A stretch of 64,000 bases of DNA, taken from assembly GCA_021769295.1 (NCBI GenBank), contig JAETTD010000009.1:1-64000 (forward strand), read 5' to 3'. Below the pieces are notes generated by a model, which saw nothing but the letters and a program-made list of their open reading frames with translations, ran no database searches and was not told where the DNA came from. The position numbers and the translations under genes were made by a program. Shown here one piece after another: positions 1 through 64,000 of this stretch (its first letter is position 1; every line of letters begins with the position of its first letter). The DNA is from Bacillota bacterium (GTDB lineage Bacteria > Bacillota > Clostridia > Peptostreptococcales > Anaerovoracaceae).

Positions 1-122
1 TTGCATTTTAAATTGTGATGTGTACTGTGCCATAATCTTTTCCTCCATACTTACTGGTATTATATCATTGATTCCAGTGTTTGTGTGAAGGAGTCCGTTA
101 AATGGGGACCACATTATCAAAC

Positions 123-157
123 TGCCGTAAAGTCTAAAATTTTTACTATTTTCGGCA
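123..157. repeat. Solo 35-bp TGCCG...CGGCA hairpin unit
   Basis: TGCCGTAAAGTCTAAAATTTTTACTATTTTCGGCA, same 35-bp length and end motifs as the array units elsewhere. Confidence 0.75.
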
Positions 158-290
158 TTTCGCAGCTTACCAATGAGCAGCCGACATCTTAATACTAACT
201 AAACTTTCCCATTTACCTTGAAATTTTAAGGCGTTAGGAATATAATAAACATACTGTATACAAAATATATTAGAAGGAGACACTTTACAT

Positions 291-1427
291 ATGTACAAAA
301 ACGCTTTAAGACCTGCATGGGTTGAAATCAATCTAAACAATCTCGACTTTAACATCAAAAATATCAAGGCTAAAATCGGCGACAGGGAAATGATAGGCGT
401 AATCAAGGCAGATGCCTATGGACACGGTAGCGTTAAGGTAGCTGAAGTTCTTAGAGAAAACGGATGTAAAACTTTTGCCGTTGCAACTCTGCACGAAGCT
501 ATTACCCTTCGTGATTCCGGAGCAAAGGAAGAAATCATCATATTGGGGCTGACGCCTGATATGTATGCAGACACAATCGTAAACTACGAACTCACTCCTG
601 TAGTATGCAATTCGGAAAATGCCGCTGCAATAGATGCTGCTGCTAAAGCTGCCGGTAAGGTTGTAAAAGGCCTTATAGCTGTAGACACAGGCATGGGACG
701 TATAGGCTATCTGGCAGACGACACTGAATATGCTATAGAAGACGTAAAGAAAATTCAGGCTCTTGAAAACTTTAAAATCAAGGGAATGTTCTCACACATG
801 TCCACGGCAGATGCTGCCGATAAAGCTTACTCACACCAGCAGGAGGAAAAATACAACAAGTTCTATGCAGCTCTTACCGCCGCAGGTATCGACATACCTT
901 TCAGAACTTTGGCAAACAGCGCTTCAATCATGGAGCTTCCGACAGTGCATTTTGACGCATGCCGCCCGGGAATCATCCTTTACGGATGCTATCCGTCAGA
1001 CGAGGTGGATGTAAACCAGCTTGCAATTAAGCCTGTCATGTCCGTTAAGGCAAATATCGTTCACTTGAAGGACGTGCCTGAAAACTTCTCTGTAGGATAC
1101 GGCAGAAAATTCATTTCAGAAAGACCAAGCAAAATCGCAACCCTGGCGCTCGGATATGCAGACGGATATCCTCGTCCTTATTCTCCGGTAGGCAAGGTTC
1201 TGGTAAACGGATGCGTAGCTCCTATCGCAGGAAACATCTGCATGGACCAGTGCATGGTTGACGTTACCGACGTTCCCGATGTAAAAGTAGGCGATGAAGT
1301 AATCATCATCGGTACCGACGGCAAGAACACCATTTTGGCAGATGACATAGCCAAAGCAACCGGAACCATTAACTATGAAATAGTTTGTGCTTTCGGCCAG
1401 AGACTTCCAAAGGTTTATGTAAAATAA
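291..1427 (+). CDS. alr: Alanine racemase
   Basis: Protein similarity from motif AVIKADAYGHG and overall alr layout; RBS agaaggaga upstream. Confidence 0.96.
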   Translation: MYKNALRPAWVEINLNNLDFNIKNIKAKIGDREMIGVIKADAYGHGSVKVAEVLRENGCKTFAVATLHEAITLRDSGAKEEIIILGLTPDMYADTIVNYELTPVVCNSENAAAIDAAAKAAGKVVKGLIAVDTGMGRIGYLADDTEYAIEDVKKIQALENFKIKGMFSHMSTADAADKAYSHQQEEKYNKFYAALTAAGIDIPFRTLANSASIMELPTVHFDACRPGIILYGCYPSDEVDVNQLAIKPVMSVKANIVHLKDVPENFSVGYGRKFISERPSKIATLALGYADGYPRPYSPVGKVLVNGCVAPIAGNICMDQCMVDVTDVPDVKVGDEVIIIGTDGKNTILADDIAKATGTINYEIVCAFGQRLPKVYVK

Positions 1428-1436
1428 ATATATAAA

Positions 1437-1465
1437 AAAGGGGTGTAAAATTTTTTACACCCCTT
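1437..1465. terminator. Bidirectional intrinsic terminator between convergent genes
   Basis: AAGGGGTGTAAAATTTTTTACACCCCTT perfect stem. Confidence 0.8.
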
Positions 1466-3473
1466 CTTTAATAGCTTCTGTCTTGTAAATGAACTTTACC
1501 TGACCATCCATATCCGGGCTTATTCCTGAAAAAGATTTGTATTCTTTGGATACGGCGACAGTAGCCCTTAGCCTACCTGCAAAAGAACTGAAATCCCCGT
1601 TTAACGCATCTATGAGTTTTTGAACGCCTTCTTCATTAAATATTTTAAGCCCATCCGAAAGCCGCATTGAACCATCACGCAGCGCTGTCACTCCTGCCGT
1701 CAGCGCAGGAGCGCCGTCCTTCAACGTCAAAATTCCGTCATAAAGCTTATTGGCCCCCGCGCTTAAATCAGCAGTTCCTGCTTTGAGTGCATCGGCTCCC
1801 GCTTTGAGTTTTACAGCCCCGGACGCTGCTTCAGATACTCCGGCAGTATAACTTTGCAGTCCGAGATAGAAGGAATTATAACTGTCAAGAGACGCTTTAA
1901 GCTGTATCAGCGATTTTGCGCCCTCAGAAGCAGTCTGAAGTTTTTGCTGAACCGCATCAGAAGCCATGTTATCGGCAATCGCTTTTTCAACTTCAAGCTG
2001 TGTATTTGCAACTATAGTCGATTTTACGGCATCTCCTTCCATTTGGCTGTCTATAGCCTCATTTATCTTTTGTGATGTGTGCAAATCTATCATTCCCGCC
2101 GCTACCGCAGCTTCATAACTTTCCTTATCCATTCCCGTTGCACCCTTTATCACCTGTGTGGATACCTGCAGGTGAACGGCTTCAGTAACCTGCTCTTCAA
2201 TATAGCTGCGCTGCTTTTCTACTGCTGCTGTAACCTGCGCCAGAACCTCATCATATATCCTGGTTTCATCCAACGAAGCTATCATCTCGTTTAACACATC
2301 GGCATAATTTTCTATAGTCAAATCCGGAGCATCTATACCTGCTGCCTTAATCTGCGTGTCAGCAGCAGCAAGCAACGTTTCAAACACCTGCTTTGCTCCG
2401 CCGTTAAGCGTATCATTGTTGGAAGAAAGCGCATTTAAGCCCTCCGACAGCTCCGCGGCGCCTTTCTGCAAATCTGCAGCACCCACATCCAAAGAATTTG
2501 CTCCGTCACTCAGCTCTCCGGAGCCGGCAGCAAGCTCATCAATACCTTCTATCAGATCCTTTGAATGGTCAAGCAAAGTGCAGAGTCCGTCATACAGTTC
2601 AGAAGATCCATCTATAAGCTGTTTCATCGCTTCTCCCATATCGTTCAAGGAGTTCTTCAACTCGTCGGCATTATTCAGCTTGCTTGTATCAATATCACTG
2701 AAAATTCCATTTGTTGCAACGGTTACGGTAGTATCAAACCGAAAGTTTTTTACATCAGCACTGATTTCAACATAATCCGGGATGTCAAAAACGGATTTAT
2801 TTAGATCCAAATTGGTTTGAAGACCCGGCAGAGCCAAGCCAATTACAGTGGTTCGATCACCGTCATTTATAATTTTTCCGTTGGAAACCGTCACATTGCT
2901 GAATATGTCATTATCCAGCACAACTCCGGTCAGCATGGCAAACGGAACATATATGTCCGTATCCTTTCCGTTGATATTTATGGTTTTACGCAAGTTGTTT
3001 CTATAGTCAAAGCGTATGTCAACCTTTCCGCTTTTTCCTGCAAGCTCCTCTGTGGAAACGGTTTGACCGTTCAGCTTATATGTTACCGAAATGTCCACGG
3101 GGAGCTGTTTTTCAATGTCGCCACGATAATAAATATCTTTACCTTTTGCATCCCATATTTTTGCGTTGTCGCTTCCGATGCTATAGGTTTCTTCGCCTTT
3201 TACATTTTCAATATTTTTAAGCTCAGACGAGTCATCAATCTTATCGCTCCCCGAGGTGTTCTTTATCCAGTCGCTTACTATTATTTTTTCAACGCTTCCG
3301 TCTGCTCCGGCCATGACATAAACGGTCTCATCTTTTTCAGCCCTCGCCGAATTGTCAGTTCTTTTCCCTTCTATGATTCCTGAATTGATTGCAAACGCCG
3401 GTATGCATACGCTGCTTGCGGCGAGGAACATGCAAAGGCAGACTGCGATAATTTTTCTAACAGATTTTTTCAT
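1455..3473 (-). CDS. Secreted/membrane protein with XXXLXXG heptad repeats (YhgE/Pip-like partner of MMPL transporter)
   Basis: Signal peptide plus repeated L..G heptads (SGAVKLKAGADALKAGTADLSAGANKLYDG). Confidence 0.75.
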   Translation of the reverse strand: MKKSVRKIIAVCLCMFLAASSVCIPAFAINSGIIEGKRTDNSARAEKDETVYVMAGADGSVEKIIVSDWIKNTSGSDKIDDSSELKNIENVKGEETYSIGSDNAKIWDAKGKDIYYRGDIEKQLPVDISVTYKLNGQTVSTEELAGKSGKVDIRFDYRNNLRKTININGKDTDIYVPFAMLTGVVLDNDIFSNVTVSNGKIINDGDRTTVIGLALPGLQTNLDLNKSVFDIPDYVEISADVKNFRFDTTVTVATNGIFSDIDTSKLNNADELKNSLNDMGEAMKQLIDGSSELYDGLCTLLDHSKDLIEGIDELAAGSGELSDGANSLDVGAADLQKGAAELSEGLNALSSNNDTLNGGAKQVFETLLAAADTQIKAAGIDAPDLTIENYADVLNEMIASLDETRIYDEVLAQVTAAVEKQRSYIEEQVTEAVHLQVSTQVIKGATGMDKESYEAAVAAGMIDLHTSQKINEAIDSQMEGDAVKSTIVANTQLEVEKAIADNMASDAVQQKLQTASEGAKSLIQLKASLDSYNSFYLGLQSYTAGVSEAASGAVKLKAGADALKAGTADLSAGANKLYDGILTLKDGAPALTAGVTALRDGSMRLSDGLKIFNEEGVQKLIDALNGDFSSFAGRLRATVAVSKEYKSFSGISPDMDGQVKFIYKTEAIKEGV

Positions 3474-5565
3474 TTTTATCACCTTCCAAAATTTGATTTT
3501 CTTTAAGCTTCATGCCAAATGTTGTCGCGCATATCAGCTTATCGCAAAGCAACAGAAGCGCCGGTAATATGAATATAACCGAAACCATACTTATCAATGC
3601 GCCTCTTGCCATAAGCATGCACATGGAACCGATAATATCTATATCCGAGTAAATTGCTACTCCGAAAGTGGCCGCAAACAATCCCATTCCGGAAACGATA
3701 ATAGACGGCACCGTTGCCGAAACCGATATAAATGCAGATTCTTTCTTTTCTTTTCCACTCTTTCTTTCGGCTTTATATCTTGTGGTCATCAATATAGCAT
3801 AATCCACGGTGGCGCCCAGCTGAATGGTACTTATGCAAATCGGTGCAATAAACGGCAGGCTCTGGCCGAAATAATGGGGCAATCCGAGATTTATAAATAT
3901 TGCAAACTCAATAACCGCTATTAAAATAAACGGAAGCGATATGCTCTTTTCAACTATGGCAATGATGATAAAAATGGCAATAATAGATATAATATTTACA
4001 ACCTTAAAGTCGTGATCCGTAGTTTCAATCATATCCTTCATGCACGGAGCTTCTCCGATAAGCATGCCGCTGTCATCATATTTTGACAAAACAGCATTGA
4101 GTTCATCAATTTGGTTATTTACATCCTCACTTGCCACCGCATATTCGGAATTTATTAACATAAGCTCCCACCTGTCGCTTTCCAGCATACCGGCGGCGCT
4201 TTCGGGCAAAATTTCTTTAGGTATGCGTGGCCCGAGCACAGATTCCATTCCCAGCACATATTTAACTCCGTCCACCCGTTCCATTTCTTCAATCATATTA
4301 TGAACATCCTTGGAAGAAGTAGCTGCATCTACCAGGAGCATATGAGTTGATGCGATGTTGAATTCGTCTGACAATTTATTGCTTGCCGCAACATATTCCA
4401 TACTTTCCGGCAAACAATTGCCCATATCATAATAAACTTCCCTTTGAGTCTGGCTGTATCCGTAGTATGCAGGTCCCGCCAGTATTACAAATACAACTAA
4501 AAATACAGGAAACATCCTTACTGTACCCTTTGCCAGTTTATCCATTGGCGGAATAATGGATTTGTGTCTTGTCCTTCGCAAATATTTATCGAACACAAGA
4601 ATCAAAGCCGGCAAAACCGTTACGCATCCCAAAACTCCCAGCAATACGCCTTTTGCCATTACGATTCCCAAATCACGGCCCATTGTAAATGACATAAAAC
4701 AAAGCGCAATAAAGCCCGCAACAGTCGTAATCGAACTGCCTAAGACGGAGGTTAACGTTTCCTTGATTGCAACCGTCATAGCTTCTTCCTTATTGTTGTA
4801 TTTTTCCAGTTGCTCATTATAGCTGTGCCAAAGGAATATGGAATAATCCATTGTTACCGCAAGCTGGAGCACGGCGGACAGCGCCTTGGTAATGTAGGAT
4901 ATCTCACCCAAAAAATAATTCGAACCCAGATTTATAAGAATCATTATCCCTATTGATGCAAGGAACACAAAAGGTACAAGCCATCCATCCAGAAAAATCA
5001 TCATTGCGGCGCATGCCAAAACTACGGCAATGGTTACATAAACAGGCTCTTCTTTTTCGCACAAATCCTTCAGGTCAGTTACAAGAGCCGACATGCCCGA
5101 AACGAAACACTTTTCCCCGGAAATATTTCTTATTTCTCTTATGGCATCCATGGTCACATCCTCTGAAGTAGCGCTGTCAAAAAAGACAGCCATCATTGTT
5201 GCGTCTTCCGTATTAAATTCATCATAAATTTCATCAGGCAGCATGCTTTTAGGCACCGATAAATCCGCTGCGGAATCATACCACAAAACATTTTCAACAT
5301 GATCAACCTTTTCAATTTTGGACTTTAATTTAGCCACATCCTTGTCCGACATGCCCTCGACTATAATGAAAGAAAATGCACCCTTATTGAAATCCTCCAT
5401 CAACTCATTTTGCCCTATAACCGTATCCATGTCCTCCGGTAGGTAGTTCAACATGTCGTAGTTTATTCTGGTTCCCGCTATCCCCAATATCGATGGAACC
5501 ATGAGTACGACTGCAAGTATCAGAATCTGTACTCTGTATTTGACAACCGTCTTTGAAAAACTCAT
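3457..5565 (-). CDS. MMPL/RND-family transporter
   Basis: Two symmetric multi-TM halves; overlaps start of downstream heptad-repeat gene. Confidence 0.88.
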   Translation of the reverse strand: MSFSKTVVKYRVQILILAVVLMVPSILGIAGTRINYDMLNYLPEDMDTVIGQNELMEDFNKGAFSFIIVEGMSDKDVAKLKSKIEKVDHVENVLWYDSAADLSVPKSMLPDEIYDEFNTEDATMMAVFFDSATSEDVTMDAIREIRNISGEKCFVSGMSALVTDLKDLCEKEEPVYVTIAVVLACAAMMIFLDGWLVPFVFLASIGIMILINLGSNYFLGEISYITKALSAVLQLAVTMDYSIFLWHSYNEQLEKYNNKEEAMTVAIKETLTSVLGSSITTVAGFIALCFMSFTMGRDLGIVMAKGVLLGVLGCVTVLPALILVFDKYLRRTRHKSIIPPMDKLAKGTVRMFPVFLVVFVILAGPAYYGYSQTQREVYYDMGNCLPESMEYVAASNKLSDEFNIASTHMLLVDAATSSKDVHNMIEEMERVDGVKYVLGMESVLGPRIPKEILPESAAGMLESDRWELMLINSEYAVASEDVNNQIDELNAVLSKYDDSGMLIGEAPCMKDMIETTDHDFKVVNIISIIAIFIIIAIVEKSISLPFILIAVIEFAIFINLGLPHYFGQSLPFIAPICISTIQLGATVDYAILMTTRYKAERKSGKEKKESAFISVSATVPSIIVSGMGLFAATFGVAIYSDIDIIGSMCMLMARGALISMVSVIFILPALLLLCDKLICATTFGMKLKENQILEGDKNEKIC

Positions 5566-5592
5566 ATATTTTTGTCACCCCTTCTTTCTGTT

Positions 5593-6186
5593 TCATTCAT
5601 TAAACCAATCCTCTGTTATCACATCGGGATGCTGGTTTTCTATGATTTTTACCGTATTTACAGCTACGCAAAAATTCAGCAAGCCTTCTGCAAAAAGTGA
5701 AATTCCGAGAATAGCCACAATGATTTTTGCGCTTTCCCACGGGCTGAATATCATAACCAAAGCTATGAGCCCTGTTACTATTGAAAGTGCCAATATGCTC
5801 CACCAGTACCTTATTCCAAACCTGCGAGAATCTATCGCAATCTGAATTTTAAACATACTGTCCACTAAAACGGCTATGCCGACTGTAACAAAAATAAAGC
5901 TCATAACTTTGTCCGTCTTGAGCAGCGTAATCAAGCCCAAAACCACAGTTAAAACTCCAAATTGTAAATCATACTGAAATGCCAGCCTGAACAAGTCCTT
6001 TGAAAAATATCCTATCAGCTTTATGCATCCAAATACGATCATTCCAATGCCAAGGACTCTGCCAATGGTTAAGGCTGACATCTCAGGCGACACAATAAAG
6101 GTTATGCCCACAATGCAAAACATGACTGACATAATGATATATCCTATCTTGGCAATTCTAATCCATAATACAGAACGCATTTTCAT
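5593..6186 (-). CDS. DUF308/HdeD-like membrane protein
   Basis: Six-TM hydrophobic profile, internal repeat typical of DUF308. Confidence 0.7.
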   Translation of the reverse strand: MKMRSVLWIRIAKIGYIIMSVMFCIVGITFIVSPEMSALTIGRVLGIGMIVFGCIKLIGYFSKDLFRLAFQYDLQFGVLTVVLGLITLLKTDKVMSFIFVTVGIAVLVDSMFKIQIAIDSRRFGIRYWWSILALSIVTGLIALVMIFSPWESAKIIVAILGISLFAEGLLNFCVAVNTVKIIENQHPDVITEDWFNE

Positions 6187-6365
6187 AATGACCTTTCCTT
6201 TTAATCTGATAATCTGCCATAAAGTTGCTCCTTTATATGACTAAAAAAGTATACAAAACAATTTAAAAGGTTAAAATAGTCATCTGCCTCCGTCCTGCCC
6301 AAAATACAGTCATGCCAAAACAACTGCCTAAAAACCAGACATTTTTCTCATGGTGACCAAAATAA

Positions 6366-6415
6366 AAAACAGATTCGACATGCAAAATTGTATTTTGCAA
6401 ATCGAATCCGTTTTT
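6366..6415 (-). terminator. Intrinsic terminator downstream of TetR gene
   Basis: ACAGATTCGACATGCAAAATTGTATTTTGCAAATCGAATCCGTTTTT inverted repeat. Confidence 0.7.
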
Positions 6416-6437
6416 AACATTACAAGACGTTCAAAGG

Positions 6438-6995
6438 CTATTTTTCAGTATTTCCGGGCACTATATCACCAATAAATTTTTTAGATAATAAGCATATTCT
6501 TCTGACATCGGCCTTAATATCTTCTTTCATTCCCTTCTCAAGCCATTCTATAGTGGCGCCGAAATAGAGCCACTTGTGATATCTGATTACAAACATCTTG
6601 TCATTCTTGCTTATACCCAGGTCAGCAACAGCGGTGTTTACATATGAAGTTATAAGGTAATCGCATATCTTCATAAGATACCGCTCAAAAATATCTCTGT
6701 TTATGGAGTTATATATATGGAATATAGCTCTCTTGTTGTTTAGAGTAAATTCTATAGCAGCATCAAAACATTCTTCTATTGACTCTACAAACGGATAATC
6801 TTCCACCAGTCTGTCGGCTTCTTCCATCATTATTTCTTCTATAAGCGACGGCAAATCTTCATAATGATAGTAGAATGAATTGCGGTTTATGCCGCATTCC
6901 TGCACTATATCTTTAACCGTTATCTGTGCCAGCGGTTTCTCATTTAAAAGCTTTATAAATGTTTCTTTGATTGCCCTCTTTGTAAAATTCGGCAT
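6438..6995 (-). CDS. TetR/AcrR family transcriptional regulator
   Basis: N-terminal HTH: KRAIKETFIKLLNEKPLAQITVKDIVQECGINRNSFYYHYEDL. Confidence 0.88.
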   Translation of the reverse strand: MPNFTKRAIKETFIKLLNEKPLAQITVKDIVQECGINRNSFYYHYEDLPSLIEEIMMEEADRLVEDYPFVESIEECFDAAIEFTLNNKRAIFHIYNSINRDIFERYLMKICDYLITSYVNTAVADLGISKNDKMFVIRYHKWLYFGATIEWLEKGMKEDIKADVRRICLLSKKFIGDIVPGNTEK

Positions 6996-7043
6996 TGTTC
7001 CCCTCCTATAAAGGTCTGATTACCAACCGGTTTCTCTGCTTTT

Positions 7044-7081
7044 TATAAATCATTGCAAAGAAGTTATAATGATTTATTATA
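7044..7081. repeat. Short (internally deleted) copy of ~80-bp palindromic element
   Basis: ATAAATCATT...AATGATTTAT perfect 10-bp inverted repeat; end sequences match the copies at 8230 and 45913. Confidence 0.5.
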
Positions 7082-7643
7082 TCACAAAGTCCGCCGTCTT
7101 CTCAATATTCATACTTCTGAAATAACGAGCTTCCATAGGTATCCATTTTTCCTTAAATGCCTTCGCTTTCCGGATACCGTTTCTTTTTATGATACGCTCC
7201 ATTTGAGTGTTTTCGTCAATCTTCATGAAAATTTTAAAATCATATAAATCGCTGAATTCAGGCCTGAGGCAATAAGCTCCTTCTACGATCAAAAGTCCGT
7301 TGTTTTCAATATGTCTGCTGCCGGTTATCATCATTTCTGAGCAGTTAAAAACACCGTAATCAAATGGTTTTTTTCTTTTAACGGCATCGGCAACCTCTTC
7401 GGAAAACCTTTCATAGTGAACATTGCCGCCTGCCTCTTTCATACGCTCTAAAGTCCGCAATTCCATAGGCAAAAAGAAGTCATCCATATGTACAATCTCG
7501 CCGCCAAGCTCATTTGCCAGCTTCGCCGCCAGAGTGCTCTTGCCTGCTGCTGCCATTCCGTCTATCGCAACAACCACATGGGAACGTTCTTTCATCAACT
7601 CTCTTATGGACTCTTTCAACACATCATTTTCCCTATTTATCAT
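7077..7643 (-). CDS. Uridine kinase-like P-loop protein
   Basis: Walker A GMAAAGKST; kinase-like HMDDFF motif. Confidence 0.8.
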   Translation of the reverse strand: MINRENDVLKESIRELMKERSHVVVAIDGMAAAGKSTLAAKLANELGGEIVHMDDFFLPMELRTLERMKEAGGNVHYERFSEEVADAVKRKKPFDYGVFNCSEMMITGSRHIENNGLLIVEGAYCLRPEFSDLYDFKIFMKIDENTQMERIIKRNGIRKAKAFKEKWIPMEARYFRSMNIEKTADFVI

Positions 7644-8170
7644 TTTTTCAGAAGCCCTCCGACCAAAACAAAGTACGAGGGAACCTTTCCTTCTTCAAGC
7701 CACTCCAGTTCTATTCCCATAAGCTTGCTTACCGTAAGGCCAACATTTCCGCCCAGTGACTCTATCGAATAACGCATAAGTTCCGGATGCCTGCAAGGCA
7801 ATCCGCTTGGACGTGTGCATCCCTTATCTTTACATAAACTGCAGCTTCCGGCGCTCAAAGATACAGAGCCTTCGTACCGTTTTTCTTCCTCATACAGTTT
7901 ACGGCTCATCTCTTCTTTGACTTCTTCCATTATTTCCATGCTTTTTTCCGCATCCATGCCGGGCTCAAATATTATCTTTCTTGCCAGCACGTAAAGAGTT
8001 GAAAAATTTTCCCAATACTTCTTAGGCTCAAAAGTATATGAAGGGCACGACCACACTTTATTGTAATTTTTGCACTGTTTGCAATATCCTAAAAATTCCT
8101 CTATATTTACATATTCTTGAAGGTATTTGTCCACACCCACTTCACATTGATATTCTTCTGTTTTATACAT
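7640..8170 (-). CDS. DUF2284-type Cys-rich metal-binding protein
   Basis: CKQCKNYNKVWSCPSY and CSLCKDKGCTRPSGLPCRHP; start at MYKTEEYQ with RBS aaaaggaga. Confidence 0.75.
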   Translation of the reverse strand: MYKTEEYQCEVGVDKYLQEYVNIEEFLGYCKQCKNYNKVWSCPSYTFEPKKYWENFSTLYVLARKIIFEPGMDAEKSMEIMEEVKEEMSRKLYEEEKRYEGSVSLSAGSCSLCKDKGCTRPSGLPCRHPELMRYSIESLGGNVGLTVSKLMGIELEWLEEGKVPSYFVLVGGLLKK

Positions 8171-8229
8171 TGAACTTTTCTCCTTTTCAGATGTATTTAA
8201 GTATATCATATTATCCTTTTTTATGGTAA

Positions 8230-8312
8230 AATAAATTATTAAAAGCACCTTGCATCTTCTGCGGAGTATATATATGTTCCTCGAAAGAGCAAAGTTCTTT
8301 TAATAATTTATT
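8230..8312. repeat. ~80-bp palindromic MITE-like element, copy 1
   Basis: Perfect 16-bp inverted repeats AATAAATTATTAAAAG / CTTTTAATAATTTATT around a 51-nt core. Confidence 0.65.
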
Positions 8313-8337
8313 CGTATAATCTATTGCGGAGGGAATA

Positions 8338-9675
8338 ATGGCATTTGGTTTTTTCAAAAAATCCGTTTCGGCAGATTTAATATTGTATAACGGTATAATT
8401 TTAACTCAAAACCCGGCACTTCCGGAAGTTTCCGCAGTGGCCTGCGCCGACGGAAAAATTATAGCCACAGGTGATTTTGACAGTATGGAAAACCTCATAG
8501 ACGGGAATACTGAAACCGTAGACTTAGCCGGAAAATACGTTCTGCCCGGCCTGATTGATACTTTCAGCAGTCACGTCATGGATATATTTAAAGACAAGTA
8601 CATAGACCTTAAAAACTGCTCAGATGTTGATACCCTTCAAAGAGAACTTACCGATTGGGTATCTTCTCATCCCCAATCAGAAGTAATTTTCGGTTACGGC
8701 TACAGTGAAAGACTCATAGGAGATGAGCCTGAAGAATCCATTAAAGAAATAATGGGAATTCTGGATGAAGTATGTAGTGATAAACCGATAGTTCTTCTAT
8801 GCACAAGTACCGTATCATGTCTTCTCAACACCATGGCCTCATCCATAGTCGAAGAAACTGCGGAAGAAGAAGTAGTTCGCTACATAACCGTTCCGTACAT
8901 ACTCAACCTGTTTGTTCCTTTCGACTTTGAAGCTATACACGAGGAGATTAAAAGCAGTATAGAAAAGAGTTCGTCTCTCGGATTTACTTCTGCTCTCAAC
9001 ATCGGTTCTCCGGACTATTTTGAGGCATTGTATCAGGATTCACTCATAAGCCTGTATAACGAGGACCTGCTTCACCGTAGATTTTTCGGTTCATATCTTA
9101 TGAACCGCCCGCTCCTGCCAAAGGGGCTTACTCATCGGTTGTTGGAGCGCAAAACCTTATGCAACGAAATAGGCGATTTAATCAACGCAAGAATGCTGAA
9201 TGTCGCTCTTGATTCGCTTAACTGCCCTGTCGATTTTTCGCAGGAAAAACTTGACATAATTTTGGAAAGCGTTGCGGATAAGGGATTTGATATATATATC
9301 AATGCGCTAAGCGAGGAAGATCTTGCTCTTGCATATCGGTCAGCAGACCATGTGCGCAGCAAAGGCGGCAAACAAATTATTGCCATACAATCCCAATATG
9401 AAGCCGGTGATCTTTGCAACGAACTGATTTATACGGACACCGTATTTAACGCTCTATCCTATGAAGCTCTTATGGCGCTGCCGCCGGAAGAATTTATCGA
9501 ATATCTTACCGTAAATGCTGCGGATCTGGTGGGAATGAGCGATACTCTCGGCACCATAGAAAAGGGCAAAATTGCTGATATGGCAATCTTTGACAAGAAT
9601 CCGCTGTCAATGAGTGCAGAAACTTTTTTAAATTATCCTGCATGCATGACAATTTTTAATGGTAAAATAGTTTAA
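8338..9675 (+). CDS. Amidohydrolase family protein (YtcJ-like), apparently degenerate metal site
   Basis: N-terminal DLILYNGIILTQNPALPEVSAVACADGKIIATGDF...KYVLPGLID, C-terminal GKIADMAIFDKNPL. Confidence 0.75.
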   Translation: MAFGFFKKSVSADLILYNGIILTQNPALPEVSAVACADGKIIATGDFDSMENLIDGNTETVDLAGKYVLPGLIDTFSSHVMDIFKDKYIDLKNCSDVDTLQRELTDWVSSHPQSEVIFGYGYSERLIGDEPEESIKEIMGILDEVCSDKPIVLLCTSTVSCLLNTMASSIVEETAEEEVVRYITVPYILNLFVPFDFEAIHEEIKSSIEKSSSLGFTSALNIGSPDYFEALYQDSLISLYNEDLLHRRFFGSYLMNRPLLPKGLTHRLLERKTLCNEIGDLINARMLNVALDSLNCPVDFSQEKLDIILESVADKGFDIYINALSEEDLALAYRSADHVRSKGGKQIIAIQSQYEAGDLCNELIYTDTVFNALSYEALMALPPEEFIEYLTVNAADLVGMSDTLGTIEKGKIADMAIFDKNPLSMSAETFLNYPACMTIFNGKIV

Positions 9676-9696
9676 GAATTAAACTGGGAGGTTGAA

Positions 9697-10140
9697 ATGA
9701 AAAAGATATTATCCTTTATTCTCATACTCGTACTGTGTTTTACTGCGGTATCCTGTACCCAAAAAAAGGCGGAGGTGCCGGAAAACATAGTAAACCCCGT
9801 AAATGTGACCATTTCAATAACTGACAGTGACGGAGACGAATTGGCGGCGGAAGACTTCACCCCTGTTGAAAAAACTCCGTTTATTGTCGAAGAAGGTACC
9901 AACGTACTCGACGCAACACAGATATTCTGCATTTCAAACGATATTGATGTAGAAATCGGCGCTTCCGGAGATTATATCGCTTCGCTCAACGGCCTCAGCG
10001 AAAAGGATATAGAGCCCACAACCGGCTGGATATTTAAAATCAACGGTGAAGCCGGAAGTCTAAGTGCGAAAGATGAAGTTTTGGTGGAGGGAGACGAAAT
10101 TTCCTGGGAATTTGTTGACTTTGCCACTTATTCGTGGTAG
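9697..10140 (+). CDS. DUF4430-type lipoprotein
   Basis: Lipobox FTAVSC; TTGWIFKINGE motif typical of DUF4430. Confidence 0.7.
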   Translation: MKKILSFILILVLCFTAVSCTQKKAEVPENIVNPVNVTISITDSDGDELAAEDFTPVEKTPFIVEEGTNVLDATQIFCISNDIDVEIGASGDYIASLNGLSEKDIEPTTGWIFKINGEAGSLSAKDEVLVEGDEISWEFVDFATYSW

Positions 10141-10202
10141 ACTTTTAGCATAAATTATTCAGCAAACTTTCCTTCTTTTATTGAATACACACACACTTTC
10201 AG

Positions 10203-10232
10203 AAAAAGAGCCTCAAATGAGGTTCTTTTTCT
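10203..10232 (+). terminator. Intrinsic terminator
   Basis: AAAAAGAGCCTCAAATGAGGTTCTTTTT. Confidence 0.7.
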
Positions 10233-10357
10233 TTTTTGTAAAAATAATATTCTTCGCTATTTATATAAAATCCTCTTGCATTTTTTGGTGCTCAGTGCTA
10301 AAATTTTCTTGTATTTTTTATGTTTTAAAACAAAAACCAAAAGAAAGGAAACCAGAA

Positions 10358-10885
10358 ATGACCCGAGAAGAAACGCTGGAACGTATGCTGCAAGGCTATG
10401 AAGCCTATTTCGATGTGGAACGTTTTTTTAACCCAAAAGACGACATCCCCTTGGTGGCGGAATGTCGCTTTTATGTTCACTCCGAAAAGTATGTACTGGT
10501 AAAAAAAGCAAAACTTTGGGATGCGGACAGCAACGAATATGTCTACATTTTTTCCGTACCTGAACTGACCCGGGAGATATTTACCCGATGCAAGGATTAC
10601 GCCTATGCGGACGGTATGAAAAAAATCGAGCCCAAACCGGGGCATATGTACAGCTACATCACCCCGGTTTTTATCTGCGATACTTGCACGCCCGAGGCCG
10701 AAAAGGCTCTTAAGCGGTGTAAGGTTTACAAAAGCTTTCATTTTTCGTGGTATGGATGGATGAACCTCCATACAGCCGCTGTCATTTTGAGTGATAGCAG
10801 GGTAATCACAAACAAAATGGGAAGAGGCAACGCGAAATTTATGAATAATATAATCAATAAAAAACAGGAGGATATAACAAAATGA
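10358..10885 (+). CDS. Uncharacterised protein translationally coupled to cstA
   Basis: RBS aagaaaggaa upstream of ATG; stop overlaps cstA start by 4 nt (ATGA). Confidence 0.7.
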   Translation: MTREETLERMLQGYEAYFDVERFFNPKDDIPLVAECRFYVHSEKYVLVKKAKLWDADSNEYVYIFSVPELTREIFTRCKDYAYADGMKKIEPKPGHMYSYITPVFICDTCTPEAEKALKRCKVYKSFHFSWYGWMNLHTAAVILSDSRVITNKMGRGNAKFMNNIINKKQEDITK

Positions 10886-12612
10886 ATGCAGTAGTAATTT
10901 TACTGATAGGCATAGCCGTTCTTTTGCTTGGTTATATTTTCTATGGAAAATGGTTAGCCGAGCAATGGGGTGTGGATGCGAGCAGAAAAACTCCTTCCCA
11001 CGAATTTGAGGACGGCAAAGACTACGTTCCGGCAAAGGCTCCTGTGCTGATGGGACATCACTTCTCATCCATAGCTGGCGCCGGCCCAATCAATGGACCT
11101 ATACAGGCGGCCGTATTCGGCTGGGTTCCTGTAATGCTCTGGGTCCTCATAGGCGGTATTTTCTTCGGTGCCGTTCATGATTTCGGTGCTCTTTTTGCAT
11201 CAATCAGAAACAAAGGACAATCAATCGGCGAGGTTATCTCAGAAAGTATAGGCTCACGTGCAAAAAAGCTGTTCTTAACTTTCTCCTACCTTACTCTTAT
11301 TCTGGTAGTAGCAGCTTTTGCATCAATTGTCGCAAATACCTTTAAAGCTACGTATGACGAATCAGGAGCTCTGGATGTGGCAGCCAGCGCTGCCAATGCA
11401 TCTACAGCGATGATTTCCATTCTGTTCATAGTCATTGCCATTGTCTTTGGTATGATGGTTTACAGAAGGAACGCATCTCTGGCCGTTTCTACCATAGTTG
11501 GCGTTGCTGCCATTGCGGTTTGTATGGTAATCGGTTATAACTGGCATCCTATTTATTTGGACGGAAACGCTTGGATGATAATCGTTGGAATCTATATTGC
11601 CATTGCATCCGTCACACCGGTGTGGATTTTGCTCCAGCCTCGTGACTATTTAAGTTCATTCTTACTTTATGGCATGATGATAGTAGCAGTGGTAGGCATA
11701 ATCGGCGCTCATCCATCACTGGATATACCGGCATTTACCGGTTTTGTTGACCAAGGAGTAAATGGTTCCGGTGTATCCCTTGGCAGCTTGTTCCCTGCAT
11801 TGTTTGTAACCATTGCCTGCGGTGCAATCTCCGGTTTCCATTCCCTGGTTGGCTCCGGTACAACCGCAAAACAGCTTGACAAAGAATCAGATGCTCGTCC
11901 TATAGCTTACGGCGGCATGCTCATCGAATGTGCTCTGGCACTGATTTCCCTCTGTGCGGTAGGTTACATATGGAAGGACTATGTACCCGGCGGAATTACA
12001 ACACCTACAGCAGTATTTGCAACCGGAATCTCCCGCATGTGTACAGCAATACCTTTCCTGAAAGGTGCAGAAAGCATTATTTATTCTATGCTAATCCTTG
12101 CGGTTTCCGCATTCTGCCTGACTTCTCTGGATACAGCCACGCGTCTGGCACGTTACATGTTCCAGGAATTCTGGCTTGAACCGGGTGAAAAAGCAGAAGA
12201 TGCAAAGGGTTATAAAAAGGTGCTTGTCAACCCTTACGTATCTACCATTATCACGGTTGTTCTCGGTATTGCTCTTGGTATGACAGGATATGCAAAGATC
12301 TGGGCACTGTTTGGAGCTGCCAACCAGCTTCTTGCTGCTCTCGGTCTGCTGGCAGTTGCCGCATGGCTTGGACATATGGGAAGAAACAACAAGATGTTCC
12401 TGTTCCCTATGGCTTTCATGCTTGTGGTTACTATCGTGTCCCTGTGTCAGACAATCAAAACCAATTTTGTTACGGTTATCGGCGGCGCATGCACAGATGC
12501 CGCAATATGGTACTGGATTCGTGCAGGTATAGGCGTGCTTCTGGTAGTGCTTGCCATTGTCCTTGCAGTGGAAGGTGTCCGCACGATCATGAATCAAAAG
12601 AAAAAAGCATAA
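10882..12612 (+). CDS. cstA: Carbon starvation protein CstA family transporter
   Basis: Multi-TM; GKDYVPAKAPVLMGHHFSSIAGAGPINGPIQAAVFGWVP. Confidence 0.93.
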   Translation: MNAVVILLIGIAVLLLGYIFYGKWLAEQWGVDASRKTPSHEFEDGKDYVPAKAPVLMGHHFSSIAGAGPINGPIQAAVFGWVPVMLWVLIGGIFFGAVHDFGALFASIRNKGQSIGEVISESIGSRAKKLFLTFSYLTLILVVAAFASIVANTFKATYDESGALDVAASAANASTAMISILFIVIAIVFGMMVYRRNASLAVSTIVGVAAIAVCMVIGYNWHPIYLDGNAWMIIVGIYIAIASVTPVWILLQPRDYLSSFLLYGMMIVAVVGIIGAHPSLDIPAFTGFVDQGVNGSGVSLGSLFPALFVTIACGAISGFHSLVGSGTTAKQLDKESDARPIAYGGMLIECALALISLCAVGYIWKDYVPGGITTPTAVFATGISRMCTAIPFLKGAESIIYSMLILAVSAFCLTSLDTATRLARYMFQEFWLEPGEKAEDAKGYKKVLVNPYVSTIITVVLGIALGMTGYAKIWALFGAANQLLAALGLLAVAAWLGHMGRNNKMFLFPMAFMLVVTIVSLCQTIKTNFVTVIGGACTDAAIWYWIRAGIGVLLVVLAIVLAVEGVRTIMNQKKKA

Positions 12613-12620
12613 ATGATAAT

Positions 12621-12655
12621 AAAAACAGGCGGCAATCTAATGCCACCTGTTTTTT
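12621..12655 (+). terminator. Intrinsic terminator of cstA
   Basis: AAAACAGGCGGCAATCTAATGCCACCTGTTTTTT. Confidence 0.75.
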
Positions 12656-12695
12656 CTATACGGTAATTTTCACCGCAGCTGTCTAAATTGCAAAA

Positions 12696-12916
12696 TGCCG
12701 CAAAATTAAGAGAATCGGTCATCTGCGGCACTTTTGCCACCTTATCTCCTTCCAAATTGCCGAAAATAAAGAATAATTCAAGAAATACGGCAGTTTTGCC
12801 CTTCTTCCGGCTCATAAAATGCCGTATTTGAAAGAAATTACGAATTTTACGGCATTTTGGGTCCTATCGCCGCTGTCAAAATGCCGCAATTCAAGAAAAA
12901 TTTAAGATTTACGGCA
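12696..12916. repeat. Hairpin array A: 4 x 35-bp TGCCG...CGGCA units, 27-bp linkers, 62-bp period
   Basis: Units at 12696-12730, 12758-12792, 12820-12854, 12882-12916. Confidence 0.9.
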
Positions 12917-12943
12917 GTCTCGCTATACCTGATAAGAGCTCGC

Positions 12944-13714
12944 CTATTCATTTTCTATGCTATCTACGGTTCCAACAAATATTCCGTGCAGCACATATCG
13001 TTTGTCATCGGCACTGTCTTCCGTACATGTCGATAAAGTTAAGATTCTTTCTCCCGACTCAGGTGCCGAAATATTTTTATATAAGTTTTTGCTCATTGCA
13101 AGGTTTATATAATTTTGATAAGCCTCCGGATTATTGTTAAACAAGTTGAAGGTTCCGTCATCTAAATTGGCTATATATGACGAGAAGATTTCGTATTTGT
13201 TCCATTTTCCGTCAGGAAGCAGGATATATATATATTGGTGCTCATTGCGGTAATCTTCTTTCATAAACTTGTCAAGGGTACCGAACATAGCTCCGTTATG
13301 CATGTTATGTCCGAAGACAATGGTGTGGCTGTCCGTAAAATCGGGGTTGTTGGACGAATCGAGAAAAATGCTTCCGGCAACGAGATAATCTTTGGTATAA
13401 CTTCTAAACAGATAATAGTCGTTGCTTTTTCCCTGTAAAACAGGATAACTGATGTCCGTGCCTTTTATATATATCCAACCCTTTACATCCGGATTGGCCG
13501 CTATAAGTTTGTCCAAATCCACATAGCTTATGGTTCCGTCATCATTTTGAACCACAAAATCATCTTGGGCGTCTTTGTAAAAATCGTCGATTTCTTTATA
13601 ATTCATCAATATATCGACAACTTTATAAAGCGCAAATAAGAAAACCACAATGCACACGAGCATGAGCACGGTATAAATCCCTTTTCTTTTTCCCTTTGTC
13701 TCTTTTTCCTTCAT
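12944..13714 (-). CDS. Class B sortase
   Basis: Catalytic TLSTCT and GHNM motifs; N-terminal TM anchor. Confidence 0.88.
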   Translation of the reverse strand: MKEKETKGKRKGIYTVLMLVCIVVFLFALYKVVDILMNYKEIDDFYKDAQDDFVVQNDDGTISYVDLDKLIAANPDVKGWIYIKGTDISYPVLQGKSNDYYLFRSYTKDYLVAGSIFLDSSNNPDFTDSHTIVFGHNMHNGAMFGTLDKFMKEDYRNEHQYIYILLPDGKWNKYEIFSSYIANLDDGTFNLFNNNPEAYQNYINLAMSKNLYKNISAPESGERILTLSTCTEDSADDKRYVLHGIFVGTVDSIENE

Positions 13715-13772
13715 CCAACTTCCTCTTTTCAGCTATAATCGGCGGCCGCTTTTATGCCGCTCAAGAATTTCA

Positions 13773-14669
13773 TTATAAAATATAGTTTTCAAGAACCTGA
13801 CCGTCAAAGTCAAAGTTTTCAATTTGCAGATAATATTCCGCACTGTCTATCAAAGCCTTCATAGGACAAAGGCCTATCACTTCGGAGCCTATCACCTGTA
13901 CTCCGTACCTCTTGGCCTCCGATTTTACCAGCTCCGTAACACGATAGAGCGGCGTCACTCTGAAGTCGGTCATGTTTATGGATACCTGCGCAATGTTTCT
14001 GTCCTCAAGCATAAAGCCCATGGCCTTGACGTTGTTGAGACCGCCGTCTTTTTCTCTGATAATCTTGGCGATATTTTTAGCTATCTGAACATCCGGAGTA
14101 TTCAGGTTCAAGTTATACGCTACGAGAGGAGGTCTTGCTCCCACTGCAACGACTCCGCCTGTAGGATGAATCCTTGCTCCGCCGAAATCAGGCTCCCATT
14201 CAGGGTCCTTTACCTTGTCTGCCATTCCTTCAAACTGACCTTTTCTGACGGTAGCGAGATTCTTTCTTGCCGGTTTTTGCGCCGACATTTCATATAAGAA
14301 AACAGGAAGATCTGCCTCTTCTGCAATTCTCTTTCCTACGACCTTTGAAAGTTCTATACATTCTTCGTTGGTCGCATCTTTAATCGGCACAAAAGGCATT
14401 ACGTCTACACAGCCCATTCTCGGATGCTCACCGGTATGCTTTGTCAAGTCGATAAGTTCCACCGCTTTTTTTGCCAATTTTACGCTTGCCTCTTCGACGC
14501 CCTTTGCATCCCCTATGTAAGTTATAACCGTTCTGTTATGATTAGGGTCTGAAGAGTAATTTAAAAGGGTGCATCCTGCCGTAGTTCTTATCTGCTCTAC
14601 GCAGGCCTCTATAATTTCACTGTTTCTTCCTTCAGATATATTTGGAATACTTTCTATAATTTGAGCCAT
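13773..14669 (-). CDS. ftcD: Glutamate formimidoyltransferase
   Basis: MAQIIESIPNISEGRN, HPRMGCVDVMPFVP; hut operon context. Confidence 0.95.
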   Translation of the reverse strand: MAQIIESIPNISEGRNSEIIEACVEQIRTTAGCTLLNYSSDPNHNRTVITYIGDAKGVEEASVKLAKKAVELIDLTKHTGEHPRMGCVDVMPFVPIKDATNEECIELSKVVGKRIAEEADLPVFLYEMSAQKPARKNLATVRKGQFEGMADKVKDPEWEPDFGGARIHPTGGVVAVGARPPLVAYNLNLNTPDVQIAKNIAKIIREKDGGLNNVKAMGFMLEDRNIAQVSINMTDFRVTPLYRVTELVKSEAKRYGVQVIGSEVIGLCPMKALIDSAEYYLQIENFDFDGQVLENYIL

Positions 14670-14715
14670 TTTAAAAATTCCTCCGTGGTTAAAAGTATAT
14701 ATTATTTTTGAGAAT

Positions 14716-15339
14716 TTATAAAGAGGCTAAAACATCTTCATAAATTTTTTTCGCAAGTTCCTCGGCCTCTTCTATCATATTCTGCGCATTGCCGAATTTG
14801 GCTTTTACCTCTTCGCTCTTAATTCCCGGCAGATTTATCATGACGTTTAGATATGCGCCCTTTACGCCTGCCAAAAAATTCAGTGCTGCAACGCCGAGGT
14901 CCGAAGCTGCGTTGGGATTTGATTTGCCTACTATCTTTGAAGTAATTTTTAAACCTTCTATGCAAAGTTCCATGGTTTCGTAAGGAACTTCTGTTGCAAT
15001 AACCGTAGCCTCCTGAATTGCCTTGCTTCTTAAAGCCTTTTGTTCGTCGCTTTCCTTAGGAAGTTTAAAGGCTGACGACACCTGATTATAAGCGTCCGTG
15101 TCCTTATCTATACCTGCAATAAGCTTGTCATAGACAGACAAAGTCTCCTCTTTAACCTCTTGGCAGAGTTCTTTGTATTCTGCATATCTTTCTTTTGGAA
15201 TGGTCAAATCGCACACCATGGCAGTAAGAGCCGCTCCCTGCGCCGCCGAAAGAGCGCTCACAGAGCCGCCGCCCGGAGCAGGCGCCTCCGATTTGAGTAT
15301 ATCCAAATAACTTTTAATCGTCATGTCAACCAATTTCAT
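14716..15339 (-). CDS. fchA: Cyclodeaminase/methenyltetrahydrofolate cyclohydrolase
   Basis: SEAPAPGGGSVSALSAAQGAALTAMV. Confidence 0.9.
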   Translation of the reverse strand: MKLVDMTIKSYLDILKSEAPAPGGGSVSALSAAQGAALTAMVCDLTIPKERYAEYKELCQEVKEETLSVYDKLIAGIDKDTDAYNQVSSAFKLPKESDEQKALRSKAIQEATVIATEVPYETMELCIEGLKITSKIVGKSNPNAASDLGVAALNFLAGVKGAYLNVMINLPGIKSEEVKAKFGNAQNMIEEAEELAKKIYEDVLASL

Positions 15340-15340
15340 G

Positions 15341-16579
15341 TTAAACTAAAATTCCTTTCTTTATGGTTTTCAGCGCCAGATTTGAGCCTAAACGATAGCA
15401 GAGCATCTCCATGTCGGGAGCGTCCCATATAACCAAATCTCCTTGCTTTCCGATTTCAACGGTTCCCGTCAGATGTCCCCTGTTAATGGCACATGCCGGG
15501 TTTATGGTTACTGCCGTCAGAATCTCTTCCGGCGTCATTTTGTACTTCAAATACCCTAAGTTTATCACAAACTGAAGGTTTAGTGAAGGGCATGAGCCCG
15601 GATTAAAATCCGAAGCTATCGCCACAGGAATCTCAAACTCATCTATCATCCTTCTGACCGGGGCAAAGGTTGCTCCAAGATAGAAAGAAGTGGCCGGCAG
15701 GCACATGGCCGTAGTTCCTCCTTCTGAAAGGGATTCCATTCCTGCCTCGTCAATGACGATAAGATGTTCCGCAGAAGCTGCCTTCATCTGCCCTGCCAGA
15801 ACCGAACCGCCTATAGCCTCTATTTCATCGGCATGGATTTTAAGGCCAAACCCAAGTTCTCTGGCCTTTTCCAGATAAACTTTGCTCTGCTCTGCATTAA
15901 AGACTGAATCCTCTGTAAATATATCGCAAAATTCAGCCAATTCGTGCTCCTTGACGTAAGGCATAATCTCTTCGCAGCAGATTCTGATATATTCTTCCTC
16001 TTTTCCTTTCCACTGTTCTTCTACGGCGTGGGCAGGCATCAGAGTAGAAACTATATCAATAGGGTGATTCTCGTTGAGCTTTTTCAATATCTCAAGCATC
16101 TTAACTTCCGTTTCAAGGTTAAGGCCGTATCCGCTTTTAGCCTCGCAGGTCGTAACGCCAAGCCCAAGCATTTCATCGAGAAAGCCCTGAGTCTTGTCAT
16201 AGAGCTCATCAAAGGAAGCTTCTCTGGTCTTTCTGACCGTATCCATAATGCCGCCGCCGGCTCTGAGGATGTCCAAATACCCTGCTCCTTTAAGCTTCAA
16301 AGGAATCTCATTCTGCCTGTATCCTCCGAAAACCATATGGGTGTGACCGTCAACGAGCCCCGGAGTCACCAATTTATATTCAGCATCAATCACACTGTCT
16401 GCTTGGGACTCTTTACATGGCAGTTCTCCGTCTTTCGTTATGGCTTTGATGATTCCGTCTTCAATCAAAACCGCTGCGTCATTCCATTTTATGTTCTCTC
16501 CTTGCGCCCTTCCCCGATGGCTGTAACTTCCGACAGGGGTCTGCAATACACCTATATTTTTTACAAGCAATGTTGCCAT
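15341..16579 (-). CDS. hutI: Imidazolonepropionase
   Basis: GLVDGHTHMVFGGYRQNE; ASDFNPGSCPS. Confidence 0.96.
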   Translation of the reverse strand: MATLLVKNIGVLQTPVGSYSHRGRAQGENIKWNDAAVLIEDGIIKAITKDGELPCKESQADSVIDAEYKLVTPGLVDGHTHMVFGGYRQNEIPLKLKGAGYLDILRAGGGIMDTVRKTREASFDELYDKTQGFLDEMLGLGVTTCEAKSGYGLNLETEVKMLEILKKLNENHPIDIVSTLMPAHAVEEQWKGKEEEYIRICCEEIMPYVKEHELAEFCDIFTEDSVFNAEQSKVYLEKARELGFGLKIHADEIEAIGGSVLAGQMKAASAEHLIVIDEAGMESLSEGGTTAMCLPATSFYLGATFAPVRRMIDEFEIPVAIASDFNPGSCPSLNLQFVINLGYLKYKMTPEEILTAVTINPACAINRGHLTGTVEIGKQGDLVIWDAPDMEMLCYRLGSNLALKTIKKGILV

Positions 16580-16609
16580 TTGATCTCTCCTATAGCCTTT
16601 GGGTTTCGA

Positions 16610-18634
16610 TTATTTTACAAATTTTTCTACCGTCTTGTCTACCAAGCCGTCATCTGCCAGATACGGAATGGTAATATGACCTTTGCCTTTGTAATTCTTG
16701 TTATATTCCACCGAAGTAGACAGGGCGTTTTCATTTCTTGCCCAGTTTCTTCTGGCAACTCCGCCCATTACGTCCCACATCATGGCTGATTTGATTATTT
16801 CATCGGTTCTCTCGCTTCCGTCAAGCAAAAGTCCGAAACCGCCGTTAATTGCTTTTCCGATTCCTACACCGCCGCCGTTGTGGAGGGCGCACAAAGACAT
16901 TCCCCTGGCTGCGTTGCCTGCAAAGCACTGTACGGCCATATCTGCCATTACGTTGGAACCGTCCTTGATATTGGAGGTTTCTCTGAACGGCGAATCTGTT
17001 CCCGAAACATCGTGATGATCTCTGCCCATCATAACAGGTCCGATTTTTCCTTCTCTTACGAGTTCATTGAATTTAAGTGCGATTCTCGTCCTTCCTTCGG
17101 CATCCTGATATAAAATTCTCGCCTGCGTACCCACAACCAGCTTATTTGCCTTGGCGTCTCTTATCCAAACCCAGTTGTCTCTGTCTTGAGCTCTTCTGGT
17201 AGGGTCTATGCAGTCCATGGCAGCTTTATCCGTTGCATCCAAATCTTCAGGTTTTCCTGACAGGCATACCCACCTGAACGGTCCGTATCCATAGTCAAAC
17301 AGTATAGGTCCCATGATGTCCTCTACATATGAAGGCCAGATAAATCCGTCTTTATCGTCATATCCGTTCTTTGAAATTTCTTTGATTCCGGCGTCATACA
17401 TGGCTTTCATGAAAGAGTTGCCGTAGTCAAAGAAGTATGTGCCCTTTTCGGTAAGAGCCTTGATAGCCTTGTAATGTCTGTGAAGGGTTTCATCAACTTT
17501 TTTGCAGAAAAGGTCTCTGTCCTTATGAAGAAGCTCCGTTCTCTCTTCAAAAGTCATTCCCGCAGGACAGTATCCTCCGTTATACACGTTATGACACGAA
17601 GTCTGGTCTGACAGCAAATCTATCTTAAAATCTTTTTCCACTGCGGCCTCAAGCAGGTCAACTATATTGCCGTGGTAGGCGATCGAAATGCTCTCTTTTG
17701 CTTCAAGTTTGGCTTTTGCCAGCTTGAATATCTCATCTATATCATCCATTATCACGTCAACCCAGCCCTGATCGTGTCTGGTTTCGATTCTGGAAAGGTC
17801 AACTTCGGCAAAAATTCCGACAGCGTTGGCGATGTTGGCTGCCTTAGGCTGAGCCCCGCTCATGCCGCCAAGACCTGATGACACAAAAGTGTGTCCCGCC
17901 AGGTCTCCCTGTTCCGGAACTCCCAGATATTTTCTTCCTGCATTGAGTATGGTATTGAAAGTTCCGTGTACGATGCCCTGAGGCCCTATGTACATCCAGC
18001 CTCCTGCGGTCATCTGGCCGTAGTTGGCAACGCCCATTTCTTCTGCAATTTCCCAGTCATCCAAGTTGTCGTACATTCCTATCATCATGGAATTGGTTAT
18101 TACCACTCTCGGTGCTTCCGGTTTTGACGGAAAAAGTCCAAGGGGATGTCCCGATTCCACAACCAGCGTCTGGTCTTCTGTAAGTTCTTCCAGATACTTC
18201 TTAATCAGCCTGTATTGAAGCCAGTTCTGGCACACCTGACCTGTCTCACCATAGGTAACAAGTTCGTAAGGGTAAAGAGCTACTTCAAAATCCAGATTGT
18301 TTTCTATCATAACCTGAAAAGCCTTTCCTGCAAGGCATTTTCCCTTATATTCGCTGATAGGTTTGCCGTATATTCTGCCCTCCGGCCTGTATCTGTAGGC
18401 ATAAATTCTTCCTCTGGAAGTAAGCTCCTCCATAAATTCGGGAGCCAGTTTTTCGTGAAGTTCCTCGGGAACATAGCGAAGAGCATTTTTCAGAGCAATC
18501 TTTGTCTGCTCCTTGGTAAGTCTAAAGCCTCTGTCCGGCGCTCTTCTTATTCCTTCCTGAAACTTTGGATAGTCGGGGTATTCGTTATCCAGTTTAATCG
18601 TCATAGATTGATTTATGGTTTTGTTATCCAGCAT
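16610..18634 (-). CDS. hutU: Urocanate hydratase
   Basis: Long conserved urocanase sequence; VSSGLGGMSGAQPKAA. Confidence 0.95.
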   Translation of the reverse strand: MLDNKTINQSMTIKLDNEYPDYPKFQEGIRRAPDRGFRLTKEQTKIALKNALRYVPEELHEKLAPEFMEELTSRGRIYAYRYRPEGRIYGKPISEYKGKCLAGKAFQVMIENNLDFEVALYPYELVTYGETGQVCQNWLQYRLIKKYLEELTEDQTLVVESGHPLGLFPSKPEAPRVVITNSMMIGMYDNLDDWEIAEEMGVANYGQMTAGGWMYIGPQGIVHGTFNTILNAGRKYLGVPEQGDLAGHTFVSSGLGGMSGAQPKAANIANAVGIFAEVDLSRIETRHDQGWVDVIMDDIDEIFKLAKAKLEAKESISIAYHGNIVDLLEAAVEKDFKIDLLSDQTSCHNVYNGGYCPAGMTFEERTELLHKDRDLFCKKVDETLHRHYKAIKALTEKGTYFFDYGNSFMKAMYDAGIKEISKNGYDDKDGFIWPSYVEDIMGPILFDYGYGPFRWVCLSGKPEDLDATDKAAMDCIDPTRRAQDRDNWVWIRDAKANKLVVGTQARILYQDAEGRTRIALKFNELVREGKIGPVMMGRDHHDVSGTDSPFRETSNIKDGSNVMADMAVQCFAGNAARGMSLCALHNGGGVGIGKAINGGFGLLLDGSERTDEIIKSAMMWDVMGGVARRNWARNENALSTSVEYNKNYKGKGHITIPYLADDGLVDKTVEKFVK

Positions 18635-18665
18635 TATATTTCTCTCCTTCCGGAATATTTCCAAA

Positions 18666-20207
18666 TTATTTTAGGGTAACAACTTTTTCAACTGCTTTAA
18701 GAAGCTCGCCGTTTTTAACCATTTCGTCAAATTTGACAAGCTCGTCATGCATTATAACGTCTCTTTCAATAGGGTCTGAAACCGTTCTGATATAATCATA
18801 TGCTGCCTTTGTTGCAGGAGCCAGATTTTCTATTCCCTTTTCTCCCTGCTCCTGTCTGAGCCAGATAGCCTGCGCTGCGGCCGCAATTTCTATACCCAGC
18901 ACTTTCTGCGTATTATCAAGCACCATTGCCGCAGTTCTCGCCGACGTGGTTCCCATGGATACGTGGTCTTCCTGATTTGCTGACGACGGAATGGAGTCAA
19001 CACACGCAGGGTGGTCGTAAACCTTGTTTTCCGAAACCATGGAAGCTGCTGCGTACTGGGCAATCATAAAGCCTGAACATACACCGCCGTTTTTAGTCAG
19101 AAATGCAGGCAGGCCCTCCGACAATGCCGGATTTACGAGTCTCTCGGTTCTTCTTTCTGAAACGTTCGCCAGTTCTGAAACAGCTATTTTGAGGAAATCA
19201 AAGGTAAGCGCCATAGGCTGTCCGTGGAAATTGCCTCCGCTTATGACTTCGTCTTCATCCGGAAAGACTATCGGATTGTCTGTTACCGCATTTATTTCTC
19301 TCGAAATCATTTCATATGCGTAGTTTATTGCGTCTCTGGTTGCGCCATGTATCTGAGGCGCGCATCTCAAGGTATATGGGTCCTGCACCTTGGAAGGCTG
19401 GAGAGGCAACGCATTTTTTGAACCTTCAAGCAGGGTCAGCAGATTTTCAGCTGCAACTTTCTGCCCCAAATGTCCTCTCAAGTCGTGTATCTTATGGTCA
19501 TAAGCCTTTTTTATGGCATGAAGTGCTTCGCCCGTTAAGGCACATGCTATATCTGCCACCTTTTGAAGATGCATCGCATCCCACAATACGTTTACTCCTA
19601 CCGCAGTCATCATCTGAGTTCCGTTGTTTAAAGCAAGGCCTTCTTTCGCCGCAAGAACTACAGGCGTAATTCCTTCTGCCGTCATTGCCTCCTTGGCGTC
19701 TGTAATCTCTCCTTTGTATTCAACCTTACCTTCGCCGATAAGTCCAAGGGCAATGTGGGAAAGGGGCGCCAAGTCACCCGAAGCTCCCAGAGAACCTTTT
19801 TCCGGGATTACCGGATGTATTCCCTTATTTATCATATCTATAAGCGTTTGGAGGGTTTCAAGCCTTATTCCGGAGTTTCCTCTTGCAAGCGCATTACAGC
19901 GCAAAAGCATGGCAGCTCTTACATACTGTCTCGGATACGCCTCTCCAAGGGCACATGTATGACTGATAATCAAATTACGCTGAAGTTCTTCCGTCTGCTC
20001 GTTGGAAATAACCACGTTGGAGAACTTTCCGAAGCCTGTTGTCAGTCCGTAGATTACGGCTTTTTCCTCAAGCTTTTTTTCTATGTAGGCTCTTGCTTTT
20101 TTCACCGCTTCTGTTGCTTCCGGTGAAAGCTTTACTTCCTCATTATTGCGGCAAACACGAATTACCTCTTCCACGGTCAGGTCACGCCCGTTTATAAATA
20201 CTGCCAT
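18666..20207 (-). CDS. hutH: Histidine ammonia-lyase
   Basis: MIO motif GSLGASGDLAPLSH. Confidence 0.97.
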   Translation of the reverse strand: MAVFINGRDLTVEEVIRVCRNNEEVKLSPEATEAVKKARAYIEKKLEEKAVIYGLTTGFGKFSNVVISNEQTEELQRNLIISHTCALGEAYPRQYVRAAMLLRCNALARGNSGIRLETLQTLIDMINKGIHPVIPEKGSLGASGDLAPLSHIALGLIGEGKVEYKGEITDAKEAMTAEGITPVVLAAKEGLALNNGTQMMTAVGVNVLWDAMHLQKVADIACALTGEALHAIKKAYDHKIHDLRGHLGQKVAAENLLTLLEGSKNALPLQPSKVQDPYTLRCAPQIHGATRDAINYAYEMISREINAVTDNPIVFPDEDEVISGGNFHGQPMALTFDFLKIAVSELANVSERRTERLVNPALSEGLPAFLTKNGGVCSGFMIAQYAAASMVSENKVYDHPACVDSIPSSANQEDHVSMGTTSARTAAMVLDNTQKVLGIEIAAAAQAIWLRQEQGEKGIENLAPATKAAYDYIRTVSDPIERDVIMHDELVKFDEMVKNGELLKAVEKVVTLK

Positions 20208-20432
20208 ATTATACTCTCCATTCTTTATTATTTTTTATGCATAATTATTCACAAATAAAGCTGCTTTTACACATATAATATTATAAAGGTTTTAAGGGCT
20301 CTTTTCTATATTTTTTATTCTAATTTAGGCTCTTTTCTGGGATTTTAAGGGGAATTTTTTTAAATTTTTTCATTATTCGGCTGTCGCTTTATTGCTGTAA
20401 TGCGGCACCCTGATAATGTATAAATGTAATGA

Positions 20433-20448
20433 ATTATGTATACATAAT
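20433..20448. promoter_or_regulatory. 16-bp perfect palindrome upstream of hut operon, candidate operator
   Basis: ATTATGTATACATAAT ~225 bp upstream of hutH start. Confidence 0.4.
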
Positions 20449-20693
20449 CATTTTTTTCTTGTTGAAACCCTGTAGCCGTTGAAATTGCTACTTTTTTGAC
20501 AATAATTTTTCTCAGCCCGGCAAAATTCCTCTTACATTATTGTTCCTCTGCCCTTCTTCAGGTAAATATGCAGTGTTTATTCATTTGCGCAGCAATATTA
20601 TATATAAAAAACGGGACTGTCGCACAGCCTACTGAAAAGCCAGCTGTACGACGTTGGCAATTGGCGGGGCAGCTGGTCGGCAAGCAGCGAGAC

Positions 20694-20914
20694 TGCCGTA
20701 AATCTTAATTTTTCTTTGAATTGCGGCATTTTGGCAGCAGCAATAGGGGCCAAATTGCCGTAAATTCCGCAATTTCTTTCATTTGCGGCATTTTATAAGC
20801 CGTAGAAAGGGTAAAACTGCCGTAAATTTGAAATTTTTCTTAGTTTCCGGCATTTGGGAGGGAAATAAGATAGCAAAAGTGCCGCAGATTGAAGAAAATC
20901 TTCATTCTGCGGCA
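20694..20914. repeat. Hairpin array B: 4 x 35-bp units, 27-bp linkers, 62-bp period
   Basis: Units at 20694-20728, 20756-20790, 20818-20852, 20880-20914. Confidence 0.92.
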
Positions 20915-21006
20915 CTTTACAATTCAGACGGTTGCGGCGACATCATTTCGTCCGCCTTTTCAGTCAGCTGTACGACAGCCCCAAATTACATATATATTTA
21001 CATTGT

Positions 21007-21861
21007 TTACTTCGATCTTCTTCCTGCTCCGCCTCCGCGGCTGCTTCCTCCGCCGCCTCTTCCCATTCCTCCGGATGACCTCCCGGAAAAGCTTGAACGG
21101 GATGAAGAGTGGGAACGTGTCGGACGAGAAGGACGAGAAGGCCGTGAAGGGCGTGGTGGACGATAGTCATATCCTGAACTACGTCTCGGTCTCCTCGGAG
21201 GTCTCGGCATAGGCGGTCTGCTTCTTCTGTAAGAACGCCGTCTACTCACTCCGCTTCTTCCAATGCTTGCAACTATCACGAGGATAACTATGACAACCAG
21301 GGCAATCACTACTATTTTTACAATATTAAAATCAAAACCCCGTGTGCCTGCGGCAGAGCCATTGCTGTATATGTCGCTTACCTCATCGTACATTTTATCA
21401 AAGAAGGTTCTGACTCCGGAATCATAATTTCCGGCGGCGAAATCATCTTCGAGATAATCCCAGAGCATATCGCCTATTTCCCCGGAAGTCAGGCTTTTCT
21501 CAAGGCCTTTGCCCTGCATACACCAATAATTGTCTTCGCCGATTGCCAGCAGCAAAAGCACACCGTTATTCTCCTTCGCTGAACCGATTTTCCACTCCTC
21601 AAATATCTTGTAGCAGTAGTCCTCTATATCCATTCCGTCGAGGAAATCAACGGTAACTACCACAATCTGACCGCCGCAAAGGTCTTCCAGCTCTGCGTTT
21701 TTGCTTGCTATGTAATCCTCTGTTTCCTGCGAGATGACATCAGAATAATCAGCGACATAAAAGCCGGAAGAAGGCTGCGGGATTCCGGCAAAGGCCGTTG
21801 CCGTAAATATAACTGTCACGGCTATCAGCGCCATGCTGACAAGTTTTATAGCTTTCCTCAT
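21007..21861 (-). CDS. TPM domain (YgcG-like) protein with basic low-complexity tail
   Basis: GFYVADYSDVISQETEDYIASKNAELEDLCGGQIVVVTV; TM; RPSRPSRPS/Gly-rich tail. Confidence 0.82.
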   Translation of the reverse strand: MRKAIKLVSMALIAVTVIFTATAFAGIPQPSSGFYVADYSDVISQETEDYIASKNAELEDLCGGQIVVVTVDFLDGMDIEDYCYKIFEEWKIGSAKENNGVLLLLAIGEDNYWCMQGKGLEKSLTSGEIGDMLWDYLEDDFAAGNYDSGVRTFFDKMYDEVSDIYSNGSAAGTRGFDFNIVKIVVIALVVIVILVIVASIGRSGVSRRRSYRRSRPPMPRPPRRPRRSSGYDYRPPRPSRPSRPSRPTRSHSSSRSSFSGRSSGGMGRGGGGSSRGGGAGRRSK

Positions 21862-21876
21862 CTTAAACTCTCTTTC

Positions 21877-22413
21877 CTAATAGAAAATCTCTGCTTCCTT
21901 GGCAGGAATCAAAGCGGCAGGGAATTTGCCGATTATGCTGTTGTATTCCAGCGCATATTTGTTGTATGGGTCATGACTTATTGTTTCGTTTCTTGAATTA
22001 AAGTCAGTATAAAGCCTTTGAACATAAGATGCATCCGAAGGTGACAGCTCTTCTCCCTCAAGAACGGTGAAAAGCGCCCCTACTGCTGCTTCCAGCTCTT
22101 TATTGGCCTCTGCCTTATCCTTTATATCCGTCATGCTTTGCAGCTTGGCAGCCGCAGATTGAGCATCTTTCATCGCCGCTGCGGCATTATGGTATTTTGA
22201 CGCTATCTTAGCCATATTTATGGCATCGGAAGCTCTCTCCGACAAATCGTTGTCTATGCAAACGCCGTCATTATCTTCCCCTCTGCAGAAAATGTTCAAC
22301 ACATTCTTCTCATACAGCGAGTTGAGGGACTTATAGCCTCCAAGCATAAATCCCGCCGCTATAAGAACAACCATAAGCACTATGGCAATTGCCCTGTTTT
22401 CCAATATTTTCAT
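21877..22413 (-). CDS. LemA-like small membrane protein
   Basis: N-terminal TM, YNSIIGKFPAALI. Confidence 0.7.
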   Translation of the reverse strand: MKILENRAIAIVLMVVLIAAGFMLGGYKSLNSLYEKNVLNIFCRGEDNDGVCIDNDLSERASDAINMAKIASKYHNAAAAMKDAQSAAAKLQSMTDIKDKAEANKELEAAVGALFTVLEGEELSPSDASYVQRLYTDFNSRNETISHDPYNKYALEYNSIIGKFPAALIPAKEAEIFY

Positions 22414-22419
22414 GAAAGC

Positions 22420-23544
22420 TTATCCTCTTACTTCCAGCATCTTTGCTTTCAGTTCCTTTTCAATCTTAAGCAATTCAACTTCGGCAGCTTTGCGTTTTTC
22501 TCTGCCGTCTTCCTGAATCTTCATCACCTCGTCGATTGTCTCTATGAGCATGGTGTTGGTATTCTTAAGAGTTTCTATGTCAACGATGCCTCTCTCTGAC
22601 TCTTTTGCCACTTCTATGGTCGTATCCTTAAGCACCTCGGCATTCTTTCTCAGCAGCTCGTTGGTAGCATCGGATACCGCACTCTGAGCCTTTACGGCTG
22701 CTTCACTGTTTGCAAGACCGAGGGCAAGAACCATCTGGCTTTTCCACAGAGGAATGGTGTTAATGAGAGTGGTCTGAATCTTTTCAACCATTAAAGCGTC
22801 ATTGTTCTGAACCATGCGAATCTGCGGAGCCATTTGCAGGGAAACGGTTCTCGTCAAATCCAAATCGTGAAGTTTCTTTTCAAATCTGTTGCACATGTTG
22901 GCAAAATCGTTTACAGCCTGTGCATCAGCAGGTTCTCCGCTGGCTGCGGCCTTTGCCTTCATCTCAGGGAGCGTAACGTTCAAAGCCTCTTCCAATTTTT
23001 TCTTTCCTGCTACTATGTACATGGAAAGCTGTTTGAAGTTTGTATTGTTTGCAACGAACATTTCATCAAGAACCGCTATGTCCTTTGTCAGAGTAACCTG
23101 ATGTCCTTCCAAAACATCCACAACTTTTTCAACGTTTACTTCAGCCTTATCATACTTTGCTTTGAGCTTTACGATAGGGTTGGCTGCTTTCTTAAAAATT
23201 CCCAAAAATCCCTTTTCCTCTTCCAAAGCGGAAAAGCCCTTGAGCTCAAATACCAGATCCGAAAGGGTAGCTCCTACCTTTCCCAAATCCTTTGTTCTGA
23301 CTTTTTCCAAAGCCATGTCGGAAAAATCCGCAATTTTTTTCTGCGCATCTGCGCCATACTGCAATACATGGGTAGTATTGGTTATATCGATCTTCTGAGC
23401 AAAGTCATCCACGACTTTCATCTCTGCATCCGTCAACTGAATCTTATCCTCGATGTCTACGGGAGTAATTTCTTCAGGCACTGCTTCAGGCTCAGCAGGC
23501 TCCAGTGTCAGGGTAGGCACTTCCATTTTCAATTCGTCTGTCAT
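22420..23544 (-). CDS. telA: Toxic anion resistance protein TelA family
   Basis: Coiled-coil with TLINTIPLWKSQMVLALGL signature. Confidence 0.9.
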   Translation of the reverse strand: MTDELKMEVPTLTLEPAEPEAVPEEITPVDIEDKIQLTDAEMKVVDDFAQKIDITNTTHVLQYGADAQKKIADFSDMALEKVRTKDLGKVGATLSDLVFELKGFSALEEEKGFLGIFKKAANPIVKLKAKYDKAEVNVEKVVDVLEGHQVTLTKDIAVLDEMFVANNTNFKQLSMYIVAGKKKLEEALNVTLPEMKAKAAASGEPADAQAVNDFANMCNRFEKKLHDLDLTRTVSLQMAPQIRMVQNNDALMVEKIQTTLINTIPLWKSQMVLALGLANSEAAVKAQSAVSDATNELLRKNAEVLKDTTIEVAKESERGIVDIETLKNTNTMLIETIDEVMKIQEDGREKRKAAEVELLKIEKELKAKMLEVRG

Positions 23545-23561
23545 ATTAAACTCCTCCGTTT

Positions 23562-24221
23562 TTATTTTTGTATATTCTCAAAATCTATACGATTTTCTGA
23601 ACCTTGAATCTTAAACAAATCTTCGAGAACAGCAATATCCGCAGACACTTCCATAGCGTCATCGGAGAACAAATCGTCTAAAAGCGATTTCATTGATTTA
23701 TCAACAGTTTCGAGGCCTTTTTTAATATCCTCCATTGCTGTCGATATGTTTTCGCCGCCCTGCTCTTGCTTTTCCAAAACTATATATTTTTCAACCAGTC
23801 CTTCAATCATCGAAGTATAATGATTGGCAAGTTTTCTTACTTTATTACGGTCCTTAGGGTCGTTTTCCACATCATCGGCAATTTTTTCAAGGGTGGCCGC
23901 TATGCTTGCGACTCTTTCTGCCGTTTCTTTATCTTTAATCTGCTGCGCAGCCCCTTGCAGAGCTATGCGGCACTCATCAATCTTGCGTGCCAGCTCTTCT
24001 GCACGCACCTTTACCGTAGGAGCAGGCGGCAAAGATTCAATCTGTTTTTTACGCACGCTGTTCAATAATGCTGCCGCAGCTATCGCCAAAACCGTGGCAA
24101 TCACAATCATGGAAATTTTATATATCGGCAAAATCATGGCTGACAAAAACCAAATCGCACCGGCGCCTATAAAAGGCAGTCCTGCGGGCATAACTTTAAC
24201 AATTTTTTTATCCTGTGCCAT
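23562..24221 (-). CDS. XpaC-like 5-bromo-4-chloroindolyl phosphate hydrolysis family protein
   Basis: Two N-terminal TMs and coiled coil; adjacent to telA. Confidence 0.72.
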   Translation of the reverse strand: MAQDKKIVKVMPAGLPFIGAGAIWFLSAMILPIYKISMIVIATVLAIAAAALLNSVRKKQIESLPPAPTVKVRAEELARKIDECRIALQGAAQQIKDKETAERVASIAATLEKIADDVENDPKDRNKVRKLANHYTSMIEGLVEKYIVLEKQEQGGENISTAMEDIKKGLETVDKSMKSLLDDLFSDDAMEVSADIAVLEDLFKIQGSENRIDFENIQK

Positions 24222-24294
24222 TTCTTTACTCCTTTATGGTTCTATAGTGATATTTTAATATATCGCCGCAATTTTAGCAATAATTACTTGCGCA

Positions 24295-26655
24295 TTACGC
24301 CATTCCCATTGCCATTCCGATGAGCCTTACAATAAAGGCGCACATCCACGCTATGGCGCATTGTGCAATCACTATTCCCACTGCCCACTTGCCGCCGAGT
24401 TCTCTCTTGATAGAGGCGATTGCAGCCACGCACGGGGTGTACAGAAGGCAGAATACCAAAAGTGAAATCGCACCGAGAGGAGTGATAACCGAAGCTATGC
24501 CGGTTGTAGTGCCAAGCAATACGGATAAAGTTGAAACAACGCTTTCCTTTGCCATAAATCCCGCTATCAGCGCTGTGGAAATTCTCCAGTCTCCAAAGCC
24601 AAGAGGCGTAAATACAGGCGCAATGACGCCCGCTATGATTGCAAGCATGCTGGAATGAGAATCTTCAACTATATCAATCCTAAAATCAAAGGTTTGCAGG
24701 AACCATACCACGATAGAAGCTATAAATATTACCGTAAATGCCCTCTGCAAAAAGTCTTTGGCTTTATCCCATAAAAGATGAGCTACATTTTTAGCTCCCG
24801 GCATTCTGTAATTTGGCAGTTCCATTACAAAAGGCACCGCTTCTCCCTTGAACATAAAGTTCTTTGAAATCAGAGCCACAAGAATTCCGACTATAATTCC
24901 CGTAAAATAAAGCCCTACCATTATCAGGCCGCCTTTTCCCGGGAAAAATGCCGCCGTAAAGAAGCCGTAAATCGGCAGCTTTGCGGTACAGCTCATAAAC
25001 GGAGTCAACATTATGGTCATCTTTCTGTCACGGGCAGACGGCAAAGTTCTGCTGGCCATGACTCCGGGCACCGTACATCCGAATCCTATGAGCATAGGGA
25101 CTATGCTCCTGCCCGAAAGGCCGATTTTTCTCAGAAGCTTATCCATGACGAAGGCTATTCGTGCCATATATCCGCTGTCTTCAAGCATGGACAGGAAGAA
25201 AAACAGCGTAACTATTATCGGTATAAAGCTGAGCACGCTGCCGACCCCGCTGAAAATACCGTCTATTACCAGAGAGTGAAGCACTGCATTGACGTTCATA
25301 TATATCAGCCATGCGTCTACCGTTTGAGTCAGATACTCGATGCCTGATTCCAGAGCGCCCTGAAGCCATGCGCCTATAACGTTAAATGTAAGCCAGAACA
25401 CTAAAGCCATAATGCCCACAAAAGCAGGAATGGCAGTGTACTTGCCTGTAAGAATCTTATCTATTTTTCGACTTCTCTCGTGTTCTTTGCTTTCTTTTGG
25501 TTTAACAACCGTAGCGTCGCAGAGCTTTTGAATAAAGTCAAATCGCATATCTGCGATTGCCGCTGCACGGTCAAGACCTCTTTCCGTTTCCATCTGATTT
25601 ATTATAAGCTCCAGCATATCCTCTTCATGCTGCGTGAGTTTAAGAGCTTTCAGCACCAGTTCATCGCCTTCCACCAACTTGCCTGCTGCAAATCTTACGG
25701 GAATCTTGGCAGCCTTTGCATGGTCTTCTATCAAATGCATTATGCCATGCAAACACCTATGTACCGCACCGCCGTGCTCATCTTTATCGCAGAAATCCGT
25801 TCTTCCCGGTCTTTCCTGATATTGGGCGATGTGCAGCGCATGACCCACAAGCTCGTCTATGCCTTCGTTTTTTGCCGCCGAAATAGGCACTACGGGGATT
25901 CCCAGCATGTTTTCCATTTCGTTGATGTCGATAGTTCCGCCGTTGCCTCTCACCTCGTCCATCATGTTGAGAGCCAGCACGATAGGAATATCAAGCTCCA
26001 TAAGCTGCATTGTCAAATACAGGTTTCTTTCTATGTTTGTAGCGTCTACTATATTTATGATGCCCTTTGGCCTTTCATCCAATATAAATTGTCTTGAAAC
26101 GATTTCTTCGCTGCTGTAAGGTGATAGGGAATAAATGCCCGGCAAATCGGTAACCAAAGTTTCCGGATGATCTTTTATGCTTCCGCTTTTTTGGTCCACG
26201 GTAACACCGGGGAAGTTTCCCACATGCTGGTTTGAACCGGTAAGCTGGTTAAACAATGTTGTTTTGCCGCAATTCTGGTTACCCGCAAGGGCAAAGGTAA
26301 GTTTGACGCCCTTAGGCAGTGGATGTTCGTCCGCCTTAACGTGATAACGTCCCTCTTCTCCCAATCCGGGATGTTCCCTTCTTCTGTTCCTTAAAGGGAC
26401 TCCGCTTTTCTCTCTCGTTTCTTCTGATATTGTTTCTTCATCTATTTCAATTTTCTCTGCATCCGCAAGGCGCAGAGTCAATTCGTATCCGTGTATACGA
26501 AGCTCCATAGGGTCTCCCATGGGCGCATATTTCATAAGTGTGACTTCTGCTCCCGGAATCACTCCCATGTCAAGAAAATGCTGTCTGAGAGAGCCTTCGC
26601 CTCCTACAGTTGTAATAACCGCACTCTTTCCTACTTCTAATTCTCTTAGGGTCAT
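24295..26655 (-). CDS. feoB: FeoA-FeoB fusion ferrous iron transporter
   Basis: N-terminal FeoA-type SH3 domain (MTLRELEVGKSAVITTVGGEGSLRQHFLDMGVIPG), then FeoB G1 GNQNCGKTTLFN and gate domains. Confidence 0.93.
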   Translation of the reverse strand: MTLRELEVGKSAVITTVGGEGSLRQHFLDMGVIPGAEVTLMKYAPMGDPMELRIHGYELTLRLADAEKIEIDEETISEETREKSGVPLRNRRREHPGLGEEGRYHVKADEHPLPKGVKLTFALAGNQNCGKTTLFNQLTGSNQHVGNFPGVTVDQKSGSIKDHPETLVTDLPGIYSLSPYSSEEIVSRQFILDERPKGIINIVDATNIERNLYLTMQLMELDIPIVLALNMMDEVRGNGGTIDINEMENMLGIPVVPISAAKNEGIDELVGHALHIAQYQERPGRTDFCDKDEHGGAVHRCLHGIMHLIEDHAKAAKIPVRFAAGKLVEGDELVLKALKLTQHEEDMLELIINQMETERGLDRAAAIADMRFDFIQKLCDATVVKPKESKEHERSRKIDKILTGKYTAIPAFVGIMALVFWLTFNVIGAWLQGALESGIEYLTQTVDAWLIYMNVNAVLHSLVIDGIFSGVGSVLSFIPIIVTLFFFLSMLEDSGYMARIAFVMDKLLRKIGLSGRSIVPMLIGFGCTVPGVMASRTLPSARDRKMTIMLTPFMSCTAKLPIYGFFTAAFFPGKGGLIMVGLYFTGIIVGILVALISKNFMFKGEAVPFVMELPNYRMPGAKNVAHLLWDKAKDFLQRAFTVIFIASIVVWFLQTFDFRIDIVEDSHSSMLAIIAGVIAPVFTPLGFGDWRISTALIAGFMAKESVVSTLSVLLGTTTGIASVITPLGAISLLVFCLLYTPCVAAIASIKRELGGKWAVGIVIAQCAIAWMCAFIVRLIGMAMGMA

Positions 26656-26739
26656 AATGTACTGTTTCCTCCATAATATCTGCACGAGTTATTCTATGCT
26701 AACAGCTTATTTTTGTCAAGTGATGAGGTCCTTGGCAGC

Positions 26740-26775
26740 AACAAAAAGGAGCCTCCTCGGCTCCTTTTCCTGTAT
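26740..26775 (-). terminator. Intrinsic terminator
   Basis: AAAAAGGAGCCTCCTCGGCTCCTTTT. Confidence 0.75.
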
Positions 26776-26783
26776 CGAATTTT

Positions 26784-28157
26784 TTATTTATGATGTCCTT
26801 CTGCCCAAAGTCTTTCTGCGGTAGGCCTCCATTCATTTGCGTAATCCACACATTTGCTGCAAAGGTGCTCGCATGTTTCGGGAGCTTCCAGGTCTGTGGA
26901 CTTTGCACCTGTTTCTTTTACCAGTTTCTGCAATATTTCAGGATTCTCCAGCATCGGGCAAGGTCTTAAATGATTGTCATTAAACGGCTGACCGTCTTTA
27001 TATGCCAGGAACAGCGGCTGCTGCAAACACTCAAGCAGCGATTTTTCCTTGATATTTGCTCCGGAATAGTGAATAAACACGCAAGGCTCCACATCGCCGT
27101 TGGCATTGATATGACAGTATCTCTCTCCTGCTGCAATACAGCCGTGCACAAATTCTCCGTCATTCTGGAAGTCTATCGCAAACAGTTCCTTGCCTCCTTC
27201 AAGACCTCTTATCTCCCTTACTTTGTTATACATGTATTCTCTCTGCTCCGGCGTTAAAAGAAGATTGGTATCCGCATTTACGCCCACCGGCATATAGTGG
27301 AAATACCATGCAAATACACAGCCTTTATCAATGAGCATGTCAAGGAACTCATCTCCCGTTACCGTCAGGTAGTTTTTGCTGGTATAGCAGATTGAAACGC
27401 CGAAAGGAATATGATTTTCGTGCATCAGGTCCATGGCCGCCAGAGCCTTTTTATAATGCCCTTCGCCACGTCTTCCGTCATTGCTTTCTTCAAATCCCTC
27501 TATGCTGACGGATACAAAGAAGTTACCTACCCGTAGCAAATCTTTGCAGAATTGCTCATCTATGAGGGTTCCGTTGGTAAATGCGTGAAACGCTACATCT
27601 TTATGTTTTTCGCACAGCTTAATTATATCGTCCTTGCGCACCAGAGGTTCACCTCCGGTAAACAGATAAGCATAGATTCCCAGTTCCTTACCTTCGGTAA
27701 TCACCTTATCCATTTCTTCAAAAGACAGGTTCAATCTGTTGCCGTATTCGGCCGCCCAGCATCCTGTACAATGCATATTGCAGGCCGTTGTCGGATCCAT
27801 GAGCACTATCCACGGAATGTTGCATCCGTATTTTTCCTTCATCTCCAGAGAAGTCTTGTATCCTCTGAAGCCTGCTTCATATCCTGCATTAAGCAAAAAC
27901 GTTTTCAAAATATGAGGGTCTACATCTTCCAATATTCTATTGGTATATCTTGCCCACTTGCTGTCAGGCGAACATGCCAGTTCTCTGAGCATTGCATATG
28001 ATGAAGCCTCCCACGAATCCCCCAGTATTTTTTCTATTCTATCTACAAGTGTGAGCACCTCTTTTGAAATATCTCCTTTTTTGCTTTTGTTTATTATGGA
28101 GCTCAGTACCATTTCAAAAGCTTTTCTTTCTGCTATATGTGCCAGATTCTTTGCCAT
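26784..28157 (-). CDS. Radical SAM/SPASM-like protein
   Basis: CNMHCTGCWAAEYG (CxxxCxxC), C-terminal Cys cluster CEHLCSKC. Confidence 0.88.
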   Translation of the reverse strand: MAKNLAHIAERKAFEMVLSSIINKSKKGDISKEVLTLVDRIEKILGDSWEASSYAMLRELACSPDSKWARYTNRILEDVDPHILKTFLLNAGYEAGFRGYKTSLEMKEKYGCNIPWIVLMDPTTACNMHCTGCWAAEYGNRLNLSFEEMDKVITEGKELGIYAYLFTGGEPLVRKDDIIKLCEKHKDVAFHAFTNGTLIDEQFCKDLLRVGNFFVSVSIEGFEESNDGRRGEGHYKKALAAMDLMHENHIPFGVSICYTSKNYLTVTGDEFLDMLIDKGCVFAWYFHYMPVGVNADTNLLLTPEQREYMYNKVREIRGLEGGKELFAIDFQNDGEFVHGCIAAGERYCHINANGDVEPCVFIHYSGANIKEKSLLECLQQPLFLAYKDGQPFNDNHLRPCPMLENPEILQKLVKETGAKSTDLEAPETCEHLCSKCVDYANEWRPTAERLWAEGHHK

Positions 28158-28279
28158 ATAAAAAACCCCTTCCTTAATCTTTGTCTATATTATATATTTT
28201 TTCAATATTTATTTATATATACAAAAAAAGAAATTTGCCCAAAGTTTGGACAAATTTCGTGTTTTGTAGCATATGTTTT

Positions 28280-29170
28280 TTAGATTAAATCTTTATCACC
28301 AAGCATTCTGATAAACTCTCCCATTATCGGGTTAATCCATTTGTTTTTGCTGCACATATAATGCACATAGAGGTCGACTTCAATTTCATCAGTTTTAACT
28401 TCTGCAAGCTTTCCGTTTTTGATATAGTCGGATGCTATGTATTCAGGTATGAATGTCGTTCCGAATCCTCCGAGAAGTACATTGACAATAGCTTCAACAG
28501 ACCCAATCTCCATTGCCGGGCGCAATTCGAGGCCCCTTTTTTTAAGTTCTCTTTCCAGCATAGCGCAGTATCCGATGCTGCGGTCTGCGATTATAAGCTG
28601 GTTTTCAACAAGATCTTTCAAACTTATATGCTCACGCTCAAGTAAGGGATTCTTTGGATGAGTTACAAACAGAACGTTCTCCTTTTTTCTGTACACCGTG
28701 CGAAATTCCGGGTAAGCGCTTCCGTCGTCGATTTCCACGAGAAAATCAAATTCATCACGTTTGAGTTTAAGAGTCGTATCCTCAGGAAAATCCGAGACCT
28801 TTACCATAATGTTCACACCGGGGTGAAGCTTTTGGAATCTGAGTAGAAATTCAGGAAGAATAGCTGCTGCATATGAGGATGCGGAGCAAATTCTCAATTC
28901 TCCCATAAGCTCATCTAAATGGCGTATACTCTGCAAAGCTTCTTCCTCAACTTTAAGCATGTTGAGCGCATGGGGCATGAAATTTTTACCTGCATCAGTC
29001 AGATATATGCGTTTTCCTATTCTGTCAAACAGAGGGACGCCAAGTTCCTCTTCAAGAGCTTTAATGTGCGCCGTTACGGTAGCTTGCGAATAGCCGATGC
29101 CGGAAGCAGCCTTGGTGAAGCTGTTGAACTCCACCACCTTTACGAATGTTTTTATGTTTCTTATTTCCAT
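28280..29170 (-). CDS. LysR family transcriptional regulator
   Basis: MEIRNIKTFVKVVEFNSFTKAASGIGYSQATVTAHIKALEEELG. Confidence 0.93.
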   Translation of the reverse strand: MEIRNIKTFVKVVEFNSFTKAASGIGYSQATVTAHIKALEEELGVPLFDRIGKRIYLTDAGKNFMPHALNMLKVEEEALQSIRHLDELMGELRICSASSYAAAILPEFLLRFQKLHPGVNIMVKVSDFPEDTTLKLKRDEFDFLVEIDDGSAYPEFRTVYRKKENVLFVTHPKNPLLEREHISLKDLVENQLIIADRSIGYCAMLERELKKRGLELRPAMEIGSVEAIVNVLLGGFGTTFIPEYIASDYIKNGKLAEVKTDEIEVDLYVHYMCSKNKWINPIMGEFIRMLGDKDLI

Positions 29171-29387
29171 ATTATATAATTCGCCTTTTTCTATCGATAT
29201 GATTAAAACGATTGATTTTACAAATCTATTATATACCCTTATACTATAATTACAAGAAACAATTACGCAAACGGGATCCCATAACCTTATAAGCCCATAA
29301 ATAAGTCCTTTATGTGACCCGTTTGCCACTGTCTTCGGGGGCTTTTAGGCCACGACGCATCAATTTAATTTAACCGAGGTTAATAAC

Positions 29388-30728
29388 ATGGACAACATCT
29401 TTGCATTTGTGCCCCTTATTACACTGATATTGCTGGCACTTTTTACAAAGAACATGGCAGTTTCAATGGTAACGGCCGTGTTTTTCGCTATGCTGTTTTT
29501 GCACAAGGGTAACATCCTTAGCGGGACAATAGAAGCATTTTATGACACCCTGTCTGACTCGTCATTTCAGTTCTGCCTGATTCTGATAGTTCTGTTCGGA
29601 GGAATTATCGAACTGTTTCAGCAGTCAGGCGCTCTCCAGGGATTCGGAAATCTCATATCCAAATATGCCAAGGGGCAGAAAAAAGTCATGATTCTGGCAT
29701 GGTTCATGTCGGCTATCATGTTCGTTGATGAATACCTGAACTCAATTACGGTCACATTTTCAATGAGAAATATAACGGACCAGAATGGTATTCCAAGGGA
29801 GCACCTGGCATTTCAGGCTCACACCATGGCATGCTGCCTTTGTGCCGCAGTCCCTTTTACCAGCTGGATAGGCTTCTCCCTGAGTCTGGTCAAAGACTAT
29901 GGCATGGGATTTGAAGAGTATGTTAAATCTATTCCTTTTATGTTCTATCCTCTTTTCATGATGCTTATTGCTCTGCTGGTTGCGGCAGGGATAGTGCCCA
30001 AACTGGGTCATCTGCGAAAAGCCTACAGGCGTATTGAAGAGGGCGGGCCGGCCTTTCTGGATGAGGGCGCTGAAAATCTCGTGGACATCGGTTCCGTTGA
30101 AGATGTAACGCCAAGTCCGGCAATAAACGCTCTGCTTCCCATAGCTGTTCTGGTGGCAGGCGTTCTGATATTTGATAATGATTTGATACACGGACTGGTG
30201 CTTGCGCTGGCATGTCAGCTGATACTGTACATTCCGCAGAAGATAATGACAATTCCGGAGTTTTTTGAAACGTTTTTTAACGGGGCAAAAGGCATGACGA
30301 ACATAGGAATAATTGTTTTCCTCGGCTTTACGTTAAGTACGGCAAATGAACAGCTTGGTTTCTTTGATATAGTTATCGGAGGCGTAGGCGGTTCTGTCCC
30401 GCCGGTGCTGATACCGATAATTGCCTTTCTTCTTGTGGCCTTCTGTGTGTTTGCAGTCGGCGGATGCTGGGTAGTAATGCTTATCACCATGCCGGTATTT
30501 GTGCCGCTGGCAATGACAGCGGGAGCTTCTATTCCGCTGACGGTCGCTGCGGTAATGAGCGGAATATGTCTTGGCTACAGCCTTTGCTTCTACGCAGACA
30601 CGGTTTTCATGTGCACTGCGGGAACCAAGGTTCCAAACATAACCATAATCAAGACCATACTTCCGTATGCAGCCATTGCCGGGGTTTTGTCCTGCGTCGG
30701 ATACGCTGTCTGCGGGCTGGTGATGTGA
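29388..30728 (+). CDS. NhaC-type Na+/H+ antiporter family protein
   Basis: Multi-TM, family-typical sequence (DEYLNSITVTFSMRNITDQNGIPREHLAFQAHTMACC). Confidence 0.85.
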   Translation: MDNIFAFVPLITLILLALFTKNMAVSMVTAVFFAMLFLHKGNILSGTIEAFYDTLSDSSFQFCLILIVLFGGIIELFQQSGALQGFGNLISKYAKGQKKVMILAWFMSAIMFVDEYLNSITVTFSMRNITDQNGIPREHLAFQAHTMACCLCAAVPFTSWIGFSLSLVKDYGMGFEEYVKSIPFMFYPLFMMLIALLVAAGIVPKLGHLRKAYRRIEEGGPAFLDEGAENLVDIGSVEDVTPSPAINALLPIAVLVAGVLIFDNDLIHGLVLALACQLILYIPQKIMTIPEFFETFFNGAKGMTNIGIIVFLGFTLSTANEQLGFFDIVIGGVGGSVPPVLIPIIAFLLVAFCVFAVGGCWVVMLITMPVFVPLAMTAGASIPLTVAAVMSGICLGYSLCFYADTVFMCTAGTKVPNITIIKTILPYAAIAGVLSCVGYAVCGLVM

Positions 30729-30732
30729 GTTT

Positions 30733-30759
30733 GTCAAGAGAAAAACCCCTGCGGTTGCA
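30733..30759. repeat. Left copy of 27-bp direct repeat bounding accessory island
   Basis: GTCAAGAGAAAAACCCCTGCGGTTGCA. Confidence 0.6.
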
Positions 30760-30776
30760 AAGCAACTTTAGGGGTT

Positions 30777-31019
30777 TCATAGTCTCAAGTTGTTCAAATA
30801 ATAGCTCATATACCCGCTCTCCCTCCCGAAACTGCCCAGTTTTTGCTCATCCTCATTCGCAAAAACCTGTCCGTTTTCCTGCCGAGCAAAGTCGGGTGCC
30901 AAGAGGTAAGCCCCTGTGGAAACCCCGGACAACAAAACAGTCGGTATGCTGCCCTCTCCGGGAGCATACCGCCGTTTGTTGTTATCCGGCCCTCCTCTTT
31001 CTTCGTTTCGTGAATTATA
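30777..31019 (-). pseudogene. Start-less ~80-codon open frame, probable remnant of a mobile-element gene
   Basis: Frame reads ...NNKRRYAPGEGSIPTVLLSGVSTGAYLLAPDFARQENGQVFANEDEQKLGSFGRESGYMSYYLNNLRL*. Confidence 0.4.
30925..30989. repeat. Long imperfect hairpin
   Basis: CCGGACAACAAAACAGTCGGTATGCTGCC...GGAGCATACCGCCGTTTGTTGTTATCCGG. Confidence 0.7.
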
Positions 31020-31109
31020 CTACAGTTCTGCTTCAGTTTATACTCCTCGGTGGCAGAATCCATTTTATTCTTTACTAAAAAGCGTCCTGTTCTATCAAAT
31101 CAGCAATTT

Positions 31110-31313
31110 TTAAGAATACATTTCTACATCTGCGACAAACAGCAGATGCAGTATTGCGCCTATTGTCAAGAATAGTCCCATTAAAGTGTACATAACGTTT
31201 GCTGCAATACGTTCTTTTCCTAACAGCCCCGTTATTCCCAAATACAGAAAAACAAATCCGAAGGTGTAGGGGGCTAAAACTCTTGTCAGAATTTTCAATC
31301 CAAACTGGCTCAT
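31110..31313 (-). CDS. Small two/three-TM membrane protein
   Basis: MSQFGLKILTRVLAPYTFGFVFLYLGITG...; RBS ggaggt just downstream of the preceding stop. Confidence 0.6.
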   Translation of the reverse strand: MSQFGLKILTRVLAPYTFGFVFLYLGITGLLGKERIAANVMYTLMGLFLTIGAILHLLFVADVEMYS

Positions 31314-31327
31314 ATTTACCTCCTCAA

Positions 31328-31924
31328 TCAATTTGTTCCTTTAAAGGTGAGCGTGGCCTTGTAGCCGATTCCCTGAACCCATCTTCCGCCTTGATGTTTA
31401 TAGATTGCCCATTTGTCACATACAAGAGAAACTTTTGTGTATGCATATCCTTTGTAGGCTTGATATGTACAGTAGGCCGATAATCCGAATAACGCCCAGT
31501 TAAGTCCAGGGATTACATTAGATCCGAGTTTCGCTACAATTAACGAAACTGCTTTTTCTTTTGCCTTCTTCGTTAAAACAGCAGATGCTGCCGAGGCTCC
31601 AAGCCCGGGAAGCCCTAAGGCTGCATTATTTAAATTAAACGATTTTGACAACACCGTTTCAAGCTTATGATTTTTAGGTCTTGCAGTCATAGTCGGATCT
31701 GCAACAACGGGAAATACACTGTCATCATTGAAATAAACAGTTTGAATTAATACATTTCCATTTACTTTATAACTTGTTTCTATTTTTTTACCATTAGCAT
31801 CCTTTGCCCATGCAGGTTCGATTACGGCAACAATATCTAAAAGCTCTTTCCCTGTTTCTGTATCAATATACATATTATTCTTATCAACTATATATATATC
31901 CTTTTTCTGCATTTTTTGTTCCAT
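31328..31924 (-). CDS. C-terminal part of split secreted protein
   Basis: Contains YIVDKNNMYIDTETGKELLDIVAVIEPAWAKDANG...FPVVADPT; continues upstream ORF in another frame. Confidence 0.6.
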   Translation of the reverse strand: MEQKMQKKDIYIVDKNNMYIDTETGKELLDIVAVIEPAWAKDANGKKIETSYKVNGNVLIQTVYFNDDSVFPVVADPTMTARPKNHKLETVLSKSFNLNNAALGLPGLGASAASAVLTKKAKEKAVSLIVAKLGSNVIPGLNWALFGLSAYCTYQAYKGYAYTKVSLVCDKWAIYKHQGGRWVQGIGYKATLTFKGTN

Positions 31925-32438
31925 AATATTCCTCAGAGGTCATTAATCCATATCCTGCCGGAAGATTATAATCAAATTCATATTCTTTAGAAGCCTTTTC
32001 ATCTTTTATGACAATCATACTTCTTATCCCCTCAATAGTCAAGCCGCATTGTTCCTTACGGATGGCCTGCACCACAACGGATACATCCTCTTCCCCATTA
32101 TAAATGACAGTCCCTTTTTCAGTTACCTCAGCGTTAGCGTTCTTGATGTCTTTTGGTAGTCCAATCGAAAACCTTGTTCCGGCAAAGGTTTCTAAATCGA
32201 TTGCCCCAGAGCCGTTTTGCGGGATACCCAAGTTTACTGCCTCTCCTTTAACAGTTAAGTTTATTCCGCAAGAGTCAATATCGGGATTAACCTCTCCTGT
32301 TCCCACAATATTCTCAACTATATCTGCTTGGTGTTCCGTACTCGTTGGATTTTCTTCAATAGCTTCTGCTGCTATCGCTATCCCATTTGACGATAGGACT
32401 ATTGATAAAGTTAAAATACCTGCTAATAATTTTTTCAT
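31884..32438 (-). CDS. N-terminal part of split secreted protein
   Basis: Signal peptide MKKLLAGILTLSIVLSSNGIAIAAEA; ...FDYNLPAGYGLMTSEEYYG, ends at AT tract. Confidence 0.65.
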   Translation of the reverse strand: MKKLLAGILTLSIVLSSNGIAIAAEAIEENPTSTEHQADIVENIVGTGEVNPDIDSCGINLTVKGEAVNLGIPQNGSGAIDLETFAGTRFSIGLPKDIKNANAEVTEKGTVIYNGEEDVSVVVQAIRKEQCGLTIEGIRSMIVIKDEKASKEYEFDYNLPAGYGLMTSEEYYGTKNAEKGYIYS

Positions 32439-32463
32439 ATTGCCACACCTTTTCTTTTTTAAT

Positions 32464-32883
32464 TCATCTGTAAATTATGGTTCTACTATACTTTGTTACA
32501 GTCTCCTTATCATTACTGCCATAAGCTGTGCAAATCGCCTTTGCTCTGTACTTATAACCTTTTGCTACTGTCCGTGTTTTCGATATTGATGCAGACACTG
32601 TTTCTCCGGAATATACCCAGTCAGCTATAGTTATCCATCTTCCATTTTTATACTGTTGCAAATACAGCTGTACTGATGTTTCGGTTGTTTTCCCGATTTT
32701 TCCAGTTATCCTTCCTGACACTTTGACAGAACTGCCCGAAAGAGAAATTGCTGCTGATGCTGACATATAATTTTTTGCCATGGGTTCAAATTTTTCTTCT
32801 ATCTTAACTGCTCCGTATACAGTTGTAACAGAAAATAATATGATGACGCACACGCTCACCCACAGCTTTTTATGTTTTCTCAT
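32464..32883 (-). CDS. Small secreted beta-rich protein
   Basis: Signal peptide; VQLYLQQYKNGRWITIADW...GYKYRAKAICTAYG, resembles ORF at 55130. Confidence 0.6.
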   Translation of the reverse strand: MRKHKKLWVSVCVIILFSVTTVYGAVKIEEKFEPMAKNYMSASAAISLSGSSVKVSGRITGKIGKTTETSVQLYLQQYKNGRWITIADWVYSGETVSASISKTRTVAKGYKYRAKAICTAYGSNDKETVTKYSRTIIYR

Positions 32884-33021
32884 ATTTTTTAACTCCCCTT
32901 TCTTAAAATATTGTCATACATAATAACTTGACTATATATCGTTTCGGGACATGCAAGTTAAAATTTTATTTGCAGCTACATATGTGATATAATGAACTTA
33001 ATTTGCAAAACAGGAGGGGTC

Positions 33022-33564
33022 ATGTTAACTTTATACTTAACACTTATTGACGCAGAAGAAGACAAAATAAAATTTATAAAGCTATACGAACAGTATCGCC
33101 ACCTGATGTTCTATATTGCGCAGAAAATTCTTCATGACGAACACTTGTCAGAAGATGCCGTTCAGGAGTCATTTCTTCGTATAGCAAAAAACTTCCATAA
33201 AATCGGACAGATTCTATGCCCTGAAACGAGAAATTTTACAGTTATTATTACCAGAAATGTAGCTATTACCATGATTAATCATTCCAATAGTAATGCGACG
33301 ACAGACTTTTATGTTGAAAGCGCTCTCACAAATCCTTCGGAAGACGTATTTGAAGCTGTATCCAATAAACTCCTGACGGAAAGCATATTGAAGCTGCCGG
33401 AAATATATCGCGATTCTCTTTATCTTTACCATCTCTATGGGTATACTTTTAACGAAATTTCAAATTTATTGTCCATATCGGTTGAAAGCGCAAAAAAAAG
33501 AGTGCAGCGTGCCAGGCGTATATTAAAAGATCTACTGGAAAAGGAAGGTTATCGTCATGAATAA
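33022..33564 (+). CDS. ECF-type RNA polymerase sigma factor
   Basis: Region 2 HDEHLSEDAVQESFLRI and region 4 YGYTFNEISNLLSISVESAKKRVQRARRIL; RBS aggagggg. Confidence 0.88.
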   Translation: MLTLYLTLIDAEEDKIKFIKLYEQYRHLMFYIAQKILHDEHLSEDAVQESFLRIAKNFHKIGQILCPETRNFTVIITRNVAITMINHSNSNATTDFYVESALTNPSEDVFEAVSNKLLTESILKLPEIYRDSLYLYHLYGYTFNEISNLLSISVESAKKRVQRARRILKDLLEKEGYRHE

Positions 33565-34225
33565 AAATTTGGATATTTCTCTTAAATGCGCTCTTGAAAA
33601 AGAGTTTTCCTGGATAAATGACTTTGAAAATCCTTATGCAGGCTATGCCTTTTCATCTCAATTTAAATCCAATATGGAATCAATTATTCCACGAGCCGGA
33701 TTTACCTATGTCAGCATTGGAAACAAGAGGATCCGAAAGGCTCTGTTAGCTGCGCTGATCGCACTGCTGGCAATTGCCATTACGGGCTGTGCCTTTACCG
33801 TACACTATGTTGTGGAATGGAACGAAAAGCAAAATGACGCACAAGGGACTTTAGATGTTTCCTTTGAACTTAGCGGAGAGTCTCCGTCAGCTCCAAGGGA
33901 TATGTTTCTCCCAAGTACGCCGCAGGGATACGTTATTACAGATCAATATAGTGATGATTTTTCTTATACAATTACCTATTCTAATCCCCAGGGACACGAA
34001 ATTCTCTGTTCTATCAGCAACGACATAGAAAACATGAGTATCAGCCTCGATAATGAAGGTGCCTCTTTTGAGAAAACCACAATAAACGGGCAAAAAGGCT
34101 ACGCCTATTCCAAGGATGGCATCAATGCGCTTTTCTGGGCAGACAGCATATATTTTTATGAGCTACAGGGAAACTGCGAAATGGATACTTTACTCACAAT
34201 GGCCGGGAGCATGGCCGGCATTTGA
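33557..34225 (+). CDS. DUF4367-like membrane protein, putative anti-sigma factor
   Basis: Single TM, overlaps sigma gene by 8 nt, C-terminal DUF4367-like domain. Confidence 0.72.
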   Translation: MNKNLDISLKCALEKEFSWINDFENPYAGYAFSSQFKSNMESIIPRAGFTYVSIGNKRIRKALLAALIALLAIAITGCAFTVHYVVEWNEKQNDAQGTLDVSFELSGESPSAPRDMFLPSTPQGYVITDQYSDDFSYTITYSNPQGHEILCSISNDIENMSISLDNEGASFEKTTINGQKGYAYSKDGINALFWADSIYFYELQGNCEMDTLLTMAGSMAGI

Positions 34226-34241
34226 CACAGAGCCTATATAA

Positions 34242-34279
34242 GTCAAAAGAAAAACCCCTGCGGTTGCAGGGGTTTTAAG
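34242..34279 (+). terminator. Intrinsic terminator; includes right copy of 27-bp repeat (34242-34268)
   Basis: GTCAAAAGAAAAACCCCTGCGGTTGCAGGGGTTTT. Confidence 0.8.
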
Positions 34280-34389
34280 TCTTTGTTGGATGAGCCTTGC
34301 GTCGTAGATTTCTGCCAATCGCTTTGCTCTTGGGAAATCCTGACGAAAGACGTTCCATCGATTTTCTTCGAAAATCGGGATACGGCTTT

Positions 34390-34785
34390 TTATCTCTTCG
34401 AGAACTGGCTTGCTCTTCTTGCTTTCTTTAAGCCGTATTTCTTTCTTTCTTTCATTCTGGAATCTCTTGTTAAGAATCCTGCTGCCTTCAGAGGCGCTCT
34501 GTAGCTTTCCTTATCAGCTACGCAAAGAGCTCTTGAGATGCCGTGTCTGAGCGCACCTGCCTGACCTGTAAATCCGCCGCCGTAAACTGTTGCCACAACG
34601 TCAAATTTGCCTTCGCAACCTGCGATTTCGAAAGGTCTTCTAACCTCTCTCTTAACGATTTCCATTCCGAAGTAATCTTCTAAATCTTTCTTGTTGACAG
34701 TAATTTTTCCAGTTCCGGGAATCAGTCTAACTCTAGCAACTGAACTTTTTCTTCTGCCTGTTCCTTGATATTGAATCTTTGCCAT
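34390..34785 (-). CDS. rpsI: 30S ribosomal protein S9
   Basis: [16 protein letters not shown]...[21 protein letters not shown]. Confidence 0.98.
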
Positions 34786-34802
34786 TGTCTATCTCCCCTT
34801 TC

Positions 34803-35231
34803 CTAGAATTCCCAAGTTTCCGGTTTCTGTGCAGCATGAGCGTGCTCAGGACCTGCATAAACCTTTAACTTCTTAAGCATCTGTCTTCCAAGTTTTCCGT
34901 CAGGAAGCATGCCTTTTACGGCGTGTCTGATGATTTCGTCAGGCTTCTTTGCCTGCAACTTTTCAAAAGTAGTTTCTCTGAGACCACCCGGATATCCGGT
35001 ATGTCTCTTGTAGATCTTCTCTTTTCTCTTCTTACCTGTTACTTCTACCTTTTCAGCGTTGATAACGATTACATAATCGCCGCAGTCAACGTGAGGAGTG
35101 TAAATAGGTTTCTTTTTGCCTCTCAAAATGGAAGCAACTTCGGAAGCCATTCTTCCGAGGGTCTTGCCTTCTGCATCTACAACGTACCATTTACGTTCTA
35201 CTTCTGCAGGCTTAGCAATAAATGATTTCAT
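34803..35231 (-). CDS. rplM: 50S ribosomal protein L13
   Basis: [21 protein letters not shown]. Confidence 0.98.
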
Positions 35232-35465
35232 TTTTCTTTTCCTTTCTACCTACTGGGTTTGAACGTGAACCGCCTGCGGTCTTATGGTTCAAACTTTTTC
35301 GGCTTTGTCTACTTGGATTTTGCCGTCTTGCGGTCCGCCAAAATCGTTTTCGATATACTAAAACTTTTTAGTTTTGGGGCTTACGGACGGATTCCCATCC
35401 TGCTCCCATACGCATAAACATGCTTTTATATTATATATTCTATGTGTTGGAAAATCAATAGTTTT

Positions 35466-36821
35466 TTAACGAGTATCAGGCTTTTTTGGTAAAATTTTGT
35501 TCAAACGGCATGCTTCGTTAATAAGTTTTTTCCTGTCATTAGGAAATCTGCCCTCTATGACTTCCTCAAGAAGCATCGCAAGAACTTTTCCGATTTCCTT
35601 CCCCTGCGTAAAGCCAATGGTTATCAAGTCATTTCCGTCAATCGCCAAGTCCCTGAGGGAAAAACATTCTTCTTTTTCAATTATTTCCTTTGCTATCGAT
35701 TCGAGCTCGTCATAATAGCGCTGTCTACTGCGGTATTCGGGGCTTTGAGCCAAATTATCCGCCCTTTTGAGCTGCAAAAGGTCAAAAAACATTTCCGGGG
35801 AAATCTTGTTCATCACACGCTTGACTGCCTTTTCGGAAAGCTCGATTTGCAAATCATGCAGTCTGACCAGCTCCGTGACTTTTTGCTTTGTGTCATTATC
35901 AAACTTCAATCTGCTCATAATTTTTTCGGTAAGCTCGGCGCTTATGGAGGCATGTCCGAAAAAATGTCCCACGCCTTCATTGTCTAAACTAAAGCACTTA
36001 GGTTTGCCTATGTCATGAAAAAGCGCCGCAAGCCGCAGAACCGGTGTTGCGTCAACTGCTCCCACAGCTACGGCAGAGTGAGTCAAAACGTCATATACGT
36101 GATGAGGATTGCATTGGCGAAAGCCTTTCATATAAAGAATTTCGGGAATAACCGCACCGATTATGTCGGCGTTTTCAACAATACATTTTTCTGCATGTCG
36201 GCCGCAAAGGAGCTTTACAAGCTCATCTCTGACCCTTTCTGCGCTTATTTCCTGCAAAAGCTTTTTATTATCTTCCATGGCCCATAAAGTTTTTTCTTCT
36301 ATTTCAAAACCCGTGACAGAAGCAAAGCGGAGCGCCCTCATTATCCTCAAAGCGTCCTCCTTAAATCTCCGGTCGGGATTACCCACGCATCTGATTACGC
36401 CTGCTTCAATATCTTCTGTCCCTCCGAAATAGTCCACTATGCCGGCACCCGGGGCGAAAGCCACAGCATTCATCGTAAAATCACGCCTTGCCACATCCTC
36501 CCGCAGGCTCCTCGTAAAGCGTATGCTGCCGGGATGACGGCAGTCAAAGTATTGTCCCTCAACTCTGTAAGTGGTTATTTCTATAGGCATATCGTCTATT
36601 ATAACCGTGACGGTGCCATGCTTTATACCTGTCTCTATAACTTTATATGAAGAAAACACACTCTCCGTTTCCCGGGGCAAAGCCGATGTTGTCACGTCGT
36701 AGTCCGAAGGAAATTTTCCCATGAGGCAGTCTCTGATACAGCCTCCCACGGCATAGGCTTCAAACCCTGCTTCTCCAAGAAGCGTCAGCGCCTTATTCAC
36801 TTGGCTCGGAAGCTTAATCAT
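35466..36821 (-). CDS. cca: CCA tRNA nucleotidyltransferase
   Basis: AYAVGGCIRDCLMGKFPSDYDVTT; HD motif. Confidence 0.95.
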   Translation of the reverse strand: MIKLPSQVNKALTLLGEAGFEAYAVGGCIRDCLMGKFPSDYDVTTSALPRETESVFSSYKVIETGIKHGTVTVIIDDMPIEITTYRVEGQYFDCRHPGSIRFTRSLREDVARRDFTMNAVAFAPGAGIVDYFGGTEDIEAGVIRCVGNPDRRFKEDALRIMRALRFASVTGFEIEEKTLWAMEDNKKLLQEISAERVRDELVKLLCGRHAEKCIVENADIIGAVIPEILYMKGFRQCNPHHVYDVLTHSAVAVGAVDATPVLRLAALFHDIGKPKCFSLDNEGVGHFFGHASISAELTEKIMSRLKFDNDTKQKVTELVRLHDLQIELSEKAVKRVMNKISPEMFFDLLQLKRADNLAQSPEYRSRQRYYDELESIAKEIIEKEECFSLRDLAIDGNDLITIGFTQGKEIGKVLAMLLEEVIEGRFPNDRKKLINEACRLNKILPKKPDTR

Positions 36822-36939
36822 CTCTTGTCCCTCCCATGTCTACAGTTTACCCTACTTCTTGCCTCAATTCAATCCCGCCTTGCATTTACTCTTTTTTACC
36901 TTTATAATAATTTCATTGACTATCAAGGAGATGCGGGAT

Positions 36940-37809
36940 ATGAAATCATATGCAAAAATTATTTTTTCAATGTTGGCTTGGGGAACCTTGCCCGTATTTG
37001 TAAGCAAAATTCCCTTTAGCAGCGCCGAAATCGTAATGTGGAGAATCATTTTCGGCTCGCTGTTTTTGACCGCCGTATTTATGATTACCAAGAGCAAAGA
37101 AACCGATACATCGTGTAAGAAACCTATTCTCCGCCTGATTATTACGGGCATTCTCATGGGTGCAAACTGGGTTGCTCTTTTCGAATCCTACAGGTGTATA
37201 GATGTCAGCATTGCCACATTGGTATATTACATGGCTCCCGTAATAGTAATGGTCGTCTCCGTGTTCCTTTTCAAAGAACACGCCGGCTTTATCAAGATAT
37301 GCGGCATGGCTGCGGCTTTAGCGGGCATGTTTATAGTAACCGGAGTAAACGTAGGGGGAAGCGAGCCTGTAAGGGGTCTTATTTTGAGCACCGCCTCGGC
37401 AATATTATATGCTTCCGTCACTTTAATGAATAAATGTATCAAGGGGCTTTCGGGCTTGGAAATGACCTTGATTCAGCTCATAGGAGCGGCCGTTGTCGTA
37501 ATTCCTTATGCAATAATATCTCATGACGGGCCTTGGCTTAACCTGTTTTCGGAGGCCGGGCTTTACACCGTTATCATAGGGTTCGTACATACAGGCATTG
37601 CCCTTTTCTTCTTCTTCTCCGCCATACAGGAGCTTCCTGCCCAAAGCGTGGCTCTGTGCAGTTACATAGACCCGGCATCGGCTTTGTTTTTTGCTGCCGT
37701 TTTCTTGGGCGAATCCTTATCACCATTTCAAATATTCGGAGCCTTTCTGATTTTGGGCGGAGCCGCCGCAGGGGAGCTGTGGGGTAACAAGCTGCGAAAT
37801 TCTCATTAA
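36940..37809 (+). CDS. EamA/DMT family transporter
   Basis: Ten-TM EamA pattern; RBS aaggag before ATG. Confidence 0.88.
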   Translation: MKSYAKIIFSMLAWGTLPVFVSKIPFSSAEIVMWRIIFGSLFLTAVFMITKSKETDTSCKKPILRLIITGILMGANWVALFESYRCIDVSIATLVYYMAPVIVMVVSVFLFKEHAGFIKICGMAAALAGMFIVTGVNVGGSEPVRGLILSTASAILYASVTLMNKCIKGLSGLEMTLIQLIGAAVVVIPYAIISHDGPWLNLFSEAGLYTVIIGFVHTGIALFFFFSAIQELPAQSVALCSYIDPASALFFAAVFLGESLSPFQIFGAFLILGGAAAGELWGNKLRNSH

Positions 37810-37814
37810 ATATA

Positions 37815-37857
37815 TATAAAAACAGAGAGGCAAAAAATTTTGCCTCTCGTTTTTTTA
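37815..37857 (+). terminator. Intrinsic terminator
   Basis: ACAGAGAGGCAAAAAATTTTGCCTCTCGTTTTTTT. Confidence 0.8.
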
Positions 37858-37879
37858 ATATATTCATATGAAGAAGTTT

Positions 37880-38674
37880 TTATACCAGCATCATTCTGTC
37901 ATTGGCAAATTCTTCACCTGTGGAAATCTCAAATTTCTTGAGCAAATCCGAAACCTTAAGGTTTGATTTTTCTTCTCCGGAAACATCGTATATAATCTTT
38001 CCGTTCATCATCATAATCAAACGGTTTCCGTATTTTATGGCATCTTTCATATTGTGAGTTACCATTATGGCCGTAAGCTTATTTTCTTTTATAAGCTCGT
38101 CTGTCATGGCAAGTACCTTGGCTGCCGTCTTAGGGTCAAGGGCAGCAGTATGCTCATCAAGGAGCAGAAGGTCCGGCTTTTGAATCGTTGCCATAAGCAA
38201 GGTGAGCGCCTGACGCTGTCCGCCTGACAGCAGCGAAACCTTGGTCTGAAGTCTGTCCTCAAGGCCCAGATCAAAAGGCGCAAGCAGCTTCTTGTAAAGC
38301 TCCCTTTCCTCTTTGGTCACTCCCCATTTAAGGCCTCTCTTTTTTCCTCTTCTCATCGCTATAGCCAGATTTTCCTCTATCCACATATCGCCGGCTGTGC
38401 CCTTCATAGGATCTTGGAAAACTCTTCCGATTCGCTTTGCTCTTATGTGTTCGGGCTGGTTTGTTACGTTTTCCCCGCCTATTTTAATCAAACCGCTGTC
38501 AAGAGGAAATGCCCCTGAAATCATATTGAGCATGGTGGATTTGCCTGCGCCGTTTCCGCCTATTACCGTAATAAAGTCGCCGTCCTGAACATTCAGGTTC
38601 ACTCCTTGCAGCGCAACCTTTTCATTGGCAGATCCTCTGTTAAATGTTTTGCATACATCTTTAAGCACCAACAT
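37880..38674 (-). CDS. ABC transporter ATP-binding protein (TrpXYZ-type putative aromatic amino acid system)
   Basis: GGNGAGKST, LSGGQRQAL, LLDEH. Confidence 0.9.
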   Translation of the reverse strand: MLVLKDVCKTFNRGSANEKVALQGVNLNVQDGDFITVIGGNGAGKSTMLNMISGAFPLDSGLIKIGGENVTNQPEHIRAKRIGRVFQDPMKGTAGDMWIEENLAIAMRRGKKRGLKWGVTKEERELYKKLLAPFDLGLEDRLQTKVSLLSGGQRQALTLLMATIQKPDLLLLDEHTAALDPKTAAKVLAMTDELIKENKLTAIMVTHNMKDAIKYGNRLIMMMNGKIIYDVSGEEKSNLKVSDLLKKFEISTGEEFANDRMMLV

Positions 38675-39638
38675 TGGTATCCACCTCCTCATACTTTTTC
38701 ATATTGGCATTGATTCGTTTTTTCTCTGATATATGTTCCCTGACCACAGGTACCGATAATGCCGCTATAACCAGAACGGCTGTCAAAAGTTTCAGATTAT
38801 TCGGATTGAATCCCAAAAGCAGAACCACCGCAATGATTACCCTGTATATTATACTGCCGAAGAAAACCGATGCAATTCTAATCTTAAAGGAACCTTTTGT
38901 GCCGAAGATAACTTCACCTATTATTATAGATGCAAGGCCGATTACGATAGTTCCCGTTCCCATTCCGACATCGCCGTATCTTTGTATCTGGGCTACCAGA
39001 GCTCCGGAAAGAGCAACAAACCCGTTGGCGATTATGAGTCCGACAATCTTCATGCTATCGGTGTTTCCGCCCTGCGCTTTTACCATTGCCTCGTTGATTC
39101 CCGTGGCTCTGATAAGGCATCCCTGTTCCGTGCCGAAAAACCAATACAAACCCATTATTATTACAATAGCCAAAATGAGCCCTATAGATACGTTGGTAAC
39201 TTTTGCGCTGATTCCAAAGAGCGCTGCGATTTTATCCGGTATGGTTTCTACGCTCTGCTCTCCGAACTGAGACATACCTATATTGGATTTACCGCCTAAT
39301 ATCATCAGATTTACGGAATAAAGAGAAAGCATGGTCAAAATTCCCGCTAAAATCGCAGGTATCTTTAACTTGGTATGTAATATTCCCGTGACAAATCCGG
39401 CAACCATTCCGCATAAGATTGCCAGCAAACTTGAAAGCACAGGATTCCACCCTGCCGCAACCGTAGCCGCAACCATGCATCCGCCCAGTGCAAAGGTGCC
39501 GTCTACCGTCATATCTGCTATATCCAGTACCTTAAACGTTATATATACCCCGATTGCCATAATCCCCCAGACTAATCCGAGGGATATGGCATCAGGCAGG
39601 TTTTTCATTATACTTGCAAGAAGTTCCATAATCAACAC
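38661..39638 (-). CDS. ABC transporter permease
   Basis: Multi-TM, between cognate ATPase and SBP genes. Confidence 0.9.
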   Translation of the reverse strand: MLIMELLASIMKNLPDAISLGLVWGIMAIGVYITFKVLDIADMTVDGTFALGGCMVAATVAAGWNPVLSSLLAILCGMVAGFVTGILHTKLKIPAILAGILTMLSLYSVNLMILGGKSNIGMSQFGEQSVETIPDKIAALFGISAKVTNVSIGLILAIVIIMGLYWFFGTEQGCLIRATGINEAMVKAQGGNTDSMKIVGLIIANGFVALSGALVAQIQRYGDVGMGTGTIVIGLASIIIGEVIFGTKGSFKIRIASVFFGSIIYRVIIAVVLLLGFNPNNLKLLTAVLVIAALSVPVVREHISEKKRINANMKKYEEVDTNVGA

Positions 39639-39640
39639 CC

Positions 39641-40618
39641 TTATTGATAAATTGTTGCAGCCTTTAAGATTGCTTCAGGAATGGTGATTCCCAGCTGGTC
39701 TGCGATTGCTGTATTAACTGCGTACTTCAGTGTATCGCCGCCTAAGTATTCGATTGGCATCTTTGAAATATCTTCGCCCTTGAAAATTTTATCTGCCTGA
39801 CGAGCTGTTGCAACGCCTAAGTCATAGTAATCAAGCGCATATGTGATAAGTCCGCCTTTTTCAACCATTCCGGCTTCTCCGCAGATTACAGGAAGTTTTT
39901 CCTGAGTTGCTACCATTGATACGGTATCCATGCCTGCTGCGATAGTGTTATCTGTAGGCGCATAGATTGCGTCAACTTTTCCTGAAAGGGAAGCTACCAT
40001 TTGCTGAATCTCGTTGGATGAGGAAACAGATGCTTCTACTACCTCAAGTCCGTTGGCTGCTGCTGCTTCTTTGGCCAGTTTAAGCTGGATTTCCGAGTTG
40101 GATTCGTTGGAGCAGTAAAGCACTGCAATTTTCTGTGCGTCCGGTAAAATTTCTTTAAGCAGTTTAATCTGATCTGCTACCGGCGTAAGGTCTGATGTTC
40201 CCGAAACGTTGCATCCCGGTTCTTCGTTGGATGCCACAAGACCGGAGCCTGCCGGGTCTGTTACAGCAGATACCAGAATAGGAATATCTGTAGTCTTGCT
40301 TGCTGCCGCCTGAGCTGCCGGGGTTGCAATCGCAAAGATTAAATCCTTATCATCGTTTACCATGGCTTCTGCTATCGAAAGGCAATTTGCCTGCTCGCCG
40401 GAAGCTACCTGATAGTCGATTTCAATGTTTTCACCGTCTACATATCCCAGGTTTTCGAGCTCATCCACAAATCCCTGATAGGATTTGTCCAGTGCATCAT
40501 GCTTAACAAGCTGAATTACACCTATTTTCAATACTTTGTCCTCCGTCTTGGTTCCTCCGCAGGAACAAAGTCCCACAACCATTACTGCTACCAGTAATAA
40601 TGCTACAACTTTTTTCAT
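39641..40618 (-). CDS. ABC transporter substrate-binding lipoprotein
   Basis: Lipobox VGLCSC; KIGVIQLVKHDALDKSYQGFVDELENLGYVDGENIEIDYQ. Confidence 0.9.
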   Translation of the reverse strand: MKKVVALLLVAVMVVGLCSCGGTKTEDKVLKIGVIQLVKHDALDKSYQGFVDELENLGYVDGENIEIDYQVASGEQANCLSIAEAMVNDDKDLIFAIATPAAQAAASKTTDIPILVSAVTDPAGSGLVASNEEPGCNVSGTSDLTPVADQIKLLKEILPDAQKIAVLYCSNESNSEIQLKLAKEAAAANGLEVVEASVSSSNEIQQMVASLSGKVDAIYAPTDNTIAAGMDTVSMVATQEKLPVICGEAGMVEKGGLITYALDYYDLGVATARQADKIFKGEDISKMPIEYLGGDTLKYAVNTAIADQLGITIPEAILKAATIYQ

Positions 40619-40656
40619 TTTTGTCGTCTCCTTTTCATATATTTGTCAGTGAAAAA

Positions 40657-40691
40657 TAAAAAAGTTCATCTGCATAGCCTGCAAATGAACT
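40657..40691 (-). terminator. Attenuator terminator between leader ORF and ABC operon
   Basis: Minus strand AGTTCATTTGCAGGCTATGCAGATGAACTTTTTT. Confidence 0.85.
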
Positions 40692-40738
40692 CGTTCTGAC
40701 TTTATTTTCTTTTGAGTTAATCAATCATGAGCATCAGC

Positions 40739-40849
40739 CTATGCAGAAGTTTTCAGTTTTGGCATCGTAAAGTAAGCAAAGCAAAAGTATGCGCTGCCTG
40801 CAAAATAACCAAAAAATTTTTCAACTGCATTTACTGCTTTTGGCAACAT
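40739..40849 (-). CDS. 36-aa Phe/Tyr-rich leader peptide
   Basis: MLPKAVNAVEKFFGYFAGSAYFCFAYFTMPKLKTSA*; RBS aaaggagag 6-8 nt upstream; absent from the supplied ORF track. Confidence 0.75.
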   Translation of the reverse strand: MLPKAVNAVEKFFGYFAGSAYFCFAYFTMPKLKTSA

Positions 40850-40878
40850 GATTTCTCTCCTTTCAAAAGTATGTTCTA

Positions 40879-40908
40879 ATAATACTACTCTCCGCCTTAT
40901 TATGTCAA
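40879..40908 (-). promoter_or_regulatory. Sigma-A-like promoter of leader/ABC operon
   Basis: TTGACA-N18-TATTAT on minus strand. Confidence 0.75.
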
Positions 40909-41018
40909 GACCTTTTTCTGAATTTTCTGAAAATTTAACGGGTTCCTATATTTCAAAGGGAGTCTCAAAAGTTTTGTGGTTCCCTTCCCTATGCGGCATG
41001 GGCGTTCGTGTGCAGATT

Positions 41019-41239
41019 GCCGTAATTTAAAGAAATTTTTAAGTTTACGGCAATTTGAAGGCTTTCTGAAGGGCAATAATGCCGCAATTCGATGAAAATT
41101 AAAAAATTACGGCATTTTAGCTGGCTTCACAGCTCTAAAAATGCCGTAACTAACGAAAATTTTTAATTTTGCGGCAATTTACCTCCCCGACAAGCACTAA
41201 AACTGCCGAAATCAAGTCATTTTTAGGGATTTACGGCAG
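41019..41239. repeat. Hairpin array C: 4 x 35-bp units, 27-bp linkers, 62-bp period
   Basis: Units at 41019-41053, 41081-41115, 41143-41177, 41205-41239. Confidence 0.92.
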
Positions 41240-41282
41240 TCGGGGCAGTCGGCTCTCTTGCTGGCCGGCAATTTGCCTCCCA

Positions 41283-42617
41283 TTATATTTCTATCATCTG
41301 GAATTTCTTTTTACCTTTTTGAATCAGCAGTTTACCGTCTTCAAACATGTCTACGGTTACCTGCATCTTTTTGTCGGTTACTTTGGCTCCGCCGACCGTT
41401 AAACCACCTTGCTCAATGGTTCTGAAACCTTCACTGTTGCTTGGAACAAGACCAAGTTCCTTAATCAAGGTAACAACTCCGGTGCCTTCCCCTTCAAACC
41501 TTGCTCTGTCCATTTTTACGGTAGGAATATTTGCCATGTTTCCGCCGCCTGCAAAAGCAGCTCTCGCACCGTCGAGGGCTTTCTTGGCTTCTTCTTCGCC
41601 GTGAACCAGTTTGGTGACTTCGTAGGCCAGAATCTCTTTTGCCTTATTGATTTCTGAACCTTCGAGGGAAGAAAGCCTGTTTACTTCCTCCATAGGCAGG
41701 AAGGTGAGCATTCTCAGGCACTTGTTTACATCAGCATCGCCTACGTTTCTCCAGTACTGGAAGAACTCGTAAGGGCTTGTCTTTTCAGGGCTGAGCCAAA
41801 GGGCGCCTTTGGCGGTCTTTCCCATTTTCTTTCCTTCGGAATTGGTAAGCAGTGAGAAAGTCATTCCGTAAACTTCTTTACCCGTCTTCTTTCTGGTTAA
41901 ATCCACGCCGCCTATGATGTTTGACCACTGGTCGTTACCGCCGAACTGAATTTTAACATCAAAGTCACGAGCCATTACCATAAAGTCATAACTCTGCATG
42001 AGCATGTAGTTAAGCTCAAACATGGTCAGTCCGCCTTCACGTTCCATTCTCTGTTTAAAGCACTCTGCACGAAGCATGGTGTTTACATTGAACGCAGAGC
42101 CTATCTCCCTTATAAAATCAATATAATTAAGAGGTCTGAGCCAACGTGCATTGTTCACTGTAATGGCTTTTCCCGGCTCAGGTTTCTTATTCTCATGTCC
42201 CGGAACGAAAACGCCTTCGTTGCCGACATACTGCCATTCTTCGTCAAAATCCAAAAACTTGTCGAAAAGTTTTTTAAACTGAGCGCAGTTGTGCTCAATG
42301 GTTTCCACAGTCATAATCTGGCGCATATCGGTTCTTCCCGAAGGGTCGCCGACCATGCCTGTTCCTCCGCCGATTAAAACCACCGGAGTATGGCCGAACT
42401 TCTGCATGTACATCATTATGATTACCTGCATAAAATGTCCCACATGCAGGCAATCTGCCGTAGGGTCAAATCCTATATAAAATTTAACCTTTTCGTTTTG
42501 AAGAAGTTCACGCACTTTTTCTTCGTCTGTAGATTGTTCTATAAATCCTCTTTCCTTCAAAACGTCATACACGTTGTCGAACTTGCTGACGTCATCAGGT
42601 ATAAAATCAAAGTTCAT
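41283..42617 (-). CDS. tyrS: Tyrosyl-tRNA synthetase
   Basis: [23 protein letters not shown] (KMSKS-like). Confidence 0.97.
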
Positions 42618-42631
42618 AATCTGCCACCTCG

Positions 42632-43261
42632 TTATTTTGTTCCATACAGTCTGTCGCCTGCATCACCAAGACCCGGAACGATATAAGCGTTTTCATTGAG
42701 TTTCTCGTCTTTTGCTGCGATATAAATATCCACATCCGGATGAGCTTTCTGTAAAACTTCAATGCCCTCAGGTGCTGCGATAAGGCACATAAACACAATG
42801 TCACTGCCGCCTCTCTGCTTTATAAAATCTATTGCGGCAACTGCGCTTCCTCCTGTTGCGAGCATAGGGTCAACGACAAAGATTTTTCTCTTTTCGATGT
42901 CTACAGGCAGCTTGCAGTAATATTCAACAGGTTCATGAGTTTCAGGGTCTCTGTAAAGTCCCACATGTCCTACCTTTGCGTTAGGAACCAGTGCAAGCAT
43001 TCCGTCTACAAAACCAAGACCGGCTCTCAAAATAGGAACAATGGCAATGTCCTCTCCTGCCAGCATATTCATCTTTGTCTTGCAGATAGGAGTTTCGATT
43101 TCGACTTCTTCAAGGGCCAGATTTCTTGTAGCTTCAAAGCCCATAAGCATTGCTACTTCTTTTGCCAGTTCCCTGAACTCTTTTACCGTAGTGTCGGTTT
43201 TTCTCATCAATGCAGTCTTATGCTGAATTAACGGATGATCAAATACATATACTTTGCCCAT
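42632..43261 (-). CDS. upp: Uracil phosphoribosyltransferase
   Basis: [32 protein letters not shown]. Confidence 0.97.
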
Positions 43262-43286
43262 TTTTATTCTCCTTGTTATTTGATTT

Positions 43287-43718
43287 TTATAAGTTATCAA
43301 GCATATCGACTCTGCGCTTATGCCTGCCGCCTTCAAATTCCGTATCGAGCCATTCATCGACTATTTTAAAAGCCAGCTCCGGCTCGGTTATTCTTCCTCC
43401 AAGGGCAATCATGTTGGCATTATTATGCTGTTTTGCCAAGTGCGCCATTTCCACCGAAGTGCAAAGTCCGCAGCGTATCTTGTTTACCTTGTTTGCTGCT
43501 ATGGAAATCCCTATTCCGCTGCCGCAAACCACTATTCCCAGCTCCGCTGCACCCGATGCAACAGCTTCTGCACAGGCCTTTCCGTAAATCGGATAATCCA
43601 CTGACTCTTCGGAATCGGTTCCAAGGTTCATAACCGATATACCTCTTTTAATCAAGTGATCTGTAATCTGCTCTTTGAGTTTAAAACCGCCGTGGTCGCT
43701 TGCTATCGCAATGTTCAT
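43287..43718 (-). CDS. rpiB: Ribose-5-phosphate isomerase B
   Basis: [31 protein letters not shown]. Confidence 0.97.
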
Positions 43719-43730
43719 AAGGTCACCTCT

Positions 43731-44759
43731 TCATTCTATTTCTCTTATATTATAGCCTGCCGATTTAAACATTCTGTTCATAACCGCAAAGCCAACTCCG
43801 TCCTCTTTAAGAGCTGCGGCAAGGATTACATCCACGCCTTTTTTGTCAAAGGCTCTGAGCTGCGCAAAGAAATCGTGTGCCGCTTCTTCGGGATTTTCAT
43901 TGTCATAAAGCAGTATTCCGACCGTCTGGCCGCACTCGACCCTGTTCATCTTTTCCTCGGCCATTGCCAGCCTTACCTTTTCAGGTTCTCCTTCGAATAT
44001 AATCATCTCCGCCTTAGGCGCATAGTGCTTATATTTCATGCCGGGGGATTTGGGTTTAAAGTTTTCGTCGGTTTCAAGCAGGCCTCCGTTATTATATATA
44101 TCGGGTCTTTGCAGAACAGCGGGGTCAATACCCACTTCCTTGCCCAGAACCTGAGAAAGCTGCTCTTTCGTAACGATTCCCGGTCTTAAAATCATCGGTG
44201 TTTCCGAGGTCATATCCACCACCGTGGACTCTATCCCCACTTTACACGGTTCGCCCTGTATAATGGCTTCTATTCTGCCATGCAAATCGTCGTCTACATG
44301 GGAAGCGGTGGTCGGGCTTGGATGTCCCGACAAGTTGGCGCTGGGGCCTGCAAGCGGAATACCTGCTTTGGCAATCAGGGCAAGGGTCGCTTCGTTGTCC
44401 GGCATTCTCACCGCTACGGTATCAAGTCCGCCTGTGGTAACTCTCGGCACTTCAGGCTTGGCAGGAACAACCATGGTAACGGGTCCCGGCCAAAATGCAT
44501 CCATGAGCTTTTTCATATCGCCGGTTACTTTATCCGTCAGTTCTATCAACTGGCTGCTGTCTGCAATATGAACAATCATGGGATTGTCGCTCGGTCTTCC
44601 CTTTGCTTTATACACTTTGCTTACGGCTTCGTCATTCATGGCATTGGCGCCAAGTCCGTAAACCGTTTCCGTGGGAAAGGCCACGAGACCGCCTTCAAGC
44701 AGTATCTGCGCTGCTTCCTTAATGTCTATTTCAGTTGTTCCTAAAATTCGTGTCTCCAT
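43731..44759 (-). CDS. tsaC: L-threonylcarbamoyladenylate synthase (Sua5/TsaC)
   Basis: GGLVAFPTETVYGLGANA; SANLSG. Confidence 0.95.
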   Translation of the reverse strand: METRILGTTEIDIKEAAQILLEGGLVAFPTETVYGLGANAMNDEAVSKVYKAKGRPSDNPMIVHIADSSQLIELTDKVTGDMKKLMDAFWPGPVTMVVPAKPEVPRVTTGGLDTVAVRMPDNEATLALIAKAGIPLAGPSANLSGHPSPTTASHVDDDLHGRIEAIIQGEPCKVGIESTVVDMTSETPMILRPGIVTKEQLSQVLGKEVGIDPAVLQRPDIYNNGGLLETDENFKPKSPGMKYKHYAPKAEMIIFEGEPEKVRLAMAEEKMNRVECGQTVGILLYDNENPEEAAHDFFAQLRAFDKKGVDVILAAALKEDGVGFAVMNRMFKSAGYNIREIE

Positions 44760-44770
44760 TTTAAATCTCT

Positions 44771-45832
44771 CTAAAAGTTCTTCATCTTTTCTGCCTGGTC
44801 GCTGGTGATAAGGCCGTCCACTATTTCATCAATTTCGCCGTCCAAAAATCCATCAAGCTTATAAATGGTCATTCCGATTCTGTGGTCGGTCACTCTTCCC
44901 TGAGGGAAGTTGTAGGTTCTGATTCTTTCGCTTCTGTCTCCCGAGCCTACCTGGCTTCGTCTTTCTGCCGAAATCTCATCGTTCTGCTCCTGCAATTTCA
45001 GGTCGTAGAGCCTTGAACGCAGAACTTTAAAAGCTTTTTCTTTGTTTTTTATCTGTGATTTTTCATCTTGGCATGTAACCACAAGACCTGACGGAAGATG
45101 TGTCAGTCTTACTGCGGAATCCGTGGTATTTACGCACTGTCCGCCGTTTCCCGATGAGCGGTAAACATCCACTCTTACGTCATTTGGATTGATTTCCACT
45201 TCTACGTCGTCAACTTCCGGCAGAACCGCAACGGTCGCCGCAGATGTATGGATTCTGCCCGAGCTTTCGGTTTCCGGCACTCTCTGTACACGGTGGGTTC
45301 CGCTTTCATATTTGAGCCTTGAATAAGCGCCCTTTCCTTTTATTAAAACGCTGGCTTCTTTTATTCCGCCTATTCCTGTATCGTTGCTGTCCATTATCTC
45401 GGCTTTCCAGCCTCGTCTCTCTGTGTAACGCAGATACATACGCAGCAAATCCTGCGCAAACAAGGCTGCCTCTTCGCCGCCTGTTCCCGCACGGACTTCC
45501 AGTATTACGTTTTTCTCATCGTTAGGGTCTTTTGGCAGGAGCAGAATCTTGAGTTCATCTTCCATTTCGGGCATTTTATCTTCAAGTTCGGAAAGCTCCA
45601 TTTTTGCCAGTTCCCTCAGTTCTTCGTCACCCGATTCGAGCATCTCCTTTGCCTCGGCAATGCCTTCCTTAGCTTTCTTATATTCTCTGTATTTATTTAC
45701 GATAGGCTCCATTTCTCCCATTTCCTTGATGTGTTTCTGCCAAAGAGGCTGATTGTTTATCACATCAGGGTCCGAAACTTTCATTGAAAGTTCCTCGTAT
45801 TTTTCCAATATAAAGTCTAACTTGTCGAACAT
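44771..45832 (-). CDS. prfA: Peptide chain release factor 1
   Basis: GGQ motif [24 protein letters not shown]. Confidence 0.98.
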
Positions 45833-45912
45833 TTGATTCTCCTTAAACTTAAATTTTATTTATATGTAAGTAATGTTACTGTTTTAATCTTATACGCCGC
45901 TGAGCTATTACT

Positions 45913-45999
45913 TTATAAATTATTGCAAGAGATTTGCTCTTCCGAAGGGCAGCCATAAGCTCCGACGGAAATGCAAAGAACTTGCAATTATTTATTATA
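45913..45999. repeat. ~80-bp palindromic MITE-like element, copy 2 (inverted)
   Basis: TATAAATTATTGCAAG / CTTGCAATTATTTATTATA; reverse complement aligns with 8230-8312. Confidence 0.6.
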
Positions 46000-46049
46000 C
46001 CACAAAGCTTATTTTTTGAAAAGTGCATCACAGAATCGATATTTCTATG

Positions 46050-46085
46050 CGTTATAAAAAAACCGGAATTATATTCCGGTTTAAG
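46050..46085 (-). terminator. Intrinsic terminator of rpmE
   Basis: AAACCGGAATTATATTCCGGTTT. Confidence 0.75.
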
Positions 46086-46094
46086 GGTTGATTA

Positions 46095-46295
46095 TTAGTC
46101 AATGTTGTACTTGTTCTTGAATTTTTCAACACGGCCGCCTCTGTTTACGAATTTCTGCTGACCTGTGAAGAACGGATGACATGCTGAGCATACGTCAAGT
46201 CTTAATTCTTCTTTTGTTGATTTTGTAACAAAAGTGTTACCACATGCGCAAGTTACTTTACATTCCTTATAATCAGGATGGATTCCTTCCTTCAT
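46095..46295 (-). CDS. rpmE: 50S ribosomal protein L31
   Basis: [27 protein letters not shown]. Confidence 0.97.
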
Positions 46296-46391
46296 GTTCT
46301 GACCTCTTTCCTGTCGATTCTGCTCGACATATTTTTTGCTACATATCATCGCAGCCCCTATACTATATCACAGGGCTTTGGAGAAATCAAG

Positions 46392-47297
46392 CTATTTTTT
46401 GCCCTTAAGCTTTGCAATTACTATTCTATCCTTGCCTGCCAAGTCTTTCAAACACATTATATTGCAGAATTTCTCAGTTTCTTCTAACAGCGAGGTAACT
46501 GCTTCATTCTGGTTGTAGCCTATCTCCAACATTAAAACTCCGTTTTTATGCAGATGCGCAGGCGCATCCTCTGCAATTCTGCGATAAAAGTCCAGTCCGT
46601 CCATACCTCCGTCAAGAGCCATTATCGGCTCGTGGTCCTTTACCTCCCTTTGAAGAGTAGGTATCACTTCCCTCTCGATATACGGCGGATTGGAAATGAT
46701 AAAATCGAACTTTTTCTTGCTCAGCTTGCCGCAGAAGGCATCAAACAAATCGCTTTTCTCAAACTTAACCGACTTGCAGCCGTTATCCAATCCGTTCTGC
46801 TTTGCGGTTTTTACGGCTTCTTCGCTTATGTCGGAGCAGGTAACCTTGACTTTGCCGCAAAGCTTGGCTATGGACACTCCTATGGCTCCGCTTCCGCAGC
46901 ACAAGTCAAGAACCTCTTTAAAATCAGAGGCTTTTGCATATTCTTCGCCCCTCAAAGTGCCCTTTGTCAGCAGTTCAACGGCGTCTTCCACCATGGTTTC
47001 GGTGTCTTGGCGCGGTATCAGTACCGACGGATTTACATTAAAAGAAAATCCCATAAATTCCTGTGTTCCGGTTATGTATTGAAGCGGCTCTCCTGCCGCA
47101 CGTCTTTCTATCAGTTTGAAATATGCTTCGCATTGATTATCCTGAAGCACATCCTGCCAATGCATCATAAGCCCTACGGAATCAAGTTTATCCAAGAAAC
47201 AATACAATTCCTTTGCGTCTCTCTCATAGTCCCCAATACCTGCGTCCTGGAGCTGTCTTATGCCTATTTTAATCAATTCTTTCAGTGGTAAACTCAT
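46392..47297 (-). CDS. prmC: Peptide chain release factor N5-glutamine methyltransferase
   Basis: NPPYIE motif, RPF methylase layout. Confidence 0.96.
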   Translation of the reverse strand: MSLPLKELIKIGIRQLQDAGIGDYERDAKELYCFLDKLDSVGLMMHWQDVLQDNQCEAYFKLIERRAAGEPLQYITGTQEFMGFSFNVNPSVLIPRQDTETMVEDAVELLTKGTLRGEEYAKASDFKEVLDLCCGSGAIGVSIAKLCGKVKVTCSDISEEAVKTAKQNGLDNGCKSVKFEKSDLFDAFCGKLSKKKFDFIISNPPYIEREVIPTLQREVKDHEPIMALDGGMDGLDFYRRIAEDAPAHLHKNGVLMLEIGYNQNEAVTSLLEETEKFCNIMCLKDLAGKDRIVIAKLKGKK

Positions 47298-48297
47298 CGC
47301 TTTCCTTTTCCTCTTTCAGAGGATTACCTTCCAAATCACAAAGTCCTTCAAAATATGGCGTTTCGTTTCCCGGCAGAACCGCCTTCATTGCCGCTATAGC
47401 AACCTCGAGCTGCCTATCGCTTGGCTCGTTGGTAGTAAGTTTTTGCAGGTAAATTCCCGGCATACTCAAAATCTTAACTATCCAGTTATCGCTTCTTCCT
47501 GCCCACTTGAGCAGCTCATAGGACAGGCCTGCAATCAGAGGAAGCACCAGTATTCTGGTCAAGATTCTCATCCACACGTTGGGCCACCCCATTAAGGCAT
47601 GCGCCAGCACCGCAATCACCATTACGAACATCAAAAAGCTGGTTCCGCATCTCGGATGCAGGGTGTAGAATTGCTGGGCGTTGCTTGGGGTAAGCTCAAG
47701 TCCGTTTTCAAAACAATGTATGGTCTTGTGCTCTGCGCCGTGATACTGAAAGACGGTCTTGATGTCCTGCATTTTTGCGATGAGGGCGATATATGCGATA
47801 AATATCAAAAGCCTTACGACTCCCTCAGCTAAATTTAAAAGGAGAATATTTTCGGTAAGCTTTGAAAGCAGCCCTACCGCCACAGTCGGAAGCAGCATAA
47901 AAATTCCCACGGACAGGGCTATGGCAATTACCACGGAAAGCATCATCAATATCTTCCACGCCTTTTCCTTGCCAAGTTTTTCTTCGACCCAGACGTCAAA
48001 TTTGTCTTTTTCGTATTCCTCGGGATAATGTTCTTCCAGCACGTCAGCAGAATACATCAATACCTTTGTTCCCTGCACCATTGAACTCACAAAATTTACC
48101 ACGCCTCTTATCAGAGGAATTTTGCCCCATTTGCTCATCTTTGGTGTGGGCTGGGTTTTCATATGGATGCTGCCGTCAGGAAGGCGCACCGCAATGGCGG
48201 TCTTTTCGGGGCCCCTCATCATAATGCCTTCCATTATTGCCTGTCCGCCTATGGAAGTGGGACATGCGTTTTTCAAAAAAATCTTTTTTAAATCCAT
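47269..48297 (-). CDS. DUF1385 membrane protein
   Basis: IGGQAIMEGIMMRGPEK; YHGAEHKTIHCFENG. Confidence 0.93.
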   Translation of the reverse strand: MDLKKIFLKNACPTSIGGQAIMEGIMMRGPEKTAIAVRLPDGSIHMKTQPTPKMSKWGKIPLIRGVVNFVSSMVQGTKVLMYSADVLEEHYPEEYEKDKFDVWVEEKLGKEKAWKILMMLSVVIAIALSVGIFMLLPTVAVGLLSKLTENILLLNLAEGVVRLLIFIAYIALIAKMQDIKTVFQYHGAEHKTIHCFENGLELTPSNAQQFYTLHPRCGTSFLMFVMVIAVLAHALMGWPNVWMRILTRILVLPLIAGLSYELLKWAGRSDNWIVKILSMPGIYLQKLTTNEPSDRQLEVAIAAMKAVLPGNETPYFEGLCDLEGNPLKEEKESDEFTTERID

Positions 48298-48318
48298 TTT
48301 TTCCCTTTATCTTGAGTA

Positions 48319-49521
48319 TCAGTCATCTAACATTATCTTTTTAATTACCTGAATAAAATCCCTGTTGTTTCTGGTGTGAGCCAGATTTTCTATGATAGTT
48401 TCCGTAACTTCCTGCGGATTGCTGTTTGACAAAGCTCTTCTCATGGTCCAGATTGCCTCGAGCTCTTCCTGATCCATGAGCAGGTCTTCACGGCGTGTGC
48501 CCGATTTATTTAAGCTTATGGCAGGGAAGATTCTCTTTTCCGACAGCTTGCGGTCAAGGTGAAGTTCCATGTTGCCGGTTCCCTTAAATTCTTCGAATAT
48601 TACATCATCCATACGGCTTCCGGTTTCCACAAGAGCTGTGGCCAAAATTGTTATGGAGCCGCCCTCTTCCATTTTACGGGCTGCACCGAAGAATTTTTTA
48701 GGCTTGTGAAGAGCTCCCGGGTCAAGTCCTCCGGAAAGAGTTCTTCCCGATGCGGGAACCACCATGTTATAGGCTCTCGCCAGCCTGGTGATGCTGTCGA
48801 GCAATATTACCACATCTTTTCCGTGCTCAACCAGCCTCTGTGCTCTTGCCAGCACCATTTCGGCAACTTTAACGTGGTGCTGCGGAAGTTCGTCAAAGGT
48901 GGAATAGATTACCTCTCCGCTTTTAAGTGAGCGTTTCATGTCAGTGACTTCTTCAGGACGCTCATCCACTAACAACACTATCAGCTCAATTTCGGGGTTG
49001 CTCGCTTCAATGGCATTGGCGATGCTCTTTAAAAGAACGGTTTTGCCCGCCTTAGGCGGAGCCACAATCAAGCCTCTCTGGCCTTTACCGATCGGAGCTA
49101 CTATATCTATAAGGCGCATAGAAAGCTCTTTGCTGCCGTTTTCGAGCCGCAGGCGCTGGTAAGGGAATACCGGCGTCAGGGAGTCAAAATCAGGTCTCCT
49201 TATGGCGGCTCCCGGCTCGTCGCCGTTTACCGTAAGCACATAAAGCAGCGCTCCGAACCGCTCGCCTTCTTTGGGAAGTCTTGTTATTCCCTTTATCTTA
49301 TCTCCTGTTTTTAAGTTAAATCTTCTTATCTGCGTAGGCGATACATATATATCCTTTTCGCTGGTCAAAAAATTTGAAAACCTTAAAAATCCGAAGTTGT
49401 TTTCCTCCTGAATCTCTAAGATTCCTTCGACTTCGGGTCTTGGTTCGTCATGCTTTCTTTCTTCTTTTGCCGTGTTTTTTTCTTCTGTTATATTTTCAGA
49501 CTCTAAAATTTTTTCGTCCAT
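48319..49521 (-). CDS. rho: Transcription termination factor Rho
   Basis: [31 protein letters not shown]. Confidence 0.97.
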
Positions 49522-49637
49522 TATAATACCTTCTGCAAGCCAAAAGAGGGGTCTTGCACCTTTCTCAGAAATTTTAAGAATTGCTGCGTTTCAGACTTTA
49601 TATCATGTATCTATGATATACTTACATGCCAAAAAAA

Positions 49638-50504
49638 TCAAGGTAAATAATCCTTGGCAAAGCTTATAAACTTTTTGAGAGCAGGAGATTTATTTTCCAT
49701 TTTAGGAACTGCAATCCCTATATCTATCTTTTTCGCAGGTTCAAGAGGCAAAGCGACCACTTCTTCCTCTTTCCACATCTGAGCAAATACCTGATTTACC
49801 AACGTGATTCCCAGCCCTGACCGTACCATATAATAGGCAGCAAAAGTGTCTGTAGTCGAATACTTTGCTCTGACTTTAATATTATTCTCTTTAAGAAAAA
49901 TAGAATTATCCGTTTCTTTGTCGGGATACATTTCTATAAAAGGCTCATTTTCCAGCGCTTTGAGAGGCATATACCCTTGCTTGACATAAGGGTTGTCTTT
50001 TGGTACCCATACCAACAGGTCGTCTTTCTTGATAGGTATCCAGTCAAAAGAGCCTTTACGCTTGCTGACTATGCAAAAATCAATTTTACCTTCTTCAACC
50101 ATATGGATAAGTTCAGAGCTTGTGCCCTCTGATATGCTTATGGTTATATTGGGATATGCTTTGCAAAACTGAGATATTATGCTTGTCAGCCACTTGTAAT
50201 ATTCGGTATAGGAGCTGCCTACCGAAACATGTCCGCTTTCCATGCCATGTATCTCGGATATCTGCTCACGACACCGCTTCTCTGCACTTACTATCTGTCT
50301 TATGACGGGAAGCAGCCTCTCGCATTCTTCTGTAGGTATAGCTCCGTTTCTGCTGCGATTAAGAAGGGCAAATCCAACCTCTTCTTCAAGCGAGGTCATC
50401 ATCCTGCTGATTCCCGAAGGAGTGTATCCGAGAGCCTCCCCTGCCGCAGAAAGGCTGCCTTTTTCTATGGCGCAAAGAAGCGCTTTATATTTTTCCGTAT
50501 CCAT
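49638..50504 (-). CDS. LysR family transcriptional regulator
   Basis: N-terminal wHTH ALLCAIEKGSLSAAGEALGYTPSGISRMMTSLEEEVG. Confidence 0.92.
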   Translation of the reverse strand: MDTEKYKALLCAIEKGSLSAAGEALGYTPSGISRMMTSLEEEVGFALLNRSRNGAIPTEECERLLPVIRQIVSAEKRCREQISEIHGMESGHVSVGSSYTEYYKWLTSIISQFCKAYPNITISISEGTSSELIHMVEEGKIDFCIVSKRKGSFDWIPIKKDDLLVWVPKDNPYVKQGYMPLKALENEPFIEMYPDKETDNSIFLKENNIKVRAKYSTTDTFAAYYMVRSGLGITLVNQVFAQMWKEEEVVALPLEPAKKIDIGIAVPKMENKSPALKKFISFAKDYLP

Positions 50505-50614
50505 ATCTTTCCTCTTTATTTGACTTTTTATCAAATATATTTTGATTTATTATCACTTTACTCAAAGATACAACCCTCGTATACTATTGTCAAGAAAATA
50601 TTGAGGTTGGAGCA

Positions 50615-51469
50615 ATGTCACGGAAAAACGCTGAAATATTACTTGCATCACTTATACTTGCCCGCAGCGCTTCCTTTCTTTTTAATAAAATATTACTGGG
50701 AACCATGAGTCCCTTTACGCTAATGGGCATAAGGTTCCTGATTGCGGGAGCCATACTCATTGTAATCTTCCGGAAGAAACTCAAGGGCATAACACGTGCT
50801 ACTTTTTTCAAAGGGGTTCTAATGGGTTTTTGCTTTTTCATCCTTATGGCATCGGAACTGTTCGGCCTTCAAACTGTGGCCTCGTCTTCGGCTGCACTGC
50901 TTGAAAACACCTCAATCGTCTTTGTTCCGATTTTTGAAAGTATAATAAGAAAGTCAAAGCCTTCTAAAATAACGCTGCTGAGCACCGGCATCACCTTTGT
51001 CGGCGTCATCCTTCTAAATATTACCGGCAGCGGCTTTAATTTCGGCATAGGAGAATTTTTCTGCCTGACAGCGGCCGTTATCTACGCCGGCTGTCTCATA
51101 TTAACAGACCGGCTGTCAAAAAAGGACGACCCTCTGGTACTGGGAACCTTGCAGGTTACCTTTATGGGTGTATTCGGCATGATTGCGGCTTTTATATTTG
51201 AAACGCCTGCCCTCCCCCAATCCTGCGCAGAGTGGGGCGCAATCCTTTTTCTGGCGGTGGTTTGCAGCAGCTTCGGTTTTGCTTTGCAGCCTGCGGCACA
51301 AAAATACACCACTTCCGAAAACACAGCGGTGCTATGCGCCCTAAACCCGATGGGAGCAGCTATTCTCGGCATGGTGTTTCTGCATGAGCGGCTCGGCGCT
51401 TACGGCTTAATAGGCGCCGCTTTGGTGCTGGCCGGAATCATCATTCAAAATCATAAACAACCTGTATAA
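50615..51469 (+). CDS. EamA/DMT family transporter
   Basis: Ten-TM, divergent to LysR. Confidence 0.88.
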   Translation: MSRKNAEILLASLILARSASFLFNKILLGTMSPFTLMGIRFLIAGAILIVIFRKKLKGITRATFFKGVLMGFCFFILMASELFGLQTVASSSAALLENTSIVFVPIFESIIRKSKPSKITLLSTGITFVGVILLNITGSGFNFGIGEFFCLTAAVIYAGCLILTDRLSKKDDPLVLGTLQVTFMGVFGMIAAFIFETPALPQSCAEWGAILFLAVVCSSFGFALQPAAQKYTTSENTAVLCALNPMGAAILGMVFLHERLGAYGLIGAALVLAGIIIQNHKQPV

Positions 51470-51496
51470 ATCATAAGATTCTCAGGTTTTCACTCT

Positions 51497-51530
51497 AAAA
51501 AAGGAGCTGCCGGGCAGCTCCTTTTTGCTT
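51497..51530 (+). terminator. Intrinsic terminator
   Basis: AAAAAAGGAGCTGCCGGGCAGCTCCTTTTT. Confidence 0.8.
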
Positions 51531-51545
51531 GTCTTTTATTATATA

Positions 51546-52319
51546 TTATGCTTCTTCTGATTCGAACCATTTTTTGTACAGTTCGTCATAAGTACCGTTG
51601 TCTATAACGTTCTTGAGGCCTGCATTTATCTTGTCAAGAAGTTCTGTGTTGCCTTTTGCAACGGCAAATGCCATTTCAGCAGGGTCGATAAGCGAATCCA
51701 CTTGTTTGATTGTATCGGAATTTTTAAATTCGTAGTAAACTGCTACAGGAGCATCCATGATAACTGCGTCCACGTCTCCGTTCTGTAACTGGAGTATGCA
51801 CTGTGTAGTCTGGTTTAAAACAACCGCTTCTTTGATTTTTCCGTTGCTTGCCAGTTCCTGAACATAGTCTCCTTCGGTAGTTCCTATCTGAGCTGCAACT
51901 TTCATATCAGGAGTCAGGTCAGTGTCGCTCTTAATAGTCGTATTGTCTTTCTTAACGAGGATAACTTTTCCGCTGTCAAAGTATTTATCGGAAAAATCAA
52001 CTTTTTCTGCCCTGTCAGGTGTAACGTTCATAGCTGCTGCTATAATATCAGCGTTACCTGATTGAACGGCAGGAACGATAGCGTCAAATTCAAATGACTG
52101 GTATTCAACTTTGAATCCTTGGTCTTCAGCAATAGCATTTAACAAATCCATATCAAATCCTACAATCTTACCGTCTTCATCAGTGGAGTCGAACGGCGGA
52201 TAAGTAGGTTCCGTTGCTGCGATATAAGTTTCAACGTCTTTTTCTCCGCATCCTACAAATGCGAACATTGCCAATAAAGCGATTAGGGCCACAGCCACGA
52301 TTTTAACTGATTTTTTCAT
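51546..52319 (-). CDS. Amino-acid ABC transporter substrate-binding lipoprotein
   Basis: Lipobox FAFVGC; YPPFDSTDEDGKIVGFDMDLLNAIAEDQG. Confidence 0.92.
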   Translation of the reverse strand: MKKSVKIVAVALIALLAMFAFVGCGEKDVETYIAATEPTYPPFDSTDEDGKIVGFDMDLLNAIAEDQGFKVEYQSFEFDAIVPAVQSGNADIIAAAMNVTPDRAEKVDFSDKYFDSGKVILVKKDNTTIKSDTDLTPDMKVAAQIGTTEGDYVQELASNGKIKEAVVLNQTTQCILQLQNGDVDAVIMDAPVAVYYEFKNSDTIKQVDSLIDPAEMAFAVAKGNTELLDKINAGLKNVIDNGTYDELYKKWFESEEA

Positions 52320-52345
52320 TTTTAATTCCTCCCGAAATATTTCTT

Positions 52346-53320
52346 TTATTTATTTTTTTCTTTTGCCTTTGTAAGGAATGACATGGCGTCCAGCATAAGC
52401 TGCGCTGCGTACATGCATGTCATATCGTTTGTATCATTAGGCGGTGATACTTCGGCCATATCAAATCCTACTATGTTGCCTTTGTATGCCACCGCTTCTA
52501 TTATAGCGCTTGCCTCTTCGTAGTAAAGTCCAAAAGGTACAGGCGAGCCTGTTCCGTTGGCTATGGAAGGGTCAAGTCCGTCTATATCGAATGTTATGTA
52601 ATAATTTTCTGCTTCCGGAATCTTAGAGATAACGTAGTCAACACCTTTTTGTCTGACTTCCTTTGATGTTATGATAGTGTTTCCGTTCGCTCTTGCATCC
52701 TGAAAATCCGAATACTGTGAACTTCCGATGCCTCTCATTCCTATCTGCATTATCTTTCCTATGTGAGCCATTTCAGAGGCTCTTCGCATCGGGCTTCCCG
52801 GGCCCTCAGCAATGCCAAATGGTTTATAGGTGAAATCCAAATGAGCATCAAACTGTATTATGCATAAATCCTTGTAGCTGTCAAATGCTCTCAAGATAGG
52901 CGTCGTTATGGCATGGTCGCCGCCGATTGTGAAAGGAATCGCTCCCCTTGACAAAATCTTTCTGATTGCGGCTTCACAGTTTTTGAAGCTTCTTTCGTAA
53001 GTAGTATGCAGAACGTCTATGTTGCCGCAGTCTACAATCTTCCATGGTTCCCCGAGAAAAGTCTCATCTCTGACAGGGTCGTACCACCCTTCGTGGGCAT
53101 AACAGTTATAGGTTGATGCCTCTCTGACTCCCCTCGGGCCAAATCTGGCGCCGGTCTTAACGGAAGTTCCCATATCGTATGGCATCCCTATGACTGCAAT
53201 GTCTGCATCGAGCTCATCGAGGTCGAAGCACATAGGCGCCATTAAAAAGGATGGGATTCCGACAAACGGATTTCGCATAGATTCTTTTTCAATGGTAAAT
53301 GGATAATTTTTCATTGTCAT
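52346..53320 (-). CDS. speB: Agmatinase/ureohydrolase family protein
   Basis: GGDHAITTP, FDAHLDF, FDIDGLDPS. Confidence 0.85.
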   Translation of the reverse strand: MTMKNYPFTIEKESMRNPFVGIPSFLMAPMCFDLDELDADIAVIGMPYDMGTSVKTGARFGPRGVREASTYNCYAHEGWYDPVRDETFLGEPWKIVDCGNIDVLHTTYERSFKNCEAAIRKILSRGAIPFTIGGDHAITTPILRAFDSYKDLCIIQFDAHLDFTYKPFGIAEGPGSPMRRASEMAHIGKIMQIGMRGIGSSQYSDFQDARANGNTIITSKEVRQKGVDYVISKIPEAENYYITFDIDGLDPSIANGTGSPVPFGLYYEEASAIIEAVAYKGNIVGFDMAEVSPPNDTNDMTCMYAAQLMLDAMSFLTKAKEKNK

Positions 53321-53551
53321 CTTTGCTTATCTCCTCTCAAAGTGATGCACGGTTTATGCATCAACATGCATATAATAACTCCGTTTTTTTGGGTTGTCAA
53401 GCATAAAAATCAATTTTTATGAATATTTTTTGAATTTTATTCATTCGGCCGCCGCCTGGGGCTGTGCTATCTTGGACGGCTGTGCTGTGCTGGCTTTGGG
53501 GTTGCATTCTGCTAACTTCGGCGGCTGGGGTATGCTGGCTTCAGCGGCTTC

Positions 53552-53805
53552 GTTGGCTTTTTGAGTGCCCGTTATTAAAACAGCCAACATTTATTCCAAT
53601 AACTGTAAATTTCCGAGGTCTTTGTATGGCTTCGTTGGCTTTTTGAGTGGTTGTCCCGGATTTGGCCTACAAAAAACGGCAAATCCGTAGGCCAGATTTG
53701 TTTCGCCCTTCCAAAAAGCCAACATAGGCATATCTCGACATAGATTTACCGGTATTATGTAAACCTATGTTGGCTATTTGGGGGAGTTTTTAAAATTTTG
53801 CCAAC
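53552..53805. repeat. Second palindromic family: two 57-bp GCCAAC...GTTGGC units with 25-bp flanking linkers
   Basis: Units 53583-53639 and 53718-53774; GTTGGC-N25-GCCAAC at 53552-53588 and 53769-53805. Confidence 0.75.
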
Positions 53806-53905
53806 AATTTATATGATATGAAGCACAGCGCTTTCTTTGGCAATCATTTCATCCCGCCAAATGAGAAGTCCCTTGCCTTTCACGCTTTGCATGCTCTTCA
53901 AAGTC

Positions 53906-53964
53906 TATAAAAATAGAGTTTGTACGCCGGTAAGCATATAATGCCTACCGATGCACAAACTCTG
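53906..53964 (-). terminator. Long-stem intrinsic terminator of hbd
   Basis: AGAGTTTGTACGCCGGTAAGCATATAATGCCTACCGATGCACAAACTCT with T run on minus strand. Confidence 0.8.
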
Positions 53965-54009
53965 TGAGTAAAGTTATATGCAACTTAAAAAGCTACATAT
54001 TTTGAGTAT

Positions 54010-54858
54010 TTACTTTCTGTAATCGTAGAATCCGATTCCGGTCTTTCTGCCGAGCTTGCCTGCTCTTACCATTTTTCTAAGTAATACGTGCGGTCTGTAC
54101 TTAGGATCGCCGTATTCGTTGTAAAGGGTTTCCATGATTGCAAGGCAAACGTCCAATCCGATGAGGTCTCCTAATTCCAAAGGTCCCATTGGGTGGTTAG
54201 CGCCCAGCTTCATAGCTGTGTCGATACCCTTTGCATCTGCAACGCCGTCAGCCAAGATGCCGATACCTTCGTTTATCATCGGGATTAAGATTCTATTTAC
54301 TACGAATCCAGGAGCTTCAGCAACTTCTACAGGAGTCTTACCTAAAGCTTCTGTAAGAGCAAGGATAGTAGCCTTTGTTTCTTCGGAAGTAGTAAGTCCT
54401 TTGATAATTTCAACCAGTTTCATAGCCGGAACAGGGTTGAAGAAGTGCATTCCGATAACCTTGTCAGGTCTTTCGGTAGCTGCTGCGATTTCAGTGATTG
54501 ACAGTGAAGATGTATTTGTTGCAATGATAGTTTCCGGTTTGCAAAGCTTATCCAATTCTGCAAACAGGGCTTTCTTAGCTTCCATGTCTTCTGTAGCTGC
54601 TTCGATAACCAGGTCAGCATCAGCGATGATGTTGATGTCTGTTGAACCTGTAATTCTTCCGAATACTGCTTCTGCTTCTTCTGCAGTCATTCTTTCTTTA
54701 GCAACCATTTTGTCAAGGTTTTTCTTAACTGTAGCAAGGCCTTTTTCGATTGAGGATTCTCTTCTTGCTCTCATTACTACTTCATAGCCATGCTGTGCCA
54801 GAACCTGAATAATTCCGGCTCCCATAGTACCGGTACCTAATACACCAATTTTTTTCAT
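54010..54858 (-). CDS. hbd: 3-hydroxybutyryl-CoA dehydrogenase
   Basis: [28 protein letters not shown]. Confidence 0.95.
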
Positions 54859-55129
54859 TTAAAATTGCCTCCTTAAAATATTTAAAAAGATTTTATCTTT
54901 CTTGTTAAAAAATTAACTCTTTGTACATTTTATTATATCACAAAAAAACAAAAATGTAACCCCCCTGTTTAATTTACTTTTGTTTTTTCTTCAGTACAAA
55001 GCCGTGCCGGGCGCTGATGCCTGCGGAAACTGTTAGTTATACAAACAACAACCATTTATCATGCAAAACATTTTATATATAAAATGCACCCCGCAAAAAA
55101 TAAATCAACTTAATTCAGGAGGTATTTTT

Positions 55130-55561
55130 ATGAAGAAAAAATTATTAGCAATTTTAGGAGCCCTCATCTTAGTTATCTCTTGTTCATCGGCAGGATTTGC
55201 AGCAATCCCGGACGACGGTGGTGATATAGCTGTGCCGTATGAAACAGATACTGTGTCCTTTTCAATCAGTCGAACTAGTGATAAAACTGCAAATGTGGGA
55301 ATATATGTAAGCTTCAGTCAAACAGTCGACCAATATAGTGTCGTTGTTTATCTCCAAAAACTTTCTAATGGTTCTTGGGTACTTGATACCTCTAATCCCG
55401 ATTACGTTCTCTACAATAATGGCTTTAATAAACGCTCATTTCTTTTTAGCAAAACTTATTCGGGTCTGCAGCGTGGAACCACATATCGAATCAAATGTGT
55501 AAGTAAAGATTACATAGATGGTACCCCACATATTTCAACAAGTTATTCAAAGACTTTTTAG
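55130..55561 (+). CDS. Small secreted beta-rich protein
   Basis: Signal peptide MKKKLLAILGALILVISC; VYLQKLSNGSWVLD...GTTYRIKCVSKDY; RBS caggagg. Confidence 0.65.
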   Translation: MKKKLLAILGALILVISCSSAGFAAIPDDGGDIAVPYETDTVSFSISRTSDKTANVGIYVSFSQTVDQYSVVVYLQKLSNGSWVLDTSNPDYVLYNNGFNKRSFLFSKTYSGLQRGTTYRIKCVSKDYIDGTPHISTSYSKTF

Positions 55562-55594
55562 TCACATTTCTTGCTTCAGCTGTTTATTGACAAA

Positions 55595-56275
55595 CTATGT
55601 CAAAACAGCTTTTTTAATTATAGCAAAAACATCTTCTTCGTTACAATCTGACGGCGTACCTATTTTAATCAGAACGTTATTATATATAAACACATAACGT
55701 TTTTCCTTTGCTCCTGATGTATATTGCCTAACATATACATCTATTCCTTCTACCTCTCGAAGTTTTGCTTCTGGACTAATTATATTATCCAGACTTCCGT
55801 CATTCGAAGGACCAATTTCTTCTATTGTAACTTGTTGTTCTTTATTGTTTTCATACAAAATTTCAAGAGTTTTTAATTCATTAGTGTTTTCCAATCTAAC
55901 CTCATTAAGGCTGTACCCTTGAAGCATTTCCGTAAATAACAAGAACTCGTCCTTAACTTCTTCTGGCAATTCTTCATACGACTTGTACACATCACTGGTC
56001 TCCAAGTTTGCCTCAATTTTACTTCCACCCTTTCCGCCTGCTGCAACTTGCGGTGGGTCAAAGATACAAGCCACTCCCAGAACTACGCACATTACCAAAG
56101 CGGCCGCACAGCTTACCAGCTTTCTTCTGTGGCGCCTTCTCTCGGCTCGCTTTTGCTCTGCAATTTCAATCCACTTGGCAAAAGTCTCTTTCGAAGGAGT
56201 TTCACCCATTGGTTGGGAGAGATATGCATCTTCCAACTTTTTACCTATCCTCTTTCTATAATCCTTTTCATTCAT
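55595..56275 (-). CDS. DUF4367-like membrane protein, putative anti-sigma factor
   Basis: Single TM after basic N-terminus; overlaps sigma gene by 8 nt. Confidence 0.65.
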   Translation of the reverse strand: MNEKDYRKRIGKKLEDAYLSQPMGETPSKETFAKWIEIAEQKRAERRRHRRKLVSCAAALVMCVVLGVACIFDPPQVAAGGKGGSKIEANLETSDVYKSYEELPEEVKDEFLLFTEMLQGYSLNEVRLENTNELKTLEILYENNKEQQVTIEEIGPSNDGSLDNIISPEAKLREVEGIDVYVRQYTSGAKEKRYVFIYNNVLIKIGTPSDCNEEDVFAIIKKAVLT

Positions 56276-56876
56276 TGTGGAAACCTCCTTCTTCCAACAT
56301 AACCTTTAATTTTAACTTGGCTCGCCTTGATACGCTCCTGACGTTTGCAAATTTTTCCCCTGTAATCTCCGCTATGTCTTTTAGCGTATGTCCGTAAACA
56401 TAATACAACATCAGGATTTTCTGCTCTCTTTCGCTGAGCTTTTCTATGTAGTCATACAGTTCCCTGTTATCAAGGGCGATAATCAGGTTTTCAATCTGTA
56501 CGTCGCCCGGTGTCTCTTCGTTACATTTTGATTGTACCACATATTCTTCAAAAGAGCATTCTTTAATTGTGATATTTTTATTTTTTATCACATATTTAGT
56601 TCCTACCCTCTTGGCAATCTTAAGTAACCAAGGCTTCATTTTCTCCACATCTCTCAGCTTATCGAGGTTTGTAAATGCCTCAACAAAAGTGTCTTGAACC
56701 GCATCTTCTAAAAAATTTCTTTTAATGTTAAAGACGCTTAGATAGTGAAATACATCACTGTAATAGCTTATAAGAAGCTTCTCCCTTTCCTCTCGAGTTT
56801 TAATTTCTTTTTCCTTAATCAAGTTTAGATTCCCTCCTCTACTATTATTTTTAACTCTTTTCCCCTCTTGACGCAA
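56268..56876 (-). CDS. ECF-type RNA polymerase sigma factor
   Basis: NFLEDAVQDTFVEAFTNLDKLRDVEKMKPWLLKIAKR; GHTLKDIAEITGEKFANVRSVSRRAKLKL; true start may be downstream. Confidence 0.85.
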   Translation of the reverse strand: MRQEGKRVKNNSRGGNLNLIKEKEIKTREEREKLLISYYSDVFHYLSVFNIKRNFLEDAVQDTFVEAFTNLDKLRDVEKMKPWLLKIAKRVGTKYVIKNKNITIKECSFEEYVVQSKCNEETPGDVQIENLIIALDNRELYDYIEKLSEREQKILMLYYVYGHTLKDIAEITGEKFANVRSVSRRAKLKLKVMLEEGGFHNE

Positions 56877-56911
56877 CTCAATATTATATCCATACGTCTT
56901 CTGTAAATCAA

Positions 56912-56984
56912 AAAAAACGGCATTTCATTAAGAAAGCTTTCAACAGAAAATTTTTATATTTTCGCCTTCTTAAGAAATGCCGGA
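56912..56984 (-). terminator. Long-stem intrinsic terminator
   Basis: CCGGCATTTCTTAAGAAGGCG...GCTTTCTTAATGAAATGCCGTTTTTTT on minus strand. Confidence 0.75.
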
Positions 56985-57015
56985 TTTTATTTGGGGCATA
57001 TTTTTATGTTTAATT

Positions 57016-57396
57016 TTATTTTATTCTCATACTGTCTGCATAAATTTCTGCAATTCCCCTGATGCCTTCAAGCTGCCTTGCATCGCATCTCTGCAAAAGT
57101 CCCATGATTTCTTCGCACACTTTAACTGCATCTTCGTCTTCATCTTGAGAGTAAACGTTACCTGCAAGAATATAATCTGAAGTTACATCCAAAATCTGGC
57201 ATAACCAATAAAGCCTTTTTATGGAAATTCCCTTGTTTCCATATTCAATGTCAGCTATAAACTGCGGTGAGACGCTTAGCCTTTCGGCTAAGTTTTCTCT
57301 GCTTAAACCTTTTGCCTCCCTTCTCTTCCTTATTCTTTTTCCCATTTCTTTGTGGTCCAGCGTTCTCAGCTGTTCTGTTTTTTCTTTTGTCATCTG
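57016..57396 (-). CDS. XRE-family HTH regulator
   Basis: GKRIRKRREAKGLSRENLAERLSVSPQFIADIEYGNKGIS. Confidence 0.85.
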   Translation of the reverse strand, partial: QMTKEKTEQLRTLDHKEMGKRIRKRREAKGLSRENLAERLSVSPQFIADIEYGNKGISIKRLYWLCQILDVTSDYILAGNVYSQDEDEDAVKVCEEIMGLLQRCDARQLEGIRGIAEIYADSMRIK

Positions 57397-57627
57397 GTTT
57401 CTCCTTTCACCTTTAGTTTTAAACAAATTCAAAGCCCTATTCCTAAAGTTAGACCGTTTAAACTAATAGTTGAAGCAACCAGCTGATGATGTTTTAATTC
57501 TAAAAGACAAAATCTTCGATTTTTTTTGCTAAAATGCAACTTTTTTATGAAATTTTTGCACATATTCTATGTGGAGGCCGTTGGTCGGAGATAAACATGT
57601 TTACTATAGTAATAAGGAGAATTTGTC

Positions 57628-58038
57628 ATGAAATTAGAAACACAAATGCAAGTTGCAAAGAATCTGCGTACTCTTAGGACAAGCAAATGTCTGACTCAAG
57701 CTAAGATTGCGGAAATGGTTAATATAACCAGAGCAATGTATTCGAGCTATGAACTCGGTAATCGAACCCCGGACGCCGAGGTTTTGTTCAAAATTGCTTG
57801 CCGTTTTGGCATGAGCATGAGTGCTTTTTTTGAAGCGGACCATTATAAGTTTTTAAATATCTTGTCCAAGTGCGAGTTGTACGATGATGAACTTCTTGAG
57901 CTCGTAACAAATTATAAAAGTTTGTCGTCGTTTGCTAAGGGAATGCTGGTTGAGAGAGCAGTATGGCTTACGGAATGGGATAAAATAATGGATTCAAACA
58001 GAAAGGCATTGGAGGAGAAGCGTCCGGGTAACGATTGA
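57628..58038 (+). CDS. XRE-family HTH regulator
   Basis: NLRTLRTSKCLTQAKIAEMVNITRAMYSSYELGNRTPD; RBS aaggaga. Confidence 0.85.
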   Translation: MKLETQMQVAKNLRTLRTSKCLTQAKIAEMVNITRAMYSSYELGNRTPDAEVLFKIACRFGMSMSAFFEADHYKFLNILSKCELYDDELLELVTNYKSLSSFAKGMLVERAVWLTEWDKIMDSNRKALEEKRPGND

Positions 58039-58440
58039 GCCTCTTAATTATTACATCTTTCTGCACATTAAAACTTTTGGCAAGACTGCCGCTTGGCTCC
58101 ACATTAAGGTTTATCTCTAAGGTCTTGTCTATATATTGTCGATGCAATCTCAGTAATAACTTGCATTGACCTGCCGCCTTGCTTGCCTTGCTATTTGTAA
58201 AAGAAGGTTATGAAATACGGGACTAAGTTATCACGCTAAGTTTATAAAATTGAAGTGTGTCCTCTCAACATCAGTAAAAGTTTTGATTTTTGGGTTTATG
58301 GGCGAGCAAGGCGCTGTTTCACCAGAGGTTTGGTGCCAGAGGCGCAGGTACAGCCGGACTGTTGCCGGGTGGCGTGAGAGCGGCTGGGTTATCGCAAAGG
58401 TACGGATTTTATTTTGGTTGCGATACTCCGGCGGCTTCTG

Positions 58441-58554
58441 GAAGGGTCTGCGCTGCCTCTCGGAGGGTCCGGCTGCCTCTTGAAGGGGCTGCACTGCTCC
58501 TCGGAGGGTCCGGCTGCCTCTTGGAGGGTCCGGCTGCCTCTTGGAGGGTCTGGC
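58441..58554. repeat. 20-bp GC-rich tandem repeat abutting array D
   Basis: TTGGAGGGTCCGGCTGCCTC-type 20-mers at 58501, 58521, 58541 and degenerate copies upstream. Confidence 0.75.
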
Positions 58555-58837
58555 TGCCGTAAAAGTCGAAAAATTACTTGGTTACGGCATTTTATGGGCT
58601 CTGGAAGCAGTCAAATTGCCGTAAATTTCGAAAAATCACTTGATTGCGGCATTTTATGGGCTCCAAGGGTCGCAAAACTGCCGTAAATACGGAATTTTTA
58701 TTCAATCACGGCATTCTACGAGCTTCAAGGGCAGTCAAACTGCCGTAAACCCATAAAAATTCTTTAATCACGGCATTCTATCGGTCTCGGGGCTATCACG
58801 ACTGCCGTAAATTCGAAAATTTCCTTAAATTACGGCA
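58555..58837. repeat. Hairpin array D: 5 x 35-bp units, 27-bp linkers, 62-bp period
   Basis: Units at 58555-58589, 58617-58651, 58679-58713, 58741-58775, 58803-58837. Confidence 0.93.
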
Positions 58838-58863
58838 CTGTGCATACAGAGCATCCGTAGCAC

Positions 58864-58898
58864 AAAAAATCCCGAACCTCAAAAGAGGTTCGGGACAC
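58864..58898 (-). terminator. Intrinsic terminator of clcA
   Basis: TCCCGAACCTCAAAAGAGGTTCGGGA with T run on minus strand. Confidence 0.8.
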
Positions 58899-58978
58899 TG
58901 CCTCTGAGCGTGCCGCAGGCACCATCGACAGGCGCCACCGACAGGCGCCACCGGCGGGCACTCACACTATTTCTTGCG

Positions 58979-60589
58979 TCACATATTAAATATGGTTCGG
59001 CATTTTTCTTCCAGTTCCGCCTGAGCCTTGGCCACAAGTTCTTCGTTGCAGAGCACCACCAATTTGTCACCTGCCACAAGAACGGTGCCACCGCCCGGAA
59101 CTATCTCATGATTATCCCTCTGTATCGATACCACCAAGCAACCGAGCGGAAGCTTGATATCCGAAAGAGGCTTTCCTTCCATGAGAGAACCGTAGTAGAC
59201 TTCGCTTTCAATCAAAACTTTGTTTCGCCGGTTGGGCTTCTTTACCTTTCCGCCCGATATGAGCCTCTCCGTGAGTTGCTCATACAAAGGCCCGCCTTTT
59301 AGGGCGTCCGCAACCATATAAGCTACCAGCGAAACCATGGACAAGGCCAATAGATTGGAAAAAGTTCCCGTCATCTCGCTTATGAGTATTACGCCCGTAA
59401 TCGGAGCCCTTACTATTGCGCTGAAATATCCGGCCATGCCGAGGATTACAAAATACTGAACATAAGTATCCGAGTAGCCGACAACGGGGCTGAGCACCTC
59501 CGTAAAAAGGCCTCCCGTTATTGCTCCAAGCACTAACAGCGGCAGGAACGTTCCGCCCGGCAATCCGCTGCCGAAACTTACGGCAGAAGTTATGTATTTG
59601 ACTGCCAAGAGCAGCAGCAACGCTTTTACGCCCATTGTTCCGCTGCCCGCAGGCTCGATGAGGGAAGCGCCGCTTCCAAGGGCTTCGGGCATTGCAAATA
59701 CAAGAATCATAACCATTACAAACGGAATTACAAATCTGCCCACTACAGGATTTATCTTTGCAAAAACGTCCTGCATAAAAAACGTAGTCTTGTTATAAAA
59801 AACTCCGAACATGCCGAGCAAAATTCCGAGGAGTATGACCATCCATATGCGGTTCAGCGGCATTCCGTTGCTTACCGCAAACTCAAATACAGGCTTTAAG
59901 CCGAAGATATAAGAGCCGACGCAATCAGCCGTTATGGCAGAAGCCATGGTGCTGAGCAAAACTTCCTGGGAGAAGTTTTTGTGCAGTTCTTCAAGGGTAA
60001 ACACAACGCCTGCAAGGGGAGCGCCGAAAGCCGTCGCAAGGCCGGCTCCAGCGCCGCAGGTAAGCAGCAGCCTTTCCTCTGTCCTGAGACGATTGTTTAT
60101 CCGTGAAAACCCTTTGCCCACCATAGCACCAAGCTGAACGCTCGGACCTTCGCTTCCCAGGGAAAGGCCGCCGCCGATAGCAAGAAGGCTGCCGACAAAC
60201 TTGGCGATTATCACCTGAACCCAGTTGGCGTTTATCTTGCCTTTAAGCTCGCCCTCCACCTGAGGGATTCCGCTGCCGCCGCCGAGGGGCTCACGCTTTA
60301 CGATAGCAGCAGCTATGACAAACATAAATATCAAAATACCTATACCGAGCAGGGCAACGAGAATTCTCTGCCCCGCCGCCTCAAGGTACATCTCTCTTAT
60401 TTCTTCTATTTTAAGCAGGCCGTACCTGAACATGGAAACTATAAGCCCAGTCAAAAGGCCCACCCCTATACCCTCGACTATGAGCTGGTATTTGAAGCCC
60501 TGCTTCCTTTTGAGCGTTTCCTTGGTAGCTGTACTTCGCCGTTTTTTTAAAGTTTCTTTAGTAGATTTTATTCTTCGTCTTTTTACCAT
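58979..60589 (-). CDS. ClC-family chloride channel/antiporter with C-terminal TrkA-C domain
   Basis: GGGSGIPQVEG, GSEGPSVQLGAMVG; C-terminal GGGTVLVAGDKLVVL. Confidence 0.93.
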   Translation of the reverse strand: MVKRRRIKSTKETLKKRRSTATKETLKRKQGFKYQLIVEGIGVGLLTGLIVSMFRYGLLKIEEIREMYLEAAGQRILVALLGIGILIFMFVIAAAIVKREPLGGGSGIPQVEGELKGKINANWVQVIIAKFVGSLLAIGGGLSLGSEGPSVQLGAMVGKGFSRINNRLRTEERLLLTCGAGAGLATAFGAPLAGVVFTLEELHKNFSQEVLLSTMASAITADCVGSYIFGLKPVFEFAVSNGMPLNRIWMVILLGILLGMFGVFYNKTTFFMQDVFAKINPVVGRFVIPFVMVMILVFAMPEALGSGASLIEPAGSGTMGVKALLLLLAVKYITSAVSFGSGLPGGTFLPLLVLGAITGGLFTEVLSPVVGYSDTYVQYFVILGMAGYFSAIVRAPITGVILISEMTGTFSNLLALSMVSLVAYMVADALKGGPLYEQLTERLISGGKVKKPNRRNKVLIESEVYYGSLMEGKPLSDIKLPLGCLVVSIQRDNHEIVPGGGTVLVAGDKLVVLCNEELVAKAQAELEEKCRTIFNM

Positions 60590-60604
60590 TTATTTCTCCA
60601 AAAT

Positions 60605-62116
60605 TTATGAGAAGTACAGGTTTGTCGTAACGTATTCAGGGTCGCAGGTTACGTCTATGCCCATGCTTCTCAGGGTCTGCTCGTCCCTCTCACTCAGTAT
60701 GGCTGTGCAGTGAGCCTTGCATCCCGCAAGGGCGCCAAGCATCTGTGACGCCTTTTCGGCGCAGGCATTTATTTCAGCCGAAATTGACAGAGCCGTCAAA
60801 ATTTCCTCCACGTTAAGGCTGGTTCTGTCATGCTTGAGGATGTTAGCCTTTAAATCCTGAATATCGCTGAACACGTTTGGAGCTATCACATATCTGTCAT
60901 CATCTATGCCTGCAAGCTGCTTCACTGCGTTGAGCACTGCGGCGGCGGCGGCCACCATGCGGCGGCTGCTTCTTCCGGTAACTATGGTGCCGTCAGGCAT
61001 TTCCAATGCCATAACTACCACATTGACATACTTTTTATCACAGCGGCGCTTTTTCTCTGCATACTCTCTTGCAGGAATAACAACGTTTCTATCCTCTTCT
61101 TTTGCCCCGACCTCTTTCATGAGAAGTTCAGAACGTTCCAGAGCTTCTTCCGTAATCTTTCCTTTTTTATAGTCGCATTTTGCTATTATGAAGCGGCGGA
61201 TAATCTCTTGGATAGCGGCTTCTCTGACTGCTTCATCATCGGTTATGCAAAAGCCCACTCTGTTTACACCCATGTCCGTAGGCGACTGGTATTCAGCTTT
61301 TCCCGTTATCTTCTCGATGATTCTCTTTACAACAGGGAATACTTCCAGATCCCTGTTGTAGTTTACAGCCTTGGTTCCATATGTTTCAAGGTGGAAGGAA
61401 TCAATCATGTTCACATCCTTAAGGTCGGCCGTGGCTGCCTCATAAGCTATGTTTACAGGGTGCTTGAGCGGCAGGTTCCAGATAGGGAAGGTCTCAAATT
61501 TGGCGTATCTCACCTTGTTTCCCCGCTTATATTCATGATAAAGCTGGGAAAGGCAGGTTGCAAGCTTGCCGCTTCCTCCTCCCGGCCCGGTAACTACTGC
61601 CAAAGGTTTTGAAACTTCTATGTAAGCGTTTGCTCCGTATCCTTCTTCGCTCACTATGGTGTCCACGTCAGTAGGATAGCCCTTGGTGTAAAAATGTTTA
61701 TAAGTCTTGATGTCTCTTCTTTCCAAGCGGTTTATAAATTTGTTTACAGCAGGAGCGTCTTCGTAGCGGGTTACCACCACGCTGTTTATCTGAAGGTCAT
61801 GTTTGCGGAAAATATCTATAAGTCTTAAAACTTCAAGGTCATAGGTTATTCCAAAATCCTGGCGGGTTTTGCTGTTGATAATATCTCCCGAATAAATGCA
61901 GATTATGATTTCTGCCTGGTCTTTTAATTTTTCAAGCAGCTTAATCTTTGCATTTTCATCAAAGCCCGGAAGCACACGCATGGCGTGCTTATCGTGAACC
62001 AGCTTGCCGCCGAATTCAAGATAAAGCCTTTCGCTTTCGCCGTGATTGATTCTCTCCAATATGTACTTGGACTGTTCTTCAATATACTTTTCTGAGTCAA
62101 AACCTTTTCTTTGCAT
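60605..62116 (-). CDS. DUF1846 family protein
   Basis: [23 protein letters not shown]; conserved long domain. Confidence 0.92.
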
Positions 62117-62150
62117 AACTTCTCCCTCGTTTCTCTATGGTCAATCTAAT

Positions 62151-62576
62151 TTACATCACATTTATGGTAAGCTTGTTGCAGCCTTCAGCCATGCCCTCGA
62201 GGCTCACCTGATACTGAACGTCTATTGAACCTTTTCCTTCTTCTATATTAAAGTTATTTTTTACATAGTCTGTCAGCACCTCTATACCCATAGGTCCGTA
62301 AGGCGTTTCGTAAACGCTGCTGAATCTCTTTCCCGTTTCAAAATATAATTCGGTAGAAAACCCCGGAATGCCGCTGCGTTTCATTTTGACCGAATGCTCT
62401 TTAAGCCTTATCGTGGTGGTGCAGCCTTCCATGCCCGAGACTTCGCTCTCATCGTACATTATATATACCGTGCCGTTACGCACATAGAGCCTGCCGTCGG
62501 TGACAAATTCCATCTGGTCTTCTTCTCTTTCTTCGTATTTTTGTTTACCTGTTATTTTTAGCGTAATATCTTTCAT
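62151..62576 (-). CDS. DUF1934 family protein
   Basis: ARF with VTDGRLYVRNGTVYIMYDESEVSGMEGCTTTIRL. Confidence 0.82.
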   Translation of the reverse strand: MKDITLKITGKQKYEEREEDQMEFVTDGRLYVRNGTVYIMYDESEVSGMEGCTTTIRLKEHSVKMKRSGIPGFSTELYFETGKRFSSVYETPYGPMGIEVLTDYVKNNFNIEEGKGSIDVQYQVSLEGMAEGCNKLTINVM

Positions 62577-63591
62577 ATCCTAAGTTTATAATCCTTTCAA
62601 TTATCTCGGAGCAGCTCTTCCCGCAGTTTTCCCATAACAGAGGGAACATGCTCTTGCTTGTAAACCCCGGTATTGTATTTATTTCATTTATATATATCCT
62701 GCCGTTTTCTTTATCTTTAAAGAAGTCCACCCTGGCATAGCCGGCGCAGTCTATCGCCTTGTATGCTTCCAGCGCCAGCCTTTTAATCTTTAAGCTGTCG
62801 TCCTCGCTTATGGGAGCAGGAATTTTTAGCTTGGATGCAGGCCCCTTTTCTGAATATTTTGCCTCGTAATCGTAAAATTCATCAGAGGGAATTATTTCTC
62901 CTATGCCTGAAATCTGCGGGTTGTGGTTGCCTATAATCCCGGTCTCAAGCTCTCTGCATAAGATAAACTCTTCTATTATTATACGTCTGTCGTAAGCGGC
63001 GGCTGTATCCAGTGCTTTTGAAAGTTCTTGTTCGTCTTTAGCTTTGCTGATTCCCACGCTTGAACCCATGTTTGAAGGCTTTACAAAGCAGGGAAAGCCA
63101 ATCTCGGATTTTATCTTATCTATAGCTTGCTCTTTGCTTTCTGCCAGCTCCTCTTTGTTTATGCAAATAAATTTGCAAACGGGCAGTCCTCTGCACTGCA
63201 AAGCTTCTTTAAAAAGCTGTTTATCCATTGCCACGGCAGAGGCCATGACTCCGCATCCGCCGTAGGGAATGTTCAAGACTTCAAACACGCCTTGGACGCA
63301 TCCGTCTTCTCCGTATGTGCCGTGCATAATCGGCAGCGCAAAATCAATCTGTTCTCTTAAATCGTCTATGTTCAAATCTTCTGCCGCTTCTTCCCAGCTT
63401 CCGTCTTCTATACGGTCCGCCGTGCCCCAGAATCTTTTCCAACGTCCTTCTCTGGTAATTCCTATGTATACAGGTACAAATTTATCCGAATTCAAGGCTC
63501 TTATTACGGTTGATGCCGAAGCCAAGGAAACGTCATGTTCCTCTGAGCGACCTCCGAATATGACCCCGATTCTTTTTTTGCACATACACAA
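62545..63591 (-). CDS. ddl: D-alanine--D-alanine ligase
   Basis: GVIFGGRSEEHDVSLASA; EINTIPGFT. Confidence 0.96.
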   Translation of the reverse strand: MCMCKKRIGVIFGGRSEEHDVSLASASTVIRALNSDKFVPVYIGITREGRWKRFWGTADRIEDGSWEEAAEDLNIDDLREQIDFALPIMHGTYGEDGCVQGVFEVLNIPYGGCGVMASAVAMDKQLFKEALQCRGLPVCKFICINKEELAESKEQAIDKIKSEIGFPCFVKPSNMGSSVGISKAKDEQELSKALDTAAAYDRRIIIEEFILCRELETGIIGNHNPQISGIGEIIPSDEFYDYEAKYSEKGPASKLKIPAPISEDDSLKIKRLALEAYKAIDCAGYARVDFFKDKENGRIYINEINTIPGFTSKSMFPLLWENCGKSCSEIIERIINLGYERYYAKNNR

Positions 63592-63605
63592 AGCCTCCGG
63601 TTTTA

Positions 63606-64000
63606 TTATCTGATACTTGCCAGAATTCTCTCAAGGTGAGCTTTGTCAAACATGTATTTTTTGAGACAGAACTGGCAAACCATTTCCGCCTGTCCGTCCT
63701 CTTCTATTATCTCTTTTAAATCTTTTTCTCCTATGGTCATCAGAACTTTTTCAAGCCTTTCTTCGGAGCAGTCGCACTGCCATTTCAGTTCCTTAAATGA
63801 CAAGGTCTGCAAGGCAAAGTCTTCCGGCATGTCTTTAAAGATTTCGCCGCACAGTGCCGAAACCTTTTCTTCTTCCGACTCATACTCCGCTGCCTGCTCC
63901 ACTCTGCCTATAAGGGTAGTTATAGGCTCCATTCTGCCGATTACGGCTTCAAGGGCGTCCACGGCTTCCTCTGCTGCGTCAGGCAGAAGCTGAATAATCA
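63606..64000 (-). CDS. hslO: Hsp33 chaperonin C-terminal part (5' end beyond window)
   Basis: Zinc motif CDC...CQFCLKKYMF; frame stays open to 64000 (IIQLLPDAAEEAVDALEAV). Confidence 0.92.
   Translation of the reverse strand, partial: IIQLLPDAAEEAVDALEAVIGRMEPITTLIGRVEQAAEYESEEEKVSALCGEIFKDMPEDFALQTLSFKELKWQCDCSEERLEKVLMTIGEKDLKEIIEEDGQAEMVCQFCLKKYMFDKAHLERILASIR

Follow-up and report, generated by a model that had tools for sequence, protein, structure and literature searches.

BOX elements of Streptococcus pneumoniae are assembled from A-B-C modules in which the copy number of boxB varies; as composite intergenic repeats with an internal repeated module they resemble the arrays described here, in which the number of internal units is instead nearly constant. 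REP/BIME elements are 20-40-bp extragenic palindromes which occur in more than 100 copies, are grouped at regular spacing near gene ends, are restricted to a species, serve as targets for insertion sequences (IS) and are bound by proteins (PMC2817692; PMC3733652). Protein binding apart, the present arrays are like them in these respects, their 35-bp extragenic palindrome forming about 260 adjacent pairs; however, REP/BIME units alternate in orientation, whereas here the units face one way, are mostly four in number and combine an exact 62-bp pitch with helically phased A-tracts. The BrickBuilt MITE of Porphyromonas gingivalis (PMC4596501) is likewise intergenic and species-limited with a tandem repeat inside, but it holds 23-bp units without spacers in 19 copies, as opposed to mostly four 62-bp palindromic units, and it does not share the second class without terminal repeats found here. 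A parallel of another kind is BarR, an archaeal Lrp-type protein whose semi-palindromic sites are regularly spaced at two or three turns along one face of the helix, with the DNA wrapped on an octamer (PMC10201364), so that such a spacing can wrap DNA; BarR acts at a single archaeal operator, whereas the arrays here form a family dispersed genome-wide, and an Lrp binder is not indicated. No description of this palindrome-array repeat was found in the open-access literature, where absence proves little.

The window analysed is a 64,000-nt stretch of contig JAETTD010000009.1, and coordinates given without a contig name are window positions. Array A (12670..12924, reverse strand) proved to be a diverged inverted copy of the conserved core of array B (20686..20940, forward strand), linkers included, as the sequence-only reading had proposed: the reverse complement of A aligns to B over 255 nt without a gap, with 205 identical positions (80%), and both contain four 35-nt palindromes at a pitch of 62 bp. 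Taken in order, the three linkers agree at 21/27, 22/27 and 21/27 positions, whereas shuffled linkers score 7-9/27 (p ≤ 5e-5 each), and every out-of-order linker match is lower. The similarity stops sharply on both sides, with 0/10 and 1/10 identical bases in the 10-bp flanks outside; the flank match which had been claimed is thus real but ends at the 255-bp borders, and the site first given, 12696-12916, is the palindrome span of a repeat that itself runs from 12670 to 12924. Numbered in class I orientation (see below), the palindromes of A lie on the reverse strand at 12696..12730 (unit 4), 12758..12792 (unit 3), 12820..12854 (unit 2) and 12882..12916 (unit 1), and a hairpin resembling an intrinsic terminator lies between a cstA-like gene and the array (12621..12654). 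Array A is a four-palindrome core which has lost its terminal inverted repeats. Array B is a complete MITE-like element of 370 bp (20613..20982, forward strand), with terminal inverted repeats at 20613..20639 (GGGACTGTCGCACAGCC..., forward) and 20956..20982 (reverse) and palindromes, all forward, at 20694..20728, 20756..20790, 20818..20852 and 20880..20914. Between the two arrays lies a histidine-utilisation-like gene cluster (13773-20207), the order of which is largely kept in relatives and which includes an aromatic amino-acid lyase family gene (18666-20207).

The search for further full-length composites showed that there is nothing special about A and B as an inverted pair: they are two members of the commonest sort of array, here termed class I. 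At least 40 full-length copies, B included, with 82-88% identity to B are present in its own 2.26-Mb genome, a lower bound since 40 of 134 first-look candidates were scored; array A is an additional copy, giving at least 41. None was found in the 99 relatives searched with B; plasmids and phages held no similar DNA, and no viral contig exactly matched a two-and-a-half-unit array pattern. The better-preserved copies, including B, measure 370-405 bp and have degenerate terminal inverted repeats (GGGGCTGTCGCACAGCC...). Both repeats are recognisable in about six of 35 copies (B and roughly five more within the 1.21 Mb read) and one in about a dozen more, the others having neither; the four-palindrome core is nearly always intact, even where the terminal repeats have been lost, and copies with both ends lack a clear target-site duplication. 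The proposal that a composite of about 255 bp, not single hairpins, was the unit of dispersal therefore needs to be enlarged. Dispersal as a composite is borne out by 31 aligned class I copies, a class II subfamily similar in register and ten array-less gaps in a congener; the class I mobile unit, judging from the terminal inverted repeats of the 370-405-bp copies, was MITE-like and larger than 255 bp. Class I alone has, in its terminal inverted repeats, the main feature of a MITE.

Classes I and II follow a common rule: a 35-bp palindrome, TGCCG-N25-CGGCA, flanked in the consensus by AAAAN and TTTT, recurs every 62 bp, usually four times, and a second, weaker dyad, GCTY-NNN-RAGC, lies in the linker 31 bp from the palindrome centre. 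Adjacent pairs at 62-bp pitch number 251 genome-wide when at most one of the 20 fixed bases may mismatch, and allowing two or three mismatches raises this to 259 and 260; as loosening adds so little, nearly all of them are perfect. Real pairs of this kind were absent from 149 near relatives, all five congeners included, from 397 other genomes of the order and from 249 of the phylum; matches to the pattern in G026, G058 and G444 are isolated, lie in unrelated sequence and seem accidental. Five large contigs (827 kb) contain 43 arrays of at least three units, 20 of class I and 23 of class II, which scales to about 115 arrays in this gut-type Clostridia genome. Of the 71 multi-unit clusters in 1.21 Mb, 61 consist of four units, and 62 bp is the distance in 195 of 206 spacings; three clusters have five units, one of them (C11) counting in a neighbour that is there by chance. 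The arms are perfect in 251 of the 277 array palindromes, which entered the count only with at most two arm mismatches. A recurrent variant unit begins with TGACCG in place of TGCCG, whereupon the pitch becomes 63 (C5:73035, C5:85338 and other 63-bp spacings). The octamer TGCCGYAA, considered as an uptake-like word, is not enriched outside arrays. A de novo search in congeners for palindromes with other arms gave a TGAGC hit in L037, a 63-bp repeat which is probably coding (21 residues), and a hit in G016, a relative of the family, which is a CRISPR-like array (L190:18072-19990, repeat AATTCGAATTTAGACAGACTGGAATTTAAAG); both were set aside. CRISPR arrays have near-identical repeats with unique spacers; the present arrays are of another kind, as their repeats diverge and class I linkers are common to copies.

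Class II arrays are nearly unrelated to one another, with a non-arm identity of 0.550 in register against 0.542 when shifted by one unit, the exception being a three-member subfamily 73-86% identical in register. Units run in one direction within each array, and no common ends were found. At C48:142-362 unit 3 repeats unit 1 exactly and unit 4 resembles unit 2, a pattern suggestive of a two-unit block duplicated back to four units. The window holds two class II arrays: C (41018..41238, reverse strand), which has four palindromes, lies 44 bp past the gene for tyrosyl-tRNA synthetase and has no close homologue elsewhere in the genome, and D (58555..58837, forward strand), with five palindromes at 62-bp pitch. 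The flanks of D (58450-58550 and 58900-58990) are short degenerate GC-rich tandem repeats (GGAGGGTCYGGCTGCCTCTT; GCCACCGACAGGC). A single palindrome at 123..157, next to an IS terminus (about 1-116), is probably the remnant of an array cut by the insertion sequence.

Conservation is concentrated in the arms. Among 31 class I copies, picked by similarity over their whole length, departure from the consensus is 0.8% in the arms, 7.7% in palindrome interiors and 9.4% in linkers, against 14% at other G/C columns, and indels are almost absent. Variants private to one copy number 8 over 40 positions in the arms, 42 over 100 in the interiors and 31 over 51 in mid-linker, so that the constraint, strong on inherited variants, is about two- to three-fold on singletons. 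This weaker contrast indicates that the arms are a strong requirement for copies which leave descendants and a less strong one after insertion, and it also fits selection for mobility alone. In class II the arms are nearly perfect and the pitch is kept despite the divergence elsewhere, although some of this arm conservation is ascertainment, the arrays having been detected by their arms.

What had been read as hairpins are indeed palindromes, but the sequences give no support for pairing, whether in RNA or in a cruciform, because class II stem and linker positions show no clear compensatory change. The palindrome interior is not truly palindromic, A standing opposite A at positions 9 and 27; pairing in oriented class II units never clearly exceeds column composition (smallest p 0.04 among 17 positions), and swapping right halves among palindromes gives a nearly equal folding energy, -8.60 +/- 0.16 against the real -8.85. 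Covariation is absent from the linker dyad (340 pairs observed, 347 expected). Some class I positions covary (6/30, 11/25 and 15/21), in counts which are not independent, since related copies and their four fixed unit types are lumped together, and class I unit 4 alone is a strong hairpin. There is no sign of a structured RNA family, with no clear excess of pairing in class II and no Rfam match in the window. Overall, conservation bears on the symmetric sequence and its spacing rather than on pairing. In both classes the strongest component of the AAA/TTT signal is the 10.3-bp harmonic (62/6), the A-tracts thus being helically phased, and dyads alternate every 31 bp, or three helical turns. 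The net curvature of 221 bp, a model prediction which follows partly from the shared unit consensus, is 150 for class I and 134 for class II, compared with 74 and 72 after dinucleotide shuffling of the respective class, other intergenic DNA scoring 68.

Based on a simple, crude gene call of our own, 42 of the 43 arrays are intergenic. Gaps with arrays are convergent in 19 cases, tandem in 19 and divergent in one, as against 67, 491 and 69 of all gaps, and the median distance from stop codon to array is 78 bp; arrays lie behind genes and avoid promoters. Congener G004 has ten syntenic gene pairs whose gap lacks the array found here and is shorter by 239-693 bp, whereas 172 syntenic array-free gaps have a median difference of 0, and for this reason the arrays are most simply interpreted as insertions since the split from G004. 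No empty site for A or B was found in relatives' contigs with the aromatic amino-acid lyase gene, because synteny breaks beside both arrays. Contig ends are IS termini, several of them abutting or inside arrays (window 1-116, C5:103, C5:131919, C1:about 117, C48:about 115 and the start of C58). For the IS ending in GGGGACCACATTA, all three junctions with flank lie at arrays, in addition to a related one at C1. This suggests that arrays are IS targets or safe sites.

How, then, might these arrays be explained? The best single account, to which we would give about an even chance, is that they are DNA-level landing platforms for a candidate sequence-specific DNA-binding protein, carried and dispersed in the form of small non-autonomous mobile elements. 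Successive dyads along one side of the double helix would be bound by a dimeric or higher-order protein, which would bend or wrap about 220 bp, the protein-bound array would serve as roadblock or insulator where transcription units end, and class I would have arisen when a MITE took up one such array and amplified it. It is arm and pitch conservation, the mostly four units, the lack of covariation, phasing, predicted curvature, gene-end placement, insertion relative to G004 and the lack of TGCCGYAA enrichment outside arrays that argue for this account; we infer from them the binding protein, the wrapping and the roadblock or insulator role. Against it, the single Lrp/AsnC-type gene of the genome is not linked to the arrays. 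Close behind comes the reading, possible though doubtful, that the arrays are purely selfish non-autonomous elements whose palindromes are sites for a transposase or mobilising protein acting in trans, without host function, the gene-end position being simply a tolerated one. The terminal inverted repeats of class I, the empty orthologous sites in the congener, the confinement to one species, the greater constraint on inherited than on private variants and the avoidance of promoters would all be expected. However, class II arrays keep arms, pitch and mostly unit number with no recognisable common ends and hardly any mutual relationship, many class I copies without terminal repeats still hold all four palindromes, and among the Y1 and DDE_Tnp_1 families no partner transposase with matching ends was found, there being no Y1 locus and three DDE_Tnp_1 loci without class I-type ends, in an assembly which breaks at repeats.

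Ranked third, and unlikely, is a role as terminators or RNA elements, in which TGCCG...CGGCA followed by TTTT would form a row of two-way intrinsic terminators or stabilisers of mRNA 3' ends. The position behind stop codons is as this would have it, and array C occupies, by eye, the place of a hairpin-like 3' end found behind the tyrosyl-tRNA synthetase gene in five congeners. Compared with their G004 orthologues, array-facing ends show eight losses and three gains of a detected terminator against three and eight in controls, counts which are small, not significant and no more than suggestive. Yet 15 of 57 array-facing ends have a terminator of their own (controls: 36 of 78 convergent and 19 of 79 tandem ends), arrays A and D contain no terminator pattern, the class II stems and linkers lack clear compensatory change as described, and the exact 62-bp pitch is left unexplained. 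Spread as REP/BIME elements by a RAYT (Y1) transposase is highly improbable. It would account for composites of extragenic palindromes lying at the 3' ends of genes, and for insertion sequences lying against arrays as they have been reported to do at REPs (PMC1525189). However, identity with REP/BIME is largely refuted: no GTAG or CGTC tag adjoins the palindromes, all units have one orientation and do not alternate, and PF01797 (Y1_Tnp) has no match in this genome (G000, the assembly missing 3%), in which control searches were positive.

The landing-platform account can be extended, in a tentative and rather unlikely form, to a recent genome-wide set of about 115 four-site nucleoprotein scaffolds in one species, in which phased, curved dyads spaced at three helical turns would be wrapped by a dedicated protein, would mark as well as insulate the ends of transcription units and would partly replace intrinsic terminators, one version having become mobile. 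If the arrays are protein-bound, they would provide a natural, countable and species-restricted system for the fast gain of chromosomal structural sites, and a test of whether nucleoprotein at gene ends can substitute for terminators; the fixed unit number and the phasing make it clear what footprinting, and synthetic arrays of other pitch, should show. If they are merely selfish, they would represent an unusually regular MITE cargo and a caution that a palindrome need not mean an RNA hairpin.

Follow-up and report, generated by a model that had tools for sequence, protein, structure and literature searches.

The regulation of genes by amino acid supply in Firmicutes is viewed mainly as a matter of T-boxes. 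In the 64,000-nucleotide stretch of DNA analysed here (the window), a short open reading frame (ORF) rich in phenylalanine and tyrosine codons is located in front of an ABC transporter operon, raising the question of whether the ribosome translating this ORF decides on the transcription of the operon. Judged from sequence comparison and RNA modelling, the locus is very probably a ribosome-mediated transcription attenuator, which would set the level of a tyrosine/phenylalanine ABC importer according to how much charged tRNA-Tyr and tRNA-Phe is available.

The Leader Region

The leader region consists of the following elements:

40879..40908, minus strand: promoter, TTGACA (40908-40903), 18 nt, TATTAT (40884-40879), 11 of 12 matches
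40857..40863, minus strand: Shine-Dalgarno sequence AAAGGAG of the leader ORF, preceding the ATG at 40849
40739..40849, minus strand: leader ORF of 36 codons, of which codons 12-27 contain all 6 Phe and all 3 Tyr
40652..40692, minus strand: intrinsic terminator, 13-bp stem at 40692-40662 (-16.6 kcal/mol), U tract at 40661-40652

The promoter, the ribosome binding site, the 36-codon Phe/Tyr ORF and the terminator in front of an ABC operon, as described in the initial annotation, are all present base for base. TTGACA-18-TATTAT was the best-scoring promoter in a scan of 9 kb, which overall gave no excess of promoters over shuffled sequences. The ORF at 40849-40739 encodes MLPKAVNAVEKFFGYFAGSAYFCFAYFTMPKLKTSA (F6, Y3). 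In the window, 48 ORFs of 20-60 codons follow a Shine-Dalgarno sequence; their mean Phe+Tyr content is 8.9%, and this ORF alone reaches at least 25%. The terminator is positioned between the leader ORF and the first structural gene, with a spacer of 46 nt after the ORF and 43 bases from the end of its stem to the start of the gene for the substrate-binding lipoprotein. Folding of the whole leader gave z = -3.5. In Rfam, no match at the gathering threshold was obtained for the window, including Phe_leader, Trp_leader and the other leader families, and relaxed E-values gave no credible match to leader families for the window or its relatives. A T-box, either as a match to RF00230 or as the antiterminator motif GGUGGUACCGCG, was not identified in the window.

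Predicted Competing RNA Pairings

Three regions of the transcript are predicted to compete for pairing:

40825..40836, minus strand: region 1 (protector), CAGTAAATGCAG in codons 5-8, pairing with region 2 in the untranslated RNA, in the minimum-energy fold of the naked leader
40735..40747, minus strand: region 2, TCTGCATAG(GCTG), including the end of the ORF with its stop codon; the partner is either region 1 or region 3
40669..40677, minus strand: region 3, CTATGCAGA, terminator loop and top of the 3' arm, the target of region 2

The complementarity between the end of the ORF and the terminator, proposed earlier, proved to be exact over 9 bases, with TCTGCATAG (40747-40739) facing CTATGCAGA (40677-40669). 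In a duplex test, the complementarity between spacer and terminator of the window exceeded that of dinucleotide shuffles (p = 0.005), and the combined pairing test over 19 leaders of the family, several of which are mutually related, gave a Fisher p = 1e-4.

For the switch model, the RNA was folded with the ribosome footprint removed while the 3' end was growing, and the footprint was assumed to extend 12 nt beyond the first base of the codon in the A site. When the ribosome was placed at Tyr15, Tyr21, Tyr26 or Phe27, the TCTGCATAG:CTATGCAGA antiterminator was formed with P = 0.88-0.99, and for stalling in codons 15-27 the terminator remained at P = 0-0.08 until the last 2-3 nt of its stem emerged. 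A ribosome placed at the stop codon covered region 2; no antiterminator was formed and the terminator climbed to P = 0.98, so that the proposed outcome of both ribosome positions was reproduced. In RNA without a ribosome, region 1 was paired with region 2, resulting in P ~0 for the antiterminator and 0.98 for the terminator. The states were separated as strongly in only 0.5% of 400 spacer shuffles. In the model, the antiterminator is thus exclusive with the terminator, exposed by stalling and masked at the stop codon. In the full-length RNA with a stalled ribosome, the equilibrium is still on the side of the terminator (P = 0.73-0.92); the switch therefore depends on folding during transcription, and in known attenuators the decision is likewise made at this stage.

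Under the proposed mechanism, ample tyrosine and phenylalanine would allow the ribosome to reach the stop codon and to cover region 2, so that the terminator would form. When tyrosine or phenylalanine is short, the ribosome would stall in codons 12-27, disrupting region 1 and leaving region 2 free to pair with the emerging terminator loop and upper 3' arm, which would result in read-through into the genes for binding protein, permease and ATPase. Without translation, pairing of region 1 with region 2 would lead to a stop of transcription. The logic of a classic attenuator assigned in the initial annotation holds for the exclusive pairings and has to be amended for the antiterminator: in the window, it is predicted to invade the loop and the 3' arm of the terminator, in contrast to trp and the other classical attenuators, where the 5' arm is invaded.

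Conservation of the Leader in Relatives

Leaders in relatives were found by searching with the binding protein and reading the DNA upstream. The binding protein of another species of the genus (G001) is 87% identical to that of the window, and the G001 leader shares 17 of 36 residues (47-48%), is free of internal stops and shows 7 synonymous changes at conserved codons; in the random-substitution null, 74% of the sequences gain a stop. The identity of the two leaders alone gave p = 0.035 against this null, a modest conservation of the amino acids. Conservation of this kind suggests that the leader ORF is translated. The G001 ortholog was also the only hit with a credible E-value when the leader peptide was used as query; in the third species of the genus (G005), the locus ends at the end of the contig. 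The stop region and terminator of G001 showed the same switch in the model, matched by 0.7% of shuffles, so that leader, terminator and competing pairing all recur in this species, as the initial annotation had asked to be checked.

In a different genus, the leader of locus L133 is MKAITKMMNELYYGYFKAYYYYVGYLFVPSKFQTAL. Here, a 12-bp pairing, CCTTATAGGATA:TATCCTATGAGG, joins the sequence around the stop codon to the loop of the terminator in the same place using other bases, and the locus switches cleanly in the model, with 0.5% of shuffles being as strong. This pairing by different bases is the best indication of selection on the pairing itself. L127 and L134 reached p values of only 0.07-0.1, and no switch was obtained in the model for L080, L074, L076, L096 and L125b. 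Two of these, the VDRCC leaders L076 and L096, failed the duplex test when the ribosome was placed at the last aromatic codon, a position in which it covers their candidate region 2.

These leaders also bear on what the peptide does. The ORF might encode a secreted AgrD-like cyclic signalling peptide with a C/S-FAYF core followed by MP, the terminator merely ending the transcript; CFAYF or SFAYF followed by MP is present in the two orthologs and resembles an AIP core. For such a signal, the peptide was expected to be kept in relatives without the competing pairings. The opposite was found: the peptides diverge except for the Phe/Tyr codons, and L133 keeps the pairing of stop codon and terminator. 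Moreover, a Cys/Ser core is missing from L133, L127, L134 and L080, the leaders precede Tyr/Phe importers in many genera, and no AgrB (PF04647) was identified in the genome of the window (G000) or in G001 (0 of 2 genomes). Since AgrB is absent, and with no conserved Cys/Ser core across relatives, this reading was rejected as extremely improbable.

A TnaC-like nascent-peptide arrest leader, in which the peptide senses free tyrosine or phenylalanine in the ribosome and not charged tRNA, would be consistent with the motif GYFxGxAxFxFAYFxMP common to both orthologs. The relatives, however, are alike in Phe/Tyr richness and not in the positions or the adjacent residues, which makes peptide sensing very unlikely; richness without fixed positions fits the expectation for codon counting by a ribosome-mediated attenuator.

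Substrate of the Transporter

The transporter genes and their neighbour are organized as follows:

39641..40618, minus strand: substrate-binding lipoprotein (PF04392) with the Glu/Tyr pocket of CD0873, a tyrosine-binding protein
38661..39638, minus strand: permease (PF02653)
37880..38692, minus strand: ATPase (PF00005)
41283..42617, minus strand: tyrS, upstream neighbour, without an Rfam T-box

The location of tyrS next to the ABC system had been claimed before and was confirmed; in G001, tyrS is also found near the ortholog, with one CorA-like gene in between. The closest solved homolog of the binding protein is C. difficile CD0873 (PDB 6hni), in which tyrosine is bound via Glu-263 and Tyr-279 keeps tryptophan out; among the homologs of CD0873, phenylalanine-binding proteins contain Ala/Tyr and tryptophan-binding proteins Ala/Gln (PMC6816091). 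Equivalents of both Glu-263 and Tyr-279 are present in the window protein. Among the 19 leader-associated binding proteins of the family, 18 have the Glu/Tyr pocket, and the remaining one has Val/Tyr and follows a leader that contains 13 Phe codons and none for Tyr.

T-box specifiers in relatives were read by a motif after GAA, checked on the Rfam alignment in 3 cases, with a fair number giving no clear reading; UUC or UAC was identified on Glu/Tyr relatives and UGG on Ala/Tyr paralogs. The genome of the window itself contains such a paralog (L024, G000:C31:134130-135098), an Ala/Tyr binding protein with a UGG T-box specifier, so that tryptophan and Tyr/Phe are probably imported by separate systems in this organism, each controlled by its own kind of RNA sensor. 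Pocket and codons are imperfectly matched, since L096 combines a Phe-only leader with a Glu/Tyr pocket and L151 a Glu/Tyr pocket with a UGG-like T-box. Phenylalanine is still allowed as a ligand because Phe T-boxes occur on Glu/Tyr relatives.

Assignment as the tryptophan-binding protein TrpX (NF041285) was tried and rejected, with a score of 339.7 against a cut-off of 390 bits; the specificity site is occupied by Tyr in place of Gln, and the second site by Glu. From the initial assignment to a Trp/Tyr (TrpXYZ-like) class, tyrosine is thus retained on account of the Glu/Tyr pocket, tryptophan is dropped, and the class is amended to Tyr/Phe. The residues of the pocket suggest that the importer of the window transports tyrosine and probably also phenylalanine, tryptophan being unlikely.

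A Probable CodY Layer at the Promoter

A further element was identified upstream of the promoter:

40921..40935, minus strand: predicted CodY box, AATTTTCAGAAAATT, matching the CodY consensus AATTTTCWGAAAATT at 15 of 15 positions

The box, located 12 bp upstream of the -35 element, is the only match with at most 2 mismatches in the 64 kb, and a codY gene is present in the genome. A perfect box was also found upstream of the G001 ortholog and of the leaderless relatives L070-L073, which retain just the box. This raises the alternative that the leader is translated while regulation is exerted by CodY at the promoter, with the terminator as a constitutive damper. Against this stand the leader and competing pairing, which are conserved and better than shuffles, and the lack of the box at most other leaders; regulation by CodY only is thus most unlikely. 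Because most other leaders are without the box, the two layers are separable. Together with attenuation in the leader, CodY probably represses initiation in rich medium. We infer stalling, read-through, substrate and CodY action from the evidence above.

Leaders across the Family

Among 353 genomes of the family, 88 contained a match to the binding protein at E <= 1e-40. Upstream DNA was examined for 26 loci from this search, for 62 places given by coordinates and for 39 loci of named genomes. In total, 19 Phe/Tyr leader ORFs with a terminator before homologous binding proteins were identified in the family, including those of the window and G001. Examples are MLNRINHRANYYYYYGFNN, MKNANLNNLYYAYSYRYGYGYSGL and MRTVSFIDNYYFYFFRKRSVS, as well as MTNSRKYYYYYCYAQVDRCCTSLD with its tandem neighbour MRNCTKFSFSFNFTFFFTQVDRCCTSLG. 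Most of the 19 leaders have no peptide or RNA sequence in common with the window. The same-genus ortholog and these Phe/Tyr-run leaders before homologous transporters lend support to the ribosome-mediated attenuation originally proposed. On a FastTree tree of 149 binding proteins, the presence or absence of a leader requires 8 changes, with at least 5 forced by well-supported branches and each change being a gain or a loss, and the leaders of L085 and L087 adjoin Phe-T-box genes. In other families of the same order, the Phe/Tyr leader was absent from 15 of 15 upstream regions; proteins identical to CD0873 (zero branch length on the tree) belong to one of the families of this order (f4). The evidence leans slightly towards the view that Phe/Tyr-codon attenuators arose repeatedly at one transporter in this family of Clostridia, in exchange with Phe/Tyr T-boxes. 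The outcome would be attenuators with Tyr codons and an antiterminator that invades the terminator loop, and no earlier description of either was found.

Several other upstream arrangements were observed. On contig C13 of genome G032 (L176), tandem binding-protein genes carry one Tyr-run and one Phe-run leader on the same VDRCC scaffold, the control codon apparently having been switched after duplication. At six loci (L146, L152, L153, L159, L167 and L171), the place of a leader or T-box between promoter and gene is taken by a series of GUAG/UAG triplets, which recall binding sites of the TRAP type. Upstream of Glu/Tyr binding proteins at L143, L144, L145, L148, L150, L154 and L155, a palindrome like CTTTAnnnCATAACnGTGnnAAAG was found as a candidate operator, and a similar palindrome is present at the promoter of L076. 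In Marinilactibacillus and Alkalibacterium (L053-L057, L059), short Trp-containing ORFs such as MKSDWDWNCKNR and MLSDWDWKRNN are located about 85-160 nt before the binding-protein gene; the proteins have a Val/Gln pocket, with Gln as in Trp-binding SP1069, and the ORFs are probable Trp-codon leaders in Lactobacillales.

Comparison to Known Systems

Every defining feature of an attenuator that can be checked by sequence and modelling appears to be present in the window. Like the trp, his, pheA and pheST leaders of Proteobacteria, it has a peptide rich in control codons, exclusive pairings of 1:2, 2:3 and the terminator, and masking of region 2 at the stop codon. In contrast to these leaders, the leader of the window combines Phe with Tyr codons, precedes an importer, occurs in Clostridia and matches no Rfam leader family. 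New here would be the amino acids sensed, the lineage and the invasion of loop and 3' arm; otherwise, the element is predicted to work like a classical attenuator. Tyrosine has been listed among the amino acids controlled by T-boxes, and phenylalanine among those controlled by attenuators in other groups (PMC1262725). For Tyr-codon attenuators, no earlier report was found in the open-access literature searched.

Histidine leader peptides of hisZ/hisS* in bacilli were described in 2010 by Naville and Gautheret, who stated that leader-peptide systems had until then not been demonstrated beyond Proteobacteria and Actinobacteria (PMC2965389). These are likewise Firmicutes leader peptides standing in for T-boxes, from which the window differs in amino acid, gene and lineage, and in the occurrence of several leader types in one family. 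The T-box-controlled trpXYZ of S. suis (PMC9382623) and the T-box paralogs share the ABC family and amino-acid-responsive transcription attenuation with the window; there, the sensor is the binding of tRNA, whereas the window is without a T-box. CD0873 of C. difficile (PMC6816091) has both specificity residues, Glu and Tyr, in common with the window protein, whereas C. difficile-type loci have no leader ORF in the upstream DNA examined.

Where T-boxes, leaders that count codons and possibly operators replace one another at a single gene within a family, it becomes possible to ask how one RNA sensor gives way to another with the logic preserved. The control codons help to predict the substrate of the importer, and the pairs of leader and binding protein are natural variants for the question of sensor exchange.
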